Both the position numbers and the translations under genes were made by a program. From assembly GCF_004354985.1 (NCBI RefSeq), contig NZ_SMSK01000018.1, positions 62,001-126,000 of the forward strand: a stretch of 64,000 nt of DNA. The letters run 5' to 3'. The notes beneath the pieces are model-generated. The model was not told the origin of the DNA, ran no database searches, and saw only the letters and a program-made list of their open reading frames with translations. Below, piece by piece: positions 1 to 64,000 of the stretch; position 1 is the first letter of the stretch, and each line of letters starts with the position of its first letter. The stretch is from Segetibacter sp. 3557_3 (GTDB lineage: Bacteria > Bacteroidota > Bacteroidia > Chitinophagales > Chitinophagaceae).

Positions 1-511
1 GAAACTTTCTAAATTTTGCATCAGCACTGGCAGGTGCAATCATGCCGCCCTCGCGGGTGAGATCTTTGACGAGGATGTTAAAAGCATTATTGCTGTCTTT
101 AATTTCATGTGGTACAAGTCTGAAGGGCACATCAAGATAAACGTCGAGGTCTAAAACGTTGCCAACTTTGTAATACACAATATTGAAGGCGCTTTTGGAA
201 ACAACTCTTTCCATCAGTTCCACAGACTTAAGTAACTGCAACTCATTCTCAAGGTTCATGTTAGCTCCTTTGAGTGCAGTTTCAATAAGGTCACCTGAGT
301 TTGAAGCGCCTGACCGGTCCGTTTTAACCAACATTTGGGCGTTGACCTTATACTTTGGTATCGTGTACCTGATATATAAAGCTGCCGTACCAAGGCTGAG
401 GATCAGCGCTATAATAAAAAGAGGATAGTTGCTGATATATTTCTGAAGGTGATCCCGGATCGTTGGTCCATCAGCCGTCTCTACAACATTTTCCGCGTTA
501 TTTTCCGTCAT
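1..511 (-). CDS. Wzz-type polysaccharide chain-length/co-polymerase protein (3' truncated by window edge)
   Basis: Only the N-terminal 170 residues are inside the window; the gene runs off the left edge. About 29 polar residues are followed by a hydrophobic segment (about 30-49) and then a periplasmic region beginning IPKYKVNAQMLVK, the usual layout of the Wzz domain of polysaccharide co-polymerases and of the N-terminus of Bacteroidota tyrosine autokinases (PCP-2a). These proteins work with a Wza-type exporter to set chain length and help export exopolysaccharide. Its ATG lies 2 bases after the stop of the upstream export gene, so the two are almost certainly co-transcribed. Whether a C-terminal kinase domain follows cannot be seen. 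Confidence 0.85.
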   Translation of the reverse strand, partial: MTENNAENVVETADGPTIRDHLQKYISNYPLFIIALILSLGTAALYIRYTIPKYKVNAQMLVKTDRSGASNSGDLIETALKGANMNLENELQLLKSVELMERVVSKSAFNIVYYKVGNVLDLDVYLDVPFRLVPHEIKDSNNAFNILVKDLTREGGMIAPASADAKFRKF

Positions 512-513
512 TG

Positions 514-1296
514 TCAATTGAAAAAAGTCGATATTAAATAAATAAGTGTAGTCGCAACAGAAAGGACAGTCATTGCGATCTGGAGTCCTGACTGTCCATC
601 TGTTTTCCGGTTCATCTGCCTGAGTTTTTTATCCGTTGAACCAACATAAACAATATCATTTTGCCTTAACTGGTATGCCGGAGATTGAAATAGACTTCCA
701 CTACGAAGGTCTATTGTATAGGCGTTCCGCCTGCCATTTTCTTCCCTGATGATCATAACGTCGTGCCTTTTTCCCGCTATCGTGAGGTCTCCCGCTGCAC
801 TTATTGCATCAATTATAGTGACCCTTTCTTTTGCGAAACTCTTTATTCCGGGAGCACTTACCTCTCCCAAAACGTTCACCTTAACGTCGGCAAAGCGCAC
901 CAGAACTGCCGGGGACTTAATATAAACTGAAAGCTTATCAACAATGCTTTGTTGCAGTTGAGCCCTGGTAAGACCCGCCGCCGGCACATCACCGAGTACC
1001 GCGATTTCAACCATTCCATTATTGTTTACAACATAGCCCAGGGATCCGGCATTTGCAAGGTTGTACATTGCCGTTTGCTCCTGGTTGGGTGTTTTACTGT
1101 ATATCTGGATGCTGAGGCCGTCGTTTGGTTGGATCACGAGGTCCTGCAATTTTACCTGGCCCATACTGTCAAGCCCTCTTTGAAAGTAGATGCTTTCTTT
1201 GTTAATTTCTTTCGAAGACCTGCATGAGAAAAACAGGAAGGAGCAAATGAATAATGAGGTGGTTATAAGATGCTTTATGGGATTACGTGGGATCAT
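514..1296 (-). CDS. Wza-like polysaccharide export lipoprotein (Poly_export/SLBB)
   Basis: 260 residues. The N-terminus is a lipoprotein signal with lipobox FFSC (Cys25). It is followed by a polysaccharide export domain (about residues 40-130, including LQDLVIQPNDGLSIQIYSKT) and an SLBB-like region (about 135-220, VNVLGEVSAPGIKSF). A hydrophobic C-terminal helix (about 238-258) matches the outer-membrane-spanning end of Wza-type proteins. Expected role: outer-membrane translocon for capsular or exopolysaccharide. It lies directly upstream of the Wzz-type gene (2-base gap). Length is normal for short Bacteroidota members of this family. Confidence 0.9.
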   Translation of the reverse strand: MIPRNPIKHLITTSLFICSFLFFSCRSSKEINKESIYFQRGLDSMGQVKLQDLVIQPNDGLSIQIYSKTPNQEQTAMYNLANAGSLGYVVNNNGMVEIAVLGDVPAAGLTRAQLQQSIVDKLSVYIKSPAVLVRFADVKVNVLGEVSAPGIKSFAKERVTIIDAISAAGDLTIAGKRHDVMIIREENGRRNAYTIDLRSGSLFQSPAYQLRQNDIVYVGSTDKKLRQMNRKTDGQSGLQIAMTVLSVATTLIYLISTFFN

Positions 1297-2485
1297 AAGT
1301 AGTTGTTATATTCCAATTCTTTATTGATAATTGTAGGCGGACTTAAACGTTTTATACGGCTTCGCCGACCCTCAGTCCCACTTGCTGATGAATAATCAAT
1401 TGTTCTTTGCATAACAATAATATGCAATCAAGGGAAAGCAGATCGTTTTTGGCGGTGACTTTTGAAGGTATTATCAGAACGATAATCGGTTAAAAATAGT
1501 GTCCGGAGAGCAGGATCATTCCAAACCCGGGATAAGATAGTCTGTTTTTAAGCACGCATGATATAAACAATTCAAAGACTTTCAATTCCAATCGTTAGAT
1601 ACATCGGCATCTTGTGTTCAATGCTTTTGTACGGTGAAGAACTAACTGCACTATCGCTGACTCCTCAAGCCCAGGGTTAATTAAAACTCGGGATGTAACC
1701 CTCGAGACTGTTCAAGATAGACTCAATTGTACTATCCTATGATGAATTTATATATTCAAAGGATGCATGATCAACCCGAGCAGATCATTTAGTGGGTATT
1801 CAAGGCCTCTTTTTATTCGAAACAACATAAGGTACCCGCTCCGCCCTAATAAACATCGTGTTGATGAGGTTTTTATGGATGCAATACGGATAATTATCTT
1901 CGGGAGATCTCCTGTTTTAACGCCTGGCTCCTGATTTAAATAGCCTGCAATGTGTTTATTATTAAGCCATAACATGTAGACAATTTGCATCAAAAAGAGT
2001 CCGCCATGTGAAACTATTACCCCACTTTTAATTACCCCGTAGTTCTACGAGGTCAGTACAAAGCAAAATCTGGTATTTCTACTAAATATCGCCTTAGTAA
2101 AGGTATGTAAAAGAGCTTAAATCTGATCTCGCATATGGCATTGGTTTTGAGGATATTGTACTACCCATTTGTAAAAAGGAGTACACATTAGCTAATTTGA
2201 CCTTAACGACTACTTGCCACTATGATCCTCTATATCTTATTATTACTTTGCGTTTCTGCCTCAATAACTTACCTATACATTAGTCTTCAAAACGCGAGAT
2301 TGAGAAGAAGCTACAAGAACCATGTACCTTATAATCAATCCTTGCTTAATTAGCCGATAATCGCCTGTCGACATTGATCGACCTGTATTTTTTGCACCAT
2401 GCGGTGGCTGTACTTTTATGCACAGTTAGGCAGTGATCCGAGTTCTGTTTTTCCCTCTGGGCATATAACCCGAATAAACACCTAA
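1297..2485. other. Long gene-poor spacer in the exopolysaccharide locus
   Basis: About 1.2 kb between the Wza-like gene and the first sugar-phosphate transferase, both on the minus strand. The only open frames are an 81-codon minus-strand frame (1748-1993) without recognisable features and a 43-codon plus-strand frame listed separately. I see no tRNA, terminator or convincing promoter. The stretch looks AT-rich and non-coding. Confidence 0.5.
2222..2353 (+). CDS. Possible small single-pass membrane protein (43 aa)
   Basis: An ATG-initiated frame of 43 codons ending in TAG. Residues 1-22 form one hydrophobic segment (MILYILLLLCVSASITYLYI), followed by a basic tail containing RLRRSYKNH. This is the layout of many bacterial small membrane proteins and is better than expected by chance, but there is no clear promoter or ribosome binding site, and it sits alone in a long spacer on the strand opposite its neighbours. 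I do not recognise a family. Confidence 0.28.
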   Translation: MILYILLLLCVSASITYLYISLQNARLRRSYKNHVPYNQSLLN

Positions 2486-3856
2486 TCAGTAGGCATTTTC
2501 ATCATGTAGAAAACTTTTGAACACCGTTAACACGATGATCTTTAAATCGAGCCACATACTCCAGTGCTCCATATAATAGATGTCGTACTCTATCCTTTTT
2601 AGTAATTGTTCCTTCTCCCGTATCTCACCCCTATAGCCATTAATTTGGGCATATCCCGTAACTCCGGGGTATACATAGTGCCGAACCATATAGTCCGACA
2701 GAATTTTTGAATACTCCTCGGTATGCCTGAGCATATGGGGGCGCGGTCCCACTACAGACATCCAGCCCTGCAATACATTGAAAAACTGGGGAAGCTCATC
2801 GATGTTAGTCTTCCTTAAGAACTTACCGAGCCGTGTATATCGTTTGTCATCCTTTGTAACCTGGACTTTATCTGCATCACCATTCACTTTCAAGGTTCTG
2901 AACTTAAAACACAGGAAAGGAACGTTATTCTTACCCGAGCGCATTTGCGTAAAAAATACAGGTCCTCTGGAGTCCAGTTTGATCAACAGGGCAATTAGTG
3001 GCACTAGCCAGGATAGCACTAACAAGATCACCACAGAGCTAAATACAATGTCAAAAAGGCGTTTTTTTATACGATTGTCGACTTCTTCCAAAGGCTCAGT
3101 TCTCAATGAAAGTATAGGCACATCGCTGGCAAAATCGACATGATAATTGCGCTGGAGGAATATTCTGAAATCAGGAACGTATTTAAACCGAATGAAACCG
3201 TTCTCAGCCGCCTGCGCCAACTCATAGATACGATCATCAGCTTCGGGAGAGATACTGCAATAAATTTCGTCAATCTCATTTTCAAGGGCATAACCAAGGC
3301 AGTTGTTGAGGCGACCCAGGTATTGTTCGTGCGGGGTAGACAGTGTGTCGTAAACGTCAAAATAGCCATGCACCGCTGCTGCATTATTGAGGCTGAAATG
3401 GCGGGCTAATTTCTTAGTGATGTCGTTATAACCGATGAAGACAATTTTTTTCTGCTGCTGGTATCGGTTTGAAAAGAAGAATGCGGTGCCGACATACATC
3501 ATGCGGCTAATAAAGATGATCGTGCCGAATCCTGAAAAGAAAATTATGGTAAATATTCGGGAGTAGTGGTTATTGGAAAAGTAGATAAATAGCAACGTGA
3601 GGAAGAAATACAAAGAAAAAGTATAAAAAGACTTTCTAAAAAAATGATGTGTGCTACGATGTTTCCCGCGATAAAGTCCGAAGAAGTAGCTACTGATGAT
3701 CCAGTTGATATTTGTTGCTACAAAGAGCAACATGTATGGATACGATTGTTCAACCCTGTCGAGGGTTAGCAGCAGGCCTGTGATAATAACATTCTGGGCC
3801 AAAAGGTCGTGCACTGCGAAAGAAAGCCTGAAATAGGTTTGAGACCGGCTCTTCAT
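2486..3856 (-). CDS. Polyprenyl-phosphate sugar-1-phosphate transferase (WcaJ/WbaP-like), copy 1
   Basis: 456 residues. Four hydrophobic helices (about 15-130) are followed by a nucleotide-binding-like CoA_binding_3 region (KKIVFIGYN, about 137), a further membrane segment (about 275-293), and the bacterial sugar transferase domain at the C-terminus. Signature motifs are present: KLDSRGPVFF, CFKFRTL, DELPQFFNVL, VGPRPH and PGVTGYAQINGYRGE. Family members transfer hexose-1-phosphate from a nucleotide sugar to undecaprenyl phosphate, the first step in exopolysaccharide repeat-unit assembly. It is a clear paralogue of the divergent gene at 5105. The donor sugar cannot be told from sequence. Confidence 0.93.
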   Translation of the reverse strand: MKSRSQTYFRLSFAVHDLLAQNVIITGLLLTLDRVEQSYPYMLLFVATNINWIISSYFFGLYRGKHRSTHHFFRKSFYTFSLYFFLTLLFIYFSNNHYSRIFTIIFFSGFGTIIFISRMMYVGTAFFFSNRYQQQKKIVFIGYNDITKKLARHFSLNNAAAVHGYFDVYDTLSTPHEQYLGRLNNCLGYALENEIDEIYCSISPEADDRIYELAQAAENGFIRFKYVPDFRIFLQRNYHVDFASDVPILSLRTEPLEEVDNRIKKRLFDIVFSSVVILLVLSWLVPLIALLIKLDSRGPVFFTQMRSGKNNVPFLCFKFRTLKVNGDADKVQVTKDDKRYTRLGKFLRKTNIDELPQFFNVLQGWMSVVGPRPHMLRHTEEYSKILSDYMVRHYVYPGVTGYAQINGYRGEIREKEQLLKRIEYDIYYMEHWSMWLDLKIIVLTVFKSFLHDENAY

Positions 3857-5104
3857 AACTTAGAGACTTAAGCTAATTAAGGGTAAAAACTTGGCTTCGT
3901 AAAAGATGGATTAAAATCGAAGTGCCGGTTTTCTCAAGAGATATCAGTAATGTAGACGCCTATGGTTTACCTAAAATAGGGCAAAAGATTGAAATTGGCG
4001 ACCAATCGTAATGGTTTTCTATGGAAGACATCATGATTTTCATACCACTTCCAGTAGAGGATGATGGGTATTGCTGAAGAGTATTCGTATTTTAAGCTGT
4101 AGGGGAAGCCTTAGAACGAATACATTACGAAGGTAAAAAGTTGAAACCTGTAAATCCTCTAATTGATCAGGTGTATTTAATCATCGGCTTTCACTACAAT
4201 TATCCGGGATCATTTAAACATTCCAACTTATGTCTCCAAAAGCCAAATATATATATTAATATTAAACTCCATGTTCCCGGGTAGCGATTTAATTGATCTT
4301 TAAGCGAGCGTTCCTGTGTAAACACAAGTAAATCCACCCTCGAATAACTGTTGGACAGCGTGTACAATCCCGGCGATGATGACGGATGAACTACTTAAAA
4401 GTTCAAAAGAAGGACCTTTCCTAATGAGCTCTAAGAATCTTAAAACTCCGGAAGATCGATCTAAACACGAACTTTATTCGTTTGTTTCATTGGTTACCCC
4501 GGTGATTATTGATATTGTGGGCTGTGCTATTGCAGCCAATAGACATATTGTTTCGTCTATACCTTTTGAGAGTATACTTAGTAAGATCCATGTAATTAGG
4601 ACCGACTGAAGCGAAAAACCGTTTACTCAAGCAAGTTCGAGTTATCTGGAGCGAGTTAACTGAAGTCATACAGTTCGGATTTCAACTTTTGTTTTAAGAA
4701 AAGAATGCGCGGAGACGTAAACAAGTTTAATAATATACCCGTGTATATGTAGAGGATGTTTTGGTTGGTATAGGTTACTGCTCAACTTGAACACCTGGTG
4801 AGTATATTGTCATTGCCTTTCGTAAAGGATTGCAGCTGATACAACTCAGCTTGAGTCAATGCTGCCCGGAATAAACAGCTAAGTCTATAGGGTTGGCCGG
4901 CTTAACTGTGAATGGTTCCGTAACAAGCGGTCTAAATAGTTCCTGAAAAAGTTGTACAGCCATTCATCAGCTTATTGAGCGGCTTAAACCGCATTGTAGA
5001 AAAAATTCCAATACCCTTCAATTTATTATAGATTGTAGCAATACGCTGCATTATCCTGGTTCGGTGTTGACCATATTGGCAATTCCTCACCAAATACCAT
5101 TAAA
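3857..5104. other. 1.25 kb spacer between two divergent paralogous transferases
   Basis: AT-rich DNA lying between the 5' ends of two diverging sugar-phosphate transferase genes, so it must hold both promoters. A 77-codon plus-strand frame (4376-4609) has no recognisable domain and I treat it as chance. I found no TAnnTTTG element adjacent to either gene, no terminator and no repeat longer than a few bases. Confidence 0.5.
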
Positions 5105-6472
5105 ATGTTTATGAAACGCGATGCTAATTTTTTCAGGTATTCCTTTGCCTTATTTGATGTTTTAGTTATTAACCTGATTGCATTTTCGCTTATCGTGTTT
5201 ATGGGAAGTGTTCAGCTAACCTATGGAATCATATTCTTTTTGTTTGCAAATAATATTGCCTGGCTGGTGAGTTCGTACTTTACTGCGCTCTACGTTGAAA
5301 AATACACCAGAATACACCGTTTTTTAAGGAGGTCCTTACAATGCTTTGCTATACATTTTGCCGTAATGCAGACTGTTATATTCTTTTCAGGGTATGACCT
5401 TTCAAGACTATTTGTGCTATTTAATCTTACGGGATTACTGATCGTTATTTTGACCAGCAGGATTCTAATTTTTCAGGGCAGCCAATTTTTATCAAGCCAG
5501 CCCAGGTTTAATAAAAAGGTCATTTTGCTGGGGTACAATCAATCAGGTGTGCGATTGGCCGATTACCTTTCCAAACTACCAAATATTAGCATTCAGGGTT
5601 ATTTCGATGATAATTCAAACACCCCACCACATTTATGGCTTGGGGAGGTTTCGGCTGCACTGGATTATGCCATTTCGAATGAAATAGATGAAATTTACTC
5701 GACTTTAGTTCCCGAAAAGAACGCCATAATCCAGGATCTTGCACTAAAAGCGGAGCGAAATTTTATTCGATTTAAGTTCATCCCGGAATTCAGGATGTTT
5801 GTTGATAGAAAAATTTATATCGAGTTCGCCAGGGATATGCCCATTGTTTCCTTACGACGGGAGCCACTGGAAGAAATTGGAAACCGCATCAGGAAAAGCT
5901 GCTTTGACAAGGTGTTTAGTTTGCTGGTAATTTTGCTGGTACTGTCGTGGCTCGTTCCTTTACTGGCGTTGATTATTAAGCTAGACTCCCGTGGACCGGT
6001 ATTTTTTAAACAGCTCCGGTCAGGCAAAAACAATATTCCTTTTTTGTGTTTTAAATTCCGCAGCCTGCACGTAAACAAAGATGCAGACAATATACAGGTT
6101 TCAAAAGGGGACCAACGTTTTACCCGTGTGGGAAAATTTCTAAGGAAGTCGAACCTGGATGAACTCCCGCAATTTTTTAATGTACTGCGTGGTGATATGT
6201 CTGTTGTTGGACCACGGCCGCATATGTTGAAGCATACGGAAGAGTACTCCAAACAAATAGGGGAGTACATGATCCGTCACTACATCAAACCAGGTATCAC
6301 CGGGCTTGCCCAAATCCAGGGATACCGTGGCGAGATTACCAACCCTGAAGAGCTGAGCGGCAGGATAAAACTCGATATACGCTACCTGGAGAACTGGAGT
6401 ATGTGGTACGACTTCGTTATAGTAGTACTGACCGTGTATCGAACGATTACCGGCGACAAAAAAGCATTCTGA
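5105..6472 (+). CDS. Polyprenyl-phosphate sugar-1-phosphate transferase (WcaJ/WbaP-like), copy 2
   Basis: 455 residues with the same layout as the divergent copy: N-terminal membrane helices, a central nucleotide-binding-like region (KKVILLGYNQSG), a membrane segment near 275-292, and the sugar transferase domain. Motifs KLDSRGPVFF, CFKFRSL, DELPQFFNVL, VGPRPH and PGITGLAQIQGYRGE are intact, so the enzyme should be active. The C-terminal halves of the two copies are very similar while the N-terminal helices have diverged. Translation may begin at the first ATG or two codons later (MKRDANFF). It stands alone, with about 400 bases of non-coding DNA downstream. Confidence 0.93.
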   Translation: MFMKRDANFFRYSFALFDVLVINLIAFSLIVFMGSVQLTYGIIFFLFANNIAWLVSSYFTALYVEKYTRIHRFLRRSLQCFAIHFAVMQTVIFFSGYDLSRLFVLFNLTGLLIVILTSRILIFQGSQFLSSQPRFNKKVILLGYNQSGVRLADYLSKLPNISIQGYFDDNSNTPPHLWLGEVSAALDYAISNEIDEIYSTLVPEKNAIIQDLALKAERNFIRFKFIPEFRMFVDRKIYIEFARDMPIVSLRREPLEEIGNRIRKSCFDKVFSLLVILLVLSWLVPLLALIIKLDSRGPVFFKQLRSGKNNIPFLCFKFRSLHVNKDADNIQVSKGDQRFTRVGKFLRKSNLDELPQFFNVLRGDMSVVGPRPHMLKHTEEYSKQIGEYMIRHYIKPGITGLAQIQGYRGEITNPEELSGRIKLDIRYLENWSMWYDFVIVVLTVYRTITGDKKAF

Positions 6473-6888
6473 TCCTTTCCTGGCCTACAAAACCCTAAGA
6501 ATACTTGGCCAAATTTCTAACCGCTTTTCTGTTCATTATCGTCATATAAACCAAAACTGTTAGGGGTGAAGCGATCCAGGCACTTGCTAAGGTGATGAAC
6601 ATAGAATATGATTTTGGATTAACAGTTTCCAGAACGCCTACGTAAACAGATTATTGCATAAGACCAGACTTTTTTTAAACTTTTTTGTATTCGGCTGATA
6701 AGTGAATGTTTGTCGCGGCAAGGCCTGCGCCGATTGTTCCTGAAAAATTAACTTGCATCTGTATTCCGGCAAATCAAACGATCAGGAGGCTGCGAAATCA
6801 TTTGATTATACGACGAGAACAGCAGCACCCCTCTGCTTACCTATTAGCTCAAGGTGTCTCGAAGTTCCTTAGGAAGGATGGGATGATA
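6473..6888. other. Non-coding spacer
   Basis: About 416 bases between the convergent transferase copy 2 and the PorT-like barrel gene. The open frame on the plus strand at the right end overlaps the barrel gene antisense and lacks protein-like features. No terminator hairpin is obvious. A short in-frame stretch before 6650 reads like a protein end but is preceded closely by a stop, so I give it no weight. Confidence 0.45.
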
Positions 6889-7491
6889 TTAAAACCGGAA
6901 GGTTCCTGTGACCTGAATAAGTTCATATTTAAATTCAATGGTATTGGAGCGCTGACCGATACCGACGTGATTTAGCCCATGAATGTATCTAAAATCCAGG
7001 CTGAGTGACTTATAAATATTGTATTCAAAACCACCGATTGCGGCAAAATTTCTTTCTTCTGTATCGTGGGTAATGTTTGCTTCACCTGCGATGGTCGTTC
7101 CTTTGGCATTTAATAAAAGGTCGAACTCCGGGCCGATGAATACGGACAGGGGTTTCGCAGGCCGGTATTTTAATAGTACAGGGAGGGATAAGTAGTTTGT
7201 TTTAAAGCTCCTGTCAGTTCCGGCTAACTCGCCACTCATTTGAACATAGCTGTATTCAGGTTGTAGCGCCAGTTGTGGAGATAGGGGTATGTCGAGGAAA
7301 ACTCCTGCTATCACCCCGGTTTTCCACGCTGAAGCGATATGGCTCGCAGGACGGGGTTCACCCTTGTTAAAGTTCATATTGGAGCCACTTGCCCCTAATT
7401 TTACCCCATACTTGAAGTTCCTGGTAAAAGGTGCCTGTGCGGCTGCCTCAAGGGCAACAAGGACGAATAATAGCAGAATAAGTTTTTTCAT
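6889..7491 (-). CDS. PorT-like outer-membrane beta-barrel protein
   Basis: 200 residues from the ATG at 7491 (chosen because MKKLILLLFVLVALEAAAQA is a classic signal peptide; the frame extends 20 codons further upstream without signal character). The mature part has alternating aromatic/hydrophobic strands (YGVKLGASGSNM, LALQPEYSYVQMSG, LSLPVLLKYRPA, FIGPEFDLLL) and ends in a strand with terminal Phe (YELIQVTGTFRF), the typical C-terminus of an outer-membrane barrel. This is the Bacteroidota outer membrane protein beta-barrel (PorT-like) family, whose members mostly have unknown ligands. It lies downstream of a terminator and is probably monocistronic. Confidence 0.85.
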   Translation of the reverse strand: MKKLILLLFVLVALEAAAQAPFTRNFKYGVKLGASGSNMNFNKGEPRPASHIASAWKTGVIAGVFLDIPLSPQLALQPEYSYVQMSGELAGTDRSFKTNYLSLPVLLKYRPAKPLSVFIGPEFDLLLNAKGTTIAGEANITHDTEERNFAAIGGFEYNIYKSLSLDFRYIHGLNHVGIGQRSNTIEFKYELIQVTGTFRF

Positions 7492-7697
7492 ATAACATGA
7501 TTGTTGATCAAATAAATGGATTTTCGATCGTTGAACCGTCCACTGCACCAAATTATTTAGGTAACAGCATATAACTTATGGAGAACAAAATCCCGGCAGA
7601 GCTGTGTAAGCCATTGTAAGTGTCATGTCAGTTGCCTAAAAACAAACATTTTTGCAGACTCGTAAACTAGAAGTTGTATTCGCTTCAAGGTAATAGA

Positions 7698-7735
7698 AAA
7701 GCCGCTGTAAATAATTGCTCACTTACAACGGCTTT
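7698..7735 (-). terminator. Terminator of the KorA gene
   Basis: Inverted repeat with arms 7698-7710 and 7723-7735 (13 bp, one mismatch) and a 12-base loop. Read on the minus strand it is followed by a T run. It lies about 20 bases after the KorA stop codon, so KorA is not co-transcribed with the barrel gene. Confidence 0.8.
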
Positions 7736-7757
7736 CAACCAGTAGAAAACCCGGCAC

Positions 7758-9608
7758 CTAATGTGGGATCATTTGCTTGATTACTTCAATCAGCTCGCCT
7801 TTAGTAATGGGAACACCCATGATTTTGTTATATCCTTTTGCGTCTAACAGGTATTTGTCGCGGATAATTTTGATGAGTTGACCGTTGTTAATTTCCGGTA
7901 TCAGCACCTGGTCGTAATTGTTAAGTATCTCGCCCAGGTTTTTCGGAAACGGTCTTACATAACGAAGGTGTGCATGTGCTACCTCATAACCCTCCTGCAA
8001 AAGTTCGTGCACCGCGCTTTTGATGGCTCCATACGTACTTCCCCAGCCCAATACCAGCAACTTGCCTTTTTCAGGACCGCTGTCAAGCTTCTGTTCCGGT
8101 ATATAATCTGCAATCTTGTTTACTTTTTCCTCCCGGATCTTTACCATTAGCTGGTGATTATCCGGGTCGTAGCTAACATTTCCCGTGATGTTCTGCTTTT
8201 CGATACCACCAATCCGGTGTTCCAGTCCCGCAGTTCCCGGTATTGCCCAGGGGCGTACGAGCTTTTCATCGCGCAGATAGGGTTGAAACTTATCCTCCTG
8301 GTGTCCGAGCTCCGTTTTAAATTTAACCTCAATCTCGGGTAAGTCGGCAGCCTTCGGAAATTTCCAGGGTTCAGCACCATTGGCGATATAACCATCGCTC
8401 AACAGGATCACCGGGGTCATATGTTGTACAGAAATCCGCACCGCTTCGTAAGCTGCGCTGAAACAGTCGCTTGGGGTGGAAGCGGAAATTACCGGCATCG
8501 GGCATTCGCCATTCCGACCATAATAGGCCTGCATCAGATCGCTCTGCTCAGTTTTGGTGGGTAAACCGGTTGAAGGTCCACCGCGCTGGATATTGATAAC
8601 CAGTAACGGAATCTCCAGCATAACCGCCAAACCCATCGCTTCAGCCTTTAACGCCATCCCCGGGCCTGAAGTCGTGGTTAATCCAAGCAATCCGCCATAG
8701 CTCGCCCCAATGGCAGAAGTGATGGCTGCAATTTCATCTTCAGCCTGGAACGTTTTAACGCCAAAAGATTTGTGCTTACTTAGTTCATGCAAGATGTCTG
8801 ACGCCGGGGTAATCGGGTAGGAGCCAAGAAACAGTTGCAGCCCACTTTTCTTGGAAGCGGCAATAAGACCATATGAAAGGGCCTGGTTACCCATGATGCT
8901 ACGGTAGTAACCAGCGTTCATTCGGGCTTTTTCGACAGTAAACCGGGTAGTAAATGTTTCAGTCGTGTCCGCGTAGTTGTAGCCGGCCTGTAGCGCCTTT
9001 ATATTACTTTGAAGAATGGTGTCCTTCTTTCCAAACTTTTCAGTCAGGAAACCAATGGTATTTTCCATGCTCCGGTTATACATCCAGTATAGAAAACCCA
9101 ACACAAACATGTTTTTGGCCCGATCCTTCTCTTTGATGCCAAGATCGAAATCTTTTAGAGCCTCCCGCGTCATTTTGGTGACGTCCATTTTAATTACCTG
9201 GTAATTAGTAAGGCTGTCATCTTCAAGGGGGTTCACGCCATCAGGATAGTTGGCAAGCCTGAGGTTCTTAGCATCAAATCCATCTGTGTTGGCGATGATA
9301 CGTCCGCCCTTTTTCAGGTTTTTCAAATTTACCTTTAGCGCGGCGGCATTCATGGCTACAAGCACATCGCAATGATCACCTGGTGTATATATCCTGGAAC
9401 TGCTGAAATGCAGCTGGTACCCGCTTACCCCGGGTAACGTTCCCTGTGGGGCACGTATTTCGGCGGGAAAGTCGGGAAATGTCGCAAGATCAATACCCAT
9501 TAGGGCAGTATTGTTGGTAAATTGGCTTCCAGTGAGCTGCATACCATCACCACTGTCGCCTGCAAATTTGATGACGACATCCTGTAAAACTTCTTCTGTA
9601 TAACTCAT
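7758..9608 (-). CDS. korA: 2-oxoacid:acceptor (ferredoxin) oxidoreductase, fused gamma-alpha subunit
   Basis: 616 residues from the ATG at 9608 ([17 protein letters not shown]); an in-frame ATG at 9626 would add six residues. The N-terminal third is the gamma domain ([16 protein letters not shown] near residue 16), and the rest is the alpha subunit with the pyrimidine-binding domain ([48 protein letters not shown]) and a C-terminal transketolase-like region. It should oxidise 2-oxoglutarate, or possibly pyruvate, to acyl-CoA with reduction of ferredoxin. The thiamine-diphosphate-binding beta subunit KorB, usually adjacent, is absent here: a terminator follows directly. Confidence 0.9.
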
Positions 9609-9638
9609 TACAAATTTTTGTATCAAAAAACGATTGTG

Positions 9639-9646
9639 CGAAGGTA
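9639..9646 (-). promoter_or_regulatory. Possible -7 element upstream of korA
   Basis: On the minus strand this reads TACCTTCG, one base from the Bacteroidota -7 consensus TAnnTTTG, 31 bases before the korA ATG. A TTTG lies 15 bases upstream, which is a short spacing for the -33 element. The assignment is tentative. Confidence 0.4.
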
Positions 9647-9803
9647 CTATATGCTAATGTACAAATTGATGCCGTATAATATATGACACACCTGTGAAAA
9701 TGGCTGGAGGACGGTTTGTTTTCAATGTTCAAGCTAATCTTTTTAAGAGATTCTGCCACTACGAAGGCAATGAATTTAACAAGGGAATCAAAGCTTGCAA
9801 TTG

Positions 9804-9811
9804 TATATTTG
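9804..9811 (+). promoter_or_regulatory. -7 promoter element TATATTTG of the BI-1 gene
   Basis: Exact match to the Bacteroidota TAnnTTTG consensus, 33 bases before the ATG of the Bax-inhibitor-1 gene, predicting a 5' leader of about 25 bases. No clear -33 TTTG at standard spacing. Confidence 0.6.
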
Positions 9812-9843
9812 TGTCTATATTTAAATACTAAAAACCTAATCAT

Positions 9844-10611
9844 ATGTCATTGCTCAAGTCGGGAAACCCGACGCTAACAGAAAAAATCTTCGATACTTCG
9901 CTGGCAGATCGTGGGGAAGGTGTTATGACCGCAAGAGGATCCCTTAACAAGTTCGGTTTCCTTTTTTTGATGGTTATAGCAGGTGCCGGATTTACCTGGC
10001 ATTTATTCGATCAGGGAAAGATGCAATTGATGTATCCACTGATGTTAACTGGTGTTTTCGGTGGTTTTATCCTTGCTTTGGTAATCACCTTTAAACCAAA
10101 GTGGGCAGGGTACCTCGCGCCACTTTATGGCTTGCTTGAAGGTTTATTCATAGGAGCTTTATCTGCAATTGTCAACAACCTGTTTGCGGCAAATTACCCC
10201 GGGATTGTCATGCAGGCAGTTGGGCTTACCATGGGAGTGGCGGTTGCCATGTTCCTGTTGTACCATTTCCGCGTGATCAGGGCAACAGAGAAGTTCAAAT
10301 CCATGATCATCACTGCCACAGTGGGTATTGCTATTTTCTATGGTATAACCATGTTACTTAGGTTATTTGGCGTTGAAATGGACTTTATGATGCTGGGAAA
10401 TGGTAGTCTTTTGGGGATAGGTATCAGCCTGTTTGTTGTGGCAATAGCTGCACTTAATCTTATCCTTGATTTCGACCGGATCGAACAAGGTGCTGCCCAG
10501 GGTGCTCCAAAATATATGGAGTGGTATTGTGCATTTGGATTGCTGGTCACCATTGTTTGGCTCTATATCGAAATGCTTAAGTTGTTGAGTAGGTTTTCCA
10601 GCAGGGACTAA
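9844..10611 (+). CDS. Bax inhibitor-1/YccA family membrane protein
   Basis: 255 residues with seven hydrophobic segments spread from about residue 37 to the C-terminus. Segments such as YGLLEGLFIGALSA, TATVGIAIFYGITMLL and LNLILDFDRIEQG match the Bax inhibitor-1 (UPF0005) family; the conserved Asp pair near the C-terminus (DFDRIE) is the site that in BsYetJ governs pH-dependent calcium leak. The N-terminal 30 residues are polar and cytoplasmic, as in the longer bacterial YccA-like members. It has its own promoter and terminator, so it is monocistronic. The physiological role in bacteria is not settled. Confidence 0.92.
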   Translation: MSLLKSGNPTLTEKIFDTSLADRGEGVMTARGSLNKFGFLFLMVIAGAGFTWHLFDQGKMQLMYPLMLTGVFGGFILALVITFKPKWAGYLAPLYGLLEGLFIGALSAIVNNLFAANYPGIVMQAVGLTMGVAVAMFLLYHFRVIRATEKFKSMIITATVGIAIFYGITMLLRLFGVEMDFMMLGNGSLLGIGISLFVVAIAALNLILDFDRIEQGAAQGAPKYMEWYCAFGLLVTIVWLYIEMLKLLSRFSSRD

Positions 10612-10634
10612 TCAATTCACGTTTTTAAAAAAAT

Positions 10635-10663
10635 AAGAGCCGGTTCCTTCAGAGCCGGCTCTT
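10635..10663 (+). terminator. Terminator of the BI-1 gene
   Basis: Perfect 9-bp inverted repeat (10635-10643 with 10655-10663), 11-base loop, followed by TTTG; an A-rich run precedes it, so it may also work on the other strand. Confidence 0.85.
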
Positions 10664-10747
10664 TGTTATTAATACAAGTTGCAAAGTCATTTATTTGGCA
10701 GATCTTTTATGGATCAGGCCTCAAATTCTATTGAACATTGTTGCGCG

Positions 10748-10798
10748 TGCCCCATACTTGTTTGTGGGTCGCACTCTTGTGGGGCATGGCACTCTTGT
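10748..10798. repeat. Cluster of ACTCTTGT-type intergenic repeat units
   Basis: Contains GTCGCACTCTTGT (10768-10780) and GGCACTCTTGT (10788-10798), preceded by a diverged unit ending ATACTTGT, plus an inverted pair TGCCCCA (10748-10754) / TGGGGCA (10780-10786). The core recurs at 24471 and, more diverged, at 39.3, 45.2 and 60.2 kb. Confidence 0.5.
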
Positions 10799-10847
10799 CC
10801 AAGTTTAATCGATACACACTTATTCATCTTAAGGTCAGCTTTAGAAA

Positions 10848-10880
10848 ATTAATCCGGGTTGCGGATCAACCCGGATTAAT
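10848..10880 (-). terminator. Terminator overlapping the stop codon of the AIM24 gene
   Basis: Perfect 14-bp inverted repeat (10848-10861 with 10867-10880) and a 5-base loop. On the minus strand the hairpin begins just before the TAA of the AIM24-family gene (10876-10878) and is followed by TTTTC. The stop codon is inside the stem. Confidence 0.85.
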
Positions 10881-11673
10881 GACCGTCACCATCGAGCAGG
10901 TTTCCAAATCCACCAAGTATGCTGCCCTCTTCTTTACGGTTTACGGTTCCGTAAGAGAGAATCCTGCTGGCCAGTCTGCTGATGGGCAGGGTTTGTATCC
11001 ATACTTTCCCAGGCCCTCTAAGCGTAGCAAAGAAAAGTCCTTCGCCACCAAATATGCTGTTGCGTATACCACCGACAAATTGTATGTCGTACTGTACATG
11101 CTGGGTTAAGGCAACAAGACAGCCCGTATCAATCTTGATCGTTTGCCCGGCGTCCAGCGTTTTCTCAAATACGTGTCCGCCCGCATGAACAAACGCCATT
11201 CCATCGCCCTCAAGTTTTTCCATAATGAATCCTTCTCCACCAAAAATGCCGGTGCCTAGTCGTCTTTGAAAGTCGATGCCGATGCTCACACCCCTCGCAG
11301 CACACAGAAACGCATCTTTCTGGCAAATAACTTTACCCCCAAGCTGCAGAAGATCAAGCGGGATGATTTTACCGGGGTATGGCGAAGCGAAGCTTACCTT
11401 TTTTTTGCCATGGCTTATATTCGTAAATGCAGTCATGAACAGGCTCTCACCAACAAGAAGGCGCTTCCCCGCTCCAAGCAGCTTTCCAAAAATGCTGTTA
11501 TTCTCTTGTTTCTGACTCCCGTCGCCAAATATCGTTTGCATCTGGAGACCATCATCCATCATCATAAAGCTGCCACTTTCAGCAATTGCACTTTCATTTG
11601 GATCGAGTTCTACCTCAACATATTGCATTTCTTCACCATAAATCTTATAGTCAATCTCATGGTTGGTACGCAT
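10876..11673 (-). CDS. AIM24/TIGR00266 family protein
   Basis: 265 residues. Repeated Gly-rich beta segments (GIFGGEGFIMEKLEGDGMAF and SIFGGEGLFFATLRGPG) and the N-terminal MQYVEVELDPNESAIAESG are typical of the AIM24 (TIGR00266) family, which folds as a beta-rich trimeric barrel related to tryptophan RNA-binding attenuator protein-like folds. Bacterial function is unknown; the yeast homologue is a mitochondrial inner-membrane protein. No signal peptide, so cytoplasmic. It is monocistronic, converging on the BI-1 gene across the repeat cluster at 10.75 kb. Confidence 0.9.
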   Translation of the reverse strand: MRTNHEIDYKIYGEEMQYVEVELDPNESAIAESGSFMMMDDGLQMQTIFGDGSQKQENNSIFGKLLGAGKRLLVGESLFMTAFTNISHGKKKVSFASPYPGKIIPLDLLQLGGKVICQKDAFLCAARGVSIGIDFQRRLGTGIFGGEGFIMEKLEGDGMAFVHAGGHVFEKTLDAGQTIKIDTGCLVALTQHVQYDIQFVGGIRNSIFGGEGLFFATLRGPGKVWIQTLPISRLASRILSYGTVNRKEEGSILGGFGNLLDGDGH

Positions 11674-11934
11674 AACAATTGTTTAAATTTTTTTAAAGCC
11701 GTTAAATTACTCATCTTGCCAGCGTTTTGAAACTATTTTTTAAAACAAGGAAGAAGTTAAGTAATCTGCCAACCACTATCAGGCGTATTGCGTCATAACG
11801 AACACGCAGAACTTCGAAGGTGGAAGCATTGGGACTTACTAAGCGGTAATTGTTTATTGAACGGTGGAGTCGGATTTTGTTTATCAATTACTTATCTTGC
11901 AAAACACGGATCTGCTAACTACTTAAATCAACAC

Positions 11935-12375
11935 ATGAGCACAAATAAGATAAGCCATATCGTAATGGCCGACGACGATGAGGATGATTTTGAGTTTTTT
12001 AGATCTGCAGCAGAAAAAGCCTGCCGCCCATTAAAAGTGTCGCATGCAGCCAACTGGATTGAGCTTACCCGGTACCTGGACCGGGAACCTATGCCGGACC
12101 TTGTTTTTCTTGATTTGAATATGCCTGTGAAAAATGGTCTTGAATGTTTACAGCTCATCAGGGCCGACAGAAAGTATGATGGAGTAGGGGTATTTATTTA
12201 TTCAACATCGAGTGCTAAGAAAGATATAGAAGATACCTACAAGCACAATGCAAACCACTACATAGTTAAACCCGATAAGTATGAAGAGATAAGCAGGTTG
12301 GTTGAGACAATCTGCGAAATGGACGCTGAAACGCTTAAAGAACGCCCTGAGAAGTCTAATTATATCATGAAGTAA
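11935..12375 (+). CDS. Single-domain response regulator (Rcp1-like)
   Basis: 146 residues from the ATG at 11935; the frame is open 49 codons upstream but that part lacks receiver-domain character. The receiver domain is complete: acidic DDDEDD near residue 11, phospho-acceptor Asp60 in FLDLNMP, YSTSS with the switch Ser/Thr, and VKP with the conserved Lys. There is no output domain. Such Rcp1-like regulators in Bacteroidota usually partner with phytochrome-like or hybrid histidine kinases; no kinase is adjacent here (one of a compatible type lies at 34.7 kb). A TATCTTGC element just upstream may be the -7. Confidence 0.9.
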   Translation: MSTNKISHIVMADDDEDDFEFFRSAAEKACRPLKVSHAANWIELTRYLDREPMPDLVFLDLNMPVKNGLECLQLIRADRKYDGVGVFIYSTSSAKKDIEDTYKHNANHYIVKPDKYEEISRLVETICEMDAETLKERPEKSNYIMK

Positions 12376-12381
12376 CTGGTT

Positions 12382-12846
12382 TTATCTCCTTGCTTTAAAA
12401 AAGTCTTTCATCAGTTTAGCACATTCATCGGCAAGAATACCTCCAATCACCGCCGTTTTTGGGTGAAAAGGATTGTTTGTGCCGCAAAAGTTCCTGTAAC
12501 CATTTTTAACGTCGGCTGTACCATATACAACCCTATTCAGTTTACTCCAGTAAAGTGCTCCTGCACACATATGGCATGGTTCAACGGTTACAAATAGGGT
12601 TGCGTTTGGCAGGTACTTGGCCCCAAGATAGCTGCAGGCAGAAGTAATGGCAAGCACCTCGGCATGTGCTGTGGGATCCTTAAGCTGCTCGACCTGGTTA
12701 TGACCCTTTGCAACAATCTTGTGGTTAATGACCAATACCGCACCAACCGGAACCTCTCCCTGGTCAAAGGCCTCTTCTGCCTGGCGTAACGCATGAGTCA
12801 TCCATACTTCGTCGTTGTCCATATTCAATTCACTTCTGTTTTCCAT
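12382..12846 (-). CDS. tadA: tRNA adenosine(34) deaminase / nucleoside deaminase
   Basis: 154 residues. The zinc-dependent deaminase signature is intact: HAE at 61-63 (zinc ligand His, proton-shuttle Glu) and PCHMC at 90-94 (two zinc ligands). VPVGAVLV and the C-terminal GGILADECAKLMKDFF match TadA, which converts A34 to inosine in the tRNA-Arg anticodon; guanine deaminase is an alternative of similar fold. Start may be 12846 or the ATG at 12822 (MDNDEVWM). It converges on the response regulator gene, the two stops being only 6 bases apart. Confidence 0.88.
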   Translation of the reverse strand: MENRSELNMDNDEVWMTHALRQAEEAFDQGEVPVGAVLVINHKIVAKGHNQVEQLKDPTAHAEVLAITSACSYLGAKYLPNATLFVTVEPCHMCAGALYWSKLNRVVYGTADVKNGYRNFCGTNNPFHPKTAVIGGILADECAKLMKDFFKARR

Positions 12847-13002
12847 ACTGGCAATTTTTAGGATTGGTATCTTTGGTTACGCACCGATCCGAACCACTAT
12901 GCTTTGTTCCGTAGTGTTTGTCCGCTAAATATACGGCTGGTAATTGCATCTGAACGGCGAGGATAAAGCAATTGGGGGCTGAACAACTCACAAACTATCA
13001 CC

Positions 13003-14385
13003 ATGAACAATGTAGCTGCTGACTTTCAGTTCCACCTCATGCAAGACTTTTTTATAAGCGGAGCTACCCTCAGCCTGAACTTTCGCAAACAACAGCTAAA
13101 GCTACTCAAAAGTGCAGTTGAGAAATATGAAGACAGGTTTTTCGAGGCCCTTCATGCCGATTTACACAAGTCGAAAGAAGAAGCTTACCTGACTGAAATC
13201 GGTCTGGTATTCAGCGAAATTGGTCATGCTTTGAAGCATTTGCAAAATTGGATGGCCCCGGAGACGGTCAAAACACCAATCGCCTTATTTCCATCACGCA
13301 GCAGCATGGTACGCGTACCAATGGGAATATCACTGGTAATTGCTCCCTGGAACTATCCCATGCAGTTGTTGCTTGCCCCATTAATTGGTTCAATTGCCGC
13401 TGGAAACTGCACCGTGCTCAAACCTTCTGAGCTAACGCCGCATACCGCAGATGTGGTTACCGACATGATCCGTGAGCATTTTAGTAGTAATTACATTGCA
13501 GTAGTAAATGGCGAAGGTGAGCAAGTGGTGAACCGTTTGATGGATGAGCATCGGTTCGACAATGTATTTTTTACCGGAAGCACCGCTGTTGGTAAGAAAC
13601 TGGCAATGAAAGCAGCTGAAAAACTCATTCCGATAACACTGGAGCTCGGGGGTAAGAGCCCCTGCATCGTGGACAAGGATGTTGATATGGACGCAGCTGC
13701 AAACAGGATTACGTGGGGGAAATTTACGAATGCGGGTCAAACCTGTGTTGCACCGGATTACCTGTTGGTGCACGAAAGCAGAAAGGAAGAACTGGTAAAC
13801 AAGATGACAAAGTGCATCGGCGAATTCTATGGCACTGATCCAAGGCTATCTGATAATTATGGCCGTATTGTTAATGAAAGGCGCTTTGATGCACTTACCC
13901 CGTACCTGGCACAGGGAAGGGTAATTACCGGTGGGCAGACGAACAGGGAAGAGAAATACATCGCCCCAACGATCATGGATAATGTGGTGCATGATCAACC
14001 GCTGATGAAAGAGGAAATTTTCGGTCCGATATTGCCGGTATTTACTTTTAAGGAGCACGAAGAAGCGATGTCGGTGATTAACCACAATCCTTCACCTTTG
14101 GCGCTTTATATTTTCAGTAAAGATAAACGGGTGCAGCAGCAGTATGAAAGATTGGTTCAATATGGAGGCGGTTGTATAAACAATACCCTTGTACACCTTG
14201 GAAACCCATATCTTCCGTTCGGCGGAACTGGCAACAGCGGCATGGGTTCCTACCATGGAAAGTTTAGCTTTGATTGTTTTACACGGCCAAAAGCTATGGT
14301 AGCATCGGCAAACTGGCCCGATCCGGCATTGAAATATCCACCCTACCAGGGAAAGTTGAAATTATTGCGCTGGTTATTTTCCTGA
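13003..14385 (+). CDS. Aldehyde dehydrogenase (class 3/fatty aldehyde type)
   Basis: 460 residues, full length for the short ALDH3-like class. Catalytic Glu214 lies in LELGGKSP and catalytic Cys248 in GQTCVAPDY; the NAD-binding PWNYP and FTGSTAVGKK motifs and the C-terminal LPFGGTGNSGMG are present. It oxidises aldehydes to carboxylic acids with NAD(P)+; medium- or long-chain aldehydes are likely by class, but the substrate is not determined by sequence. No signal peptide. It stands alone, without an obvious terminator in the 250 bases after it. Confidence 0.93.
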   Translation: MNNVAADFQFHLMQDFFISGATLSLNFRKQQLKLLKSAVEKYEDRFFEALHADLHKSKEEAYLTEIGLVFSEIGHALKHLQNWMAPETVKTPIALFPSRSSMVRVPMGISLVIAPWNYPMQLLLAPLIGSIAAGNCTVLKPSELTPHTADVVTDMIREHFSSNYIAVVNGEGEQVVNRLMDEHRFDNVFFTGSTAVGKKLAMKAAEKLIPITLELGGKSPCIVDKDVDMDAAANRITWGKFTNAGQTCVAPDYLLVHESRKEELVNKMTKCIGEFYGTDPRLSDNYGRIVNERRFDALTPYLAQGRVITGGQTNREEKYIAPTIMDNVVHDQPLMKEEIFGPILPVFTFKEHEEAMSVINHNPSPLALYIFSKDKRVQQQYERLVQYGGGCINNTLVHLGNPYLPFGGTGNSGMGSYHGKFSFDCFTRPKAMVASANWPDPALKYPPYQGKLKLLRWLFS

Positions 14386-14635
14386 CCACAGTTGGTAAAC
14401 AAATTCCCATCAAAGGCGTTTTAGCAAGTTTTAGGCAACCGTCAAATGGACCGCTGCTGTTAGCTTCCTTCCAAATCAACATGGTTCTGGGGGTGTCTGA
14501 CTTGTTCATGGCCTCTGTACGGCTTTGCTTTTGACAACTAATAATGCTTTGCAATAGGGTAGTTGCTTTACGAATGAAGCGATCTTGCCCTGATGATCAC
14601 TTTTATATACGATAACCTGGCTAAAGCCTTTTGCA

Positions 14636-15238
14636 ATGACACTCCGACAATCCATTATGAAAACCATTTACCCCCTGATCATGCTCAAGGGTAAATTACG
14701 AGATGCTGACACTGCAAAGGATCATAATACAAACATGATTGCACCGCCGGTGAGCTTTTACAAGCTGCACGGCATACTTAATTCCGGGACTACTTATTCG
14801 TTCGACGGACTCGCCAACAGGAAGGTGTTGCTGGTAAATACGGCTTCAGATTGCGGCTTTACCGGTCAGTACGACGAATTACAACAGCTATATACACAAT
14901 ACCGGGGCAGCCTGGAAATAATCGGCTTCCCGTCAAATGACTTCAAAAACCAGGAGAAAGGCTCGGATGAGGAAATTGCGGCTTTTTGCAAACTCAATTA
15001 TGGGGTAACGTTCCCCCTGATGCAAAAGAGCAAGGTTACAAAAGGATCGGGGCAAAACGAAGTATTTAAATGGCTATCAGACGCTTTACTAAATGGGTGG
15101 AGCAACCAGCAACCAAAATGGAATTTTTGTAAATACCTGGTAAACGAGCAGGGTATCTTAACCCATTTCTTTCCGTCGGATGTTTCTCCCCTGAGCGCGG
15201 CCGTAACAAAACAATTAAAAATGCAAAGGGTAAAATGA
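14636..15238 (+). CDS. Glutathione peroxidase family thiol peroxidase
   Basis: 200 residues. The peroxidatic Cys73 sits in LVNTASDCGFTGQY (Cys form, not Sec), with FPSNDF and the WNF motif (catalytic Trp/Asn) downstream. The first ATG is preferred because Chitinophagaceae homologues carry the same N-terminal extension (LRQSIMKTIYPLIM), which may be a membrane-associating helix. The enzyme reduces peroxides, in bacteria usually with thioredoxin rather than glutathione. Isolated gene, converging with exodeoxyribonuclease III. Confidence 0.9.
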   Translation: MTLRQSIMKTIYPLIMLKGKLRDADTAKDHNTNMIAPPVSFYKLHGILNSGTTYSFDGLANRKVLLVNTASDCGFTGQYDELQQLYTQYRGSLEIIGFPSNDFKNQEKGSDEEIAAFCKLNYGVTFPLMQKSKVTKGSGQNEVFKWLSDALLNGWSNQQPKWNFCKYLVNEQGILTHFFPSDVSPLSAAVTKQLKMQRVK

Positions 15239-15316
15239 CAAGGGGTTGCGACTAACGAATTGGATGAACGATCCACAAGTTTCATCACTCGCTTTTCATC
15301 CCGCTAAATGTGTTGT

Positions 15317-15352
15317 CGTTGCTAACATCCCTCGTACCTCGGGATGACAACG
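15317..15352. repeat. REP-like hairpin element
   Basis: Imperfect hairpin between convergent genes: CGTTG (15317-15321) with CAACG (15348-15352), and CATCCC (15326-15331) with GGGATG (15341-15346), around a GTACCTC-containing loop. There is no T run, so it is not a typical terminator. It resembles the short palindromic repeats (GTACCTCGGGATGAC type) seen in many Bacteroidota intergenic regions. Confidence 0.5.
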
Positions 15353-15406
15353 GGTAACCCAATTACAACCAATTATCGATCTCATATCTCATCATTACTG
15401 TTCCTT

Positions 15407-16171
15407 TCACTTCAACTCCAGGTAAATGGGGCAATGATCGCTATGCTTAACATCAGGAAAGATTTTCACGTCAGCTATACGGTCCTTTAAGTTTTCGGTT
15501 ACATTGATGTAATCGATCCGCCACCCTTTATTCTCCAGTCGTGTTGACGGGCGCAACACATTCCACCAGGTATACTGGTGTGGTTCTTTATTGAGGTGCC
15601 TGAAGCCATCAACAAACCCGTTTTGCAGAAACTTATCGAACCATGCACGTTCCTCAGGTAGGAAACCGGTCGTTTTCTTACTGCTCTTCGGATTATGTAT
15701 GTCAATTTCTTTGTGTGCAATATTGTAGTCACCGCAAACCACCAATTGCTTACGGTTCTTTTTCAGGTTATTGAGGTAATCCAGGAATTCATCCAGCCAG
15801 ACATACTTGTACGATTGCCTGATCTCTCCACTTGTGCCCGAAGGGAAGTAAACGCTAATCACCGAAACCTCCCCGAAGTCGGCCCTGATCACACGACCCT
15901 CAAAGTCGCTTTGTTCAATTGCATTTCCAAATACCACCAGGTCGGGATGTATTTTTGTAAGTATTGCCACCCCGCTGTAACCCTTTTTCTGTGCCGAAAA
16001 CCAATAAGTTTCATAACCCAATGCCTCGATTGCAGCTACATCAACATCGCCTTTGTTTGCCTTGATTTCCTGCAGGCATACAATATCAGCCGGATCAGTC
16101 GCCAGCCAGTCGATGAAGCCCTTTTTAGTGGCACTTCTTATACCATTAACGTTGTAAGAAATGATGCGCAT
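15407..16171 (-). CDS. xth: Exodeoxyribonuclease III
   Basis: 254 residues from the ATG at 16171 (MRIISYNVNGIRS); the upstream in-frame ATG adds eight residues not seen in the family. Motifs of the EEP nuclease fold are intact: YNVNGIR, CLQEIK (metal-binding Glu), GDYNIAH, the WRIDYI segment and the C-terminal SDHCPI (catalytic His). It acts in base excision repair, cleaving abasic sites and degrading 3' ends. It diverges from the LOG family gene, sharing a 70-base promoter region. Confidence 0.93.
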   Translation of the reverse strand: MRIISYNVNGIRSATKKGFIDWLATDPADIVCLQEIKANKGDVDVAAIEALGYETYWFSAQKKGYSGVAILTKIHPDLVVFGNAIEQSDFEGRVIRADFGEVSVISVYFPSGTSGEIRQSYKYVWLDEFLDYLNNLKKNRKQLVVCGDYNIAHKEIDIHNPKSSKKTTGFLPEERAWFDKFLQNGFVDGFRHLNKEPHQYTWWNVLRPSTRLENKGWRIDYINVTENLKDRIADVKIFPDVKHSDHCPIYLELK

Positions 16172-16241
16172 AGTATTTGGGTATGTGGGGTGCAAGTTAA
16201 CGCAAGCATATTTTTATAACCAATTAGCCGAACTTTATTCA

Positions 16242-17024
16242 ATGGCAACAAGTACAAAAATCATTGGAAGCAGAACCGACGAATACCTTGAAGGACCTAA
16301 AAGCCGTAGTTATGAATTCCGTTTTGCGCTCGAGGTATTTTGGGAAATGATCCGCGGAATCCGGGCGCTTCATTTTGTAGGGCCTTGTATCACCGTCTTC
16401 GGCTCCGCCAGGTTTAAGCCGGGGCACAAATATTACGAGGCTGCAAGAGAGTTTGGAAAACGCATCAGCCAGCTTGGCTTTACCACAATGACCGGGGGAG
16501 GGCCCGGAGTTATGGAAGCCGCAAACAGGGGCGCATTTGAGAATGATGGCTACTCAGTAGGTTGTAATATTAAACTGCCATTTGAGCAAAAGGAAAATCC
16601 CTACTTGCATAAAAGTTATACGTTCCGCCACTTTTTTATTCGCAAAACCTTGCTGGTGAAATACTCATACGCCTTTGTTATTATGCCGGGAGGGTTCGGT
16701 ACCATGGATGAATTTTTTGAAACCTTGACCCTGGTTCAAACCAAAACGATCACCCGGTTTCCGCTGGTGCTTTTTGACAAAGCGTACTATACCGAACTGA
16801 TGAACTACATGCAATTCCTTGCTACCCAGGGAACGATAAGTGAGGACGATCTGAAACTCGTATTACTCACGGATAGCATCGACGAGGCCATGGAGCACAT
16901 TGCAACTTATATAACCGGTAATTACAAAATCAGGAAACGACCTAGACCTTTCTGGGGATTTTTTGAAAAGAAAAGTAATCCAAATCCGCTTCCGGAGGTT
17001 GACCCCGTTAAGCCAGCGGCATAA
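16242..17024 (+). CDS. LOG family protein (TIGR00730, lysine decarboxylase-like Rossmann fold)
   Basis: 260 residues from the ATG at 16242; the frame is open further upstream but would overlap the xth start. Contains TVFGSARF, TGGGPGVMEAANRGA and the family signature PGGFGTMDEFFE. Proteins of this type are nucleoside 5'-monophosphate phosphoribohydrolases (cytokinin-activating LOG in plants; PpnN-like in bacteria) acting on AMP/GMP-like nucleotides. The C-terminal 35 residues are basic and proline-rich, probably disordered. The 3' end overlaps the convergent ctaA gene by 17 bases. Confidence 0.88.
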   Translation: MATSTKIIGSRTDEYLEGPKSRSYEFRFALEVFWEMIRGIRALHFVGPCITVFGSARFKPGHKYYEAAREFGKRISQLGFTTMTGGGPGVMEAANRGAFENDGYSVGCNIKLPFEQKENPYLHKSYTFRHFFIRKTLLVKYSYAFVIMPGGFGTMDEFFETLTLVQTKTITRFPLVLFDKAYYTELMNYMQFLATQGTISEDDLKLVLLTDSIDEAMEHIATYITGNYKIRKRPRPFWGFFEKKSNPNPLPEVDPVKPAA

Positions 17025-18099
17025 CACGCTGTCGTGATACAGGAACAGCTGCCTTTTTCCAGGTCGTGAGATAAACTACGGCAGTAAGGCTCAGAAACAG
17101 CAACATGCCGGTTAATTGGTGTAATTGCGCCATCCACTCAAATACACCAAACCTGCCCGGTGTGATATGTTGGCTGTTTAAGACCGCAAGAACACCTAGC
17201 AAAACCTGTACAAACACCAGCACCACTGTTGTGTTTCTCGCGAAGCTAAACGCCCGGGAGTAACCGGCTTTCCGGCTCGCCCACCACCACCCAATAATCA
17301 ACAGGGAAACCAGGTAAGCAAGGTTGCGGTGAATAAAGTGAATGGTGATTTTATTGTGAAACAGGTCGGTGCTAAGGTTACCCGAAAATGCATTTGGCGG
17401 CAACCAATCTCCGTTGATGGTTGGCCAGGTTGAGGCAACCGCTGCGGCTTTTAAGCCAGCCATAAATGCACCATAGATTAATTGGATCACCAGTAAAGTA
17501 AGGATTGCGATTGCCCCGTTCTTTAAGCCAACGGATGCTACACGCTCCCTTTGGTCCACTTTTAATTTGATCCAGAAAATGAGGGCATAACCAATCAGGA
17601 TCATTGCCGCGATAAAGTGTGCGGCGAGCCGGATGTGACTTACATATAAGTCGTTTTCATTAAGGCCGCTTTTTACCATTAACCAACCCACAGCCCCCTG
17701 CATTGCGCCAAGAACGAAGAGGATCACGAGTGGCGCAATCATCCACTGCTTGATGTACTTCCTAACAATGAAGTAAATAAATGGGATCAGGAAGACTACG
17801 CCAATCAACCTGGCCCAAAGCCGGTGAAACCATTCCCAGAAAAAGATAAACTTAAAATCGGAAAGTGAAAAGTGGGTATTCAGGTACTTGTATTGCGCGA
17901 TCTGCTGATATTTGGTAAAAGCGTTCTGCCAATCCTGTTCGCTTAAGGGTGGTAGTGCCCCCATGATCGGCTTCCATTCGGTAATGGAGAGACCCGAACC
18001 TGTTAAACGGGTGATACCGCCGAGCAGTACCTGTACAACCAACATAAATATTCCAAGCAGGATCCAGTTAGAAACGATTCGGACAGGTTTGTCGGACAT
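17008..18099 (-). CDS. ctaA: Heme A synthase (COX15/CtaA family)
   Basis: 363 residues with about eight membrane helices. Conserved family motifs: GGITRLTGSGLSITEWKPI near residue 26, EWFHRLWAR, SHIRLAAHF, and IHRNLAY and LHQLTGM supplying the conserved His residues that bind heme. It is the type-2 (COX15-like) form with the two-repeat layout, converting heme O to heme A for cytochrome oxidase. No ctaB or oxidase subunit genes lie next to it. It overlaps the convergent LOG gene at the 3' end by 17 bases. Confidence 0.92.
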   Translation of the reverse strand: MSDKPVRIVSNWILLGIFMLVVQVLLGGITRLTGSGLSITEWKPIMGALPPLSEQDWQNAFTKYQQIAQYKYLNTHFSLSDFKFIFFWEWFHRLWARLIGVVFLIPFIYFIVRKYIKQWMIAPLVILFVLGAMQGAVGWLMVKSGLNENDLYVSHIRLAAHFIAAMILIGYALIFWIKLKVDQRERVASVGLKNGAIAILTLLVIQLIYGAFMAGLKAAAVASTWPTINGDWLPPNAFSGNLSTDLFHNKITIHFIHRNLAYLVSLLIIGWWWASRKAGYSRAFSFARNTTVVLVFVQVLLGVLAVLNSQHITPGRFGVFEWMAQLHQLTGMLLFLSLTAVVYLTTWKKAAVPVSRQRVMPLA

Positions 18100-18327
18100 A
18101 GATTCAATTTTTGGCTCTTTTGTAAAATCCTTTTATATGAATTTGGTTTTACCACGCGAAACTTTTAACGCTTTTGCCGGGCAGGAGCATCGGCAACGGC
18201 AATTCCGGTAACACTAACATTAGTTGCGGTAATATTGCAGGTTAACGGGCAAAATTAACCCATATCCGATGTGAATAATTTTCCTGTTTATCATTAACAC
18301 ATTTTATTTTATTTCGTAGCACAAACC

Positions 18328-18948
18328 ATGTTGCTTCCCTTTTACCAGAAAAGATACCTTGAGGCCGGCTGCGACGAAGCAGGCAGAGGTTGTTATGCCG
18401 GGCCGGTGTTTGCTGCCGCAGTTGTTCTGCCACGCGATTTTTACCATCCACTCCTTAACGACAGCAAACAGATCAGTGAAGCAGTTCGATACGAATTGCG
18501 CCCCGTAATTGAAAAGGAAGCTGTTTGTTACAGTGTAGCCATGGTGTGTAATGAAGAAATCGACAAAATCAACATACTCAGGGCTTCTTTTAAGGCCATG
18601 CACCTGGCGTTGGACAACCTCAGGCGAAAACCAAAGTACCTGCTCATCGATGGAAACCGGTTTACACCCTACAATGATGTAAGGCATAAATGCATTATCA
18701 AAGGAGACGGTCTTTACTCGTCAATTGCGGCCGCCAGTGTTTTAGCGAAAACCTATCGCGACGACTTTATGAAGAGTCTCCACAACGAGTTTCCCTTGTA
18801 CAACTGGAGCAGTAATAAAGGTTATGGCACCGAAGAACACCGGCTTGCAATTCAAGCACACGGCCTATGCAAGTACCACCGCATGAGCTTTAACATCAAC
18901 ACCCATCAGCTATCGCTCGACTTCGAAGAGGAAGGAATTTTGATGTGA
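18328..18948 (+). CDS. rnhB: Ribonuclease HII
   Basis: 206 residues. The catalytic DEAGRG motif (Asp16, Glu17) and the downstream acidic residue region (LLIDGN) are present, with the family [20 protein letters not shown] segment and the C-terminal KGYGTEEH. It cleaves RNA in DNA-RNA hybrids and single ribonucleotides in duplex DNA. Stand-alone gene followed by 580 bases of repeat-containing spacer. Confidence 0.95.
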
Positions 18949-19526
18949 TTTTAAAAGGTCAAAAGTAAAAATTCAAAATTAAAAATGGGGTGCAGAGGAC
19001 AATTTAAAAGGCAAAATTAAAAATGCAAAATGGGTTTTCCAGTTTGGTGATCTCTAGGGGGTTCGCTGCTGGAGTGCCTTCGAAAGGGTTGCATTCCTTA
19101 CTGCCGGAAAGCTAAAGTCTAAAAGTCGTCCACGGCCAGCACTTAATTTTACAAGCCGAATAATGGAAATGCCGTAAAAGTGAGTGACACAACGATGTTA
19201 AATAGCCTTCCTGCTGCTTGCTCCCAAAAAAACCTCCCAGTTGAAACGTAATTAATAATTGTTTCCAACCGCTCCCTTTCTTCTGAGCTCTAAACCACCA
19301 TTTATCATCAATGTCGTTTAGTTAGCTACCAGCTTTGATCCTGAAAATTCTTTTTCTTGCTTGGTGTTGAAGTTCTTCGGCTGTTCTTTGTGGTAAAAAG
19401 AAGGAAACCGCAAAAAAATACAAGAGTTAGAGCACAAGGTGACAAAGGAAGGTAAATACGGGTCGCTATTCGTAATTACCTAACTGACATTGATTTATCA
19501 TTCATCATTCAAAATTCATCATTATC
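18949..19526. other. Spacer with AT-rich direct repeats
   Basis: About 580 bases without a gene between convergent rnhB and tsaC. The left end holds two related AT-rich units (18950-18990 and 19003-19034) built from TTTAAAAGG and CAAAATTAAAAATG. The right end (about 19494-19525) is a CATCATTCAAAATTCATCATT tract. The middle holds no recognisable gene. Confidence 0.55.
18950..19034. repeat. Two-copy AT-rich direct repeat
   Basis: Copy 1 at 18950-18990 and copy 2 at 19003-19034 share TTTAAAAGG, CAAAA, TTAAAAATG and a terminal GGG. A reverse-complement tract of the same composition lies just before tsf (24558-24596). Confidence 0.55.
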
Positions 19527-20138
19527 TCACCCTTCTCTCCATTCGCCCAATCCCTGGCGAATGACTTCATACGGTTCAATGGTGCAATCAACAACAGTAG
19601 AAGGGACCATCCCGCCGGGGCCGCCATCAATTACAATGTCGACCAGGTTTTTAAAGTTTTCATAGATCAGCTCGGGATCGGTATATTCTTCAACCATTTC
19701 GCCGGGCAACGATGCGCTGAGAATAGGATGGTCGAGCTTTTCAACAATGGCATTTGCGATCCTGTTGTCGGGTATCCGCAGACCAATTGTACTCTTTTTA
19801 CCATGCAGTATTTTTGGTACCTCTTTGCTGGCGGGCAATATAAAGGTGTACGGGCCGGGAAGGTATTCTTTAAGTGTGCGGTAGAGTGGAGTAGAAATAC
19901 TGCGGGTATATTTACTCAAATCGCTGAGGTCGGAACACACAAAGCTTAGCTGGGCCTTTTCAGGATCAACCTTTTTGATCCGGCTGATCCGCTCTATTCC
20001 TTTTTTTTGAAAGATATCGCAGCCCAGCCCATAAATGGTATCCGTAGGGTAGATGATAATACCACCATCTAACAAACACTCGACTATAGTTGCGAGCTGC
20101 CGTACCTGTGGATTATCGGGATGTAAACGAATAAACAT
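19527..20138 (-). CDS. tsaC: L-threonylcarbamoyladenylate synthase (Sua5/YrdC family)
   Basis: 203 residues, the short form lacking a Sua5 C-terminal domain. Motifs: YPTDTIYGLGCD near residue 35, RIKKVDPEK, LPGPYTFIL, TIGLRIPDN and STVVDCT. It makes threonylcarbamoyl-AMP, the precursor of t6A37 in ANN-decoding tRNAs. It is last in a run of three minus-strand genes (phosphoesterase, glycosyltransferase, this gene) with gaps of 73 and 114 bases, which may be one transcript. Confidence 0.93.
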   Translation of the reverse strand: MFIRLHPDNPQVRQLATIVECLLDGGIIIYPTDTIYGLGCDIFQKKGIERISRIKKVDPEKAQLSFVCSDLSDLSKYTRSISTPLYRTLKEYLPGPYTFILPASKEVPKILHGKKSTIGLRIPDNRIANAIVEKLDHPILSASLPGEMVEEYTDPELIYENFKNLVDIVIDGGPGGMVPSTVVDCTIEPYEVIRQGLGEWREG

Positions 20139-20252
20139 AAAGCAAAAATTAACTGGTAATCCGATATAAAGTGCAAATGCTACAGATGGTATGCCACGGG
20201 TGCCCGCCTACGTAAAACGATCCCGGGTGTAATTGGATGGGTAATGCAACCG

Positions 20253-21260
20253 TTATGCGGGTAATTTATAGTCCCAGTAGTCGGGTTTAAGTACCCATTT
20301 TTGTACACTTGCATTTTTCCTGAAAGCCCTTTGATGAAAGGTGTAGCCGCGTTTTTCTTCCGCCGCAAGCATCGCTCTCAAAATCCGGTCCTTTTGCGGG
20401 AACAAAAGGGTTTTTGTTTTTGACAGCACTTCACGTACCTGTCTGGCGAGCTTTCTGCCAAGGTTGTTTTCCACTACTGCCGGCCCCTTTCCACTATGCT
20501 TAAGCCTGATTGCAGAAAATGAGTTGCACACACCCTGGTAAAATGCCCTTTTCTTAAAGTAGTCGGTTGTAAGCCTGTCCGTTCCGATAAGGTGAAACAA
20601 CTTTATGTTTGGATGGTAAACCGCCAGGTATCCCAGCTCATTTGCTTTTGAGGTAAGCCCTGTTTCGCCATCTCCCTGGTACATCTGCAGTGTTGCAGGT
20701 ATGTTGTCGGGGTGAAAGCCCTGCAATGTGTATAGGGCAGTTTTGCGAATACAAAAGTTCAATCCAAAAACAAAGTTTGCATCAATTTTCATGGGTTTGC
20801 TGCCAAGGTCAAGCAAGCTGAGCCAGGTGCAATAGCTGCCACCCGAAGGATGTTTTTCCCAAAACAACTCCAGCCAGCCGGGCGGGGGAGTCTCGAATTT
20901 TGGCAAAGACGGGCCCGTAGCAAGTTGAACATCAGCATTGGAAAAAGCTTCCGCTACGCCTCCAAACCAGGTTTCGCTGATCTCTACATCATCGTCAAGA
21001 AAACAGAGGATTTCGCCGCCGGCCACTGCTGCGCCATGGTGCCGTCCCGTAAGCAGGCCCGGTTCGGCGTCGAAAACGTATTTAAAATTCCATGTAGGGT
21101 TGTTGAAAATCTCGCATACATCAGCAGTATTGTCGGATGAGCCATTGTCGACCACCACCACCTCGAACCCGAATGCCGGCTGATTTCTGTAAAGGGCCTC
21201 CAGGGTTTGCTTCAGCGTTTTCGCCCGGTTTCGCGTAGGTATAATTACTGAGATAAACAT
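20253..21260 (-). CDS. Glycosyltransferase family 2
   Basis: 335 residues. The GT-A fold N-terminus is clear: SVIIPTRNRAKTL at the start, VDNGSSDNT near residue 37, and the DXD-like LDDDVEI near residue 92 that binds the metal and nucleotide-sugar. There is no membrane helix, so it acts at the cytoplasmic face. The C-terminal 100 residues are basic. Substrate unknown; possible roles are LPS or surface glycan synthesis. Confidence 0.88.
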   Translation of the reverse strand: MFISVIIPTRNRAKTLKQTLEALYRNQPAFGFEVVVVDNGSSDNTADVCEIFNNPTWNFKYVFDAEPGLLTGRHHGAAVAGGEILCFLDDDVEISETWFGGVAEAFSNADVQLATGPSLPKFETPPPGWLELFWEKHPSGGSYCTWLSLLDLGSKPMKIDANFVFGLNFCIRKTALYTLQGFHPDNIPATLQMYQGDGETGLTSKANELGYLAVYHPNIKLFHLIGTDRLTTDYFKKRAFYQGVCNSFSAIRLKHSGKGPAVVENNLGRKLARQVREVLSKTKTLLFPQKDRILRAMLAAEEKRGYTFHQRAFRKNASVQKWVLKPDYWDYKLPA

Positions 21261-21333
21261 GAAGTATAAGCAGTTTCAGCGTACAAAATAACCCAAACCA
21301 AAGGTGGTAAGCACTTTTATTTCAGCAGGTGCA

Positions 21334-22158
21334 TCAATAGTATACCACCTGTTTTTCGATTGAACCATCTTCAAACAAATCGATGATTGCGTAAGCGGCC
21401 GGGCATTCATCCAAAGGCGCTTTCCACCAGTTGCCACAAACAGCACCCTGGCACAGGTAGCGAACACCACCATACGTTATATCGTCGATATAGTGCACGT
21501 GCCCGGCAAGACAAAGTTTAACAACCGGGTATCGCCTGAATAATGCCTGCAATATAAATGTGTCACGGTGCATCTCGCGCACCGGAAAGGGTGACAGCCT
21601 TTTTTTCTTCAGGTGGTACATAAAAGAAGCAATCGAAAGCACGGGCACATGCGAATAGATACACACCGGTTCGTTACAACCTTCAAGTTCCGTTTCGAGC
21701 CACCTGAGTTGTTTTTTTCCAAGGGAATACCTGCCTTTCATACTATTCAGACAGATAAACTTCCACCCGTTTTTGCTGAAGCTGTAATAATCCCGTTCCA
21801 TTTTCAGCATGTTGAGGGCCATCCTGCTGCCGGTCATCGGATTGCCAAGCTGACGCGGAAGGGTAAGCAAAGAGGGTATCCAGATGTCGTGGTTCCCGAG
21901 GGCGCTATACATAGGAATGTCAAGCCCGGATACGAGCCCTGTCCACACCTGCCATTGGGCCATTACTTGCTGCAGCGTTTCGAAGTTGGCATCGAGGATC
22001 GAATCGCCGGTATTGAGTATGAGTTCGGCGCGGTCGTCCGCCTGCATCAGCCGCTGAAAAATACCTTCGATCGCAGCAACAACGGTTGGGTTTGGGTATA
22101 CATGGCAATCAGTAATGTGCGCAATACGAAGTGAACGACGCGCCGGGGTGGTATCCAT
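21334..22158 (-). CDS. Calcineurin-like metallophosphoesterase (CpdA-like)
   Basis: 274 residues. The five metal-binding blocks are present in order: DCHVYP (D-x-H), NTGDSI, LGNHD, SHVP and AGHVHYID. Blocks and length resemble the cyclic-AMP phosphodiesterase CpdA/Icc group, but many members act on other phosphoesters, so the substrate is open. No signal peptide. First gene of a three-gene minus-strand run and divergent from the rplM operon. Confidence 0.86.
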   Translation of the reverse strand: MDTTPARRSLRIAHITDCHVYPNPTVVAAIEGIFQRLMQADDRAELILNTGDSILDANFETLQQVMAQWQVWTGLVSGLDIPMYSALGNHDIWIPSLLTLPRQLGNPMTGSRMALNMLKMERDYYSFSKNGWKFICLNSMKGRYSLGKKQLRWLETELEGCNEPVCIYSHVPVLSIASFMYHLKKKRLSPFPVREMHRDTFILQALFRRYPVVKLCLAGHVHYIDDITYGGVRYLCQGAVCGNWWKAPLDECPAAYAIIDLFEDGSIEKQVVYY

Positions 22159-22255
22159 TGAGTACGAAATTAAAAGCTTGTGCCACCAAATGCTTTTTCT
22201 TTGGCTCAGGCACCACGGGGAAGGCGCGCAACTTAGCCCCGGATGGCGTTTTTAG

Positions 22256-22277
22256 CCCCAAATAGCGCTGGGGTTTT
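22256..22277 (+). terminator. GC hairpin with T run upstream of rplM
   Basis: CCCCA (22256-22260) pairs with TGGGG (22269-22273), followed by TTTT. A second TTAGCCCC lies about 20 bases upstream. No plus-strand gene precedes it, so it is either an unrelated hairpin or an attenuator on a longer rplM transcript. Confidence 0.35.
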
Positions 22278-22384
22278 CAGATGTTTTAAAAACTAAGTCA
22301 AATTTTTTATTGTTTATCAAGTGGTTACAACGGTGTAGTAAAAAATAACACTTCAGGAATTTGTGTTTTTGCCATGTATCCACC

Positions 22385-22392
22385 TACCTTTG
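22385..22392 (+). promoter_or_regulatory. -7 promoter element TACCTTTG of the rplM operon
   Basis: Exact TAnnTTTG match followed by CC; a TTTG lies 21 bases upstream, fitting the Bacteroidota -33/-7 pair. Predicts a leader of about 45 bases before the rplM ATG. Confidence 0.75.
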
Positions 22393-22408
22393 CCATCCAA
22401 TTTTCAAA

Positions 22409-22430
22409 CCGGTGGGATAGCGCCGGTTAC
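22409..22430 (+). promoter_or_regulatory. Hairpin in the rplM 5' leader
   Basis: AACCGG and CCGGTT, extended by a T-G wobble, form a 7-bp stem around an 8-base loop GGGATAGC, lying inside the predicted 45-base leader and about 15 bases before the ATG. A candidate L13 autoregulatory site; this is inference from position and structure only. Confidence 0.4.
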
Positions 22431-22445
22431 ACTAAAAATTTCAAC

Positions 22446-22889
22446 ATGAGCAAATTACATTTCACAACCAAACATGCGAACGAGGCTACCGTGCAACGTA
22501 ACTGGTATGTTGTTGACGGTACTAATCAAACCGTTGGTCGCATTAGTTCAAAAATCGCTGCTGTTCTTCGTGGAAAGAACAAGGCGTATTACTCCCCTCA
22601 CGTTGACTGTGGAGACTTTGTAATCGTAACCAATTGCGATAAAGTAAAGTTTACCGGCAACAAAATGGATGAAAAAGTTTACCTGAATTACTCTGGTTAC
22701 CCGGGAGGAAAAAAAGAAGAGATTGCCAAGGACCTGATCAAACGTCGTCCGGAAGTTATCATGGAAAGGGCTGTTAAAGGAATGCTTCCAAAAAACCGCC
22801 TTGGCCGTAAAATGTACAAAAAGCTGTTTGTATATGCAGGCGATAAGCATCCCCACGTAGCACAGCAACCAAAGGAACTAAAATTCTAA
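22446..22889 (+). CDS. rplM: 50S ribosomal protein L13
   Basis: 147 residues from the ATG at 22446 (MSKLHFTTKHANEATVQRNW), the usual L13 start in this phylum; 24 upstream codons in frame overlap the promoter and are untranslated. Signature segments: WYVVDGTNQTVGRISSKIA, GDFVIVTNCDKV and GMLPKNRLGR. First gene of the rplM-rpsI-rpsB operon, 70 bases before rpsI. Confidence 0.98.
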   Translation: MSKLHFTTKHANEATVQRNWYVVDGTNQTVGRISSKIAAVLRGKNKAYYSPHVDCGDFVIVTNCDKVKFTGNKMDEKVYLNYSGYPGGKKEEIAKDLIKRRPEVIMERAVKGMLPKNRLGRKMYKKLFVYAGDKHPHVAQQPKELKF

Positions 22890-22959
22890 ACCTTCCGTTT
22901 CTTCAGGAAACAGGTAAAATCATTTTCTAAGTACCATAAGGGTACGCAATACGATAAAA

Positions 22960-23349
22960 ATGGAAAAACAAAAAAATGCGGTTGGTCGTCGTAAGGAAGC
23001 CGTTACCAGGGTTTTCTTAAGCAAAGGTGGCGGACAGATCACTGTTAACGATAAGGACTACAAAGTATATTTTCCGCTGGTTTACTTACAAAACCAGGTA
23101 GAACAGCCTTTTAAGGCAATCGAAGCTGCTGATAAATTTGACGTAAAAATCAATGCAACCGGCGGCGGACTTAAAGGACAAGCTGAAGCTGCCAAGTTGG
23201 GTATTGCCCGTGCTTTGCTCGAAGTTGAACCTGAACTGCGCCCCGTTCTAAAGGCTGCAGGTTTACTTAAGCGTGATCCAAGAAGTGTTGAACGTAAAAA
23301 ACCGGGTAAAAAGAAAGCAAGAAGAAGCTTCCAGTTTAGTAAGCGTTAA
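22960..23349 (+). CDS. rpsI: 30S ribosomal protein S9
   Basis: 129 residues. Begins with the S9-typical VGRRKEAVTRVFL and ends in the basic tail KKARRSFQFSKR, whose terminal Lys-Arg contacts P-site tRNA in the ribosome. GGGLKGQAEAAKLGIARAL is the conserved core. Second gene of the operon, 101 bases before rpsB. Confidence 0.98.
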   Translation: MEKQKNAVGRRKEAVTRVFLSKGGGQITVNDKDYKVYFPLVYLQNQVEQPFKAIEAADKFDVKINATGGGLKGQAEAAKLGIARALLEVEPELRPVLKAAGLLKRDPRSVERKKPGKKKARRSFQFSKR

Positions 23350-23450
23350 TGGTGCAACGGTGCTCCACCGGCTTCGATTGATGCTGGCGGCAAACCTGCA
23401 ACCTGCTTACACAACACCCGATCTTTAATCCCGATACAAAAAATTATAAA

Positions 23451-24350
23451 ATGGAAAATAATACTTCACTTCAACAGCAACTTCTGGAGGCCGGTGTTCA
23501 CTTTGGTCACCTGAAGAAGAAGTGGAACCCAAAGATGTTGCCTTACATCTTCGCTGAAAAAAAAGGTATTCACATCATTGATCTCAATAAAACCGTAGAA
23601 GGTTTGCAGGAAGCTGCAGCTGCAATGAAAAGCATTGCAAAAAGCGGTAAAAAGATCATGTTTGTTGCTACAAAAAAGCAGGCAAAAGAAATCGTTACAG
23701 AAGCTGCAAAGCGCGTAAACATGCCATTTGTAACCGAGCGCTGGCTTGGTGGTATGCTTACCAACTTTAACACCGTTCGTAAGAGCGTAAAGAAAATGCA
23801 GAGCATCGAAAAAATGCTTAGCGATGGTAGCGCAGAGAGCCTTACTAAAAAAGAGCGTTTAACACTTACACGCGATAAAGAAAAAATGGAAAAAGTGCTT
23901 GGTGGTATTGCCCAACTGGGTCGTGCTCCGGCGGCTTTATTCCTGGTCGACATAGGCCACGAACACATTGCGCTTGCAGAAGCAAAACGTTTAGGCATTA
24001 CAACATTCGGAATGGTAGATACCAACAGTGATCCTAACAAGGTTGACTTTTCTATTCCATCTAACGACGATGCTACCAAATCTGTAGCAATCATCACAAA
24101 CTATATCGCAGCGGCAATCGCCGAAGGTCTTGCAGAACGCCAGGCAGCTAAAGACGACGATGTAGAAGACACCGACAATGAGGCTGAAAAAAGAGCAGCA
24201 CGTTTGCAGGCAGAAGCAGAAGGTGAAGCAGCCCGTGGTGGAAGAGGTCGCAGCAACAACACCAACGCTCCAGGCGGACCAGGTGGTCAACCTAAGCGCC
24301 GTGTTCCAGGTGGCGCCAGCCGTCGCCCGGGTGGTGGTGGACCAAGATAA
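23451..24350 (+). CDS. rpsB: 30S ribosomal protein S2 with Arg/Gly-rich C-terminal extension
   Basis: 299 residues against about 240 for typical S2. Residues 1-232 are a normal S2 (LLEAGVHFGHLKKKWNPKM, TNFNTVRKSVKKM, VDTNSDPNKVDFSIPSNDD). Residues 233-299 form a low-complexity tail: an acidic part (DDDVEDTDNEAE), an Ala/Glu/Arg segment and a final Arg/Gly/Pro-rich part with RGGRGR and GGGGPR. The tail is likely disordered and has an RGG-box character. The gene ends the rplM operon, followed by a strong terminator. Confidence 0.97.
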   Translation: MENNTSLQQQLLEAGVHFGHLKKKWNPKMLPYIFAEKKGIHIIDLNKTVEGLQEAAAAMKSIAKSGKKIMFVATKKQAKEIVTEAAKRVNMPFVTERWLGGMLTNFNTVRKSVKKMQSIEKMLSDGSAESLTKKERLTLTRDKEKMEKVLGGIAQLGRAPAALFLVDIGHEHIALAEAKRLGITTFGMVDTNSDPNKVDFSIPSNDDATKSVAIITNYIAAAIAEGLAERQAAKDDDVEDTDNEAEKRAARLQAEAEGEAARGGRGRSNNTNAPGGPGGQPKRRVPGGASRRPGGGGPR

Positions 24351-24369
24351 CCAGTTGACTGGTTGAAAT

Positions 24370-24412
24370 GTTGATTGGTTGATTCTTCAGTAGTCAATCA
24401 ATCAACTTTTTT
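24370..24412 (+). terminator. Terminator of the rplM-rpsI-rpsB operon
   Basis: 13-bp stem (24370-24382 with 24394-24406, one G-U wobble), 11-base loop, then six T residues (24407-24412). It separates rpsB from tsf, genes that share a transcript in many bacteria. Confidence 0.88.
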
Positions 24413-24470
24413 AATCTAATTCCGGTTATATTTCTTAAGATTTTTTGGCTCCCGGCATTGGATTGAAGTG

Positions 24471-24498
24471 GCAGCATCGTTGCGTCGCACTCTTGTAC
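24471..24498. repeat. Dispersed intergenic repeat, best copy
   Basis: GCAGCATCGTTGCGTCGCAC followed by TCTTGTAC. The same core occurs at 10768-10780, as reverse complement at 45363-45382, and diverged at 45175-45206, 60161-60186 and about 39312-39345. Confidence 0.55.
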
Positions 24499-24600
24499 CG
24501 GGTAAACTTTATTCATCTTTTTGAGCTTGATCCCTGGAACTCACCGGGGGTAAGAGGTGAATTTTTACTTTTTTAATTTTTAATTTTTAATTTGTTCAAC

Positions 24601-25440
24601 ATGTCAACAGCAACAATTACAGCCGCTGATATTAATAAATTACGCCAGGCTACAGGTGCAGGAATGATGGATTGTCGCAAAGCGCTTACCGAAACAAACG
24701 GCGACTTTGAGTCAGCTATCGACTGGCTGCGTAAACAAGGTCAGAAAGTAGCTGCAAAAAGAAGTGACAGGGATGCGAAAGAGGGTGTTGTAATTGCAAA
24801 AACAACTTACGACAACCAAACAGGTATTGTGCTTACCGTTAGCTGCGAAACAGACTTTGTAAGTAAAAACGCCGACTTCGTTGCTTTTGCAAACAGCATT
24901 GCTGATGCAGCAATTGGCAACAATGTAAAAAGTGCGGAAGAACTGAACGACGTAACCGTAAACGGGGCCAAGATCGCTGATCTTATCAACGACAAACTTG
25001 CTTCAATCGGTGAGAAAATCGGTATCAGCCGTTTCGAAAGACTGGACGCGCCTTACGTAGCTTCTTATATCCATGGTGCAAACCGCATGGGTGTTTTGGT
25101 TGCACTTAACAGGGTTGCTCCTGATGCAGGTAAAGACATCGCCATGCAGATTGCAGCTATGAACCCGCTTGGTGTGGATGCAGCAAGCATTTCGTCTGAT
25201 GTAATTGAAAGAGAGCGGGCCATTGTAACTGAACAGATTTCAGCTGATCCGAAGATGGCAGGCAAGCCTTCAGAAATGATCGCTAAAATCGCTGAGGGTA
25301 AATTGAATTCGTTCTTCAAAGAGAACACCCTCACTGCCCAATTGTATGTAAAAGACAATGGCAAAACAGTATCCGAGTACCTGAAAAGCATCGACTCAGA
25401 ACTACAGGTATTGGCATTCAAAAGAGTAGCACTGGGTTAA
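24601..25440 (+). CDS. tsf: Translation elongation factor Ts
   Basis: 279 residues from the ATG at 24601 (MSTATITAADINKLRQATGAG); an in-frame codon nine bases earlier lies in the AT-rich leader. The EF-Ts signatures LRQATGAGMMDCRKAL and SCETDFVSKNADF are present, and the two-subdomain core is complete. It recharges EF-Tu with GTP. It has its own transcription unit, bounded by terminators at 24370 and 25463. An AT-rich T(3-5)AAT tract precedes the ATG. Confidence 0.97.
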   Translation: MSTATITAADINKLRQATGAGMMDCRKALTETNGDFESAIDWLRKQGQKVAAKRSDRDAKEGVVIAKTTYDNQTGIVLTVSCETDFVSKNADFVAFANSIADAAIGNNVKSAEELNDVTVNGAKIADLINDKLASIGEKIGISRFERLDAPYVASYIHGANRMGVLVALNRVAPDAGKDIAMQIAAMNPLGVDAASISSDVIERERAIVTEQISADPKMAGKPSEMIAKIAEGKLNSFFKENTLTAQLYVKDNGKTVSEYLKSIDSELQVLAFKRVALG

Positions 25441-25462
25441 TCAACCATGGTAGTTTTATACG

Positions 25463-25494
25463 AAAGGGAACGTCGAAAGATGTTCCCTTTTTTT
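25463..25494 (+). terminator. Terminator of tsf
   Basis: Perfect 9-bp stem (25463-25471 with 25482-25490), 10-base loop, T run to 25494. Confidence 0.9.
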
Positions 25495-25503
25495 ATGCTT
25501 GCA

Positions 25504-25530
25504 TTCGCCGTGTACCTGCTCTATCTTTAG
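25504..25530 (+). promoter_or_regulatory. Probable promoter of the DUF2339 gene
   Basis: TTG near 25505 and TATCTTTA near 25522 are about 20 bases apart, one mismatch from the Bacteroidota consensus. This places transcription start just before the ATG at 25550 and supports that start. Confidence 0.5.
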
Positions 25531-25549
25531 TTTCAACCCAAACTCTTAT

Positions 25550-28006
25550 ATGGCATTCGTATTCGTACTTTTTGTTGTTATTCTCCTGCTCATTCTTTCG
25601 ATGAAACGAGATCTGGTTAAAAAGTTAGAAGAACTTGAAGCTGAAATCCGGATACTGCAGGATTTCGCCGGTGAACAGGAAAGTAGAAAAACGCGTACCG
25701 TTGTAAGCGTTGAGCCAGAGCCTGCGCCCGTGATTGTGCCGCCTGCTACACCAGCGCCCGCCCGCCCGGCTGCACCAGTTCCCGAAGAATACTGGGAGTC
25801 GGGTTTTAAAGTTGTGGACGCTCCTTCAGTTCCGGGGCCGGTGCAGGAGCCGGTTGCAGCAATGGAAGCGGCAGATCTCCAGGAGAGGATCAGTGCAATG
25901 TCGCTGCGTGTAGAAGAACCGGTACTTCACCCACCTTCAGCATCGATCCATACGAAAACGCCGCAGCCTGGTTTCTTTGAGCGTAATCCTGACCTTGAAA
26001 AATTTATCGGCGAAAACCTGGTGAGCAAAATCGGGATCGGAATTCTTGTACTCGCAATTGCCTACTTCGTTAAATACGCAATAGACAACAATTGGATCGG
26101 ACCTGTTGGACGGGTTGGTGTGGGGATGCTTTGTGGTGGGATACTTGTGGCAGTGGCACACGCTATGCGTAGCAGTTATAAGGCTTTCAGTTCTGTACTT
26201 GTGGGTGGTGGTATTGCCATCTTCTACTTTACGATCGCTCTGGCTTTTCACCAGTTTCAGCTTTTTAGCCAAACTGCTGCTTTCATCATTATGGTGATCA
26301 TTACTGGCTTTGCAGTTGCACTTTCTTTATTATACGACCGCCAGGAGCTTGCAATCATAGCCATGATCGGCGGTTTCGCTACTCCTTTTATGGTCAGCGA
26401 TGGCAGTGGCAACTACGTAACGCTTTTTATTTACCTCATCATTCTTAACGCCGGCCTATTGGTAATGGCCTACTTCAAGGCCTGGCGCCTGTTGAACTTA
26501 CTTGCATTTATATTTACGCTGCTGTTATTTTGGGGCTGGCTGGCCAACCTGGCCGACGCCACAACATCAAATGTTTACCGGAATGCTTTTCTGTTTGCTA
26601 CCATTTTCTACCTGTTCTATTTTGTCATCAACATTGCACATAACGTAAGGGAACACAAGAAATTTATTGCTTCCGACTTCGGGATCATTTTATCAAATAC
26701 GTGTGTTTACTTTTCGGCCGGTTTGTACTGTTTGTACCAAATGCATGCGGCGGGATACAAAGGACTATTTAGCATCGCGCTGGCGATTTTTAATCTTGCA
26801 GTAACGTATGCATTTTTCAAAAACAGGAAGATAGACACGAACCTGCTTTACCTGCTGATTGGTATAACGCTTACCTTTTTATCATTAACAGCACCGCTTC
26901 AGCTTGAGGGAAATTTCATTACGTTGTTCTGGGCTGCTGAGTCAGTGTTGTTGCTATGGCTGTTTCAAAAGTCGAAGATCCGGATTGTAGAAACAGCGTT
27001 CCTCCTGGTTTGGGTGGTTATGCTTTTTAGCCTCTTGCTCGATTGGATCAACATCTATCAGTCCCATACCAAAAACCTCCCGATTATCTTCAATAAAGGT
27101 TTTATTACAACGCTGTTTGCAAGCGTAGCAACGTTTGCTATTTCCCGCCTCATGCGTACAAGCGCGATCACCGATCCCGGAGCCCTTCGATTCGGACGAG
27201 TTATCCCTACAGCAATCACCTTCCGGTACTTAGCCTTAGTGCTGCTATTTATTGCAGGCTTATTTGAGATCAATCACCATTTTAATTACTATTATCCAGG
27301 TACTGGAGTTTACCTACTGTACCTTGAATTTTACACAAGTTTGTTTGTTCTTGTATTTACAACACTTGAAAGAAGGGAGCGCTCGCTTAAACCGGATCAA
27401 CATTCTTCGCGGTTTCTACTGGTCGGTTGTATAATTATCTACCTTCTGCTAATCAGCGCAAACTTCAATGTTCAGCTGTCGGTATTTGGCGGGAGGCTTC
27501 CCGCGGTTCACTTCAACGTTACGCACTGGCTGATGGTTGCAGCAACCTTAATGGTTCTTTATAGGGTTGCGCAGCTTCTTTCAAAAACAATCACCCGCAC
27601 CAAAGAACCTGCCTTAGGTATATGGTTATTATCGGGCGTAGGGGTACTTCTTGCCAGCGTTGAAGTAAACCATTTGATCAGGACCTGGTTCTACAACGGG
27701 CCTGCATCACTTCCTGACATTGAACGTGTTTTTGTAAAAACCATCTTGCCCATTTTGTGGGGCTTATGTTCCTTTGGATTTATGTGGCTGGGCATGAAGT
27801 ATAAGGTTCGTCCGCTTCGGATTTTTTCGCTCACCTTGTTCCTGTTGACCCTTTGCAAATTATTCCTGTTTGATATAAGGAACATACCGGTAGCAGGTAA
27901 AATAGCAGCCTTCTTCTGTCTTGGCGTATTGTTGCTTATCGTTTCGTTCATGTACCAACGGCTTAAAAAGATAATTATCCAAAATGAAGAGAAGCCTGTT
28001 GGTTAG
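25550..28006 (+). CDS. DUF2339 polytopic membrane protein
   Basis: 818 residues from the ATG at 25550, chosen because it follows the promoter-like element and opens with a membrane helix (MAFVFVLFVVILLLILSM). After this helix come a charged coiled-coil segment (KKLEELEAEIRILQDFAGEQE), a Pro/Ala-rich linker to about residue 130, the family NPDLEKFIGENLVSKIG entry motif, and then more than twenty hydrophobic helices filling the rest. This matches DUF2339, a large bacterial inner-membrane family of unknown function. The next gene (DUF3999) overlaps its 3' end by 23 bases, so the two are translationally coupled. Confidence 0.9.
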   Translation: MAFVFVLFVVILLLILSMKRDLVKKLEELEAEIRILQDFAGEQESRKTRTVVSVEPEPAPVIVPPATPAPARPAAPVPEEYWESGFKVVDAPSVPGPVQEPVAAMEAADLQERISAMSLRVEEPVLHPPSASIHTKTPQPGFFERNPDLEKFIGENLVSKIGIGILVLAIAYFVKYAIDNNWIGPVGRVGVGMLCGGILVAVAHAMRSSYKAFSSVLVGGGIAIFYFTIALAFHQFQLFSQTAAFIIMVIITGFAVALSLLYDRQELAIIAMIGGFATPFMVSDGSGNYVTLFIYLIILNAGLLVMAYFKAWRLLNLLAFIFTLLLFWGWLANLADATTSNVYRNAFLFATIFYLFYFVINIAHNVREHKKFIASDFGIILSNTCVYFSAGLYCLYQMHAAGYKGLFSIALAIFNLAVTYAFFKNRKIDTNLLYLLIGITLTFLSLTAPLQLEGNFITLFWAAESVLLLWLFQKSKIRIVETAFLLVWVVMLFSLLLDWINIYQSHTKNLPIIFNKGFITTLFASVATFAISRLMRTSAITDPGALRFGRVIPTAITFRYLALVLLFIAGLFEINHHFNYYYPGTGVYLLYLEFYTSLFVLVFTTLERRERSLKPDQHSSRFLLVGCIIIYLLLISANFNVQLSVFGGRLPAVHFNVTHWLMVAATLMVLYRVAQLLSKTITRTKEPALGIWLLSGVGVLLASVEVNHLIRTWFYNGPASLPDIERVFVKTILPILWGLCSFGFMWLGMKYKVRPLRIFSLTLFLLTLCKLFLFDIRNIPVAGKIAAFFCLGVLLLIVSFMYQRLKKIIIQNEEKPVG

Positions 28007-28838
28007 TGGTTTCGCTATTGTCTTGCTTGTTCCTTACTCTTTGAATGCCCGCCAGCGGTTTACATGCTCCCTGGCGCCGGTAAATAAAGATGGCTTTTAC
28101 CAGGTTGTGCTTTCACCCATGATTACGGCCCGTACCCGTTTTGATTACGGCGATTTGCGTGTGCTCGACAAGCAGGGAAAGGAGGTGCCATTTATCTTAA
28201 GCCCGATAGCTGCTACACCTATCAAACGTACACGTTGGATCCCCGTTCCTGATCCAAAAGTGATACAGTACGATAGCAGTAACAAAAACACCTATGTGCA
28301 ACTGCGGTTCGACCAGGCATATATAATAGACAAGATCAGGCTGCATGTTAGCGGCCCCAGGTTCTATAACAGGCGTATCTATTTGCCTGCTGAACACTTC
28401 AATCATCAACCCGCTTACCTAAGCAGCAGGCAAGACAATAGCTACGAGCTGAAAGTAAAACAGCAATTGGTAACCTTAACGATATACAACGGCGACAACC
28501 CCCCGGTGAAAATAGATAGTGTAACAGCCTTGCAGCTATATCGAAGTATTGTTTCTTACCTGAAAAAAGGAGATGATTACCGCCTGGTATTTGGCGATAG
28601 TCTGCTTCCCGCCCCTGAATACGACCTGGAATTTTTTAAGGACAGTATACAAGGAGCTATAGAAATTGGAACAGGCCCTATTTTGCCGTTACAATCTGTT
28701 GGGCCTGTTGCACAACCCGGTAAAAAGGAGTTGAGCAAGATTTGGATGTGGGTGATGATTGCAGCTGCGCTTGCCATCCTGCTCTTCTTTACGCTTCGAA
28801 TGACCCGGGAGATCAAAAGACGGGAAAAACAGGAGTAA
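27984..28838 (+). CDS. DUF3999 family envelope protein
   Basis: 284 residues. A signal peptide (MKRSLLVSGFAIVLLVPYSLNA) is followed by a beta-rich extracytoplasmic domain (about 25-245) and one C-terminal membrane helix (IWMWVMIAAALAILLFFTLR) with a short basic cytoplasmic tail. This is the DUF3999 layout, and DUF3999 genes are commonly next to DUF2339 genes. The start overlaps the DUF2339 gene by 23 bases. The pair probably makes one membrane complex; its task is unknown. Confidence 0.85.
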   Translation: MKRSLLVSGFAIVLLVPYSLNARQRFTCSLAPVNKDGFYQVVLSPMITARTRFDYGDLRVLDKQGKEVPFILSPIAATPIKRTRWIPVPDPKVIQYDSSNKNTYVQLRFDQAYIIDKIRLHVSGPRFYNRRIYLPAEHFNHQPAYLSSRQDNSYELKVKQQLVTLTIYNGDNPPVKIDSVTALQLYRSIVSYLKKGDDYRLVFGDSLLPAPEYDLEFFKDSIQGAIEIGTGPILPLQSVGPVAQPGKKELSKIWMWVMIAAALAILLFFTLRMTREIKRREKQE

Positions 28839-28902
28839 GTAAGGGTACATCCTGGTTGTATGCGTAGCCGGGTACGAGGCCCCATTTCTCAGCTGCAAAG
28901 CC

Positions 28903-28910
28903 TACATTTG
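28903..28910 (+). promoter_or_regulatory. -7 element TACATTTG directly before the aminotransferase ATG
   Basis: Exact TAnnTTTG match ending only 4 bases before the ATG at 28915. With the usual start about 7 bases downstream, the mRNA would be leaderless or nearly so. Confidence 0.5.
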
Positions 28911-28914
28911 TTTG

Positions 28915-30174
28915 ATGATATTGAGCAAACTAGCCGACACCTTAATCGGCTCCGAGATCGTAAGCCTTGGCAACCAAATAAACGACCGGATACGCCAGGG
29001 TGAGAAAATTTACAACTTTACAATCGGAGACTTCGATCCCAGGATATTTCCAATACCAAGGGAACTTGAAGAAGAAATAATCAATGCTTACAGGAATCAC
29101 CAAACAAATTATCCCCCCGCTGACGGTGTTGCTGAATTAAGATCTGCAGTCTGTGGATTTCTTGATACCTATCATGGATTGAAATACGAGGCAAATGAAG
29201 TGCTTATCGCAGCAGGCGGACGTCCGCTGATTTATTGTATATTCAGGGTGATCGTTGATCCGGGTGATAAGGTCATTTATGCTGTTCCATCCTGGAACAA
29301 CAACCATTATGTGCACATGAACAATGGGGTTCATTGCACCCTTGAAGCATTACCCGAACATAACTTTATGCCTACTGCAGAGCAAATCGCTCCGCACCTG
29401 GATGGTGCAACCCTCTTATGCCTCTGCTCGCCCCAAAACCCAACCGGCACTACCCTGCAAAAAGAAGACCTTGAACGTATTTGCGACCTGGTGATTGCAG
29501 AAAATGCAAAGCGGGGCACCGGAAAAAAGTTATATGTACTGTACGACCAGATTTATAGTGTGCTTACATATGGGGAAATCAGGCACTATGATCCTGTAAG
29601 TCTGCGCCCTGAAATGCGGGATTACACCGTATTTGTCGACGGTATCTCAAAAGCATTCTCTGCTACCGGTCTGCGGCTGGGGTGGTCGTTTGGCCCGGCA
29701 ACCATTATCGCTAAGATGAAGGCGATACTCAGCCACCTCGGCGCATGGAGCCCAATGGCTGAACAGAAAGCCACTGCTGTGTACCTTAAGAAAACCCCGG
29801 AGATCAACGCATACCTGGCTAATTTTAAATTAGAGGTGGAGGAAAGATTACGACGTATTTACGACGGATTTATGGTCCTCAGGAAGATGGGTTATAAAGT
29901 AGACGCGATAACACCACAGGCTGCTATTTACCTGACCATCCAACTAGATCTCACGGGGCAAAGAAAGCCTGATGGTGCCGTGCTTGAAACCCAGGCAGAC
30001 GTAACTTCTTACATTCTTGGAGAAGCAAAGATTGCGGTGGTACCGTTTTATGCGTTCGGTGCAAGCCGTGACTCAACATGGTACCGACTCAGCGTAGGCA
30101 CTTGTATCAAAGAGGAGATTGATAATATGCTTTCGAACCTGAAAAATGCCTTGGACGGGCTTAAAAATGATTGA
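28915..30174 (+). CDS. PLP-dependent aminotransferase (class I/II, aspartate aminotransferase-like)
   Basis: 419 residues from the ATG at 28915; a TTG just before is in frame. The fold-type I signatures are present: YPPADGVAELR, the SPQNPTGT loop, YDQIYSVL, and the PLP-binding Lys246 in DGISKAFSATGLRLGW; the C-terminal Arg region is WYRLSVGT. It transfers amino groups between an amino acid and a 2-oxoacid; aspartate or an aromatic/branched substrate cannot be told apart here. Stand-alone gene with a promoter element immediately before it. Confidence 0.9.
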   Translation: MILSKLADTLIGSEIVSLGNQINDRIRQGEKIYNFTIGDFDPRIFPIPRELEEEIINAYRNHQTNYPPADGVAELRSAVCGFLDTYHGLKYEANEVLIAAGGRPLIYCIFRVIVDPGDKVIYAVPSWNNNHYVHMNNGVHCTLEALPEHNFMPTAEQIAPHLDGATLLCLCSPQNPTGTTLQKEDLERICDLVIAENAKRGTGKKLYVLYDQIYSVLTYGEIRHYDPVSLRPEMRDYTVFVDGISKAFSATGLRLGWSFGPATIIAKMKAILSHLGAWSPMAEQKATAVYLKKTPEINAYLANFKLEVEERLRRIYDGFMVLRKMGYKVDAITPQAAIYLTIQLDLTGQRKPDGAVLETQADVTSYILGEAKIAVVPFYAFGASRDSTWYRLSVGTCIKEEIDNMLSNLKNALDGLKND

Positions 30175-30273
30175 TACCTGAAAGTGATAATTCAATAAAA
30201 CCCAGAAAGAACCTGGTTTGTGAAGACCAGTGTATAAAGAAGTCAGATCTGAATAAAAGGGAGGAACAAAATA

Positions 30274-30522
30274 CTAGTTCTTGTTGCAAATAAATACAAA
30301 TGGCTTTAACGACGGCTGCCTGATCAGCTTTTCAATCAGGTGAGGCTTGCTGATGATCCGGTAGCGGTTTACGTCGATGATTTCGTTGGCGGTGCAGAAG
30401 TTGGTCATCGTTTCTGTATTGAACAAAATCTCATGTAGCATTTCAACCTCATGTTCAAGCTCACGAGGATCAAGCGCAACTTTTTTGGACAGAACTAAGA
30501 GGTCTCTTTTTGATGATTTCAT
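30274..30522 (-). CDS. Small hypothetical protein (82 aa), partner of tiny lipoprotein
   Basis: 82 residues, soluble, without signal or membrane segment, with an acidic middle (DPRELEHEVEMLHEIL) and a basic N-terminus. I do not recognise a family. It lies 36 bases downstream of the 43-residue lipoprotein gene on the same strand and probably shares its transcript. Codon usage looks like that of the neighbours, and no better frame covers the interval, so I think it is real. Confidence 0.55.
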   Translation of the reverse strand: MKSSKRDLLVLSKKVALDPRELEHEVEMLHEILFNTETMTNFCTANEIIDVNRYRIISKPHLIEKLIRQPSLKPFVFICNKN

Positions 30523-30558
30523 ACGAAAATCTTTGCAATGGTTATTTGTTCAAAGCAC

Positions 30559-30690
30559 TTACCCTACTGATTTTCTGGACGGACATCCGCAAGCTTTTTT
30601 AGCGTTTGACTTACCAAGAACACTACAGCCCGAGAAAGTTACGGTGGCAACAAAAAACAATAAGATGGTTAGCTGATTGATCCTTTTCAT
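30559..30690 (-). CDS. Tiny Cys-rich lipoprotein (43 aa)
   Basis: ATG at 30690, TAA at 30559. The first 21 residues are a lipoprotein signal (MKRINQLTILLFFVATVTFS then G-C) with lipobox FSGC, giving lipidated Cys22. The mature part is only 22 residues and ends KKACGCPSRKSVG. The CGCPSRK end resembles a Cys-Gly-Cys-Pro motif that I recall at the C-terminus of other very small Bacteroidota proteins. It diverges from the glycosyltransferase gene at 30746 with 55 bases between the two starts. Probable cell-envelope peptide of unknown role. Confidence 0.65.
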   Translation of the reverse strand: MKRINQLTILLFFVATVTFSGCSVLGKSNAKKACGCPSRKSVG

Positions 30691-30745
30691 AAAAATGTAT
30701 TCCCGAAAATAATTAATTAATATCTATTTATTAAGCTAATCTGAA

Positions 30746-31834
30746 TTGACCGAAAAATTTAACAGTAAAGTCCTGGTCGCCGCGCTTGACTGGGGTTTGG
30801 GACATGCATCCCGGTGTGTTCCCATCATACAACATTTCACAAACCTTGGATTTGAAGTGATGATTGCAACAAGTGGAATGCAGAAACAATTTTTTCTATC
30901 CGAGTTCCCAAATCACCAATACATTAACCTGGAAGGTTACAACATTCGTTATACTAAGAGCAAACGTTGGTTTGCAACTAAAATTTTGTTCCAGGTACCA
31001 AAGATCATCAAGGCGATAATTTCAGAGCACCTACTGCTTCGATCTATAACAAAAAAACACAATATTAGTGCCATCATATCCGACAATCGTTATGGCTTTT
31101 GGCACCGCAAAATCCCTTCTGTTTTTATAACCCATCAGCTGTCTATAAGAACACCTTTGCTGGTAAAAAGGTTGGTTCAGGTTGGAAATTATATGTTCAT
31201 TAACCAATATGCTTTTTGTTGGATACCCGACGTGGCCGGGCCCATCAACCTTGCCGGTTCACTTTCGCATCCGCGAAGATTACCCCGGATAAAACTCCGG
31301 TATCTTGGGGGGATTAGCCGCTTACAACTAACCGGTGCTACAACAGTTCTTTATGACGTGATGGTGATCATATCCGGCCCTGAACCGCAGCGATCCTTCC
31401 TGGAAGCGACGTTGCTTGAAGACCTGAAAACGTTCCGCGGCAGGGTGCTGTTTGTTCGGGGTTTGCCGGGTAATGCGCCGCAACTTGGGTCTTTTAACCA
31501 GGTGAGTATCTTCAATCACCTGCCGGCAACAGAACTGTCGCTGGCTTTTGAGCAAAGCGGGATGATCATTAGCCGTAGTGGCTATACGACAGTTATGGAC
31601 ATCATCAAAATGAAAAAACGCGCCATCCTCATTCCTACACCCGGCCAAACGGAACAGGAGTACCTGGCTGAACATTTGAAAAGTCAGTACTGGTGTTACA
31701 CAACAACTCAGCACCAGTTTAAGCTTCAGGCTGCACTTTCAGCAGCGGAGACTTTCCCGTATTGTTTGCCGGACATCAACATGGAGGAATACAAATTGGT
31801 AATAAACGAATTTGTAAGTAATCTGCACGGCTAA
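30746..31834 (+). CDS. GT28/MurG-like glycosyltransferase
   Basis: 362 residues from a TTG start; no upstream ATG is in frame without a stop. The N-terminal Rossmann half has KVLVAALDWGLGHASR (nucleotide-loop GLGH), and the C-terminal half has RSGYTTVMDI and PTPGQTEQEYLAEHL, which match the UDP-sugar-binding C-terminal motif of the MurG/GT28 group. This is the UDP-GlcNAc:LPS GlcNAc-transferase-like family often annotated in Bacteroidota. Acceptor unknown. It diverges from the tiny lipoprotein gene. Confidence 0.82.
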   Translation: MTEKFNSKVLVAALDWGLGHASRCVPIIQHFTNLGFEVMIATSGMQKQFFLSEFPNHQYINLEGYNIRYTKSKRWFATKILFQVPKIIKAIISEHLLLRSITKKHNISAIISDNRYGFWHRKIPSVFITHQLSIRTPLLVKRLVQVGNYMFINQYAFCWIPDVAGPINLAGSLSHPRRLPRIKLRYLGGISRLQLTGATTVLYDVMVIISGPEPQRSFLEATLLEDLKTFRGRVLFVRGLPGNAPQLGSFNQVSIFNHLPATELSLAFEQSGMIISRSGYTTVMDIIKMKKRAILIPTPGQTEQEYLAEHLKSQYWCYTTTQHQFKLQAALSAAETFPYCLPDINMEEYKLVINEFVSNLHG

Positions 31835-31849
31835 CGGGTACGCATCGGT

Positions 31850-31857
31850 TACCTTTG
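31850..31857 (+). promoter_or_regulatory. -7 promoter element TACCTTTG of the EamA gene
   Basis: Exact TAnnTTTG match followed by C, 18 bases before the GTG start; short predicted leader. No -33 TTTG at standard spacing. Confidence 0.65.
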
Positions 31858-31875
31858 CGGGCTTAAAATAAAAGG

Positions 31876-32787
31876 GTGAATTCGAAACAAAAAGCACATG
31901 CTGCAGTGCTGGCCGCCAACCTGATATTTGGCGCCAATTACAGTATCGTAAAATACGTCACGCCGGGGTTCGTAAAACCATTTGCCTTAAACGTTGTACG
32001 AATTGTGGTTAGTGTTGCTTTGTTGTGGAGCCTTTACCTGATGAAACCTTCTTCGCCGGGTATTCAACGCAGGCACGTGGGCCGGTTTGTACTTTGTGCG
32101 ATTACGGGAGTTGCGCTAAACCAGTTGCTCTTCATCAAAGGGCTGTCGCTTACCACGTCTATTCATGCGGCGCTGTTAACGCTTGCTTCTCCCATTTTCA
32201 TTACCCTTATTGCTGCCTGGTTGCTAAAAGAGGGACTTGGCATATACAAGATCGGTGGTTTGTTAATGGGTGTAGCAGGGGCATTGCTCCTACTTGCGGT
32301 TAAAGAAAGTTCGGGCGACGCGGCAAACATATTATTGGGAGACGTTTACATTTTAGTAAATGCCATCTCCTACGCATTCTATATGGTACTGGTTCGTCCC
32401 CTTATGCAGGAGTATCGACCGGTACACGTTATCAGGTGGGTTTTTACCATCGGCATGTTTATGATTGTGCCTTTTGGTTTTACGGAGTTTTTTGAAACCA
32501 ACTGGGCCACACTAACAACGCCCGCTTGGGTGTCACTGGCATTTGTTGTTGTTGGTGCCACCTTTATTGCTTACCTGTTTAATATCTACGGTATAAAGGA
32601 GCTCGGTGCCTCCGCGACGGGAACTTATATTTATACCCAGCCACTCTTTGCTGCGCTTGTGGCGATATTTTTTCTTGGCGAGGAGTTCACGCTTAAAAAG
32701 CTGGCTGCTGCCGTGCTGATATTTACAGGGGTTTACCTGGTAAATATCACCAGGAAGAAAAATGGAGAAGCACAACCAAAGTCCTGA
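31876..32787 (+). CDS. EamA/DMT family transporter
   Basis: 303 residues from a GTG start. Ten hydrophobic helices in two homologous halves, with the EamA entries ANLIFGANYSIVKYV at the N-terminus and GDVYILVNAISYAFYMVLVR near residue 155, and the terminal YTQPLFAALVAIFFLGE. Drug/metabolite exporters of this type move amino acids or other small molecules; the substrate is unknown. Own promoter upstream; converges with the SixA-like gene 20 bases away. Confidence 0.9.
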   Translation: MNSKQKAHAAVLAANLIFGANYSIVKYVTPGFVKPFALNVVRIVVSVALLWSLYLMKPSSPGIQRRHVGRFVLCAITGVALNQLLFIKGLSLTTSIHAALLTLASPIFITLIAAWLLKEGLGIYKIGGLLMGVAGALLLLAVKESSGDAANILLGDVYILVNAISYAFYMVLVRPLMQEYRPVHVIRWVFTIGMFMIVPFGFTEFFETNWATLTTPAWVSLAFVVVGATFIAYLFNIYGIKELGASATGTYIYTQPLFAALVAIFFLGEEFTLKKLAAAVLIFTGVYLVNITRKKNGEAQPKS

Positions 32788-32807
32788 TCGGGAACCATCT
32801 TGTTGGT

Positions 32808-33302
32808 CTACAGATGAAGTTTAGGGTAGTCAAAAAACCAAAACTCCTTTTCGGCCTCCCTGAAATCTTTCCACTTTTTTATAGGGGCTTTTACCGCAAA
32901 GATTCCGCAGGTCGGCATGTTATCTATGTGCGTTCCGGTTAGCAGGTTAACAAAGTCTGTAATCCCGGGGTTGTGAGAGCACAATACAACTGTTTTCAGG
33001 TCATTGTCAAGGTCCTTTATGGTATCATAGAATTGTTCAACCCCCGCTTCGTATAAAGAAGGTACTTTAATGATCTGTTTCTCTTTAATGCCGTAAGCCT
33101 CGGCAAAATACACAGCTGTGCTAAACGCCCGTTTTGCCGGGCTTGAAATCAAAGCATCAATTTCAACGTCCCGCTTTAGAATTCTTTTCGCCATTTCGGG
33201 TGCATCCCGGTTGCCCCGGTCGTTTAGGGATCTGTCAAAGTCTTTGGGTACCGAAACATCCCAGCTACTTTTTGCATGACGAACCAACAAAAGCTTTCTC
33301 AT
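32808..33302 (-). CDS. SixA-like histidine phosphatase
   Basis: 164 residues from the ATG at 33302 (MRKLLLVRHAKSSWD), the family start; the frame extends upstream without homology. Catalytic RHAKSSW (phospho-His near residue 9), FDRSLNDRG and the second His in LCSHNPGI are present. SixA-like enzymes remove phosphate from histidine phosphotransfer domains or from small phosphoesters. It lies 40 bases downstream of the secreted coiled-coil gene and may share its transcript. Confidence 0.88.
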   Translation of the reverse strand: MRKLLLVRHAKSSWDVSVPKDFDRSLNDRGNRDAPEMAKRILKRDVEIDALISSPAKRAFSTAVYFAEAYGIKEKQIIKVPSLYEAGVEQFYDTIKDLDNDLKTVVLCSHNPGITDFVNLLTGTHIDNMPTCGIFAVKAPIKKWKDFREAEKEFWFFDYPKLHL

Positions 33303-33342
33303 AGTAATAGGTTTGCAAAACAACGAAGTAGAAGCAACCGGT

Positions 33343-33981
33343 TTATAAAGCCCTTTTACTTCTTGCCGCTTCAAATGCCTGTCTTTGTCTTTCCAGTTCT
33401 ACTTTCTTTTGCTCCTGGTCTTTTCGGTTTTCTTCAATATCCCGGTCTATCTTTCTTCGTTTTTCCTCCAGGCTACGGCCTTCATCCACAGCATTATTAT
33501 ACCGCTTTTCGGCTTTCTTCAAGCCTTCTTCCTGGGTTCTAATATCGTTTTCAATTGCTATACCCGCTGCAGGGGTATTGAAAGTGTTCAGAAATCGCTT
33601 GCCATTACTGATCAATTCAGGATCGCTGCTTTCGCTAATGAAGGAGTCGTATGAGTCACTGATCAACATGTACAACAAAGCACTTTCATCTTCCTTCTTA
33701 CTTTTTCGTTCCGACTTAAAGTAGAGGTTATAAGTCGCCGGTCCCAGTTCCGGCAAGCTTACATTTTTGAATACCAGGTAGCCGTTGTCCTTTTTTGCCG
33801 ATAGTCCAAGTTGGCTCATCCTTTTTTTGATTGCATCTTCTGTAACGTCGGCATTAAAGGGCAACTCGTTTATGATCGCCATCTTGGAAATTTTGTTGAT
33901 TTTAGTTTGCCCGGTATAAGACTGCGAGGTTGCCGCGAGACATATCAGGAGCAAACAAAGTAATGAGTATACTTTTTTCAT
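33343..33981 (-). CDS. Secreted protein with C-terminal coiled coil, function unknown
   Basis: 212 residues from the ATG at 33981 (MKKVYSLLCLLLICLAATSQ, a signal peptide); the frame starts further upstream without signal character. The mature N-terminal half is a small globular region of mixed type; from about residue 135 to the end it is highly charged (EGLKKAEKRYNNAVDEGRSL, then Lys/Arg/Glu/Gln-rich repeats), predicting a long coiled coil. No known domain recognised. First of a probable two-gene unit with the SixA-like phosphatase. Confidence 0.78.
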   Translation of the reverse strand: MKKVYSLLCLLLICLAATSQSYTGQTKINKISKMAIINELPFNADVTEDAIKKRMSQLGLSAKKDNGYLVFKNVSLPELGPATYNLYFKSERKSKKEDESALLYMLISDSYDSFISESSDPELISNGKRFLNTFNTPAAGIAIENDIRTQEEGLKKAEKRYNNAVDEGRSLEEKRRKIDRDIEENRKDQEQKKVELERQRQAFEAARSKRAL

Positions 33982-34023
33982 ATTGGCATTTTTAGAAGTA
34001 TTCTGTAGATCATGAAGATACAA

Positions 34024-34703
34024 TTATGGTTTGTCATTCTTTAAGCAGGTAAACCGCTGCTTTTTGTCTGGGGTACTGCCTGGCGATTTGCCGGAACCCC
34101 TGTAAGTACAACTTTACAATGATGGTAAAAACTGCGCCATCTCTTATATAACTTAATTGTGGCTTTACTATACCCCGAACCAGGTTTGACATTTAAAACC
34201 GGGAGTAAGTCGCTTGCACGCTTAAGTTGGAAAAAGCACACATGCCGGTAATTAGTTTATACACCAACACCGTAAGCCGATGCTGGCCAATGCCCGGACT
34301 TGCCGCAGAGCTATGTTTAAGAAGAATGCCTGCCAGAACAGGTCAGCCTGGGTTACAGTTTGCAGGAAGATTTCCGGGTATCATTTTGGCCAGCCATGCG
34401 TTCGACTTCAGGACATCTGCCTTGGCGTATAAAAGTAAGGAGAACGTTAACAAAGCTTTCAGAAATGCACTATCTTGAGCGGGGGTATAAGTTCATGTGA
34501 ACCTGGGCTTTTTTTACCGCTAATAGCATAGTCCTGGCAAGTTTTGGGACTGCTCCGCAGCTTGTTTCACCGGATGGTTAATGCGATAAGAAGAGCTTAA
34601 GCGTAAGCGGAATTTCGGCCTTGTACATCTTTAGTGAACTGATCGTTGATTAACCTTAAATCGCAGTTCATTGAAAATGAATAACCACCTATAATCCATA
34701 GCT
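34024..34703. other. Spacer without recognisable gene
   Basis: About 680 bases between the divergent secreted coiled-coil gene and the sensor kinase. An 83-codon plus-strand frame (34227-34478) has no protein-like features. I see no RNA gene. A CATCTTTAG near 34627 may be a -7-like element of the kinase gene. Confidence 0.45.
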
Positions 34704-36329
34704 GTGAAAAACCAAGTATTCTACCTGTACATCCGGTACGCTGCGTATGCCGTACTTGCAATTGCCATTGCCGTATTAATTGGCTGGCTTGTCAATATTT
34801 CTTTCCTGAAGAGCATCCACCCGCGTTTGGTGCCGATGAACCCATTAACCGCAACCGGATTTATTTGCGTAGCCTGCTGGTTGCTAATGCGACAATCTGC
34901 CGCTCGCATTCCAAAGTTTCTCTTCACCCTGCTTGCTTTCTACCTGTTATTTGTTGGCACATTCAAAGTATTAAACATGTACTTCGGTTTCAACCAAAGT
35001 ACGCCGCTAATCAACGCGAACTTCTCTGCAAAAATGTCGCCTGCTGCGTCCGTAAATTTTGCACTTCTGGGAATATCTATGCTGGTCTCAGGAAGCAGTT
35101 CCCGCCACAAGAACAATCTGATCCTCGCTCCTCTTTTCACCATTTTCATGTTGTCCTTCATCACACTATTCGGGTACTCTATTGGCAACAACGACATCTT
35201 AACCATGCGCCCGTTTCCGTTGATGGCACTGCATACAACCTTTTGCTTTATGCTGGTAACCCTATGCATGTTGTTTTTGCATGCAGATAATGCGCTACTG
35301 CGACCGTTCACATCAAATGATCTGGGCGGCTATTCTTCGCGGAAGCTGTTACCATATGTTATCCTCGTTCCTTTTTCGCTTGGTTTTCTCAGGTTTCATG
35401 GAGAAAGATTGGGGCTTTATAACACCGGTTTTGGCGTTAGTATACAGGTGTTTATCAGCACGGTTATTTTCCTGCTTTTGATATGGCGCGAGGCAGTCGT
35501 TTTAAACAACATTGATAAAAAGCGTAAGCAGGCGGAAAAGAAGATGTCAGAGTACTCCAACGAAATGGAACAGTTTGCATTTATTGCTTCACATGATCTT
35601 CGCGAACCGCTGCGTAAGATCTCCACGTTCGCAAACATGATCCAGTCGAGTGGCCAGCTTGAAAACAAAGGGAAAGACCATATTGATAAGATCGTTGCAA
35701 CTTCAAAACGGATGCAGACGTTTATTACTGACTTACTTGATTTTACGAAATTGGTCCATCATGAAGAGCAGGTAGAAAAAATCAGCCTGACTGAACTGGT
35801 CGACAATATTAAAGCCGACTACGAATTGATGATAATCGAAAAGAATGCAGTAGTTAAAGCGGACAATCTGCCCGAAGTAGAAGGAGTTAGATTTCAGCTC
35901 AACCAACTTTTTTATAACCTGATCGGCAATGCGCTAAAATTTTCCAAGCCCGGCATTCAAGCACATATTACGATCACATGCGAACAGGTAAGCAAGGCAG
36001 AAAAACTATTATATAACGGCTTACCAAATTCTGAAAACTATTACCATATCGTTGTTCGTGATAATGGTATCGGCTTCGAACAGGCACAAGCCTCAAGAAT
36101 ATTTGAAATGTTTCAACGGCTTTACGGAAAAAACGCTTACCCCGGTTCAGGTATCGGTCTGGCGATTTGCAAGAAAATTGTTGCCAATCACCATGGCGAC
36201 ATCTACGCCGAGTCTGAACCCACGATTGGGAGCACTTTTCACATTATCTTTCCTGAAAGACAACCCGAAGGATCACGTGCCGCCGAACGTCCTGAACCGC
36301 TTTCACTTCAAACCAGCACTGCAAAATGA
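34704..36329 (+). CDS. Membrane sensor histidine kinase
   Basis: 541 residues from a GTG start. The N-terminal 265 residues hold about seven or eight membrane helices with short loops and no recognisable periplasmic sensor domain. A linker (NIDKKRKQAEKKMSEYSNEM) leads to the HisKA domain with phospho-acceptor His297 in SHDLREPLRK, then the HATPase domain with the N box (NQLFYNLIGNALKFS), G1 (DNGIGF), and GSGIGLAICKKIV. Domain sequence resembles phytochrome-type kinases. No receiver domain and no adjacent regulator; the stand-alone Rcp1-like regulator at 11.9 kb is of a compatible type. What the membrane part senses is unknown. Confidence 0.9.
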   Translation: MKNQVFYLYIRYAAYAVLAIAIAVLIGWLVNISFLKSIHPRLVPMNPLTATGFICVACWLLMRQSAARIPKFLFTLLAFYLLFVGTFKVLNMYFGFNQSTPLINANFSAKMSPAASVNFALLGISMLVSGSSSRHKNNLILAPLFTIFMLSFITLFGYSIGNNDILTMRPFPLMALHTTFCFMLVTLCMLFLHADNALLRPFTSNDLGGYSSRKLLPYVILVPFSLGFLRFHGERLGLYNTGFGVSIQVFISTVIFLLLIWREAVVLNNIDKKRKQAEKKMSEYSNEMEQFAFIASHDLREPLRKISTFANMIQSSGQLENKGKDHIDKIVATSKRMQTFITDLLDFTKLVHHEEQVEKISLTELVDNIKADYELMIIEKNAVVKADNLPEVEGVRFQLNQLFYNLIGNALKFSKPGIQAHITITCEQVSKAEKLLYNGLPNSENYYHIVVRDNGIGFEQAQASRIFEMFQRLYGKNAYPGSGIGLAICKKIVANHHGDIYAESEPTIGSTFHIIFPERQPEGSRAAERPEPLSLQTSTAK

Positions 36330-36487
36330 TAAGCGATAGCAATGCGCCCTGGACGTTTAAACCGGTTGATAGCATGATTACCACCTGGAAGCGTGGGCTG
36401 TTCGGAAGGGGTCACCTGGAAGTCTTGCTTGTAAACACAGTTCATTGTTCAGTGATCTTAATATGATCATCTGAGGTGGATGGATGC

Positions 36488-37390
36488 TTATTCAGGCTGA
36501 AGTAGCGTAAAGCAATCCTTGATAATTTCAACGTTGAATTCATTTTCTGTTGGCCTTGGTTCACCGTCAACGTGGAATGGTGCGAGCTTTAGATTTTTGA
36601 TAGTAAGGGAAGGTGTTTGAAAATACAGAATGTTTTTACTGGTGATATCATCTACCAACTGCTGAAGCTTGTTATTGCCCCTGATCTGCCGAAGGATAGC
36701 AAACGGGAGTCTGGCCTTATTCATTTTCTGAACAACTACAATATCCAGCAGACCGTCGGACAGGTTTGCCTTTGGGGCAATAGTGAAGTTGTTCCCAAAT
36801 TGATTGCTGTTTGCAATACTGATAAAAAAAGCATCGCTGTAAAAGGAAAAATTGTCAATAATAATCTCAAACTGGTAAGGTTGTGCTTTGAAGTATTGAA
36901 ACAGGCTTTGCTGAGTGTAGGTAAACAATCCTCTTGATGCTTTATTTGCAAAATCATGTGCCACTTGTGCGTCAAAGCCAAGTCCGCTCAGCATACAACT
37001 AAAAGAAGAGTTGATCTTAAAGGCATCAACTTTTTGGGCATGGTTACTAAAGATTACATGTAATGCCTTTGCAGGATTTTTAGGGATGCCGGCTGAATAC
37101 GCAAGTCCATTACCACTTCCTGCCGGTATAATTCCGAATTTGACATGCTCATCCTTTAATGCCGATACTACCTGGTTTACTGTTCCATCGCCACCAACCA
37201 TAACTACATCGGTAATCTTCCTGCTGTGAATAATATCCTTTAAGAACTCATAATCTCCTGCGGGGTTTGTAGGAATGATATCATACTCAAGTTGTGCTTC
37301 CTGTGTCTTTGTTTCAATCAGGTATTTTACCGGATCCTTTTTTACCGTACCCGAAATAGGGTTGATCAGGTAAACCAGTCTTCTCTTCAT
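36488..37390 (-). CDS. Diacylglycerol/lipid kinase family protein (YegS/DgkB-like)
   Basis: 300 residues. Contains INPISGT, VGGDGTVNQVV (the nucleotide-binding GGDGT), IIPAGSGNGLAYSAGI and the C-terminal FHVDGEP, all typical of the DAGK catalytic domain. Members phosphorylate diacylglycerol or related lipids with ATP. It follows the small secreted protein gene by 6 bases and is its likely operon partner. Confidence 0.92.
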   Translation of the reverse strand: MKRRLVYLINPISGTVKKDPVKYLIETKTQEAQLEYDIIPTNPAGDYEFLKDIIHSRKITDVVMVGGDGTVNQVVSALKDEHVKFGIIPAGSGNGLAYSAGIPKNPAKALHVIFSNHAQKVDAFKINSSFSCMLSGLGFDAQVAHDFANKASRGLFTYTQQSLFQYFKAQPYQFEIIIDNFSFYSDAFFISIANSNQFGNNFTIAPKANLSDGLLDIVVVQKMNKARLPFAILRQIRGNNKLQQLVDDITSKNILYFQTPSLTIKNLKLAPFHVDGEPRPTENEFNVEIIKDCFTLLQPE

Positions 37391-37396
37391 GCTTGA

Positions 37397-37828
37397 TTAT
37401 TTCATATTGATCTTGCAAACAAGGACTCTTCGTACGCGTACCCTTGCCGCGAGATCCGGATCCTTAGGAAGCGCGATGGTATATAAGGAGTACACCGCTC
37501 CCTTTCTGAGTTGCGATCGCAGTTGTTTGATGGTAACCTGGTATGCTGACTGGTTTACAGCGGGGATCTTAAGAACAGCCTTATCGGTGGAGTCAAATAA
37601 CTCAAAAGAGCGCTTCCATTCTTTCTCATCCTGGTATCTGCCATTAAGTATTTTGAGATGTTCGGTTAACCGGGTATTTGCATGAACATTAAGCACTTTG
37701 GCACCATTGTCACCTTCTACCGGGGCACTGATGCTTTGTTTCAAAATAGAAACGATAATGTATTTTCCTGATTGTGCATAAACTGCAACAAAGGCAAGGA
37801 AGCAAACGATAAAAAAGACTCTTTTCAT
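37397..37828 (-). CDS. Small secreted protein of unknown function
   Basis: 143 residues from the ATG at 37828 (MKRVFFIVCFLAFVAVYAQ, a signal peptide). The mature part is a mixed alpha/beta region with no motif I recognise; the C-terminus is basic (ARVRVRRVLVCKINMK). It lies 6 bases upstream of the lipid kinase gene, so the two are probably translated from one mRNA, and is 66 bases downstream of fabH. Confidence 0.72.
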   Translation of the reverse strand: MKRVFFIVCFLAFVAVYAQSGKYIIVSILKQSISAPVEGDNGAKVLNVHANTRLTEHLKILNGRYQDEKEWKRSFELFDSTDKAVLKIPAVNQSAYQVTIKQLRSQLRKGAVYSLYTIALPKDPDLAARVRVRRVLVCKINMK

Positions 37829-37857
37829 ATGGTACTGGTTTAGCGATGGCAAACATC

Positions 37858-37899
37858 ATGTAATAATTACCCCTTGTTATTTGTAATTACATAATTACC
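37858..37899. promoter_or_regulatory. Repeat/palindrome between fabH and the secreted-protein gene
   Basis: ATAATTACC occurs twice (37863-37871 and 37891-37899), and ATGTAATAATTAC (37858-37870) is nearly the inverse of GTAATTACAT (37883-37892). The second copy overlaps the fabH stop codon. It could be an operator or weak terminator; there is no independent evidence. Confidence 0.3.
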
Positions 37900-38947
37900 A
37901 TCGAATTAACGAACTTGCCCAGGTGAAACCGCTGCCAAACGCGGCCAGGCAAACAAGATTCCCGCTATTTATTTTGCCTTCTTCCCATGCCTCACAAAGG
38001 GCAATCGGAATACTTGCAGCAGTTGTATTGCCGTACCGTTGAATATTGTTGTAAACCTTATTGTCGGGTAACCGCATTAGTTTCTGGATCATCTGGCTGA
38101 TACGAAGGTTAGCCTGGTGGGGGATCAACATATCGATATCGCTTGCAACAAGCCCGTTCGCAGCAAGCGCTTCATTTATAACTTCCGGAAATTTCGCTAC
38201 GGCCTTCTTGAATACTGCCTGGCCATCCATAAAGGGAAAATTTTGTGCTTTATCGATCATCTCGTGGCTCATAAACATCCCGGCAATTTCCGCCTCATCG
38301 AAATCGGCTACCGGGTTCTCCCTGGTCCAATGATTAGCATGCGTGCCGGGGTTGAACATTGCCAACAATTCGGCACTTTCGCCATCGCTGTGCAGGTGCG
38401 TACTTAAAATACCATGCCCATCCGCTTCTGTTGGCTTCAGCACAACAGCACCGGCTCCGTCACCAAAGATCACACTAACATTTCTCCCCCGGGTGCTCAT
38501 GTCAAGACCGAAAGAGTGTTTTTCACTCCCGATTACAAGAATGTTGCGGTACATCCCTGTTTTTATAAACTGATCCGCCACACTAAGCGCATATAGAAAG
38601 CCACTACACTGGTTCCTGACATCAAGTGCGCCCACTTCCCGCATTTTCAATTCACGTTGCACCAGTACCCCGCATCCCGGAAAATAGTAGTCGGGACTCA
38701 GCGTAGCAAATACAATGAAGTCGATCTCCTGCGCAGTCAGACCAGCGCGATCAAGGGCCATCTGCGCCGCTTTTACACCCATTGTGGTAGTGGTTTCGGA
38801 AGTGCGATCTGCAAAGTGTCGCTCCCTGATGCCCGTCCGCTCCTGGATCCATTCATCACTGGTATCCATATACCGTTTCAGGTCCTCATTTGTTAGTACC
38901 TGCTCGGGAACGTATCTTCCTACTCCTGCAATGAAACTACGTGGCAT
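37895..38947 (-). CDS. 3-oxoacyl-ACP synthase III (FabH-like)
   Basis: 350 residues. The catalytic triad is complete: Cys114 in NQCSGFLYA, His in PHQANLRI (about 267) and Asn in NNIQRYGNTTAAS (about 297). RTGIRERH near the N-terminus and the C-terminal AFGSGFTWASSL are typical. It condenses acyl-CoA with malonyl-ACP. At 350 residues it is longer than E. coli FabH (about 317), with an insertion around residues 195-240; such longer Bacteroidota paralogues may not be the housekeeping FabH, so I leave the symbol empty. Confidence 0.88.
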   Translation of the reverse strand: MPRSFIAGVGRYVPEQVLTNEDLKRYMDTSDEWIQERTGIRERHFADRTSETTTTMGVKAAQMALDRAGLTAQEIDFIVFATLSPDYYFPGCGVLVQRELKMREVGALDVRNQCSGFLYALSVADQFIKTGMYRNILVIGSEKHSFGLDMSTRGRNVSVIFGDGAGAVVLKPTEADGHGILSTHLHSDGESAELLAMFNPGTHANHWTRENPVADFDEAEIAGMFMSHEMIDKAQNFPFMDGQAVFKKAVAKFPEVINEALAANGLVASDIDMLIPHQANLRISQMIQKLMRLPDNKVYNNIQRYGNTTAASIPIALCEAWEEGKINSGNLVCLAAFGSGFTWASSLIRW

Positions 38948-38981
38948 TGATAATCGTTTTATAGAAGTCTAAATAAAAGAA

Positions 38982-38989
38982 CAAATGTA
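38982..38989 (-). promoter_or_regulatory. -7 promoter element TACATTTG of the FabH-like gene
   Basis: Exact consensus on the minus strand, 34 bases before the ATG. No -33 TTG at standard spacing. Confidence 0.6.
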
Positions 38990-39025
38990 CAAGGCGCGGG
39001 CATAAGGTTGATGTAACTTTAGAAA

Positions 39026-39247
39026 GTGAACCAGCAAACAGGTAAATATATGATCATCGCCGGGATGGTAATTGTTGTTGCAGGCGTCCTGGTGTATTTA
39101 TTTGCCAATAAACTTGGGTGGTTTGGTAAACTGCCGGGAGACATCAGGATTGAAAAGGAAAACTTTCGGTTATACATGCCAATTACCACCATGATCCTGT
39201 TGAGCCTTCTGCTGACCCTTATTATCAATATCATCCGGAGAATTTAA
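39026..39247 (+). CDS. DUF2905 small membrane protein
   Basis: 73 residues from a GTG start. Two hydrophobic helices (about 9-27 and 52-70) flank the family motif LGWFGKLPGDIRIEKENF, which is diagnostic for DUF2905. The function is unknown; members are widespread in bacteria. A TAACTTTA element (39014-39021) ends 4 bases before the GTG, suggesting a near-leaderless mRNA. It diverges from the FabH-like gene. Confidence 0.88.
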   Translation: MNQQTGKYMIIAGMVIVVAGVLVYLFANKLGWFGKLPGDIRIEKENFRLYMPITTMILLSLLLTLIINIIRRI

Positions 39248-39311
39248 TCTCGCTTATTGAAGCAACCCTTCTTAGTTAAGCTACGTTCTGTTATTACATG
39301 CGCGGGTTTCA

Positions 39312-39345
39312 CCTGTTGGCACGGCCGTGGCACACACCTTTGTTG
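39312..39345. repeat. Diverged copy of the dispersed intergenic repeat
   Basis: Contains TGTTGGCACGGCCGTGGCAC and TTTGTTGTACATG, aligning loosely with the copy at 60161 (CGTTGCCACGCTCGCTTGTACAT). The resemblance is weak. Confidence 0.3.
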
Positions 39346-39453
39346 TACATGAATAAAACAAGTTGGCATTTTCGATTAGCCTAAACGTAAAGCTTTTGAT
39401 GGCTGTTTGAAGAGCCAAAATATTAGTACATTGGAATATTCAACCCCATAATA

Positions 39454-40659
39454 ATGAAAAAAAGTTACCTGACTGTTCTCGCTCTGATCTTCTCTGTTGC
39501 CGGTTTTTGCCAGGCAAATGTTGTGCTTACAGCCGATAAAGACAACACCATATTTTCTGCATTCACCGGCAACAGTAATGGCGCAGGTGAATACCTGTTT
39601 GTCGGCAGAAATGCTGCAGCAAACAACAACTCTGTTCAAAGAGCTTTAGTACACTTTAACCTGGGCACTATTCCGGCAAATGCTGTTATCAGCTCGGCTA
39701 CATTAACCGTTTATACCAATCGTAGCGCCGGCGGGGCTACCAGTGTAGAGCTTCGAAGGGTTTCTGCAGATTGGGGTGAAGGCACCTCCGACGCCGCGGA
39801 ACTGGAAACCTCTGGCGCACCTGCTACCACAGGCGACGCTACATGGCTCCAGAGATTGTTTCCTGCTACCCCTTGGGCTACGCCGGGTGGTACCTATTCG
39901 GCAACTTCATCGGGCAGCACGCCTGTAGCCGCAAACATTCGTGCGATGACCGCCGTAGCGTTTACGGGTGCCGGAGTGGTTGCAGATGTTCAAAGCTGGA
40001 TTAACAACCCGGCAGGCAATTTCGGCTGGGCTCTGGTTTCTTCCGACGAAAACCTTTCAGCTTCGGTTAAAAGGTTTATTTCCCGCAACAGTACCCTGGC
40101 TGCACAACGCCCGGTATTAACCATTACCTACACCACAAACCTTCCGGTAAGCCTGAAATCTTTTACCGCCACAGTAAAGGATAGGAAAGCCGTTATACAA
40201 TGGAGTACCGCAACAGAACTTAATAATGACTACTTCAGCATTGAAAAAAGCGGTGATGGGTTAGCTTTTTCGGCCATAGGAAGGGTAGATGGCAGGGGAA
40301 ATTCGACCGCCGCGAATACCTACTCCTTTACCGATGCTAATCTTGGTGAAGGTAAAACTAGCTACCGCCTCGCCCAATACGATTTAGATGGCAAGGTGAA
40401 ATATTCCCCGGTGATATCTGTGAACCTGAGGAACGCGGGATTGCTTACCGTTAAGCCCAATCCCGCAACGTCGGTGCTCTTTGTCAATGTTGCAAACGGA
40501 AGCACATTCACCATTACTTCGTCAGCAGGTACCACCGTGAAAAAAGGCCGGGTAGAAAGCGCCGGTATCAACGTGCAGAACTTACCGGCAGGGCAGTATT
40601 GGATTGCCGTTCAGGTAGCGGGAAATGAACCTTTAAGATCTTCGTTCTATAAGAATTAG
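39454..40659 (+). CDS. Secreted DNRLRE-domain protein with T9SS sorting domain
   Basis: 401 residues. Signal peptide MKKSYLTVLALIFSVAGFCQ, then a DNRLRE-type beta domain (about 25-230; LFVGRNAAANNNSVQRALVH, SATLTVYTN, WINNPAGNFGWALVS). A short FN3-like region (LPVSLKSFTATVKDRKAVIQ, about 230-325) leads to a type IX secretion sorting domain (about 330-401; VKPNPATSVLFVN, ending in a basic SSFYKN). It should be exported by Sec, then by T9SS to the surface or medium. DNRLRE domains are found in cell-surface and carbohydrate-associated proteins. Followed by a good terminator; monocistronic. Confidence 0.87.
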   Translation: MKKSYLTVLALIFSVAGFCQANVVLTADKDNTIFSAFTGNSNGAGEYLFVGRNAAANNNSVQRALVHFNLGTIPANAVISSATLTVYTNRSAGGATSVELRRVSADWGEGTSDAAELETSGAPATTGDATWLQRLFPATPWATPGGTYSATSSGSTPVAANIRAMTAVAFTGAGVVADVQSWINNPAGNFGWALVSSDENLSASVKRFISRNSTLAAQRPVLTITYTTNLPVSLKSFTATVKDRKAVIQWSTATELNNDYFSIEKSGDGLAFSAIGRVDGRGNSTAANTYSFTDANLGEGKTSYRLAQYDLDGKVKYSPVISVNLRNAGLLTVKPNPATSVLFVNVANGSTFTITSSAGTTVKKGRVESAGINVQNLPAGQYWIAVQVAGNEPLRSSFYKN

Positions 40660-40692
40660 TTTTCAAATTATTCATTAATAGATCGCGATATC

Positions 40693-40726
40693 GAAGCGAG
40701 CCTGGCATTAGTGCCGGACTCGCTTC
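40693..40726 (+). terminator. Terminator of the DNRLRE gene
   Basis: 8-bp stem GAAGCGAG/CTCGCTTC (40693-40700 with 40719-40726), with a further inner stem, followed by a T-rich run. Confidence 0.85.
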
Positions 40727-40899
40727 TTCTTTTATGCCTCGCTGGTAACCATGAACCTTCTTGCGCTATCCTGGAGTAATTTGCCACGCTGAGAGATGGC
40801 AATTCTCCCCGAAAGAGGGGCAATTGCCTGGCGTATTGATGACTCCTGCACGAGTTATTACTCTTTTGTTAATCACGCTTCAAAGACGCTGTAATTACC

Positions 40900-40907
40900 T
40901 ACCTTTG
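40900..40907 (+). promoter_or_regulatory. -7 promoter element TACCTTTG of typA
   Basis: Exact TAnnTTTG match followed by CCC, about 95 bases before the typA ATG, giving an unusually long leader for this window. Confidence 0.65.
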
Positions 40908-41002
40908 CCCGCTTAAACGTCTATTTCCTTCTTCTCAGAAGAATTTTTTATCGGACGCATTTTATCATTAAAAATAATGAACCGTTTAGGGTTCGGGGTT
41001 TT

Positions 41003-42814
41003 ATGAATATCAGAAACATCGCCATTATTGCACACGTTGACCATGGTAAAACTACGCTGGTCGATAGAATACTGCACCAGACAAATGTTTTCCGTGCTAA
41101 CCAGGAAACCGGGGATTTAATCATGGACAGCAATGACCTGGAAAAAGAAAGGGGAATTACCATCTTTAGCAAAAACGCTTCTGTCGTTTATAAAGGCATA
41201 AAGATTAATGTCATCGATACTCCGGGTCACGCCGATTTTGGTGGTGAGGTGGAAAGGGTACTTAAAATGGCAGACGGTGTCTGCCTGTTGGTGGATGCAT
41301 TTGAAGGTCCGATGCCTCAAACAAGATTTGTACTTCAAAAAGCGCTGCACCTGAACCTGAAACCTATTGTAATCATTAATAAGGTAGATAAACCCAATTG
41401 TCGCCCTGATGAGGTGCATGATGCAGTTTTTGAATTATTCTTCAACCTTGACGCTACAGAAGAACAACTTGATTTTCCTACTTTTTACGGATCAGGAAAA
41501 AATGGGTGGTTCAATTCAAAAAATGAGCAGTGCGACGATATTACCCCACTACTGGATGGTATCCTGGAATACGTTCCTGAACCAAGGGTTCCGGAGGGAA
41601 ATCTTCAATTGCAGATTTCATCACTTGATTATTCTGCTTTCCTTGGACGCGTGGCAATAGGAAAGGTAAACCGGGGTAACATCAAAGAAGGACAAAATAT
41701 AAGCCTGGTAACTGCTGACGGTATCAAGAAGTCGAAGGTAAAAGAACTTTATATTTTTGAATCACTTGGTAAAAGAAAGGTAGCTGAAGTTTTAGCGGGT
41801 GACATTTGTGCTGTCGTTGGTCTTGAAGAATTTACAATTGGCGACACCATCGCCGATTTTGAAAATCCTGAAGGTCTTCCGGTAATCAGTGTTGATGAGC
41901 CTACCATGAGCATGATGTTCAGCATCAACAACTCGCCGTTTTTTGGTAAAGATGGAAAGTTTGTTACATCGCGTCACCTTCGTGATCGCCTGATGAAAGA
42001 AACAGAGAAAAACCTTGCGTTGCGCGTAGAAGACACCGATAGTGCTGATAGCTTCCTCGTATTTGGACGCGGGATACTACACCTTGGTGTACTCGTAGAA
42101 ACCATGCGCCGTGAGGGATATGAGCTTACCGTAGGTAATCCGCAGGTATTGGTAAAAACCATGGATGGCAAAAAACACGAGCCTTACGAGATCCTGGTGG
42201 TGGATGTACCACAGGAGTTCAGCGGCAAGGTAATCGACCTGGTTACCCAACGTAAAGGCGAAATGCTGGTAATGGAAAGCAAAGGAGAAATGCAACACCT
42301 TGAGTTTGAAATTCCATCAAGAGGGTTGATCGGTCTGCGTTCGAACATGCTTACAAATACCGCTGGTGAGGCTGTAATGGCGCACCGTTTCAACGAATAC
42401 AAACCATGGAAGGGCCACATTCCAGGCCGGAATAACGGTGTATTGATTTCAAAGAACCAGGAAAAAACAACCGGTTATTCTATTGATAAATTACAGGATC
42501 GGGGTAAGTTTTTTGTTGATCCGGGGGAAGAAGTTTACACGGGTCAAATAATAGCTGAACACATTAAACCAGGAGACCTGGTGGTTAATGCAACCGAACC
42601 TAAGAAACTAACCAATCACCGTGCAAGCGGTAGCGACGACGCATCGAGAATAGCTCCGAAAACCCTGCTCACGCTTGAGGAGTGTATGGAGTATATCCAG
42701 CAGGATGAGTGTATAGAGGTTACGCCAAAACACATCCGTATGCGTAAAGTATTGCTCGACGAAGAAGATCGCAAGAAAGTTTCCAAAGGATCAAAAGTGG
42801 AAAGCATAGCTTAA
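41003..42814 (+). CDS. typA: Translational GTPase TypA/BipA
   Basis: 603 residues, full length. The G domain has G1 AHVDHGKTTL (residues 9-18), RGITIFSK, G3 DTPGHADFGGEV and G4 NKVDKP; the beta-barrel, EF-G-like and BipA-specific C-terminal domains follow (SRGLIGLRSNMLT, DDASRIAPKTLLTLEE). It is a ribosome-associated GTPase important for ribosome assembly and stress growth. It has its own promoter and terminator. Confidence 0.97.
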   Translation: MNIRNIAIIAHVDHGKTTLVDRILHQTNVFRANQETGDLIMDSNDLEKERGITIFSKNASVVYKGIKINVIDTPGHADFGGEVERVLKMADGVCLLVDAFEGPMPQTRFVLQKALHLNLKPIVIINKVDKPNCRPDEVHDAVFELFFNLDATEEQLDFPTFYGSGKNGWFNSKNEQCDDITPLLDGILEYVPEPRVPEGNLQLQISSLDYSAFLGRVAIGKVNRGNIKEGQNISLVTADGIKKSKVKELYIFESLGKRKVAEVLAGDICAVVGLEEFTIGDTIADFENPEGLPVISVDEPTMSMMFSINNSPFFGKDGKFVTSRHLRDRLMKETEKNLALRVEDTDSADSFLVFGRGILHLGVLVETMRREGYELTVGNPQVLVKTMDGKKHEPYEILVVDVPQEFSGKVIDLVTQRKGEMLVMESKGEMQHLEFEIPSRGLIGLRSNMLTNTAGEAVMAHRFNEYKPWKGHIPGRNNGVLISKNQEKTTGYSIDKLQDRGKFFVDPGEEVYTGQIIAEHIKPGDLVVNATEPKKLTNHRASGSDDASRIAPKTLLTLEECMEYIQQDECIEVTPKHIRMRKVLLDEEDRKKVSKGSKVESIA

Positions 42815-42834
42815 CTATAACGAATATCATTTCG

Positions 42835-42861
42835 ACCCGCCTCATGTAGGCGGGTTTTTTT
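42835..42861 (+). terminator. Terminator of typA
   Basis: Perfect 8-bp stem ACCCGCCT/AGGCGGGT (42835-42842 with 42848-42855), 5-base loop, seven T residues. Confidence 0.93.
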
Positions 42862-43007
42862 GTGCCGAAACTCCTACTTTTAAGCGGTAAAACTCTGATG
42901 TTCAGGCGATCGTTTGCCAGATAAAAAGGAAATAAAATATGTTAAAGTAAACCAAACTTTGTAAATTCCGTATTGTTATAGATCATCTATCTTCAAAACG
43001 ATTCCAC

Positions 43008-45095
43008 ATGAAAGCAAAGTTTACCCTCTCTTGTTTACTCTTATTATTTACCTTCTTTAGCCAGGCGCAGATCCGCTATTTGAAAGGTGTTCTACAGGCC
43101 AGTCAGTCGGGACCAACGGTTGTATCATCCGGCGGAGGGGTGGTAATCGTTAAATACAACACCGTAACAAAGCTGCTTGAACACTATGGAAACTTCAGGG
43201 GACTCACAACACCCATCACAAACCAACACATTCATACCGGTGCACCCGGGGTAAACGGTCCTGTAACGGTGCCGTTAACAGCGTCTCCAACCGGCGGAAC
43301 TGCCGGTGGACTTTACGGATCAATGGTATTGAATGCGCAACAGGAAGCCGACCTTTTAGCGGGTAACATGTATACCAATGTTCACTCTGTAATGTATGGT
43401 GGCGGTGAAATACGTGCACAGTTAACCCTTGCAACTGATGGACAAACCGAACTGTTGAATGCCAGGTTACAAGGTGCGCAGCAGGTTCCACCAACAGGGG
43501 TGTTAGCCACCGGCGCTGCAACGGCATTGATCGACAAGAGTACACGCATGCTATACGTCACCTCAACGTTCACGGGTTTGTCTGCACCGGCAAGCAACGC
43601 CCATGTGCACAGGGGTGCTCCCCACGTTAGCGGACCAGTAATTGTTCCTGTTCGATTTACAGCTGCGGTAACCGGAAGTCTTGATACCGCCATTCAGGTT
43701 TCAATGGCCCACATGGACAGCATGCTTGCAGGAAATACTTACATTAATATACATACGCCGACCTTTCCCGATGGCGAAATCCGTGGTCAGCTTACCAGCC
43801 TGAGCCAGCAGCGGTTCCTGGGTGGCAGCTTACAAGGATCACAGGAAGTTCCTCCAACAGCAACTACAGGAAGAGGAACGGTGATTGTAAAATATGATCC
43901 CGCAACAAAAATGCTAACGCTAAACGGCGATTATCAAAACCTCACCACTGCAGTAACAGCATCACACATCCACGTTGCACCACCCGGCACTGCTAACCCC
44001 GCCCCATTGTTCCCGCTTACAAATACTGGCGGTACAACTGGTATGCTCATGGGTTCGGCGATCCTTAATGCTACACAGGAGGCTGACCTTCTTGCCGGGA
44101 ACATGTATACCAATGTGCATACCGCAACCTACCCGGATGGTGAACTCCGGGCTCAGTTGATGCCAACTTCTCCTTTCAACTCTCACTATTTTATGGATAC
44201 ACTGGAATTTGCGCAGTCGTTCCCTGTACCACCGGTACCATCTACCGGCCGTGGTAGTTCAATCGTATTGCTCGACCGTAATTCGCTGATGGTATATGTT
44301 ACTGCGAACTTTACCGGGTTAACCAGCAATATCAACAATACCCACATCCATGCTGGTGCAGCCGGAACATCAGGTCCGGTAGTCGTGAACCTGTTTTTCG
44401 GAGGTACTACGTCGGGCACGGTTACCGGCGCTGCGACAGTTCCCCGTGCAAGCTTCGCCGATTCAATGATCCGTGGACTTACCTACATCAATATTCATAC
44501 AACGCTAAATACGGGTGGCGAAATCAGGGGTCAACTCGGCGACCTTGTGCTGCCCGTTAAGCTCAGTTATTTTAATGGCTATAAAGATAAAAATCAGGCA
44601 GTGTTGGTTTGGCAATCTGCACAGGAAGTCGATCTTTCGAAATACGAATTGCAACAGCAATCTGCAAATGGAGACTGGTTAACGAAGAGTACGACATTGG
44701 CCAAAGGTGGCACGGCTTCTACCCGTTACCAGGTGAACGATGTTCCTTTTGCTTCAGCCTCCGGGTTTGTATTTTACAGGCTGAAGATGGTGGATAAAGA
44801 CGGCAAGTTCAGTTACTCGCCGGTGGTTAAATTAAACATCAGGAAGAATCAGCCTGAATTAACGATCATGCAAAACCCTGTTGTTGGCACTCAGGTGAAA
44901 TTTGCCATTACAGGCCTTGCCGCCGACGAAAAAGCGGAAGTTTCAATCGTGGATATGAATGGCCGTGCCATTTATAAAAAGACGAGCTCATCTCTTGCGA
45001 ATGGCCTCATACAAGTGGGCAACCTGTCTTCCGGTTTGTACAAACTGGTGGTACGTGTGCAGGAGACTGTCTTGCAACAGACCTTCTCTAAATAG
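43008..45095 (+). CDS. Secreted protein with four CHRD domains and a T9SS sorting domain
   Basis: 695 residues. Signal peptide (1-20) is followed by four CHRD (chordin-like) domains at about 25-139, 150-263, 270-384 and 395-510, each with an H-x-H-x-G/P-x-P motif (HIHTGAPG, HVHRGAPH, HIHVAPPG, HIHAGAAG) and an ending GEIRAQL, GEIRGQL or GELRAQL. Domains 1 and 3 resemble each other, as do 2 and 4. A short region from LPVKLSYFNGYK and a T9SS sorting domain (about 620-695) complete it. Bacterial CHRD proteins have unknown roles; surface exposure is expected. Monocistronic, with a terminator. Confidence 0.88.
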   Translation: MKAKFTLSCLLLLFTFFSQAQIRYLKGVLQASQSGPTVVSSGGGVVIVKYNTVTKLLEHYGNFRGLTTPITNQHIHTGAPGVNGPVTVPLTASPTGGTAGGLYGSMVLNAQQEADLLAGNMYTNVHSVMYGGGEIRAQLTLATDGQTELLNARLQGAQQVPPTGVLATGAATALIDKSTRMLYVTSTFTGLSAPASNAHVHRGAPHVSGPVIVPVRFTAAVTGSLDTAIQVSMAHMDSMLAGNTYINIHTPTFPDGEIRGQLTSLSQQRFLGGSLQGSQEVPPTATTGRGTVIVKYDPATKMLTLNGDYQNLTTAVTASHIHVAPPGTANPAPLFPLTNTGGTTGMLMGSAILNATQEADLLAGNMYTNVHTATYPDGELRAQLMPTSPFNSHYFMDTLEFAQSFPVPPVPSTGRGSSIVLLDRNSLMVYVTANFTGLTSNINNTHIHAGAAGTSGPVVVNLFFGGTTSGTVTGAATVPRASFADSMIRGLTYINIHTTLNTGGEIRGQLGDLVLPVKLSYFNGYKDKNQAVLVWQSAQEVDLSKYELQQQSANGDWLTKSTTLAKGGTASTRYQVNDVPFASASGFVFYRLKMVDKDGKFSYSPVVKLNIRKNQPELTIMQNPVVGTQVKFAITGLAADEKAEVSIVDMNGRAIYKKTSSSLANGLIQVGNLSSGLYKLVVRVQETVLQQTFSK

Positions 45096-45113
45096 ATTTG
45101 TTTTTAGTGTTAC

Positions 45114-45144
45114 AAAAAGAGGTTGCTGAAAAGCGCCTCTTTTT
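45114..45144 (+). terminator. Terminator of the CHRD gene
   Basis: 9-bp stem AAAAAGAGG/CCTCTTTTT (45114-45122 with 45136-45144) with a T run. Confidence 0.85.
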
Positions 45145-45174
45145 TTGTTTACCAGCAGCAACGCTTTATGCGAC

Positions 45175-45206
45175 GATGGTTGCGACGCTCCGTTTGTCTG
45201 TTGTAC
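45175..45206. repeat. Diverged copy of the dispersed intergenic repeat
   Basis: Reads GATGGTTGCGACGCTCCG then TTTGTCTGTTGTAC, similar in order to the 24471 copy. Confidence 0.35.
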
Positions 45207-45362
45207 TTATGGCAGCAAAACTAACGAGATGCAAACTGCTTGACATCCATGTTTCAGGTTAAAAACGGCAATACACAAATCTCCGGGACTTGAACGCCAG
45301 AAAAATTGCGACACGCTTAAGGTTGAAGACCAAAGATGATCATTGCGTTGCCGATAAAGTGA

Positions 45363-45382
45363 TTGCGACGCAAGGATGATGC
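45363..45382. repeat. Inverted copy of the dispersed intergenic repeat core
   Basis: TTGCGACGCAAGGATGATGC; its reverse complement closely matches the GCATCGTTGCGTCGCA core at 24471. Confidence 0.45.
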
Positions 45383-45576
45383 TATAGAAACCAATGCTGG
45401 TATCCTGCAGAAAGATCGCTAAATTGCTTTCACACCCGGGTATGTGTGCGTAGCACGATGTTGAGCTAAAAACAAAGCCTGGAGACCAAAAGAAAATTAA
45501 TCCCTCGAAACGTTTTATTCAGCAGCAGAAACGCATGAATTAACCCCTTGCTAAGTTTTTCGTACCCGGATTGCGT

Positions 45577-45584
45577 TAACTTTG
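45577..45584 (+). promoter_or_regulatory. -7 promoter element TAACTTTG of the small membrane protein gene
   Basis: Exact TAnnTTTG match 19 bases before the ATG at 45604; supports that start. Confidence 0.6.
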
Positions 45585-45603
45585 TTACTCTCAAATGTTC
45601 TAT

Positions 45604-45825
45604 ATGAAAAAGTGCAGCCTTGCTTTCCTTCTCATGTTCCTGGTACTATTTTCTGTTCAAACGGCTCAGGCACAATGTTCAATTTGCACTAAAACCGCCA
45701 TGCAACTTGGCGAACAGCCTGCCCAGGGAATGAACTCAGGTGTTATTTACCTGATGTTTGCGCCTTTTGCCGTTATGGGCTACGTTGGCTATCGTTGGTG
45801 GAAGCATGAATACCGCCCTGAATAG
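45604..45825 (+). CDS. Small envelope protein with CxxC after the signal peptide
   Basis: 73 residues from the ATG at 45604; the frame begins three codons earlier. A signal peptide (MKKCSLAFLLMFLVLFSVQT) ends near AQA, so the mature protein begins close to QCSICTKTAMQLGEQPAQG, with a CxxC pair. One membrane helix (about 46-64, VIYLMFAPFAVMGYVGYRWW) and a short basic/acidic tail follow. I do not know a named family, but the layout resembles small conserved Bacteroidota membrane proteins. The two cysteines would lie outside the membrane and could be redox-active or metal-binding. Confidence 0.75.
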   Translation: MKKCSLAFLLMFLVLFSVQTAQAQCSICTKTAMQLGEQPAQGMNSGVIYLMFAPFAVMGYVGYRWWKHEYRPE

Positions 45826-45891
45826 TTCGCCTTTTGATCGTCTGCAATTTTTGTTCAAACTTGTACTGCCGGCTGCCGCAAAGGTTATGGC

Positions 45892-46677
45892 TTACTTTAC
45901 TTTGTCGAACACGGCCACGGGTAGGTATGTTGGCTTTAGCTGGTTATGCATGATGTACAGGTTCATCAGGCGCTCGCTCATAAAACCAAAAACCCTTGCC
46001 TGGTAGGCATTTTCAGATACGCTCACCCGGTTTTTTACCTCGAACAGGATATCAAACAGCCATTGCAGGTAGCCGTCCCATACTCCCCATGGCGCTACCA
46101 TCATATTGAAAAAGCTCATTTTTGTTGATTGGTTAAACGCGGGTAACGTTTTCGCATAATCAGGATAGAGGTCACGAATGGTTTCCATTAAGGCGTTCCA
46201 ATCACTTGCAATATGGTCCATTTTGTAGTGCTGCTCCAGGTTAAAACTGCCTTGTTTATTTCTGTGGATCAACATGGGCTGTTGCACCAGCACATCGGCC
46301 GAGTTTAGTTCGGCGATGATTGATTCTTCAAGCGCCGGGGTAAGTACTGCATCGATATTTTCTGGTGTAGGTTCATACGCCAGTATGCGCGCCGGCTTTA
46401 AAGCATTAAGCATTGGTTTAGCAGCAAAATACCTTCGGTAGTGGCACAGTCCAAACAGGTCCGTATCCCGTGAAGCATTTTTCCATATCCAGTAAAGTAC
46501 AGTGAGTTCGCAAAAGGTACTGTTTAAGCTGGAAATATGGTCACCTGTATTATCGCCCAGGATATTTAATTCCAGTTGTGACAGCGCCTTGCCGGCGTGA
46601 ATAGGCAATACATAAGCCGCGTGAGGCTGGTGAAATGCTTTGTGAAAAACCGAATACAACTGAAGCTTACCTGGCAT
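45892..46677 (-). CDS. DUF4422 protein (putative surface glycan glycosyltransferase)
   Basis: 261 residues from the ATG at 46677 (MPGKLQLYSVFHKAF), better than the ATG 14 codons upstream. Sequence LFGLCHYRRYF, the preceding NSTFCELTVLYWIWKN, and NMMVAPWGVWDGYLQWLFDI match the DUF4422 family, found in capsule and LPS gene clusters and likely a glycosyltransferase. It lies 45 bases after the GT2 gene in the same direction. Cytoplasmic. Confidence 0.83.
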   Translation of the reverse strand: MPGKLQLYSVFHKAFHQPHAAYVLPIHAGKALSQLELNILGDNTGDHISSLNSTFCELTVLYWIWKNASRDTDLFGLCHYRRYFAAKPMLNALKPARILAYEPTPENIDAVLTPALEESIIAELNSADVLVQQPMLIHRNKQGSFNLEQHYKMDHIASDWNALMETIRDLYPDYAKTLPAFNQSTKMSFFNMMVAPWGVWDGYLQWLFDILFEVKNRVSVSENAYQARVFGFMSERLMNLYIMHNQLKPTYLPVAVFDKVK

Positions 46678-46722
46678 AATATAAATTGAGGAAATCTGTT
46701 TGGTGGTTAAATTACACAACGT

Positions 46723-47667
46723 TTACGACCAGTGCTTGATTTGCATGGTTGCCTTTTTAAAACTGTATTTAAGATAATAGAAAAACATTGGTTTTTTCCG
46801 GCGGTAATAAAAAGTCGTGGGTGCATGTTTCAACAAAAATAGAAACATGGGCATCGAAAACCACTTTGTCCATTCGCTCGCAATAAGCCTTCGGTACTGC
46901 TGTAAAAGCTGTTTATCCCCAGGTGCAAGTCCATCGATGGACAAGCACTCTGCCAACATCTCATTCAGTTCTTGGAAGAACCCACTTTGTCCTTTTTTAC
47001 CGGGATTCCGGATGTAGTAACGCGAAGAGTTTGAAGCATGTATACGGTGCTTTACCAGTACTTCATTACTTAGCGCAACTTTTCCATGAACAGACGCGAT
47101 TAGCCCAAGCCACCAATCGTAAAAAACTTTTGTGGGAAAGGGTCGTGCATGCTCTAACAAAAGCTTCGATACCATGATCGTGTGCCCATAAACAGTATTG
47201 TAAAAGAAGAGTTTCCTGGTATCGTTACCACTAAATCGGATACGTGAGCGGTTGATTACTGCGGCTTCCGGTTCGTTGCCAGGGAATTCCGCGTTGTAAG
47301 AGTGCACCAGTAAAACTCCCGGCATAACACAATCAAGCAACGTTTTCAATTTGTGCTCCATCCATATGTCGTCCTGGTCGGCAACCGCTATCCAATTACC
47401 GGCGGCAAGTTTCAAGGCGTTGGTGAAATTCTGTTTGATGCCGGTTGTATGAGCATTCACCGAAACTTTTATCCTGGGATCTTTCACCGCGTATTCCGCA
47501 AGGATGTTCGGGGTATTGTCAGTTGATGCATCATCGCAAACGATCACTTCAATGTTGCGGTACGACTGGCTGAGTATTGAATTCATTTGTGCGGACAGAT
47601 ACTGCTCGCCGTTGTATGTACACATGACCACGGAGACAAGGTCATCAGCCGGTGTTGAACGGTGCAT
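46723..47667 (-). CDS. Glycosyltransferase family 2
   Basis: 314 residues. The GT-A start is clear: VSVVMCTYNGEQYL, VIVCDDASTDNTP near residue 39, and VADQDDIW near residue 97 (DXD-type QDD). The C-terminus is basic, rich in Phe/Tyr. Sugar and acceptor unknown. It begins 5 bases after the meaB stop and precedes the DUF4422 gene, so the three minus-strand genes likely form a unit. Confidence 0.9.
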   Translation of the reverse strand: MHRSTPADDLVSVVMCTYNGEQYLSAQMNSILSQSYRNIEVIVCDDASTDNTPNILAEYAVKDPRIKVSVNAHTTGIKQNFTNALKLAAGNWIAVADQDDIWMEHKLKTLLDCVMPGVLLVHSYNAEFPGNEPEAAVINRSRIRFSGNDTRKLFFYNTVYGHTIMVSKLLLEHARPFPTKVFYDWWLGLIASVHGKVALSNEVLVKHRIHASNSSRYYIRNPGKKGQSGFFQELNEMLAECLSIDGLAPGDKQLLQQYRRLIASEWTKWFSMPMFLFLLKHAPTTFYYRRKKPMFFYYLKYSFKKATMQIKHWS

Positions 47668-47672
47668 TTTTG

Positions 47673-48572
47673 CTAAAGGAAAGTTTGAACTAAGTTATAG
47701 AGATTAAAAGCATGTTCGCCTGCCTTGTTCTTAATTGCGTTGAAGACAGCCTGGCGGTCCACGTCCTTCATCCGCTGTTGCTGGATCAGCAACAGCGCCT
47801 TTTGCGTGAGCAGATGATAATATTTTTCTGAAGATCGTTGCAGCCCGGGGTGCAATAAAAGGTGTTGGCTTAGTTCAGCTATTCCTGTCCTTTTATCGGC
47901 GATTGTTTTTACCACCGGAATTTGATATTCCTGTGCATGGTTTAAAGGTGCAAGCATGCCGCGCAGATTCTTCACAAATTGGTCGGCGCCTTCGCGGTCT
48001 GCTTTATTTACCACGAAGATGTCCCCGATCTCCATCAGTCCGGCTTTCATGGTTTGGATCTCGTCGCCAGCCTCAGGCACCAAAACCACAACGGTTGTAT
48101 CGGCAAGACCAGCAATCTCAATTTCGCTTTGGCCAACGCCAACAGTTTCTACGATGATTTGGTCAAATGGAGCAGCTTTTAAAACGTCGGTTATCTCGAT
48201 GATATGGGGGTGAAGACCGCCAAGGCTCCCCCGGGTTGCAAGCGAACGGATGTAAACATTCGGATGATTATACCAGCCACTCATCCTGATGCGGTCGCCT
48301 AAGAGGGCACCCAGGTTAAAGGGTGAAGAGGGATCAACGCACACAACGGCTACATTTTTACCCGCGTCAACCAGTGTACCAATGAGTCCGTCGACCAGTG
48401 TGCTTTTGCCCGCGCCGGGAGGACCCGTAATACCGGTAATTGGAGTGTTTGATGCGGGCAGTTGCTGAAGCATGTTAAAATACCCTTCGTATTGATTTTC
48501 CACCAGCGAGATGGTACGCGCTAATGCCTTTATGTCGCCGGTAACAAGTTTTGAAAGGAGGGTTTGCCACAT
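47673..48572 (-). CDS. meaB: MeaB/ArgK family GTPase
   Basis: 299 residues. Walker A GPPGAGKST at 50-58, then VCVDPSSPF, GDRIRM, ETVGVGQSE, and NKADREGAD as the G4-type motif. MeaB is the G3E-family chaperone that protects and reloads the B12-dependent methylmalonyl-CoA mutase. No mutase subunit gene is nearby; instead the next gene, 5 bases on, is a glycosyltransferase. Confidence 0.93.
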   Translation of the reverse strand: MWQTLLSKLVTGDIKALARTISLVENQYEGYFNMLQQLPASNTPITGITGPPGAGKSTLVDGLIGTLVDAGKNVAVVCVDPSSPFNLGALLGDRIRMSGWYNHPNVYIRSLATRGSLGGLHPHIIEITDVLKAAPFDQIIVETVGVGQSEIEIAGLADTTVVVLVPEAGDEIQTMKAGLMEIGDIFVVNKADREGADQFVKNLRGMLAPLNHAQEYQIPVVKTIADKRTGIAELSQHLLLHPGLQRSSEKYYHLLTQKALLLIQQQRMKDVDRQAVFNAIKNKAGEHAFNLYNLVQTFL

Positions 48573-48765
48573 AATGCTCTGTGCAACGAATATCGGTTAC
48601 AAAAACATTACGGGCAAAAACAGGTAAAGAATGCATCCAGCATCGTGTAGCCAAACGTAGTTAGTTTTGGCAGCAGCATCCCATTCCGAAAATGATCCGG
48701 CGGGAACGCTAAAATTTACCTGCTTAACTTAGCCTTTTAGAACCCTTTAAACAATCAATCGTACC

Positions 48766-49524
48766 ATGCTACCGGTATCTGTGGTTATCATTTGCAAAAA
48801 CGAAGCAGATATTATCGGCCGTACGATCCATTCGGTGCAGGCACTTACCGACGATGTTGTTGTTGTTGACAGTGGCAGCACCGATGGTACCATTGCGGTG
48901 ATCGAGGCTGCAGGTGCTACTTTAGTTCGTTCGGAATGGGAAGGGTTTGGCCCCACTAAAAATAAAGGTATAGCAGCTGCGCGCCATAATTGGATTTTAA
49001 GCATTGATGCCGATGAACAACCAGACCAAACCCTGATTGACTCATTACACCAGGTAAACTTATCTGATACGCATGCCGTATACAATTTAAAGTTCAAAAC
49101 TTACCTCGGCAGAAAACTGGTAAGGTATGGCGAATGGGGCACCGACGCTCACATAAGGTTCTTTAATCGAAGCACTATCCGGTGGAATGAGGCAACGGTG
49201 CATGAGCAACTTGTGCTTCCACCTGGCACAAGCAGGAAAACCCTCAACGGATTTATTCATCATTATTCCATGAAGGACCTTGCTGATTATACCACCAAGA
49301 TGACCCAATATGCCCTGCTTAGTGGTGAACATTATTACCAGAGCGGAAAAAGGGCAGGGTGGATAAAGCGTTATCTTTCACCCGCATTTTCGTTTTACCG
49401 TAATTATCTTTTTAAGCTTGGCTTTCTCGATGGTCGCGAAGGCTATCTGATTGCCCGGGTAACTGCATACTACACCATGTTGAAATATGCACGACTAGAC
49501 GAACTCAACAGGAAAACACCATAA
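48766..49524 (+). CDS. Glycosyltransferase family 2 (WaaE/KdtX-like)
   Basis: 252 residues. VSVVIICKNEADIIGRTI, VVDSGSTDGT and LSIDADEQPD are the motifs of the WaaE/KdtX-like subgroup, which transfers glucose to LPS inner core. The C-terminal third (YLSPAFSFYRNYLFKLGFLD) matches this subgroup rather than generic GT2. First gene of a plus-strand run leading to lptC. A TAACTTAG stretch about 40 bases upstream may be its -7 variant. Confidence 0.85.
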   Translation: MLPVSVVIICKNEADIIGRTIHSVQALTDDVVVVDSGSTDGTIAVIEAAGATLVRSEWEGFGPTKNKGIAAARHNWILSIDADEQPDQTLIDSLHQVNLSDTHAVYNLKFKTYLGRKLVRYGEWGTDAHIRFFNRSTIRWNEATVHEQLVLPPGTSRKTLNGFIHHYSMKDLADYTTKMTQYALLSGEHYYQSGKRAGWIKRYLSPAFSFYRNYLFKLGFLDGREGYLIARVTAYYTMLKYARLDELNRKTP

Positions 49525-49586
49525 GATCACGTTGTTTGTTCTGGCACTATTTTTACAACCCAATCTTTCCATTCAAGATTGTTAGC

Positions 49587-50228
49587 ATGACGAATTTTAT
49601 TCCAATATTTCCCCTGGGAATAATCGTGTACCCGGGTGAGGACCTTAACCTACACGTGTTTGAGCCGAGGTACAAGCAACTCGTGAATGAATGTTATGCC
49701 GAAGCAAAGCCTTTTGGTATCCCGACTGTTCTCAAAAACGGGATCGGTGAAATTGGAACGTCGGTGATGGTAACCGAGATTGTACAGGTTTACGAAGACG
49801 GTAAAATGGACATCAAAACTAAAGGACAACAGGTGTTCAGGATTCTTGAAGTAATTCGAAGCATACCCGACAAATTATACAGCGGGGCAATTGTAAACTA
49901 TCCCACAAACGACCAACGCAAAAACCCTGAGCTGCTTCGTAAGGTAGTAAACAGCCTTCGGGAGCTGCACAATCTTATGAAAGTGAGCAAAAATTTTAAG
50001 GAGGTTGACGACGATCTCGTATCGTACGACCTTGCTCACCATGCGGCACTTTCACCGGAAGAGGAATATGAGTTGCTGGGGCTATTCCGCGAAGATCAGC
50101 GACTCGAATACCTGAAGCGCCATTTGGTAAAGGTGCTCCCGCTGGTAAATGAAATGGAAAAGCTAAAAGAACGCATACAGTTAAACGGGCACTTTAAACA
50201 ACTAAAGGGGTTCAATCTCGATCTCTGA
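49587..50228 (+). CDS. LON substrate-binding domain protein
   Basis: 213 residues from the ATG at 49587 (MTNFIPIFPLGIIVYPGEDL), the usual start; 17 upstream codons are in frame but without homology. FPLGIIVYPGEDLNLHVFEPRY is the start of the LON N-terminal (PUA-like) domain; there is no ATPase or protease domain. Such stand-alone proteins may bind unfolded substrates. It is 10 bases upstream of coaX and 62 bases after the glycosyltransferase. Confidence 0.85.
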   Translation: MTNFIPIFPLGIIVYPGEDLNLHVFEPRYKQLVNECYAEAKPFGIPTVLKNGIGEIGTSVMVTEIVQVYEDGKMDIKTKGQQVFRILEVIRSIPDKLYSGAIVNYPTNDQRKNPELLRKVVNSLRELHNLMKVSKNFKEVDDDLVSYDLAHHAALSPEEEYELLGLFREDQRLEYLKRHLVKVLPLVNEMEKLKERIQLNGHFKQLKGFNLDL

Positions 50229-50238
50229 ATTTAATATT

Positions 50239-50973
50239 ATGTCCACCACACTTTGTTTTGATTTTGGTAATACACGGCTCAAATGTGCAGTGTTTAAGAG
50301 GAAAGAAATGCAGCAGTTGTTGGTTTTGGAAGATGACTCAGAAGCCGCCATCAGCAGGTTGATAGACGAGCACGGGGCCAAAAAAAGCATTCTTTCGTCA
50401 GTTATAGAACCTAATCCGGCCATTGAAAACCTGCTGGCAGAGCGTACCCGTTTTCATAAGCTTTCTTATAAAAGCCAGTTTCCTATTTCTACCCCGGTGG
50501 GCAAGCCCGAAACAATCGGCTCCGACAGGCTTGCCATGTCGGTTGGTGCGGTTGATCTTTTTCCCCGGAAACATAATCTGGTGATTGGACTTGGCTCTTG
50601 CATTACATATAACTTCGTCAACAAGTTCCACCAGTTTCTTGGCGGAAGTATTTCCCCGGGTATGGAGATGCGTTTCAAGGCACTAAAGCACTTTACTGCC
50701 AGGCTCCCGATGGTGGAAGCAGAGTGGAACTTTCCACTTGTGGGGTATGATACAAAAACAAATATATTAAGTGGAGTGATTCTGGGTATGGCAAATGAGA
50801 TAGATGGTATAATAAATAGTTATGCTCAACGGTATGTTAACTTTAACGTGCATTTAACCGGGGGTGATACGACCTTATTTGGACAACACCTCAAAAACAA
50901 GATATTTGCAGACCCTTATTTAATTTACAAAGGCCTTTATGCGATTAGTGAGTACAACCAAAAGAACAATTAA
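50239..50973 (+). CDS. coaX: Type III pantothenate kinase
   Basis: 244 residues. The ATP-binding DFGNTRLKCAVF at the N-terminus, the GSDRLAMSVGA motif near residue 95, GLGSCITYNF, GGSISPGMEMR and HLTGGDTTLFG are the family motifs of CoaX. It phosphorylates pantothenate in the first step of CoA synthesis, in this type not inhibited by CoA. Its 3' end overlaps the outer-membrane protein gene by 35 bases. Confidence 0.95.
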   Translation: MSTTLCFDFGNTRLKCAVFKRKEMQQLLVLEDDSEAAISRLIDEHGAKKSILSSVIEPNPAIENLLAERTRFHKLSYKSQFPISTPVGKPETIGSDRLAMSVGAVDLFPRKHNLVIGLGSCITYNFVNKFHQFLGGSISPGMEMRFKALKHFTARLPMVEAEWNFPLVGYDTKTNILSGVILGMANEIDGIINSYAQRYVNFNVHLTGGDTTLFGQHLKNKIFADPYLIYKGLYAISEYNQKNN

Positions 50974-52282
50974 GATTGGATTTATACTGGTATTAGGGTC
51001 TTTAACTGCTTCATCTCAAGAAAATTCTCCTTTTTCAAGATACGGTCTGGGCGATATTTTTCCTGGTCAACACGTTATCAGCCGCGGTATGGGGGGGCTT
51101 TCTGCACCTTATGTGGATGCCCAAAGCATAAACTTTTACAACCCTGCGAGCTATAGTGGACTAAAAGTAGTGACTTTCGACGTTGGTGTTGGAATTGATA
51201 ACCAAACCTTGCGCCAGCAGTCGCCGGTCCAAAAGTTTACCTCTATAAATTTTACCCCATCATACATCGCTTTTGGTGTTCCGTTTTCTAAAAAGCATAA
51301 TATCGGTCTTGCTTTTGGCCTTCGGCCGGTCACTAAAATCAGCTATTCCATCCAGGAAACAAAGCGACTCACAGGCATCGATAGCACGGCTAACCTTTAT
51401 GAAGGTACCGGTGGCTTAAACGAATTGTTTGTTGGTATGGGTAAACGCTGGAAAGGCTTGAGCATAGGTTTTAACACCGGTTATCGTTTTGGAAGAAAAG
51501 AGACCAACAGCCGGGTATTTATCTTTAACACCGATAGCTCCAGTTATATTCCATACTCTAACTCCAATGCAGGTACAGTTACCACTTTCGGTAAGGTGTT
51601 TTTGAATGGGGGCATGCAATATGAGCAGCGGCTAGGCACAAATTCAGCATTGCGCCTCGGTGTTAATGCCAACTTTCAGCAAAGCTTTAAAGCAAGCCAG
51701 GACAGGGTAAGAGAAACCTTCTTTTATGATGTTAACGGTAATCCCGTTAGGCTCGACAGCGTTGCAGACGTAAAAGAAGTAAGAGGAACAATCATTACCC
51801 CTGCTACTTATACAGCAGGTATCATGTTTATCAGAACCGTTCAGGACAGGTTAGGCAACAGGTCAGATAAAGCTAGTTTTGGTATCGAGTACGAAACATC
51901 TGAATGGTCGAAGTTCCGGTTTTACGACGCACCCGATCAGTTGGTAAATCGCTATGAAGTGCACATTGGTGGGCAGTTCACACCGGATCCGTTCAGCGTA
52001 ACCAATTATGGCAATAGAATTACTTACCGTGCAGGTGTTAACTTCGGACGCGATTACATCAACGCCGACCGTAATGAATTAAAAACATTTGGTGCAACCG
52101 TTGGGGCTGCCTTACCCGTTCGTAAGTGGCGTTCTTTCGATAACCAGTTTACCATGTTAAATGCCGCCTTTGAATATGGCAGAAGAGGCAGCTCGGTAAA
52201 CAACATCACCGAAAACTATTTCAGGGTATCGTTTGGGTTTTCATTAAGCGATATCTGGTTTGTTAAGCGTAAATATGATTAG
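50939..52282 (+). CDS. Outer-membrane beta-barrel protein (FadL-like)
   Basis: 447 residues. The ATG at 50939 gives an N-terminal signal (IKIGFILVLGSLTASSQ); a GTG four codons later is an alternative. Strands such as FSRYGLGDIFPG, NFYNPASYSG, FGVGK-like segments and many aromatic-ended beta-strands match the Bacteroidota outer membrane protein transport family; it ends in NYFRVSFGFSLSDIWFVKRKYD. It overlaps coaX by 35 bases and lptC by 8 bases, a tightly packed cluster that places it in envelope lipid/LPS-related functions. Confidence 0.78.
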   Translation: MRLVSTTKRTIKIGFILVLGSLTASSQENSPFSRYGLGDIFPGQHVISRGMGGLSAPYVDAQSINFYNPASYSGLKVVTFDVGVGIDNQTLRQQSPVQKFTSINFTPSYIAFGVPFSKKHNIGLAFGLRPVTKISYSIQETKRLTGIDSTANLYEGTGGLNELFVGMGKRWKGLSIGFNTGYRFGRKETNSRVFIFNTDSSSYIPYSNSNAGTVTTFGKVFLNGGMQYEQRLGTNSALRLGVNANFQQSFKASQDRVRETFFYDVNGNPVRLDSVADVKEVRGTIITPATYTAGIMFIRTVQDRLGNRSDKASFGIEYETSEWSKFRFYDAPDQLVNRYEVHIGGQFTPDPFSVTNYGNRITYRAGVNFGRDYINADRNELKTFGATVGAALPVRKWRSFDNQFTMLNAAFEYGRRGSSVNNITENYFRVSFGFSLSDIWFVKRKYD

Positions 52283-52847
52283 CAGGTTTATTGTGCATAA
52301 ACGTGTTTTGGCAGCCCTATTAACAGGCTGCTTTTTTGTTTTGTCGTGTGAGAACGATATGAGTGCCGTACAGGAATTGTCGAAGAAGAAGATCGGCGTT
52401 GAAGAAGCAAAAAACATCGAAAGTTACCTGAGCCAGGATGCTAAGCTTAAAGCGAAGCTAACTGCACCAAGTATGTTGCGCTACCAATTTGATACCCCAA
52501 AAGTGGAGTTCCCGAAGAGCCTTCATGTAAACTTTTACAACGACAGCTTGAAAGTGGAAAGCGAGCTTAGCGCAGATTACGGTCGTTACCTCGAAAACGA
52601 AAACAAGGTTTTTTTACGCGATAGCGTCGTGGTTTTTAATAAAGTTGGCGACACCTTACACTGCAAAGAACTTTATTGGGATCAACGCCAGGAGTCGTTT
52701 TATACTGATAAAAACGTTATTCTGCTACAACCTTCCCAAAAGCTTTATGGCAAGGGCCTGCGTGCCCGCCAGGATTTTAAAGGCTTTACCATCATCGATC
52801 CTACAGGCTTTATTCTTATCCCCGACAGCACCTGGTTGGGTTATTAA
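52275..52847 (+). CDS. lptC: LPS export ABC transporter periplasmic protein LptC
   Basis: 190 residues from the ATG at 52275, overlapping the previous stop by 8 bases. A lipoprotein-like signal ends in FVLSC (Cys25), and the mature part has the LptC beta-jellyroll pattern (KLTAPSMLRYQFDTPKVEF, LSADYGRYLENENKVFLRDS, DTLHCKELYWDQRQESFYTD). The bridge protein joins LptB2FG to LptA for LPS transport. Lipoprotein anchoring of LptC is common in Bacteroidota. Confidence 0.9.
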   Translation: MISRFIVHKRVLAALLTGCFFVLSCENDMSAVQELSKKKIGVEEAKNIESYLSQDAKLKAKLTAPSMLRYQFDTPKVEFPKSLHVNFYNDSLKVESELSADYGRYLENENKVFLRDSVVVFNKVGDTLHCKELYWDQRQESFYTDKNVILLQPSQKLYGKGLRARQDFKGFTIIDPTGFILIPDSTWLGY

Positions 52848-52975
52848 TCTCCTGCTTTTAACCAATACCCTTAATTAAGAGGGTGCGTGGCCTGTTTCCA
52901 CACATTGTCGTGGAAAGGTTATTGTACCCTGTTGACACAGCACAATATGTTGCAAAACAGATTAAAGACAATAAT

Positions 52976-53965
52976 ATGGAATACCGTCGTTTGGGGAAAT
53001 CAGGAATACAACTGAGTGTACTGAGTTTTGGGAGCTGGGTTACTTTTCACAAGCAAATTGCTGACAACAGTGCCGATGAATTGATGGGCATTGCTTACGA
53101 CAACGGCATTAATTTTTTCGATAATGCCGAAGCTTATGCACTTGGGGAAAGCGAGAAAATGATGGGCCGTGTTTTACAAGCGAAACAATGGGATCGTACA
53201 TCGTACGTATTGTCATCCAAGGTTTTCTTTGGCTGGCGCGGTAAAGAAAATAAGCCTAATCAAACCGGCCTGAGTCGAAAGCACATTTTCGAGGCTTGTC
53301 ACGAAGCACTGGAAAGATTGCAAACAGATTATCTTGATCTCTATTTCTGTCACCGGCCCGACAAAAACGTGCCTATCGAAGAGGTCGTTTGGGCGATGAA
53401 CCAACTGATTGCGCAGGGAAAAGTGCTGTACTGGGGTACCAGCGAATGGAGCGCTTCTGAAATCATGGAGGCCCATATGTTTGCCCGCCAGTATCACCTG
53501 GTTGGACCTACGATGGAGCAACCCGAATACAACATGTTCAACCGGAATAAGGTAGAAAACGAGTACCTGGGACTATTTAGTTCTGTTGGTCTTGGAACCA
53601 CCATTTGGAGCCCCCTTGCTTCAGGACTGCTCACGGGCAAATACAACAATGGAATACCGGAGGGTAGCCGGCTTGCAATTGAAGGGTTCGACTGGTTGAA
53701 AGAAAGACAACTACAGGAAGCAAAAATAGAAAAGGTAAAAGGGCTTGTGCCTATTGCTGAAAAACTCGATGCTTCGCTTGCAGCACTCAGCATTGCCTGG
53801 TGTATCAAAAATCCGGATGTATCCACCGCAATACTGGGCGCAACCCGTAAAGAGCAGTTGACTGAAAACCTGAAAGCGTTGGATGTACTTCCGAAATTAA
53901 GCGACGAAATCATACAGGAGATAGAACAGGTTATTCAAACGAAACCCGAATTACCGCAATTTTAA
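52976..53965 (+). CDS. Aldo/keto reductase (potassium-channel beta-subunit-like)
   Basis: 329 residues from the ATG at 52976 (MEYRRLGKSGIQLSVLSFGS); the frame is open 31 codons upstream but lacks homology. The AKR catalytic residues appear as DNAEAY (Asp, Tyr), LSSKVFFG (Lys) and YFCHRPD (His), and the terminal SIAWCIKNPDVSTAILGATR binds NADPH. It matches the AKR6/7-type Kv-beta group; substrate unknown. It stands between lptC and the CNNM gene, followed by a strong terminator. Confidence 0.92.
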   Translation: MEYRRLGKSGIQLSVLSFGSWVTFHKQIADNSADELMGIAYDNGINFFDNAEAYALGESEKMMGRVLQAKQWDRTSYVLSSKVFFGWRGKENKPNQTGLSRKHIFEACHEALERLQTDYLDLYFCHRPDKNVPIEEVVWAMNQLIAQGKVLYWGTSEWSASEIMEAHMFARQYHLVGPTMEQPEYNMFNRNKVENEYLGLFSSVGLGTTIWSPLASGLLTGKYNNGIPEGSRLAIEGFDWLKERQLQEAKIEKVKGLVPIAEKLDASLAALSIAWCIKNPDVSTAILGATRKEQLTENLKALDVLPKLSDEIIQEIEQVIQTKPELPQF

Positions 53966-53991
53966 ACGCTGCGGTTTTTGATCCGGATTAG

Positions 53992-54030
53992 AAAGGGCGA
54001 GTTGCAAGGAAGATTTGCAACCCGCCCTTT
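53992..54030 (+). terminator. Terminator of the aldo/keto reductase gene
   Basis: 16-bp stem with one mismatch (53992-54007 with 54015-54030), 7-base loop, then CTCTTTC. The strongest hairpin in the window. Confidence 0.88.
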
Positions 54031-54064
54031 CTCTTTCAAACAAGATTAGTGTAATTTCGAACAT

Positions 54065-55324
54065 ATGGACCAAACCTATCTCACGATCATCTGGATCGCT
54101 GTAACCATTCTTTTTATCGCATTTTTTGAGGGGATTGAGATTGCATTTGTGAGTGTTAACCGGTTACAGATTGAATTACGCAAAAAACAGGGGAAATCCA
54201 GCGGGCTGATTATCTCCCGTTTTATGGAGGAGCCATCGAGATTTATCGGCACCTGTTTACTGGGTGTAAACATCTCTATGGTCATCTACGCCTTGCTTTT
54301 TAGCAGCCTGATGAACCCGTTGTGGATCTATCTCGGCATTAAGAACGCCTATGTTCAACTGATTATTGATACCTGTCTTGCTGCTTTCCTTATCCTGATC
54401 TTTGGCCAGTTTATCCCAAAGGCAGTCTTCAGGGCGCGAAACGACTCTTTGCTTAGCTTCTTCGCCCCGGCTACCCGCTTTTTCTATCGCATCTTTTATC
54501 CTATTGCCTCGCTGCTTGTAACGATAGCTGAGTGGGTGCTCAAATATGTATTCAACGTTAAGGTTAAAGACCGGAATGAAGTGTTCAACAATGTCGACCT
54601 GGAACACCTTCTGCAACAAAACAAGGTGCAGGACGAAGACAGCCAGGAACTGAACACCGAACTTTTTGAAAACGCATTATCACTGCCCATGATCAAGATC
54701 AGGCAGTGTCTTGTACCACGCACCGAGATCGATGCGGTTGATATTAAAGCCTCCATCACCCAGGTAAAGGAGCATATGATCGCTACCCGGTTGAGTAAAC
54801 TTGTGGTTTATGATGAGAACATCGATAACATTGTTGGATATGTTCACCAGCTCGACCTGTTCAAGAATCCCCAGGACATCCCATCAGTACTGTTGCCCAT
54901 ACCGGCAGTACCCGAAAGCATGAGTGCAACTGACCTGATCAATAAGTTCTCAAAAGAAAGGAAGAGCATCGCCTGGGTTGTTGATGAATTTGGCGGCACC
55001 GCAGGTATCGTTACCATGGAAGACGTCTTGGAGGAAATATTTGGTGAGATCCGCGATGAATACGATGTGGAGGAATTTGTGGCAAAACAAATTTCCGAAG
55101 ACGAATACCTGTTCAGTGGCAGGCTCGAGATCGACTACATCCAGGAGAAATTTGACCTCGAGTTCACCGGTAACGACTCTGAAACCTTATCAGGTTACAT
55201 TATTGAACAGCATGAAACCATCCCCGTACAGAAAGAAAGAATCATTTTAGACCGCTACGAATTTGAAATCCTTAACGTAAGCGACACCCGCATCGAAATG
55301 GTCAAGCTTAAAATACTCCGGTAA
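54065..55324 (+). CDS. CNNM/CorC-family transporter (hemolysin-like)
   Basis: 419 residues. An N-terminal DUF21/CNNM domain with three or four helices (IIWIAVTILFIAFFEGIEIAF ... VNISMVIYALLF), then a CBS pair (about 205-330; VPRTEIDAVDIKAS, VVDEFGGTAGIVTMEDVLEEI), and a C-terminal CorC_HlyC domain. Members move or sense divalent cations such as magnesium; in Bacteroidota GldE, a CNNM protein, is linked to gliding, but assignment to it is not justified. A TAATTTCG element ends 5 bases before the ATG. Confidence 0.9.
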   Translation: MDQTYLTIIWIAVTILFIAFFEGIEIAFVSVNRLQIELRKKQGKSSGLIISRFMEEPSRFIGTCLLGVNISMVIYALLFSSLMNPLWIYLGIKNAYVQLIIDTCLAAFLILIFGQFIPKAVFRARNDSLLSFFAPATRFFYRIFYPIASLLVTIAEWVLKYVFNVKVKDRNEVFNNVDLEHLLQQNKVQDEDSQELNTELFENALSLPMIKIRQCLVPRTEIDAVDIKASITQVKEHMIATRLSKLVVYDENIDNIVGYVHQLDLFKNPQDIPSVLLPIPAVPESMSATDLINKFSKERKSIAWVVDEFGGTAGIVTMEDVLEEIFGEIRDEYDVEEFVAKQISEDEYLFSGRLEIDYIQEKFDLEFTGNDSETLSGYIIEQHETIPVQKERIILDRYEFEILNVSDTRIEMVKLKILR

Positions 55325-55575
55325 CTTTTCGCGGGTGCTGGATTAACGATTGTCATAAATACCAACCAACAGGTTGGGCACGGCTTAACCATTTCAAAAC
55401 AATTTCAGCTTGTTCAAGCAAATTGAGCCCGTTGCCAGTGTTCAATAATGAACCCCTATAAATCCAAATCAGCTAAATCCGGGTATATAGCCAAAGCGCA
55501 GTCTTGAGGGCCATAGATTGCCCAAACGATTTAACGCCTATTACTTTAACTTCGCGCACCGAAGGATCAATATAC

Positions 55576-56439
55576 ATGGCAATACGGATAATTAACAGGC
55601 TGAAGCCGCAGGAAGGACAGGAGGAAATGACATTTGTGGATCATCTCGAAGCTTTGCGATGGCACATAGTCCGTTCTCTCCTTGCCATCATCATTATTGG
55701 AATAGTCATTTTTATAAACATCGACTGGGTTTTCGACCGCGTAATTGCCGGGCCGCTCCAAAATGATTTCATCAGCTACAGGGCCATGTGTTCCTTCAGC
55801 CACCTCATACATCTTGGGGATGCATTGTGTATGCCTCCCATCAACATAAAGATGCAGACCACCACTTTCAGCAGCCAGTTCATGAGCAGTATTACCATTG
55901 CTTTTATGGGTGGGTTTATTGCAGCTTTTCCTTACATCTTCTGGGAACTCTGGTCATTTATCAAACCGGCGCTTACACCAAAAGAGGTGAAACATGCTTC
56001 AGGCAGCATCTTTTGGGTATCACTGTTCTTTTTTACCGGGGCCGCGTTTGGCTATTTCCTGCTGGGGCCGTTTACCTTTAACTTCCTCGCAAACTATACC
56101 ATCGGTACTACCCAATTGCTTGAAGCCAAGCCAACACTTACTGATTACCTGGACAATCTTCTCGACATCATCCTCGGTTGTGGTATTGCCTTCGAGCTTC
56201 CTGTGCTTGCCTATGTGTTAACCAAAATTGGCCTGATTACACCGGAAATCCTCCGGAGCAGCCGCAAATACGCTGTTGTGGTTATTCTCGTGATTTCAGC
56301 GGTGATTACACCGAGTCCCGACTGGACGAGCCAGATGCTGGTATTCGTTCCGTTGTTCCTGCTGTACCAGCTTAGCATCGTTATTTCTAAACGGGCTTAC
56401 AAAGAAGAACAAAAAAGGGAGGCTGAAGAATGGAGCTAA
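55576..56439 (+). CDS. tatC: Sec-independent protein translocase TatC
   Basis: 287 residues from the ATG at 55576 (MAIRIINRLKPQEGQEEM), the usual short cytoplasmic start. The conserved MTFVDHLEALRWHIVRSL Arg/Glu region and six membrane helices are present, with the FIKPALTPKE and LLGPFTFNFLANY motifs. TatC recognises twin-arginine signal peptides. No tatA or tatB lies next to it. A TAACTTCG element near 55551 may be its -7. Confidence 0.94.
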   Translation: MAIRIINRLKPQEGQEEMTFVDHLEALRWHIVRSLLAIIIIGIVIFINIDWVFDRVIAGPLQNDFISYRAMCSFSHLIHLGDALCMPPINIKMQTTTFSSQFMSSITIAFMGGFIAAFPYIFWELWSFIKPALTPKEVKHASGSIFWVSLFFFTGAAFGYFLLGPFTFNFLANYTIGTTQLLEAKPTLTDYLDNLLDIILGCGIAFELPVLAYVLTKIGLITPEILRSSRKYAVVVILVISAVITPSPDWTSQMLVFVPLFLLYQLSIVISKRAYKEEQKREAEEWS

Positions 56440-56629
56440 TTGCAGTCGCTCTCCGGTAATTACAACGCTGGTCCCGACGCAACCAGGGATCAACTCACCG
56501 GGCACCAACCCGCTGTGTACGCCTGCGCAGGAGTAGCGTAACCGGTAATGCTAAAACTTAAGTGCTGATAAACTGGTTGCAGGGCAGTTCAATTGTAAGT
56601 ATTAATTTACACGATTTTAGCCATTCATT

Positions 56630-57082
56630 ATGACAACAACATTCGACCTGACAAGGCCTATTGCCGTGGGCTGCGACCACGCCGGTTTTGAATACAAGCT
56701 GGCTGTGGTTAAACACCTGAACGATCGCGGATACCAGGTAGCTGATTTCGGTACTTACTCAATTGAGTCGGCCGATTTTCCTGACTTTGCGCACCCAACT
56801 GCTGCTGCCGTAGAAAATGGTGAGGCTGGCTTCGGCGTACTGCTGTGCGGTAGCGCCAATGGTGTAGCCATAACTGCTAACAAACACGCGGGTATCCGCG
56901 CCGCTATTTGCTGGCAACCTGAACTTGCCAGTCTTGCACGTCAACACAACAATGCAAACATCATTTGCATTCCGGCACGTTTCGTGAAACTAAACGTTGC
57001 CCTAGAAATGATTGACCTTTTTATCGCTACCCGGTTCGAAGGTGGCCGGCATGAAACACGGGTTAATAAAATAAGTTGCTAA
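56630..57082 (+). CDS. rpiB: Ribose-5-phosphate isomerase B
   Basis: 150 residues. CDHAGFEYK near the start, DFPDFAHP, the catalytic Cys region LLCGSANGVAITANK and the ligand-binding HNNANIICIPARF match RpiB (LacA/RpiB family). The enzyme interconverts ribose 5-phosphate and ribulose 5-phosphate in the pentose phosphate pathway. It is 20 bases upstream of the M28 peptidase gene. Confidence 0.93.
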   Translation: MTTTFDLTRPIAVGCDHAGFEYKLAVVKHLNDRGYQVADFGTYSIESADFPDFAHPTAAAVENGEAGFGVLLCGSANGVAITANKHAGIRAAICWQPELASLARQHNNANIICIPARFVKLNVALEMIDLFIATRFEGGRHETRVNKISC

Positions 57083-57102
57083 TAAAGTTTGGAAACAATA
57101 AC

Positions 57103-58659
57103 ATGAAGAAATTTTTAAGTTGCCTTTTAATGGCCGGGATCTGTAGTTGTGCAATTGCACAGGCTGATCCGGCTAAATATGCTTCAACGATCACCGAAGA
57201 AGACCTGCGTAAACAATTAACTATTGTTGCAGGCGCCGAAATGCAGGGAAGAGAAACTGCAACTGAGGGCGAAAGAAAGGCAGCAGCCTATATTGCAAGC
57301 GAGTTTAGCAGGATAGGCCTTAAACCGGCTCCCGGTACCAACAACTTCCGGCAGGCTTACCCGCTATTCTACGACACCATCAATACCTCTTTACTGGTCA
57401 TCGACGGCCAAACCCTGGCCTTTGGAAAAGACTATAGCGTGTCCGCCCAGGTAAACAAATCAAGAAAGATCAAAGCGAAGAAAATCGTTTTCGTCGGTTA
57501 CGGCATCTCTGATAACAATTACGACGATTATGCAGGTAAGCGGGTAAGGGGAAAAGTAGTCCTGATGTTTTCCGGCGAACCAAAAACGGACTCACTATAC
57601 AGGGTAAACAGCAGCACCCGGCCTTCAAAATGGAGCTTTGGAACCATTGCAAAACTGCAACTTGCGCGTAAAAAGGGGGCAAGGGCCGTTTTGTTTGTAA
57701 GCCCCCTATCTGTTTCACCGCGACCTGAAGCAGCCGGCATCAGGCGCACCAACATTTACTACCCGCAGAAAGATACTTCCAGGCATACCAACATCGCTAA
57801 CCTTTCCCACGAAGCCGCAGCTGCTATCATCGGTAAAGAAAAATTTGATGTCTTGCTTTCGCAGGTGAAAACTGGTCAGGCACTTAATAACGAAAACCTG
57901 ATTTTTAAAAAGCGGGTGGAGTACAATTTTCAAAAGAGCAGTGTTCCCCAATCATCAGCGAATATTGTGGGCTATCTCGAAGGTACCGACAAGAAAGATG
58001 AATACGTTGTGCTGACAGCACACTACGATCATATTGGCATGCGCAATGGCATCATCAACTACGGCGCCGACGACGATGGAAGTGGTACCGTAAACGTTAT
58101 CGAAATGGCGGAAGCTTTTGCAAAAGCAAAGGCCGATGGCAACGGTCCACGCAGAACAATTGTTTTTATGACGGTTTCAGGTGAAGAAAAGGGACTCTGG
58201 GGAAGCCAGTACTATACCGAGCATCCCTTGTTTCCGTTGAGCAAAACATCGGTGGATCTTAATACCGATATGATCGGGCGTATCGATCCAAACCGAAAAT
58301 ATGGCGACTCCACCAACTACGTTTACGTAATTGGCGAAGATAAACTTAGCTCAGAGCTGCTTTCAATTACCGATGAGGTAAATACAAAGTTTACAAAACT
58401 CGAGCTCGATCGTAAATACAACGACCTCAAAGATCCAAACCGTTTTTACTATCGCAGCGACCATTACAACTTCGCAAAAAATGGTGTTCCTATCATATTC
58501 TATTTCGATGGGGTTCATGCCGACTATCACCGCCCAACCGATACCGTGGATAAGATTAATTTCGATATCATGACCCGCCGGGCACGGCTCATTTTTCACA
58601 CGGCATGGGTGATGGCCAATCGCGATAAAATGCTCTTGCGCGATACACCATTAAGGTAA
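57103..58659 (+). CDS. Secreted M28 family metallopeptidase
   Basis: 518 residues from the ATG at 57103 (MKKFLSCLLMAGICSCAIAQ), a signal peptide; nine further upstream codons overlap rpiB. An N-terminal PA-like/mixed region precedes the zinc peptidase domain (about 290-500) with the co-catalytic residues HYDHIG (His), GADDDGSGT (Asp), SGEEKG (Glu-Glu), LNTDMIGR (Asp) and RSDHYNF (His). An aminopeptidase or dipeptidyl-type exopeptidase acting in the periplasm or outside is likely. Confidence 0.92.
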   Translation: MKKFLSCLLMAGICSCAIAQADPAKYASTITEEDLRKQLTIVAGAEMQGRETATEGERKAAAYIASEFSRIGLKPAPGTNNFRQAYPLFYDTINTSLLVIDGQTLAFGKDYSVSAQVNKSRKIKAKKIVFVGYGISDNNYDDYAGKRVRGKVVLMFSGEPKTDSLYRVNSSTRPSKWSFGTIAKLQLARKKGARAVLFVSPLSVSPRPEAAGIRRTNIYYPQKDTSRHTNIANLSHEAAAAIIGKEKFDVLLSQVKTGQALNNENLIFKKRVEYNFQKSSVPQSSANIVGYLEGTDKKDEYVVLTAHYDHIGMRNGIINYGADDDGSGTVNVIEMAEAFAKAKADGNGPRRTIVFMTVSGEEKGLWGSQYYTEHPLFPLSKTSVDLNTDMIGRIDPNRKYGDSTNYVYVIGEDKLSSELLSITDEVNTKFTKLELDRKYNDLKDPNRFYYRSDHYNFAKNGVPIIFYFDGVHADYHRPTDTVDKINFDIMTRRARLIFHTAWVMANRDKMLLRDTPLR

Positions 58660-58695
58660 ACACTAAATTTCTGCAGCAAGTAATCAACAAGGTGA

Positions 58696-59301
58696 ATGCA
58701 AGTGGCAAACAGTTTCCGGCCATTTAATACGCCTGCAGCCCTTAAAACAAGCAGGCTGTTGCCCTTTGTATGGCCTCAAGGCTCACTTTGCACCTGTAGT
58801 AATTGCAGCTTTGTTAACCGCACCACGCATAATTACTGCACCAATTGCGGCTACCCCCAGGCTCCTGTAAATGACCGGCTGGCAACATACATGTACCGGC
58901 TCAACCTGAGGAAAGACCTACTGCGGCGGTCTGAAGAGACCATCCAGTTTGCCCGAAACACCTTGTATGTGTTGTCCGCCATTTGTGTTATGGCACTCCT
59001 GTTTATTGCTACAGAAAAGCGGGTCGACAGGCTTACTATTGTTATCCTGCTTATAGTTGCCGGCTTGTTCACCGGGCTTGGCCGGTGGAGCCTTACCAGG
59101 CCGTTTACAGCACTCCTTGTCAGCTTCCTGGTGTTGCTCACCTTTATCGCTATCAATACCTGGGCGGAGTTTTCCCGGATGTTCAACACCTCCTATGGCG
59201 TGTTCAGTCTCGTTATCCAGGTAGTTTGCTTTATATTTTTGATGCGCGGCCTGCAGGCAGCCTACCGGGCCGACATTATGGAGGAGGAATTTAAAATCTA
59301 G
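58696..59301 (+). CDS. Zinc-ribbon four-helix membrane protein, function unknown
   Basis: 201 residues. A zinc ribbon near the N-terminus (Cys32, Cys34, Cys37, Cys48, Cys51; two CxxC knuckles) is followed by a charged linker and four hydrophobic helices (about 88-105, 113-131, 138-156, 168-186), ending in an acidic tail (IMEEEFKI). I recognise no family. The next gene starts 3 bases after this stop and also begins with a zinc ribbon, so the two are translationally linked and likely work together. Confidence 0.78.
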   Translation: MQVANSFRPFNTPAALKTSRLLPFVWPQGSLCTCSNCSFVNRTTHNYCTNCGYPQAPVNDRLATYMYRLNLRKDLLRRSEETIQFARNTLYVLSAICVMALLFIATEKRVDRLTIVILLIVAGLFTGLGRWSLTRPFTALLVSFLVLLTFIAINTWAEFSRMFNTSYGVFSLVIQVVCFIFLMRGLQAAYRADIMEEEFKI

Positions 59302-59304
59302 CAG

Positions 59305-60069
59305 TTGGAGCAGCCCGAACATATCGTAACGTGCGAGGAGTGTAACACCATAGTACACGAAAGCAACCGGTATTGCCACTATTGCGGGGCGTACCTCGGC
59401 GCACGTGCGGTTACGATCAATGTTTTCAACAATCGCGATCTTAGGCAAATCTTCACTTTTTATTTTCTATACCTTTTTATCTGCCTGTTTGTTAAGCATA
59501 CTTCCTACTTCAGAACCTACGATCAGCTGTTTTGGGTCGAACTGTTAATGGCTGTTGTTACCCTTGCATTTGCCTGGCTGAACCGGCGCGAGATGCGGCC
59601 GGTACTACGCTTTAACAATTTTAAATGGTGGCGGGCGCTACTGCTTGCAGCGTTGGCTGTAGTGTTTTCATCAGCGGTCAGTTATACGGTTCGCGAAGTA
59701 AACGTCACTTTCTTCCACGTCGATATCAGTTATTTCGAAGGGTATAAAATCTATTACCTGCCATCGCTGGTAATGATTTATTCCATAGCATTTATGCCCG
59801 CAGTGTTCGAGGAGATCGCCTTCCGGGGCATCATGTTCAACAATTGTTCGGCATTTCTCGATGAACGCCTAGTAGTGGCGGTAACAGCATTCCTGTTTGC
59901 GATCATGCACCTCAGCCTGATCTCGCTGGTATGGCTAATTCCATTCGGCTTCTTCCTGGGTCACCTCCGGCATAAGTACAATACTGTTTGGTACGGTATA
60001 CTCTTTCACTTTGTTTTTAACGTCACCGCATGTGTAATCGACCTTTATCGCGAAGGAGAACTGTTCTGA
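59305..60069 (+). CDS. CPBP intramembrane metalloprotease with N-terminal zinc ribbon
   Basis: 254 residues from a TTG start 3 bases after the preceding stop. Residues 10-27 form a zinc ribbon (Cys10, Cys13, Cys24, Cys27), which CPBP proteins usually lack. Hydrophobic helices follow, with the CPBP (Abi/CAAX protease) motifs EEIAFRG (Glu169, Glu170, Arg174), His202 in FAIMHLS and His235 in LFHFVFNV. Members cleave or process membrane-bound substrates. The shared ribbon with the upstream gene is the unusual point. The next gene on the other strand is the deoxyhypusine-synthase-like protein. Confidence 0.85.
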   Translation: MEQPEHIVTCEECNTIVHESNRYCHYCGAYLGARAVTINVFNNRDLRQIFTFYFLYLFICLFVKHTSYFRTYDQLFWVELLMAVVTLAFAWLNRREMRPVLRFNNFKWWRALLLAALAVVFSSAVSYTVREVNVTFFHVDISYFEGYKIYYLPSLVMIYSIAFMPAVFEEIAFRGIMFNNCSAFLDERLVVAVTAFLFAIMHLSLISLVWLIPFGFFLGHLRHKYNTVWYGILFHFVFNVTACVIDLYREGELF

Positions 60070-60467
60070 CCCAAAAAGGCCGGGCTGTGACGAAGCTCGG
60101 GTTTACTGCGTTTCGATAATGTTGGTTTTTTTTTGTTACCGGCAGTATATCTCTGGTGAAGCATGCGTTGCCACGCTCGCTTGTACATTTTGCTCAATAG
60201 TCGGCAATTGAGCACACCCGGCAAAGAGAAGACGAACAAAAACCATCTCCGGCTACACGTGCAACTTAACTATGGCTGGTACAAACCGGCGACAATCTCC
60301 GACGTAAAAAGCAAAGGGTCGTTCAGTTTCCAGGCAAGCGGTAGATGAGGTGCAAGGTCCACCCTAAACCATTCGGGAATGACTGCACCATTAATCTTCG
60401 GTTTGCAAAACTGGACTTAACTAAACGACCCTGCTCTAACGAGTAAGCGTCCGGCACTGGCTATAGG
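60070..60467. other. Spacer with repeat copy
   Basis: About 400 bases between convergent genes. Holds a diverged repeat copy (60161-60186). No gene is recognisable. Confidence 0.5.
60161..60186. repeat. Diverged copy of the dispersed intergenic repeat
   Basis: GCATGCGTTGCCACGCTCGC followed by TTGTAC aligns with the 24471 copy along its length, with several substitutions. Confidence 0.45.
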
Positions 60468-61442
60468 CTACAATCCGAGGATGTAGGCAAATACCAATGG
60501 TGCAACGATGGTTGCATCACTTTCAATAATAAACTTCGGGGTATGAATGTCAAGCTTACCCCAGGTGATTTTTTCATTCGGAACTGCACCACTATAGCTA
60601 CCATAGCTCGTAGTGCTGTCGCTGATCTGGCAAAAGTAGCTCCAGAACGGAATTTCATGCATCTCCAGGTCCTGGTACATCATCGGAACCACGCAAATTG
60701 GAAAGTCACCTGCAATACCGCCACCGATCTGGAAAAACCCTATCCCTTTTCCGGAACTGTTGTGTTTATACCAATCACTCAGCCAGATCATATAATCAAT
60801 CCCGCTTTTCATGGTAGTAGAGGTCAGTTCACCCTTAATACAATAGCTCGCGAAGATGTTGCCCATGGTACTGTCTTCCCATCCCGGAACAATAATCGGA
60901 AGGTTTTTCTCTGCCGCAGCAATCATCCAGCTGTGCTCTTCCGGTATCTCGTAATGCTCCTTCATTACACCACTTAACAGCAGTTTATACATATACTCAT
61001 GCGGAAAATATCGCTCACCCTTAGCCTCAGCATCCTTCCAGATCTTATGAATGTGTTGTTGAATCCGTCGAAACGCCTCTTCCTCAGGTATACAGGTATC
61101 TGTAACACGGTTGTACCCTTTTTCTAAAAGTTCCCACTCTTCCTGCGGCCCCAGGTCGCGATAGTTGGGCACCCGCTTATAATGTGTATGCGCTACAAGG
61201 TTCATGATGTCTTCTTCGAGGTTTGCGCCCGTACAGCTAATAATTTGAACCTTATCCTGCCTGATCATTTCGGCAAGCGAAATCCCGAGTTCGGCAGTAC
61301 TCATAGCGCCCGCAAGGGTAATCATCATTTTACCCCCTTCCGTTAAGTGGGCTTCATACCCTTTCGCCGCGTCCACGAGCGCTGCTGCATTAAAGTGCCG
61401 GTAATGATGCTCTATAAATTGTGATACGGGTCCTTTAGACAT
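60468..61442 (-). CDS. Deoxyhypusine synthase family protein
   Basis: 324 residues from the ATG at 61442 (MSKGPVSQFIEHHYRHFNAA); the in-frame ATG seven codons upstream overlaps the promoter. Contains LAGAMSTAELG and CTGANLEEDI, the FFQIGGGIAGDF segment, and a conserved EKITWGK with Lys296 corresponding to the enzyme-intermediate Lys of deoxyhypusine synthase; the NAD-binding SDATIVAPL follows. Bacteria lack eIF5A, so such proteins probably make another spermidine-derived product such as homospermidine. Not next to other polyamine genes. Confidence 0.9.
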   Translation of the reverse strand: MSKGPVSQFIEHHYRHFNAAALVDAAKGYEAHLTEGGKMMITLAGAMSTAELGISLAEMIRQDKVQIISCTGANLEEDIMNLVAHTHYKRVPNYRDLGPQEEWELLEKGYNRVTDTCIPEEEAFRRIQQHIHKIWKDAEAKGERYFPHEYMYKLLLSGVMKEHYEIPEEHSWMIAAAEKNLPIIVPGWEDSTMGNIFASYCIKGELTSTTMKSGIDYMIWLSDWYKHNSSGKGIGFFQIGGGIAGDFPICVVPMMYQDLEMHEIPFWSYFCQISDSTTSYGSYSGAVPNEKITWGKLDIHTPKFIIESDATIVAPLVFAYILGL

Positions 61443-61460
61443 ATTGTTGATTTTGGAGGG

Positions 61461-61468
61461 CAAAAATA
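61461..61468 (-). promoter_or_regulatory. -7 promoter element TATTTTTG of the deoxyhypusine-synthase-like gene
   Basis: Exact TAnnTTTG match on the minus strand, 18 bases before the ATG; supports that start. Confidence 0.6.
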
Positions 61469-61507
61469 GCTTAATTGTATAAGGAAAGCCGATTGGGAAT
61501 CACAAAA

Positions 61508-61531
61508 AAGCCCCCTGTACACAGGAGGCTT
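61508..61531 (-). terminator. Terminator of the PepSY-like gene
   Basis: 11-bp stem (61508-61518 with 61521-61531, one mismatch), followed on the minus strand by a run of T residues. It separates the PepSY-like gene from the deoxyhypusine-synthase-like gene. Confidence 0.85.
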
Positions 61532-61555
61532 AGTTAGCTTATATTAAGATGGAAT

Positions 61556-62029
61556 TTACTTATTTCTAGCCTGGTAAAGCGATACTCCGCCCGTAACAGA
61601 AACTTTAAGGATCACAGATTTCGAACCGTTTTCGGCTGAGATGTAATACGAGCTTTCATCAACCCCGTCGAACCTGATGGTTTCTTTAACGGTGTAGTCT
61701 GCATACCTTTTTGCAAACACTCTTTTTACATTTACCGGCATCTGGTCGATGGTTACGGCTTTGCTGGTGCCAATCAGCTCGCCACGTACATCGAAGAATG
61801 CCTCCAGGCGCTCATTGTTTACGGTAAAGCTCGCCCGGGCAAAATCAGGTTTCAGGCTCCACTCAACGTCATTGGGGTTGCCAAACTCTGATCTGAACGT
61901 GTGGAGGGTGCGTACATTTACCTGTACTACTTTTTTTGTTTCAGCATTAGCTTTTTTAATTTCATCGGTTGCAAAAGCAGAGGTGAAAATGGTTACGGCA
62001 AGCAGCAGGGATAAGGTTAACTTTTTCAT
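61556..62029 (-). CDS. Secreted PepSY-like protein
   Basis: 157 residues. Signal peptide MKKLTLSLLLAVTIFTSAFA; the mature part has a repeated beta-rich pattern (DVEWSLKPDFARASFTVNNE, LEAFFDVRGELIGTSKAV) resembling the PepSY-like/beta-lactamase-inhibitor-like family common in Bacteroidota. Such proteins have no established function. It has a good promoter and terminator, so it is monocistronic. Confidence 0.72.
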   Translation of the reverse strand: MKKLTLSLLLAVTIFTSAFATDEIKKANAETKKVVQVNVRTLHTFRSEFGNPNDVEWSLKPDFARASFTVNNERLEAFFDVRGELIGTSKAVTIDQMPVNVKRVFAKRYADYTVKETIRFDGVDESSYYISAENGSKSVILKVSVTGGVSLYQARNK

Positions 62030-62543
62030 GGATTATTTTTTTGGTAGTTGGCTATTTGTTTCAGTGTTTGTGTTTGATTAATTACCCTTCAAATGTAGCA
62101 GGTGATTAAACGGGCGGCAATCCAATTGTGACTAAATGCACCAGGTGATTACTGCATTGTGATAGGTGGTAAGCGTGTTGTTGTTTTTTACTACAGTTGA
62201 ATCCCGGCAAACGCAATAGCAGCGTGGCTTTGCTAAGATTTCTTAATAAAAATGTAAAAGCCGTTAATCATGGGTTAAATTGTAATGCTGGTACTTCGTG
62301 TTTGATGAATGGATTAAGAACAACTTGAAATTACTGGGTTGGAATCGGCACAATTTCTATCCGGGCGTTCTTGCCGGTTTTGAAAAAAGAAATCAGGATA
62401 AACCGGGCGCTAAAAAACAGGATATCCGGTGTTCATCGTTACTTTGTTTCATCCAGCTTACAACGTTGAAACTGCATTATTTATGTTGTTCTACCCGGTT
62501 AAGACTAGATCATTTCGTAACTGTATACTTCAATTCGCATTAC
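62030..62543. other. Divergent spacer between PepSY-like and hydrolase genes
   Basis: About 510 bases holding the PepSY-like promoter. A plus-strand frame continuous with the hydrolase starts at 62298, but its first 82 codons lack protein-like features. No RNA gene or repeat found. Confidence 0.5.
62090..62097 (-). promoter_or_regulatory. -7 promoter element TACATTTG of the PepSY-like gene
   Basis: Exact consensus on the minus strand, with a TTG 20 bases upstream (62118-62120), the best-formed -33/-7 pair on the minus strand in this window. Leader about 55 bases. Confidence 0.72.
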
Positions 62544-63959
62544 ATGAGAGCAATATTGTTGGTCGCCATTTTCCTGGTTACACTTGCCAAAGTACCTGCC
62601 CAGGACGTATCGGGCAATTGGTTCGGCAATCTAAATGTTGGGGTGACGCTAAAGCTTGTATTTCACCTCTCAAAGTCGGCAGATGGGAGTTATAAAGGAA
62701 CAATGGATAGTCCCGACCAGGGTGTTAACGGTATCCCCTGTTCAGTTGTGCAGGTTACATCCGATAGCGTAAAAGTTCAGATCGACGCGATTAAAGGCCA
62801 GTATACAGGAAAGTTCACCAGCGACTCTACGCTTTCCGGTACCTGGATGCAGGGGCCGGCAAATGTATCGCTCGACCTGAGGAAAGTGGCAGTGGTTCCG
62901 GTAACCGAACATCCTCAAACACCAAAGCCCCCGTTTGCTTACCAGGCACAGGATGTGGAATTCGACAACCCCGACAAGAGTGCACATCTTGCGGGCACGT
63001 TAACCTTCCCCAAATCAGGGGGACCTTTTCCAACCGCTATTTTAATTTCTGGCAGTGGACAGCAGGATCGCGATGAAACCCTGCTCGGGCACAAGCCGTT
63101 CGCCATTATTGCCGACGACCTCACCAAACGAGGTTTTGCTGTGCTTAGGGTTGACGATCGTGGAACCGGTAAAAGCAGGGGCGACGTGGTAAATTCAACA
63201 AGTGCCGATTTTGCCAAAGATGTGCTTGGTGCCATTGCCTATTTGAAGGGCCGTTCCGAAGTGGACAAACAGCGGATAGGGCTCATCGGTCATAGTGAAG
63301 GTGGACTGATTGCACAAATTATTGCAGCCGAAAATAAAGCAATCCATTTCGTGGTTTTGCTTGCTGGTCCCGGTATAAAGGGCGCGGAATTAATTGCCGG
63401 ACAGGTTAGTGCATCATTAATAAGTGAAGGCGTTCCACCGGCTGCCGCTGAAGCATATGTTCCATTTTACATGAAGGTGCTTAATAGTACGGCTGCTGCT
63501 ACCGATACAGCAACCGCAATGAAAACTGCAATAAACATTTTCCAGAAATGGAAAAGCAGCAGCACAGCTGAACAAAGGGCCGCGATCGGCTATACCGACG
63601 ATGTTCGGGCAAGAGATATGTTGAGCGGCCTGGTAAGGGTATTTAGTATGCCCTGGTTCAAATATTTTGTAAATAGCGATCCTGCCGCTCTGCTTCGCAA
63701 AATGACCTGTAAGGTGCTCGCGCTTAATGGAGAGAAAGACGTGCAGGTTTTATCAAAGCCAAACATTGCGGGCATTAAGGCTGCCTTACAAACCAGCAAA
63801 GTCAAGTCTTTCGAAACACGCGAGCTGCCCGGGTTAAACCACCTGTTCCAAACGTGCACACGTTGTTCGGTAAGTGAATATAGCCAGCTATCTGAGAGCT
63901 TTTCGCCGGTTGCGCTTACTGCCATTGGTGAGTGGCTCATTAAAAATGTAAAGCCTTAA
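62544..63959 (+). CDS. Secreted alpha/beta hydrolase (serine aminopeptidase S33-like)
   Basis: 471 residues from the ATG at 62544 (MRAILLVAIFLVTLAKVPAQ), chosen because a signal peptide starts there. A beta-rich N-terminal domain (about 20-120, GNWFGNLNVGVTLKLVF) precedes the hydrolase domain, with GSGQQDRDE as oxyanion region, nucleophile Ser251 in GHSEGG, an acidic residue in LNGEKDVQV, and the His in LPGLNHLFQ. Likely an esterase or peptidase in the periplasm; substrate unknown. The gene ends 41 bases before the window edge. Confidence 0.88.
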   Translation: MRAILLVAIFLVTLAKVPAQDVSGNWFGNLNVGVTLKLVFHLSKSADGSYKGTMDSPDQGVNGIPCSVVQVTSDSVKVQIDAIKGQYTGKFTSDSTLSGTWMQGPANVSLDLRKVAVVPVTEHPQTPKPPFAYQAQDVEFDNPDKSAHLAGTLTFPKSGGPFPTAILISGSGQQDRDETLLGHKPFAIIADDLTKRGFAVLRVDDRGTGKSRGDVVNSTSADFAKDVLGAIAYLKGRSEVDKQRIGLIGHSEGGLIAQIIAAENKAIHFVVLLAGPGIKGAELIAGQVSASLISEGVPPAAAEAYVPFYMKVLNSTAAATDTATAMKTAINIFQKWKSSSTAEQRAAIGYTDDVRARDMLSGLVRVFSMPWFKYFVNSDPAALLRKMTCKVLALNGEKDVQVLSKPNIAGIKAALQTSKVKSFETRELPGLNHLFQTCTRCSVSEYSQLSESFSPVALTAIGEWLIKNVKP

Positions 63960-64000
63960 AAACAAAGATTTGAATTACCTGGCACATGCATTCCTTTCTT

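Follow-up and report, generated by a model that had tools for sequence, protein, structure and literature searches.

A conserved dithiol mini-lipoprotein of Bacteroidota, paired with a family-restricted 82-residue protein in Chitinophagaceae and linked to feoA-feoB in other families

The window, a stretch of 64,000 nucleotides, belongs to the genome of Segetibacter sp. 3557_3 (6.75 Mb, 35 contigs), a member of the Chitinophagaceae (the family, below). As translated from the ORF, a 43-residue lipoprotein, MKRINQLTILLFFVATVTFSGCSVLGKSNAKKACGCPSRKSVG, is encoded on the minus strand at positions 30559-30690. It consists of a signal peptide with the lipobox FSGC and a mature part of 22 residues, CSVLGKSNAKKACGCPSRKSVG. 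The codon of the predicted lipidated Cys22 lies at 30625-30627 (minus strand), and the codons of a C34-G35-C36-P37 motif lie at 30580-30591 (minus strand). After a spacer of 36 bp (30523-30558, minus strand), a gene for an 82-residue protein lacking a signal peptide follows on the same strand (30274-30522). The first-pass annotation had described the lipoprotein with its lipobox and 22-residue mature peptide, as well as the 82-residue gene 36 bases after it, and both descriptions agree exactly with the ORF list and the sequence. At 87 family loci, the median spacer between the two genes is 19 bp and the commonest is 12 bp. Upstream, an intergenic region of 55 bp (30691-30745) separates the lipoprotein gene from a divergent glycosyltransferase gene (30746-31834, plus strand), whose product scores above the cut-offs of PF04101 and PF13528 and far below those of the MJ1255/VC2487 (TIGR00661) and MurG models. 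On the other side, a class I/II aminotransferase gene (28912-30174, plus strand; PF00155) is convergent with the 82-residue gene, and an aminotransferase gene is present at 41 of the 60 family loci retrieved as wide regions. The divergent intergenic region carries no enriched Bacteroidota promoter motif: TAnnTTTG was found upstream of the lipoprotein gene at 8 of 74 loci versus a shuffled mean of 6.0, the 74 being what remained of 88 reference loci when 14 were dropped without a criterion.

Is such a short gene real? A search with the lipoprotein alone found matches in 18 of 99 relatives, including two that are likely to be false (L023, with a stop, and L027, inside a long frame). In the alignment A5 of 67 sequences, the lipid Cys and both Cys residues of the CxC motif are invariant, and nothing else is. 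The mature peptides at 87 family loci have 17-27 residues (median 22), a net charge of +3 to +6, and exactly three Cys residues in all 87 cases. The motif is CGCP in 51 of them, CGCG in 12, CMCP in 10, CGCA, CKCP and CRCP in three each, CGCN in two, and another variant in the remaining three. It is followed by 3 to 9 residues, and 59 of the 87 peptides end in G, GY or GF. Thus, the conservation in relatives, whose absence had been named as the refuting outcome, holds for the lipid Cys and the CxC. The C-G-C-P end, which had been suggested to bind metal or to be a conserved terminal signal, stands as a C-x-C, usually CGCP, that may bind metal, while the terminal CGCPSRK, or the SRKSVG end, is variable. 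The shortness of the genes and the failure to find a promoter motif would suit chance ORFs or a leader peptide rather than a functional protein. However, the signal peptide, the lipobox and the CxC are conserved over dozens of genera, and the median dN/dS of the lipoprotein in its own genus is about 0.22 (NG86, nine sequences, 27 of 36 pairs usable), a rough value since many dS exceed 1; for the 82-residue partner, no pair was usable. A chance ORF or a leader peptide is extremely improbable, and the conservation indicates that both genes are real, the lipoprotein gene being kept across many Bacteroidota.

By sequence, the peptide has the signal peptide, lipobox and Cys expected of a signal peptidase II substrate. 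The window lipoprotein reaches 12.1 bits against PF08139, whose cut-off is 20, and it has no matching model in Pfam or NCBIfam. An acidic residue (D or E) at positions +2 to +7 was found in only three of the 87 mature peptides. The Bacteroidetes surface-export signal requires acidic residues early in the mature lipoprotein, as stated in the accessible part of PMC5080379. Since this signal is missing, the lipoprotein probably faces the periplasm.

The 82-residue partner appears to be restricted to the family, whereas the lipoprotein is distributed class-wide. The partner profile matched 213 of 244 Chitinophagaceae genomes and 90 of 101 genera. At the order level, 34 of 198 genomes had a match, 33 of them from the family and one (G743) from another family, which could be mis-binned; at the phylum level, there were eight among 247 genomes, seven being family members and one being weak. 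In the alignment A3 of 88 sequences, E47, F75, F77 and N82 are invariant, and the N-terminal RDLLVL is conserved. AlphaFold2 predicted a mixed alpha/beta fold (pLDDT 88.2, pTM 0.66) with a less certain N-terminus. Foldseek with this model against PDB gave nothing significant (best E 3.8), and VIA-align gave a single match (Z 2.8, rmsd 3.1, 42 residues aligned); residues 1-36 were barely covered by the fold comparison. A3 had no match to PDB sequences, and the partner had none in Pfam or NCBIfam. The 82-residue protein is a near-universal marker of one family, without a known relative. Some genomes have two partner matches; a diverged second copy in G118:C77 (L124:6959-7213, minus strand) has neither the lipoprotein nor the glycosyltransferase as a neighbour, and two matches were found in several other genomes as well.

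Do the two small genes always go together? Their co-occurrence, which the first-pass annotation had proposed to analyse, was confirmed, with the lipoprotein gene placed directly upstream of the partner gene, as in the window, at 88 of the 90 distinct loci (87 by script, plus L107, whose lipobox WEGC escaped the pattern). The two exceptions are L087 and L064, the latter being a diverged paralogue without the glycosyltransferase. Sixteen of the 90 loci were not found through the partner, fifteen coming from the lipoprotein search and one being the window; of the 74 loci to which the partner led, 72 have the lipoprotein. A second set of 80 loci fetched with the partner, which overlaps the set of 90, has the lipoprotein in 77, and two of the three loci lacking it are from Arachidicoccus. 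The four genomes of the genus g19 that were examined (L236, L237, L240 and L241) all have the partner but no lipoprotein, and five loci have the lipoprotein without a partner match (L235, L238, L239, L250 and L255). These loci rule out an obligate pair; the lipoprotein and its partner are separable. A small lipoprotein and a small cytosolic protein in one unit might also recall a toxin-antitoxin, bacteriocin-immunity or lysis-lipoprotein pair. That explanation was rejected as hardly credible because the genes are separable, and the locus is near-universal in the family with conserved neighbours.

Another conceivable explanation is that, in the Chitinophagaceae, the lipoprotein, the 82-residue protein and the divergent glycosyltransferase form a trio acting on an envelope glycan. 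The glycosyltransferase gene is divergent at 89 of the 90 partner loci and at all 60 wide family loci, and sequence distances of the partner are correlated with those of the glycosyltransferase (Mantel r 0.35, null maximum 0.21). However, the glycosyltransferase is itself class-wide (105 of 149 genomes), and such a CxC lipoprotein was found at none of 27 glycosyltransferase loci outside the family by a strict scan, which would miss non-canonical lipoboxes. Outside the family, the lipoprotein accompanies feoAB instead. Thus, a glycan-related trio seems quite improbable.

A profile search revealed full-length relatives of the lipoprotein throughout the class, with CDCP, CNCP or CGCP motifs, and CxxCP was found by direct scan. 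The profile matched 239 of 247 genomes at E up to 0.1, a tally that is uninformative on the family because the matches are mostly through the signal peptide. Of the wide regions around 20 matches, 19 of them outside the family, 18 contain a recognised lipoprotein, and FeoB is the next large gene in nine of these. At the FeoB loci read in detail, a FeoA ORF lies between the lipoprotein and FeoB; FeoA was identified by profile closely behind the lipoprotein in G578, G573, G568, G589, G534 and G403, and FeoB and SprT were assigned by Pfam. Of 40 full-length matches from other families, 18 are found at most 3 kb upstream of their genome's FeoB gene and on its strand, versus none of 51 signal-only matches (Fisher p 2.4e-8), among profile matches listed down to E of about 1e-3, with the window's family, about 37 matches in genomes without a listed FeoB place and one match in G613 left out. 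The association was also seen from the FeoB side. A lipoprotein with C-x(1-2)-C-P was found within 900 bp upstream of feoB in 12 of 35 families, where the background frequency in the remainder of these regions (7 in 362 strand-kb) predicts 0.6, and Pro follows the second Cys in all 12. The sample represented 40 families by a single region each, the FeoB frame being unrecognised in five, and its scan accepted C-x(1-2)-C, which is wider than the C-x-C of the family-locus scan. The regions were hand-chosen, as a rule around the best-listed FeoB of the family, except in f87, where a contig edge led to another choice.

The genes 5′ of the lipoprotein vary between families while the lipoprotein-feoA-feoB trio is constant, which argues against mere inherited order, although sprT often follows. 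Part of this order may nevertheless be plain inheritance, because the synteny extends to SprT and the aminotransferase. CxCP mini-lipoproteins outside the family were also seen in a second context (L286, L289, L305 and L295), where the neighbours, named by eye, are DUF368-like membrane, shikimate-dehydrogenase-like or DedA-like genes.

How is the window locus related to the feo locus? At L303 (f106) and L389 (f113), glycosyltransferases related to that of the window (36% and 31% identity, respectively) are divergent from a lipoprotein-feoA-feoB-sprT array, and at L287 and L293 (f72), a relative of its aminotransferase (52-54% identity) lies downstream of feoB-sprT. The window thus has both ends of the feo locus, with the 82-residue gene in the position of feoA-feoB-sprT. 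The shared glycosyltransferase and aminotransferase flanks indicate that a feo locus was the ancestor of the window locus, the feoAB slot now being occupied by the 82-residue gene. The ancestral order would have been a glycosyltransferase gene divergent from lipoprotein-feoA-feoB-sprT-aminotransferase. In the window's family, feoA and feoB would have come to lie elsewhere, and a new cytosolic 82-residue protein, perhaps with a regulatory role, would have taken their place. Two family genomes (L421 and L422) still carry FeoB on the contig of the locus, no more than about 7 kb away. It was also observed that feoA and feoB are split apart in this family, while they are adjacent in many other sampled families.

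Because of its slot behind the lipoprotein gene, the partner was tried as FeoA. It has no match to PF04023 (window protein at E up to 10, 88 members at E up to 0.01). The idea of a FeoA stand-in was also dropped because all 80 genomes searched have a FeoA match, some of these matches lying in frames of about 220-260 residues, which I take to be probably DtxR-type regulators. FeoC models likewise gave no match within the same limits (E up to 10 for the window protein, up to 0.01 for the 88 members). As to the winged-helix fold of FeoC, the comparison of the partner model with PDB produced no significant match. FeoB is present in 67 of 70 family genomes. In the window's own genome, feoB is on another contig, C15, and a stand-alone FeoA-sized match lies elsewhere, on C34.

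I tentatively propose, with somewhat less than even confidence, that the lipoprotein is a dithiol accessory, anchored in the envelope, that takes part in handling ferrous iron, the binding of iron being presumed. A lipid anchor would hold this small class-wide protein in the membrane, most likely facing the periplasm, as a short, flexible, basic peptide in which the dithiol C-x(1-2)-C, mostly with Pro after it, is the sole fixed feature. It would most likely act at the outer face of the inner membrane, where, close to the opening of FeoB, the dithiol may bind Fe(II) or prevent its oxidation; a comparable role has been suggested for the Cys-rich peptides found in other Feo systems. The invariance of the CxC, while the rest of the peptide varies, supports this proposal, as do the linkage to feoA-feoB in other families and the flanks shared with the window locus. 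On the other hand, the lipoprotein is beside feoB at none of 20 FeoB loci in its own family, 22 of the 40 full-length matches from other families lie away from FeoB, and 23 of the 35 families have no lipoprotein at feoB. Two genomes of the family, G017 (CGCN) and G034 (CGCA), keep the lipoprotein without a FeoB_C match.

The retention in these two genomes would suit the main rival to the ferrous-iron reading, namely general thiol chemistry in the envelope, in which the lipid-tethered CxC would be a small disulfide reductase or isomerase and its placement at feo mostly an inherited order. Both CxC and CxxC variants occur, and CXC peptides are PDI mimics. The CXC disulfide is strained and favours mixed disulfides, according to the accessible part of PMC12509089. 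In addition, a sister lipoprotein in the window's own genome adjoins a bacilliredoxin gene. Thiol chemistry alone, however, leaves the feo linkages in 12 of 35 families and 18 of 40 matches, with their differing flanks, unexplained, and I consider it possible but unlikely. The sister lipoprotein (G000:C11 587089-587187, about 2089-2188 of L426, minus strand) ends in ...FSSCASSRRGCPSHNPRYFRA and has one mature Cys (GCP); its neighbours are the gene of the BrxC monothiol bacilliredoxin (PF11009, 123 bits) and a divergent Mur ligase gene. A similar single-Cys peptide was found at L304 in G013. Returning to the ferrous-iron reading, a lipoprotein that occurs class-wide, with a single invariant dithiol and its gene directly before feoA, would be a small, readily testable candidate for an extracytoplasmic part of Feo.

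A literature search found no paper on a small or hypothetical lipoprotein upstream of feoA-feoB, and nothing related on CXCP lipoproteins; the accessible part of PMC8749426, a paper on feo evolution, does not mention any lipoprotein. LptM (NF047847) is likewise a small envelope lipoprotein, and its model covers the signal and the start of the mature part. This model aligned with L021 over residues 1-22 only (14.9 bits, cut-off 27.7), and no mature motif is common to the two. FeoC is a cytosolic winged-helix protein, and FeoC models gave no match for the lipoprotein. The two are alike in being small and Cys-bearing, FeoC being counted among the Feo accessories in the accessible part of PMC8749426. 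According to the same part of that paper, the function, and even the translation, of small Cys-rich Feo accessories is still an open question (PMC8749426).

Four loci (L366, L367, L369 and L370) have long feoB frames of 793-839 residues, which probably encode fused FeoAB, with a Cys-rich membrane ORF downstream, and the lipoprotein is absent at all four. Two of the four downstream ORFs match PF12669 just below the cut-off. It is conceivable, albeit doubtful, that the lipoprotein is an undescribed lipid-anchored C-x(1-2)-C-P part of Feo that captures or reduces iron and replaces the Cys-rich transmembrane peptide of the fused-FeoAB lineages, and that the Chitinophagaceae uncoupled it and added an 82-residue regulator of a new fold. 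PF12669 had no match in the window lipoprotein (E up to 10) or in 10 relatives (E up to 1). The PF12669 peptide resembles the lipoprotein in being a tiny, membrane-held, Cys-rich peptide of Bacteroidota feo loci whose function is unproven, as described in the accessible part of PMC8749426. It is encoded downstream of feoB and has a cluster of about four Cys residues. In contrast, the lipoprotein has a lipobox and two mature Cys residues in C-x(1-2)-C, as in C-x-C-P, and its gene precedes feoA-feoB in 12 of 35 families and is unlinked to them in its own family. The lipoprotein therefore stands outside PF12669 by sequence and position, but the two may work alike.
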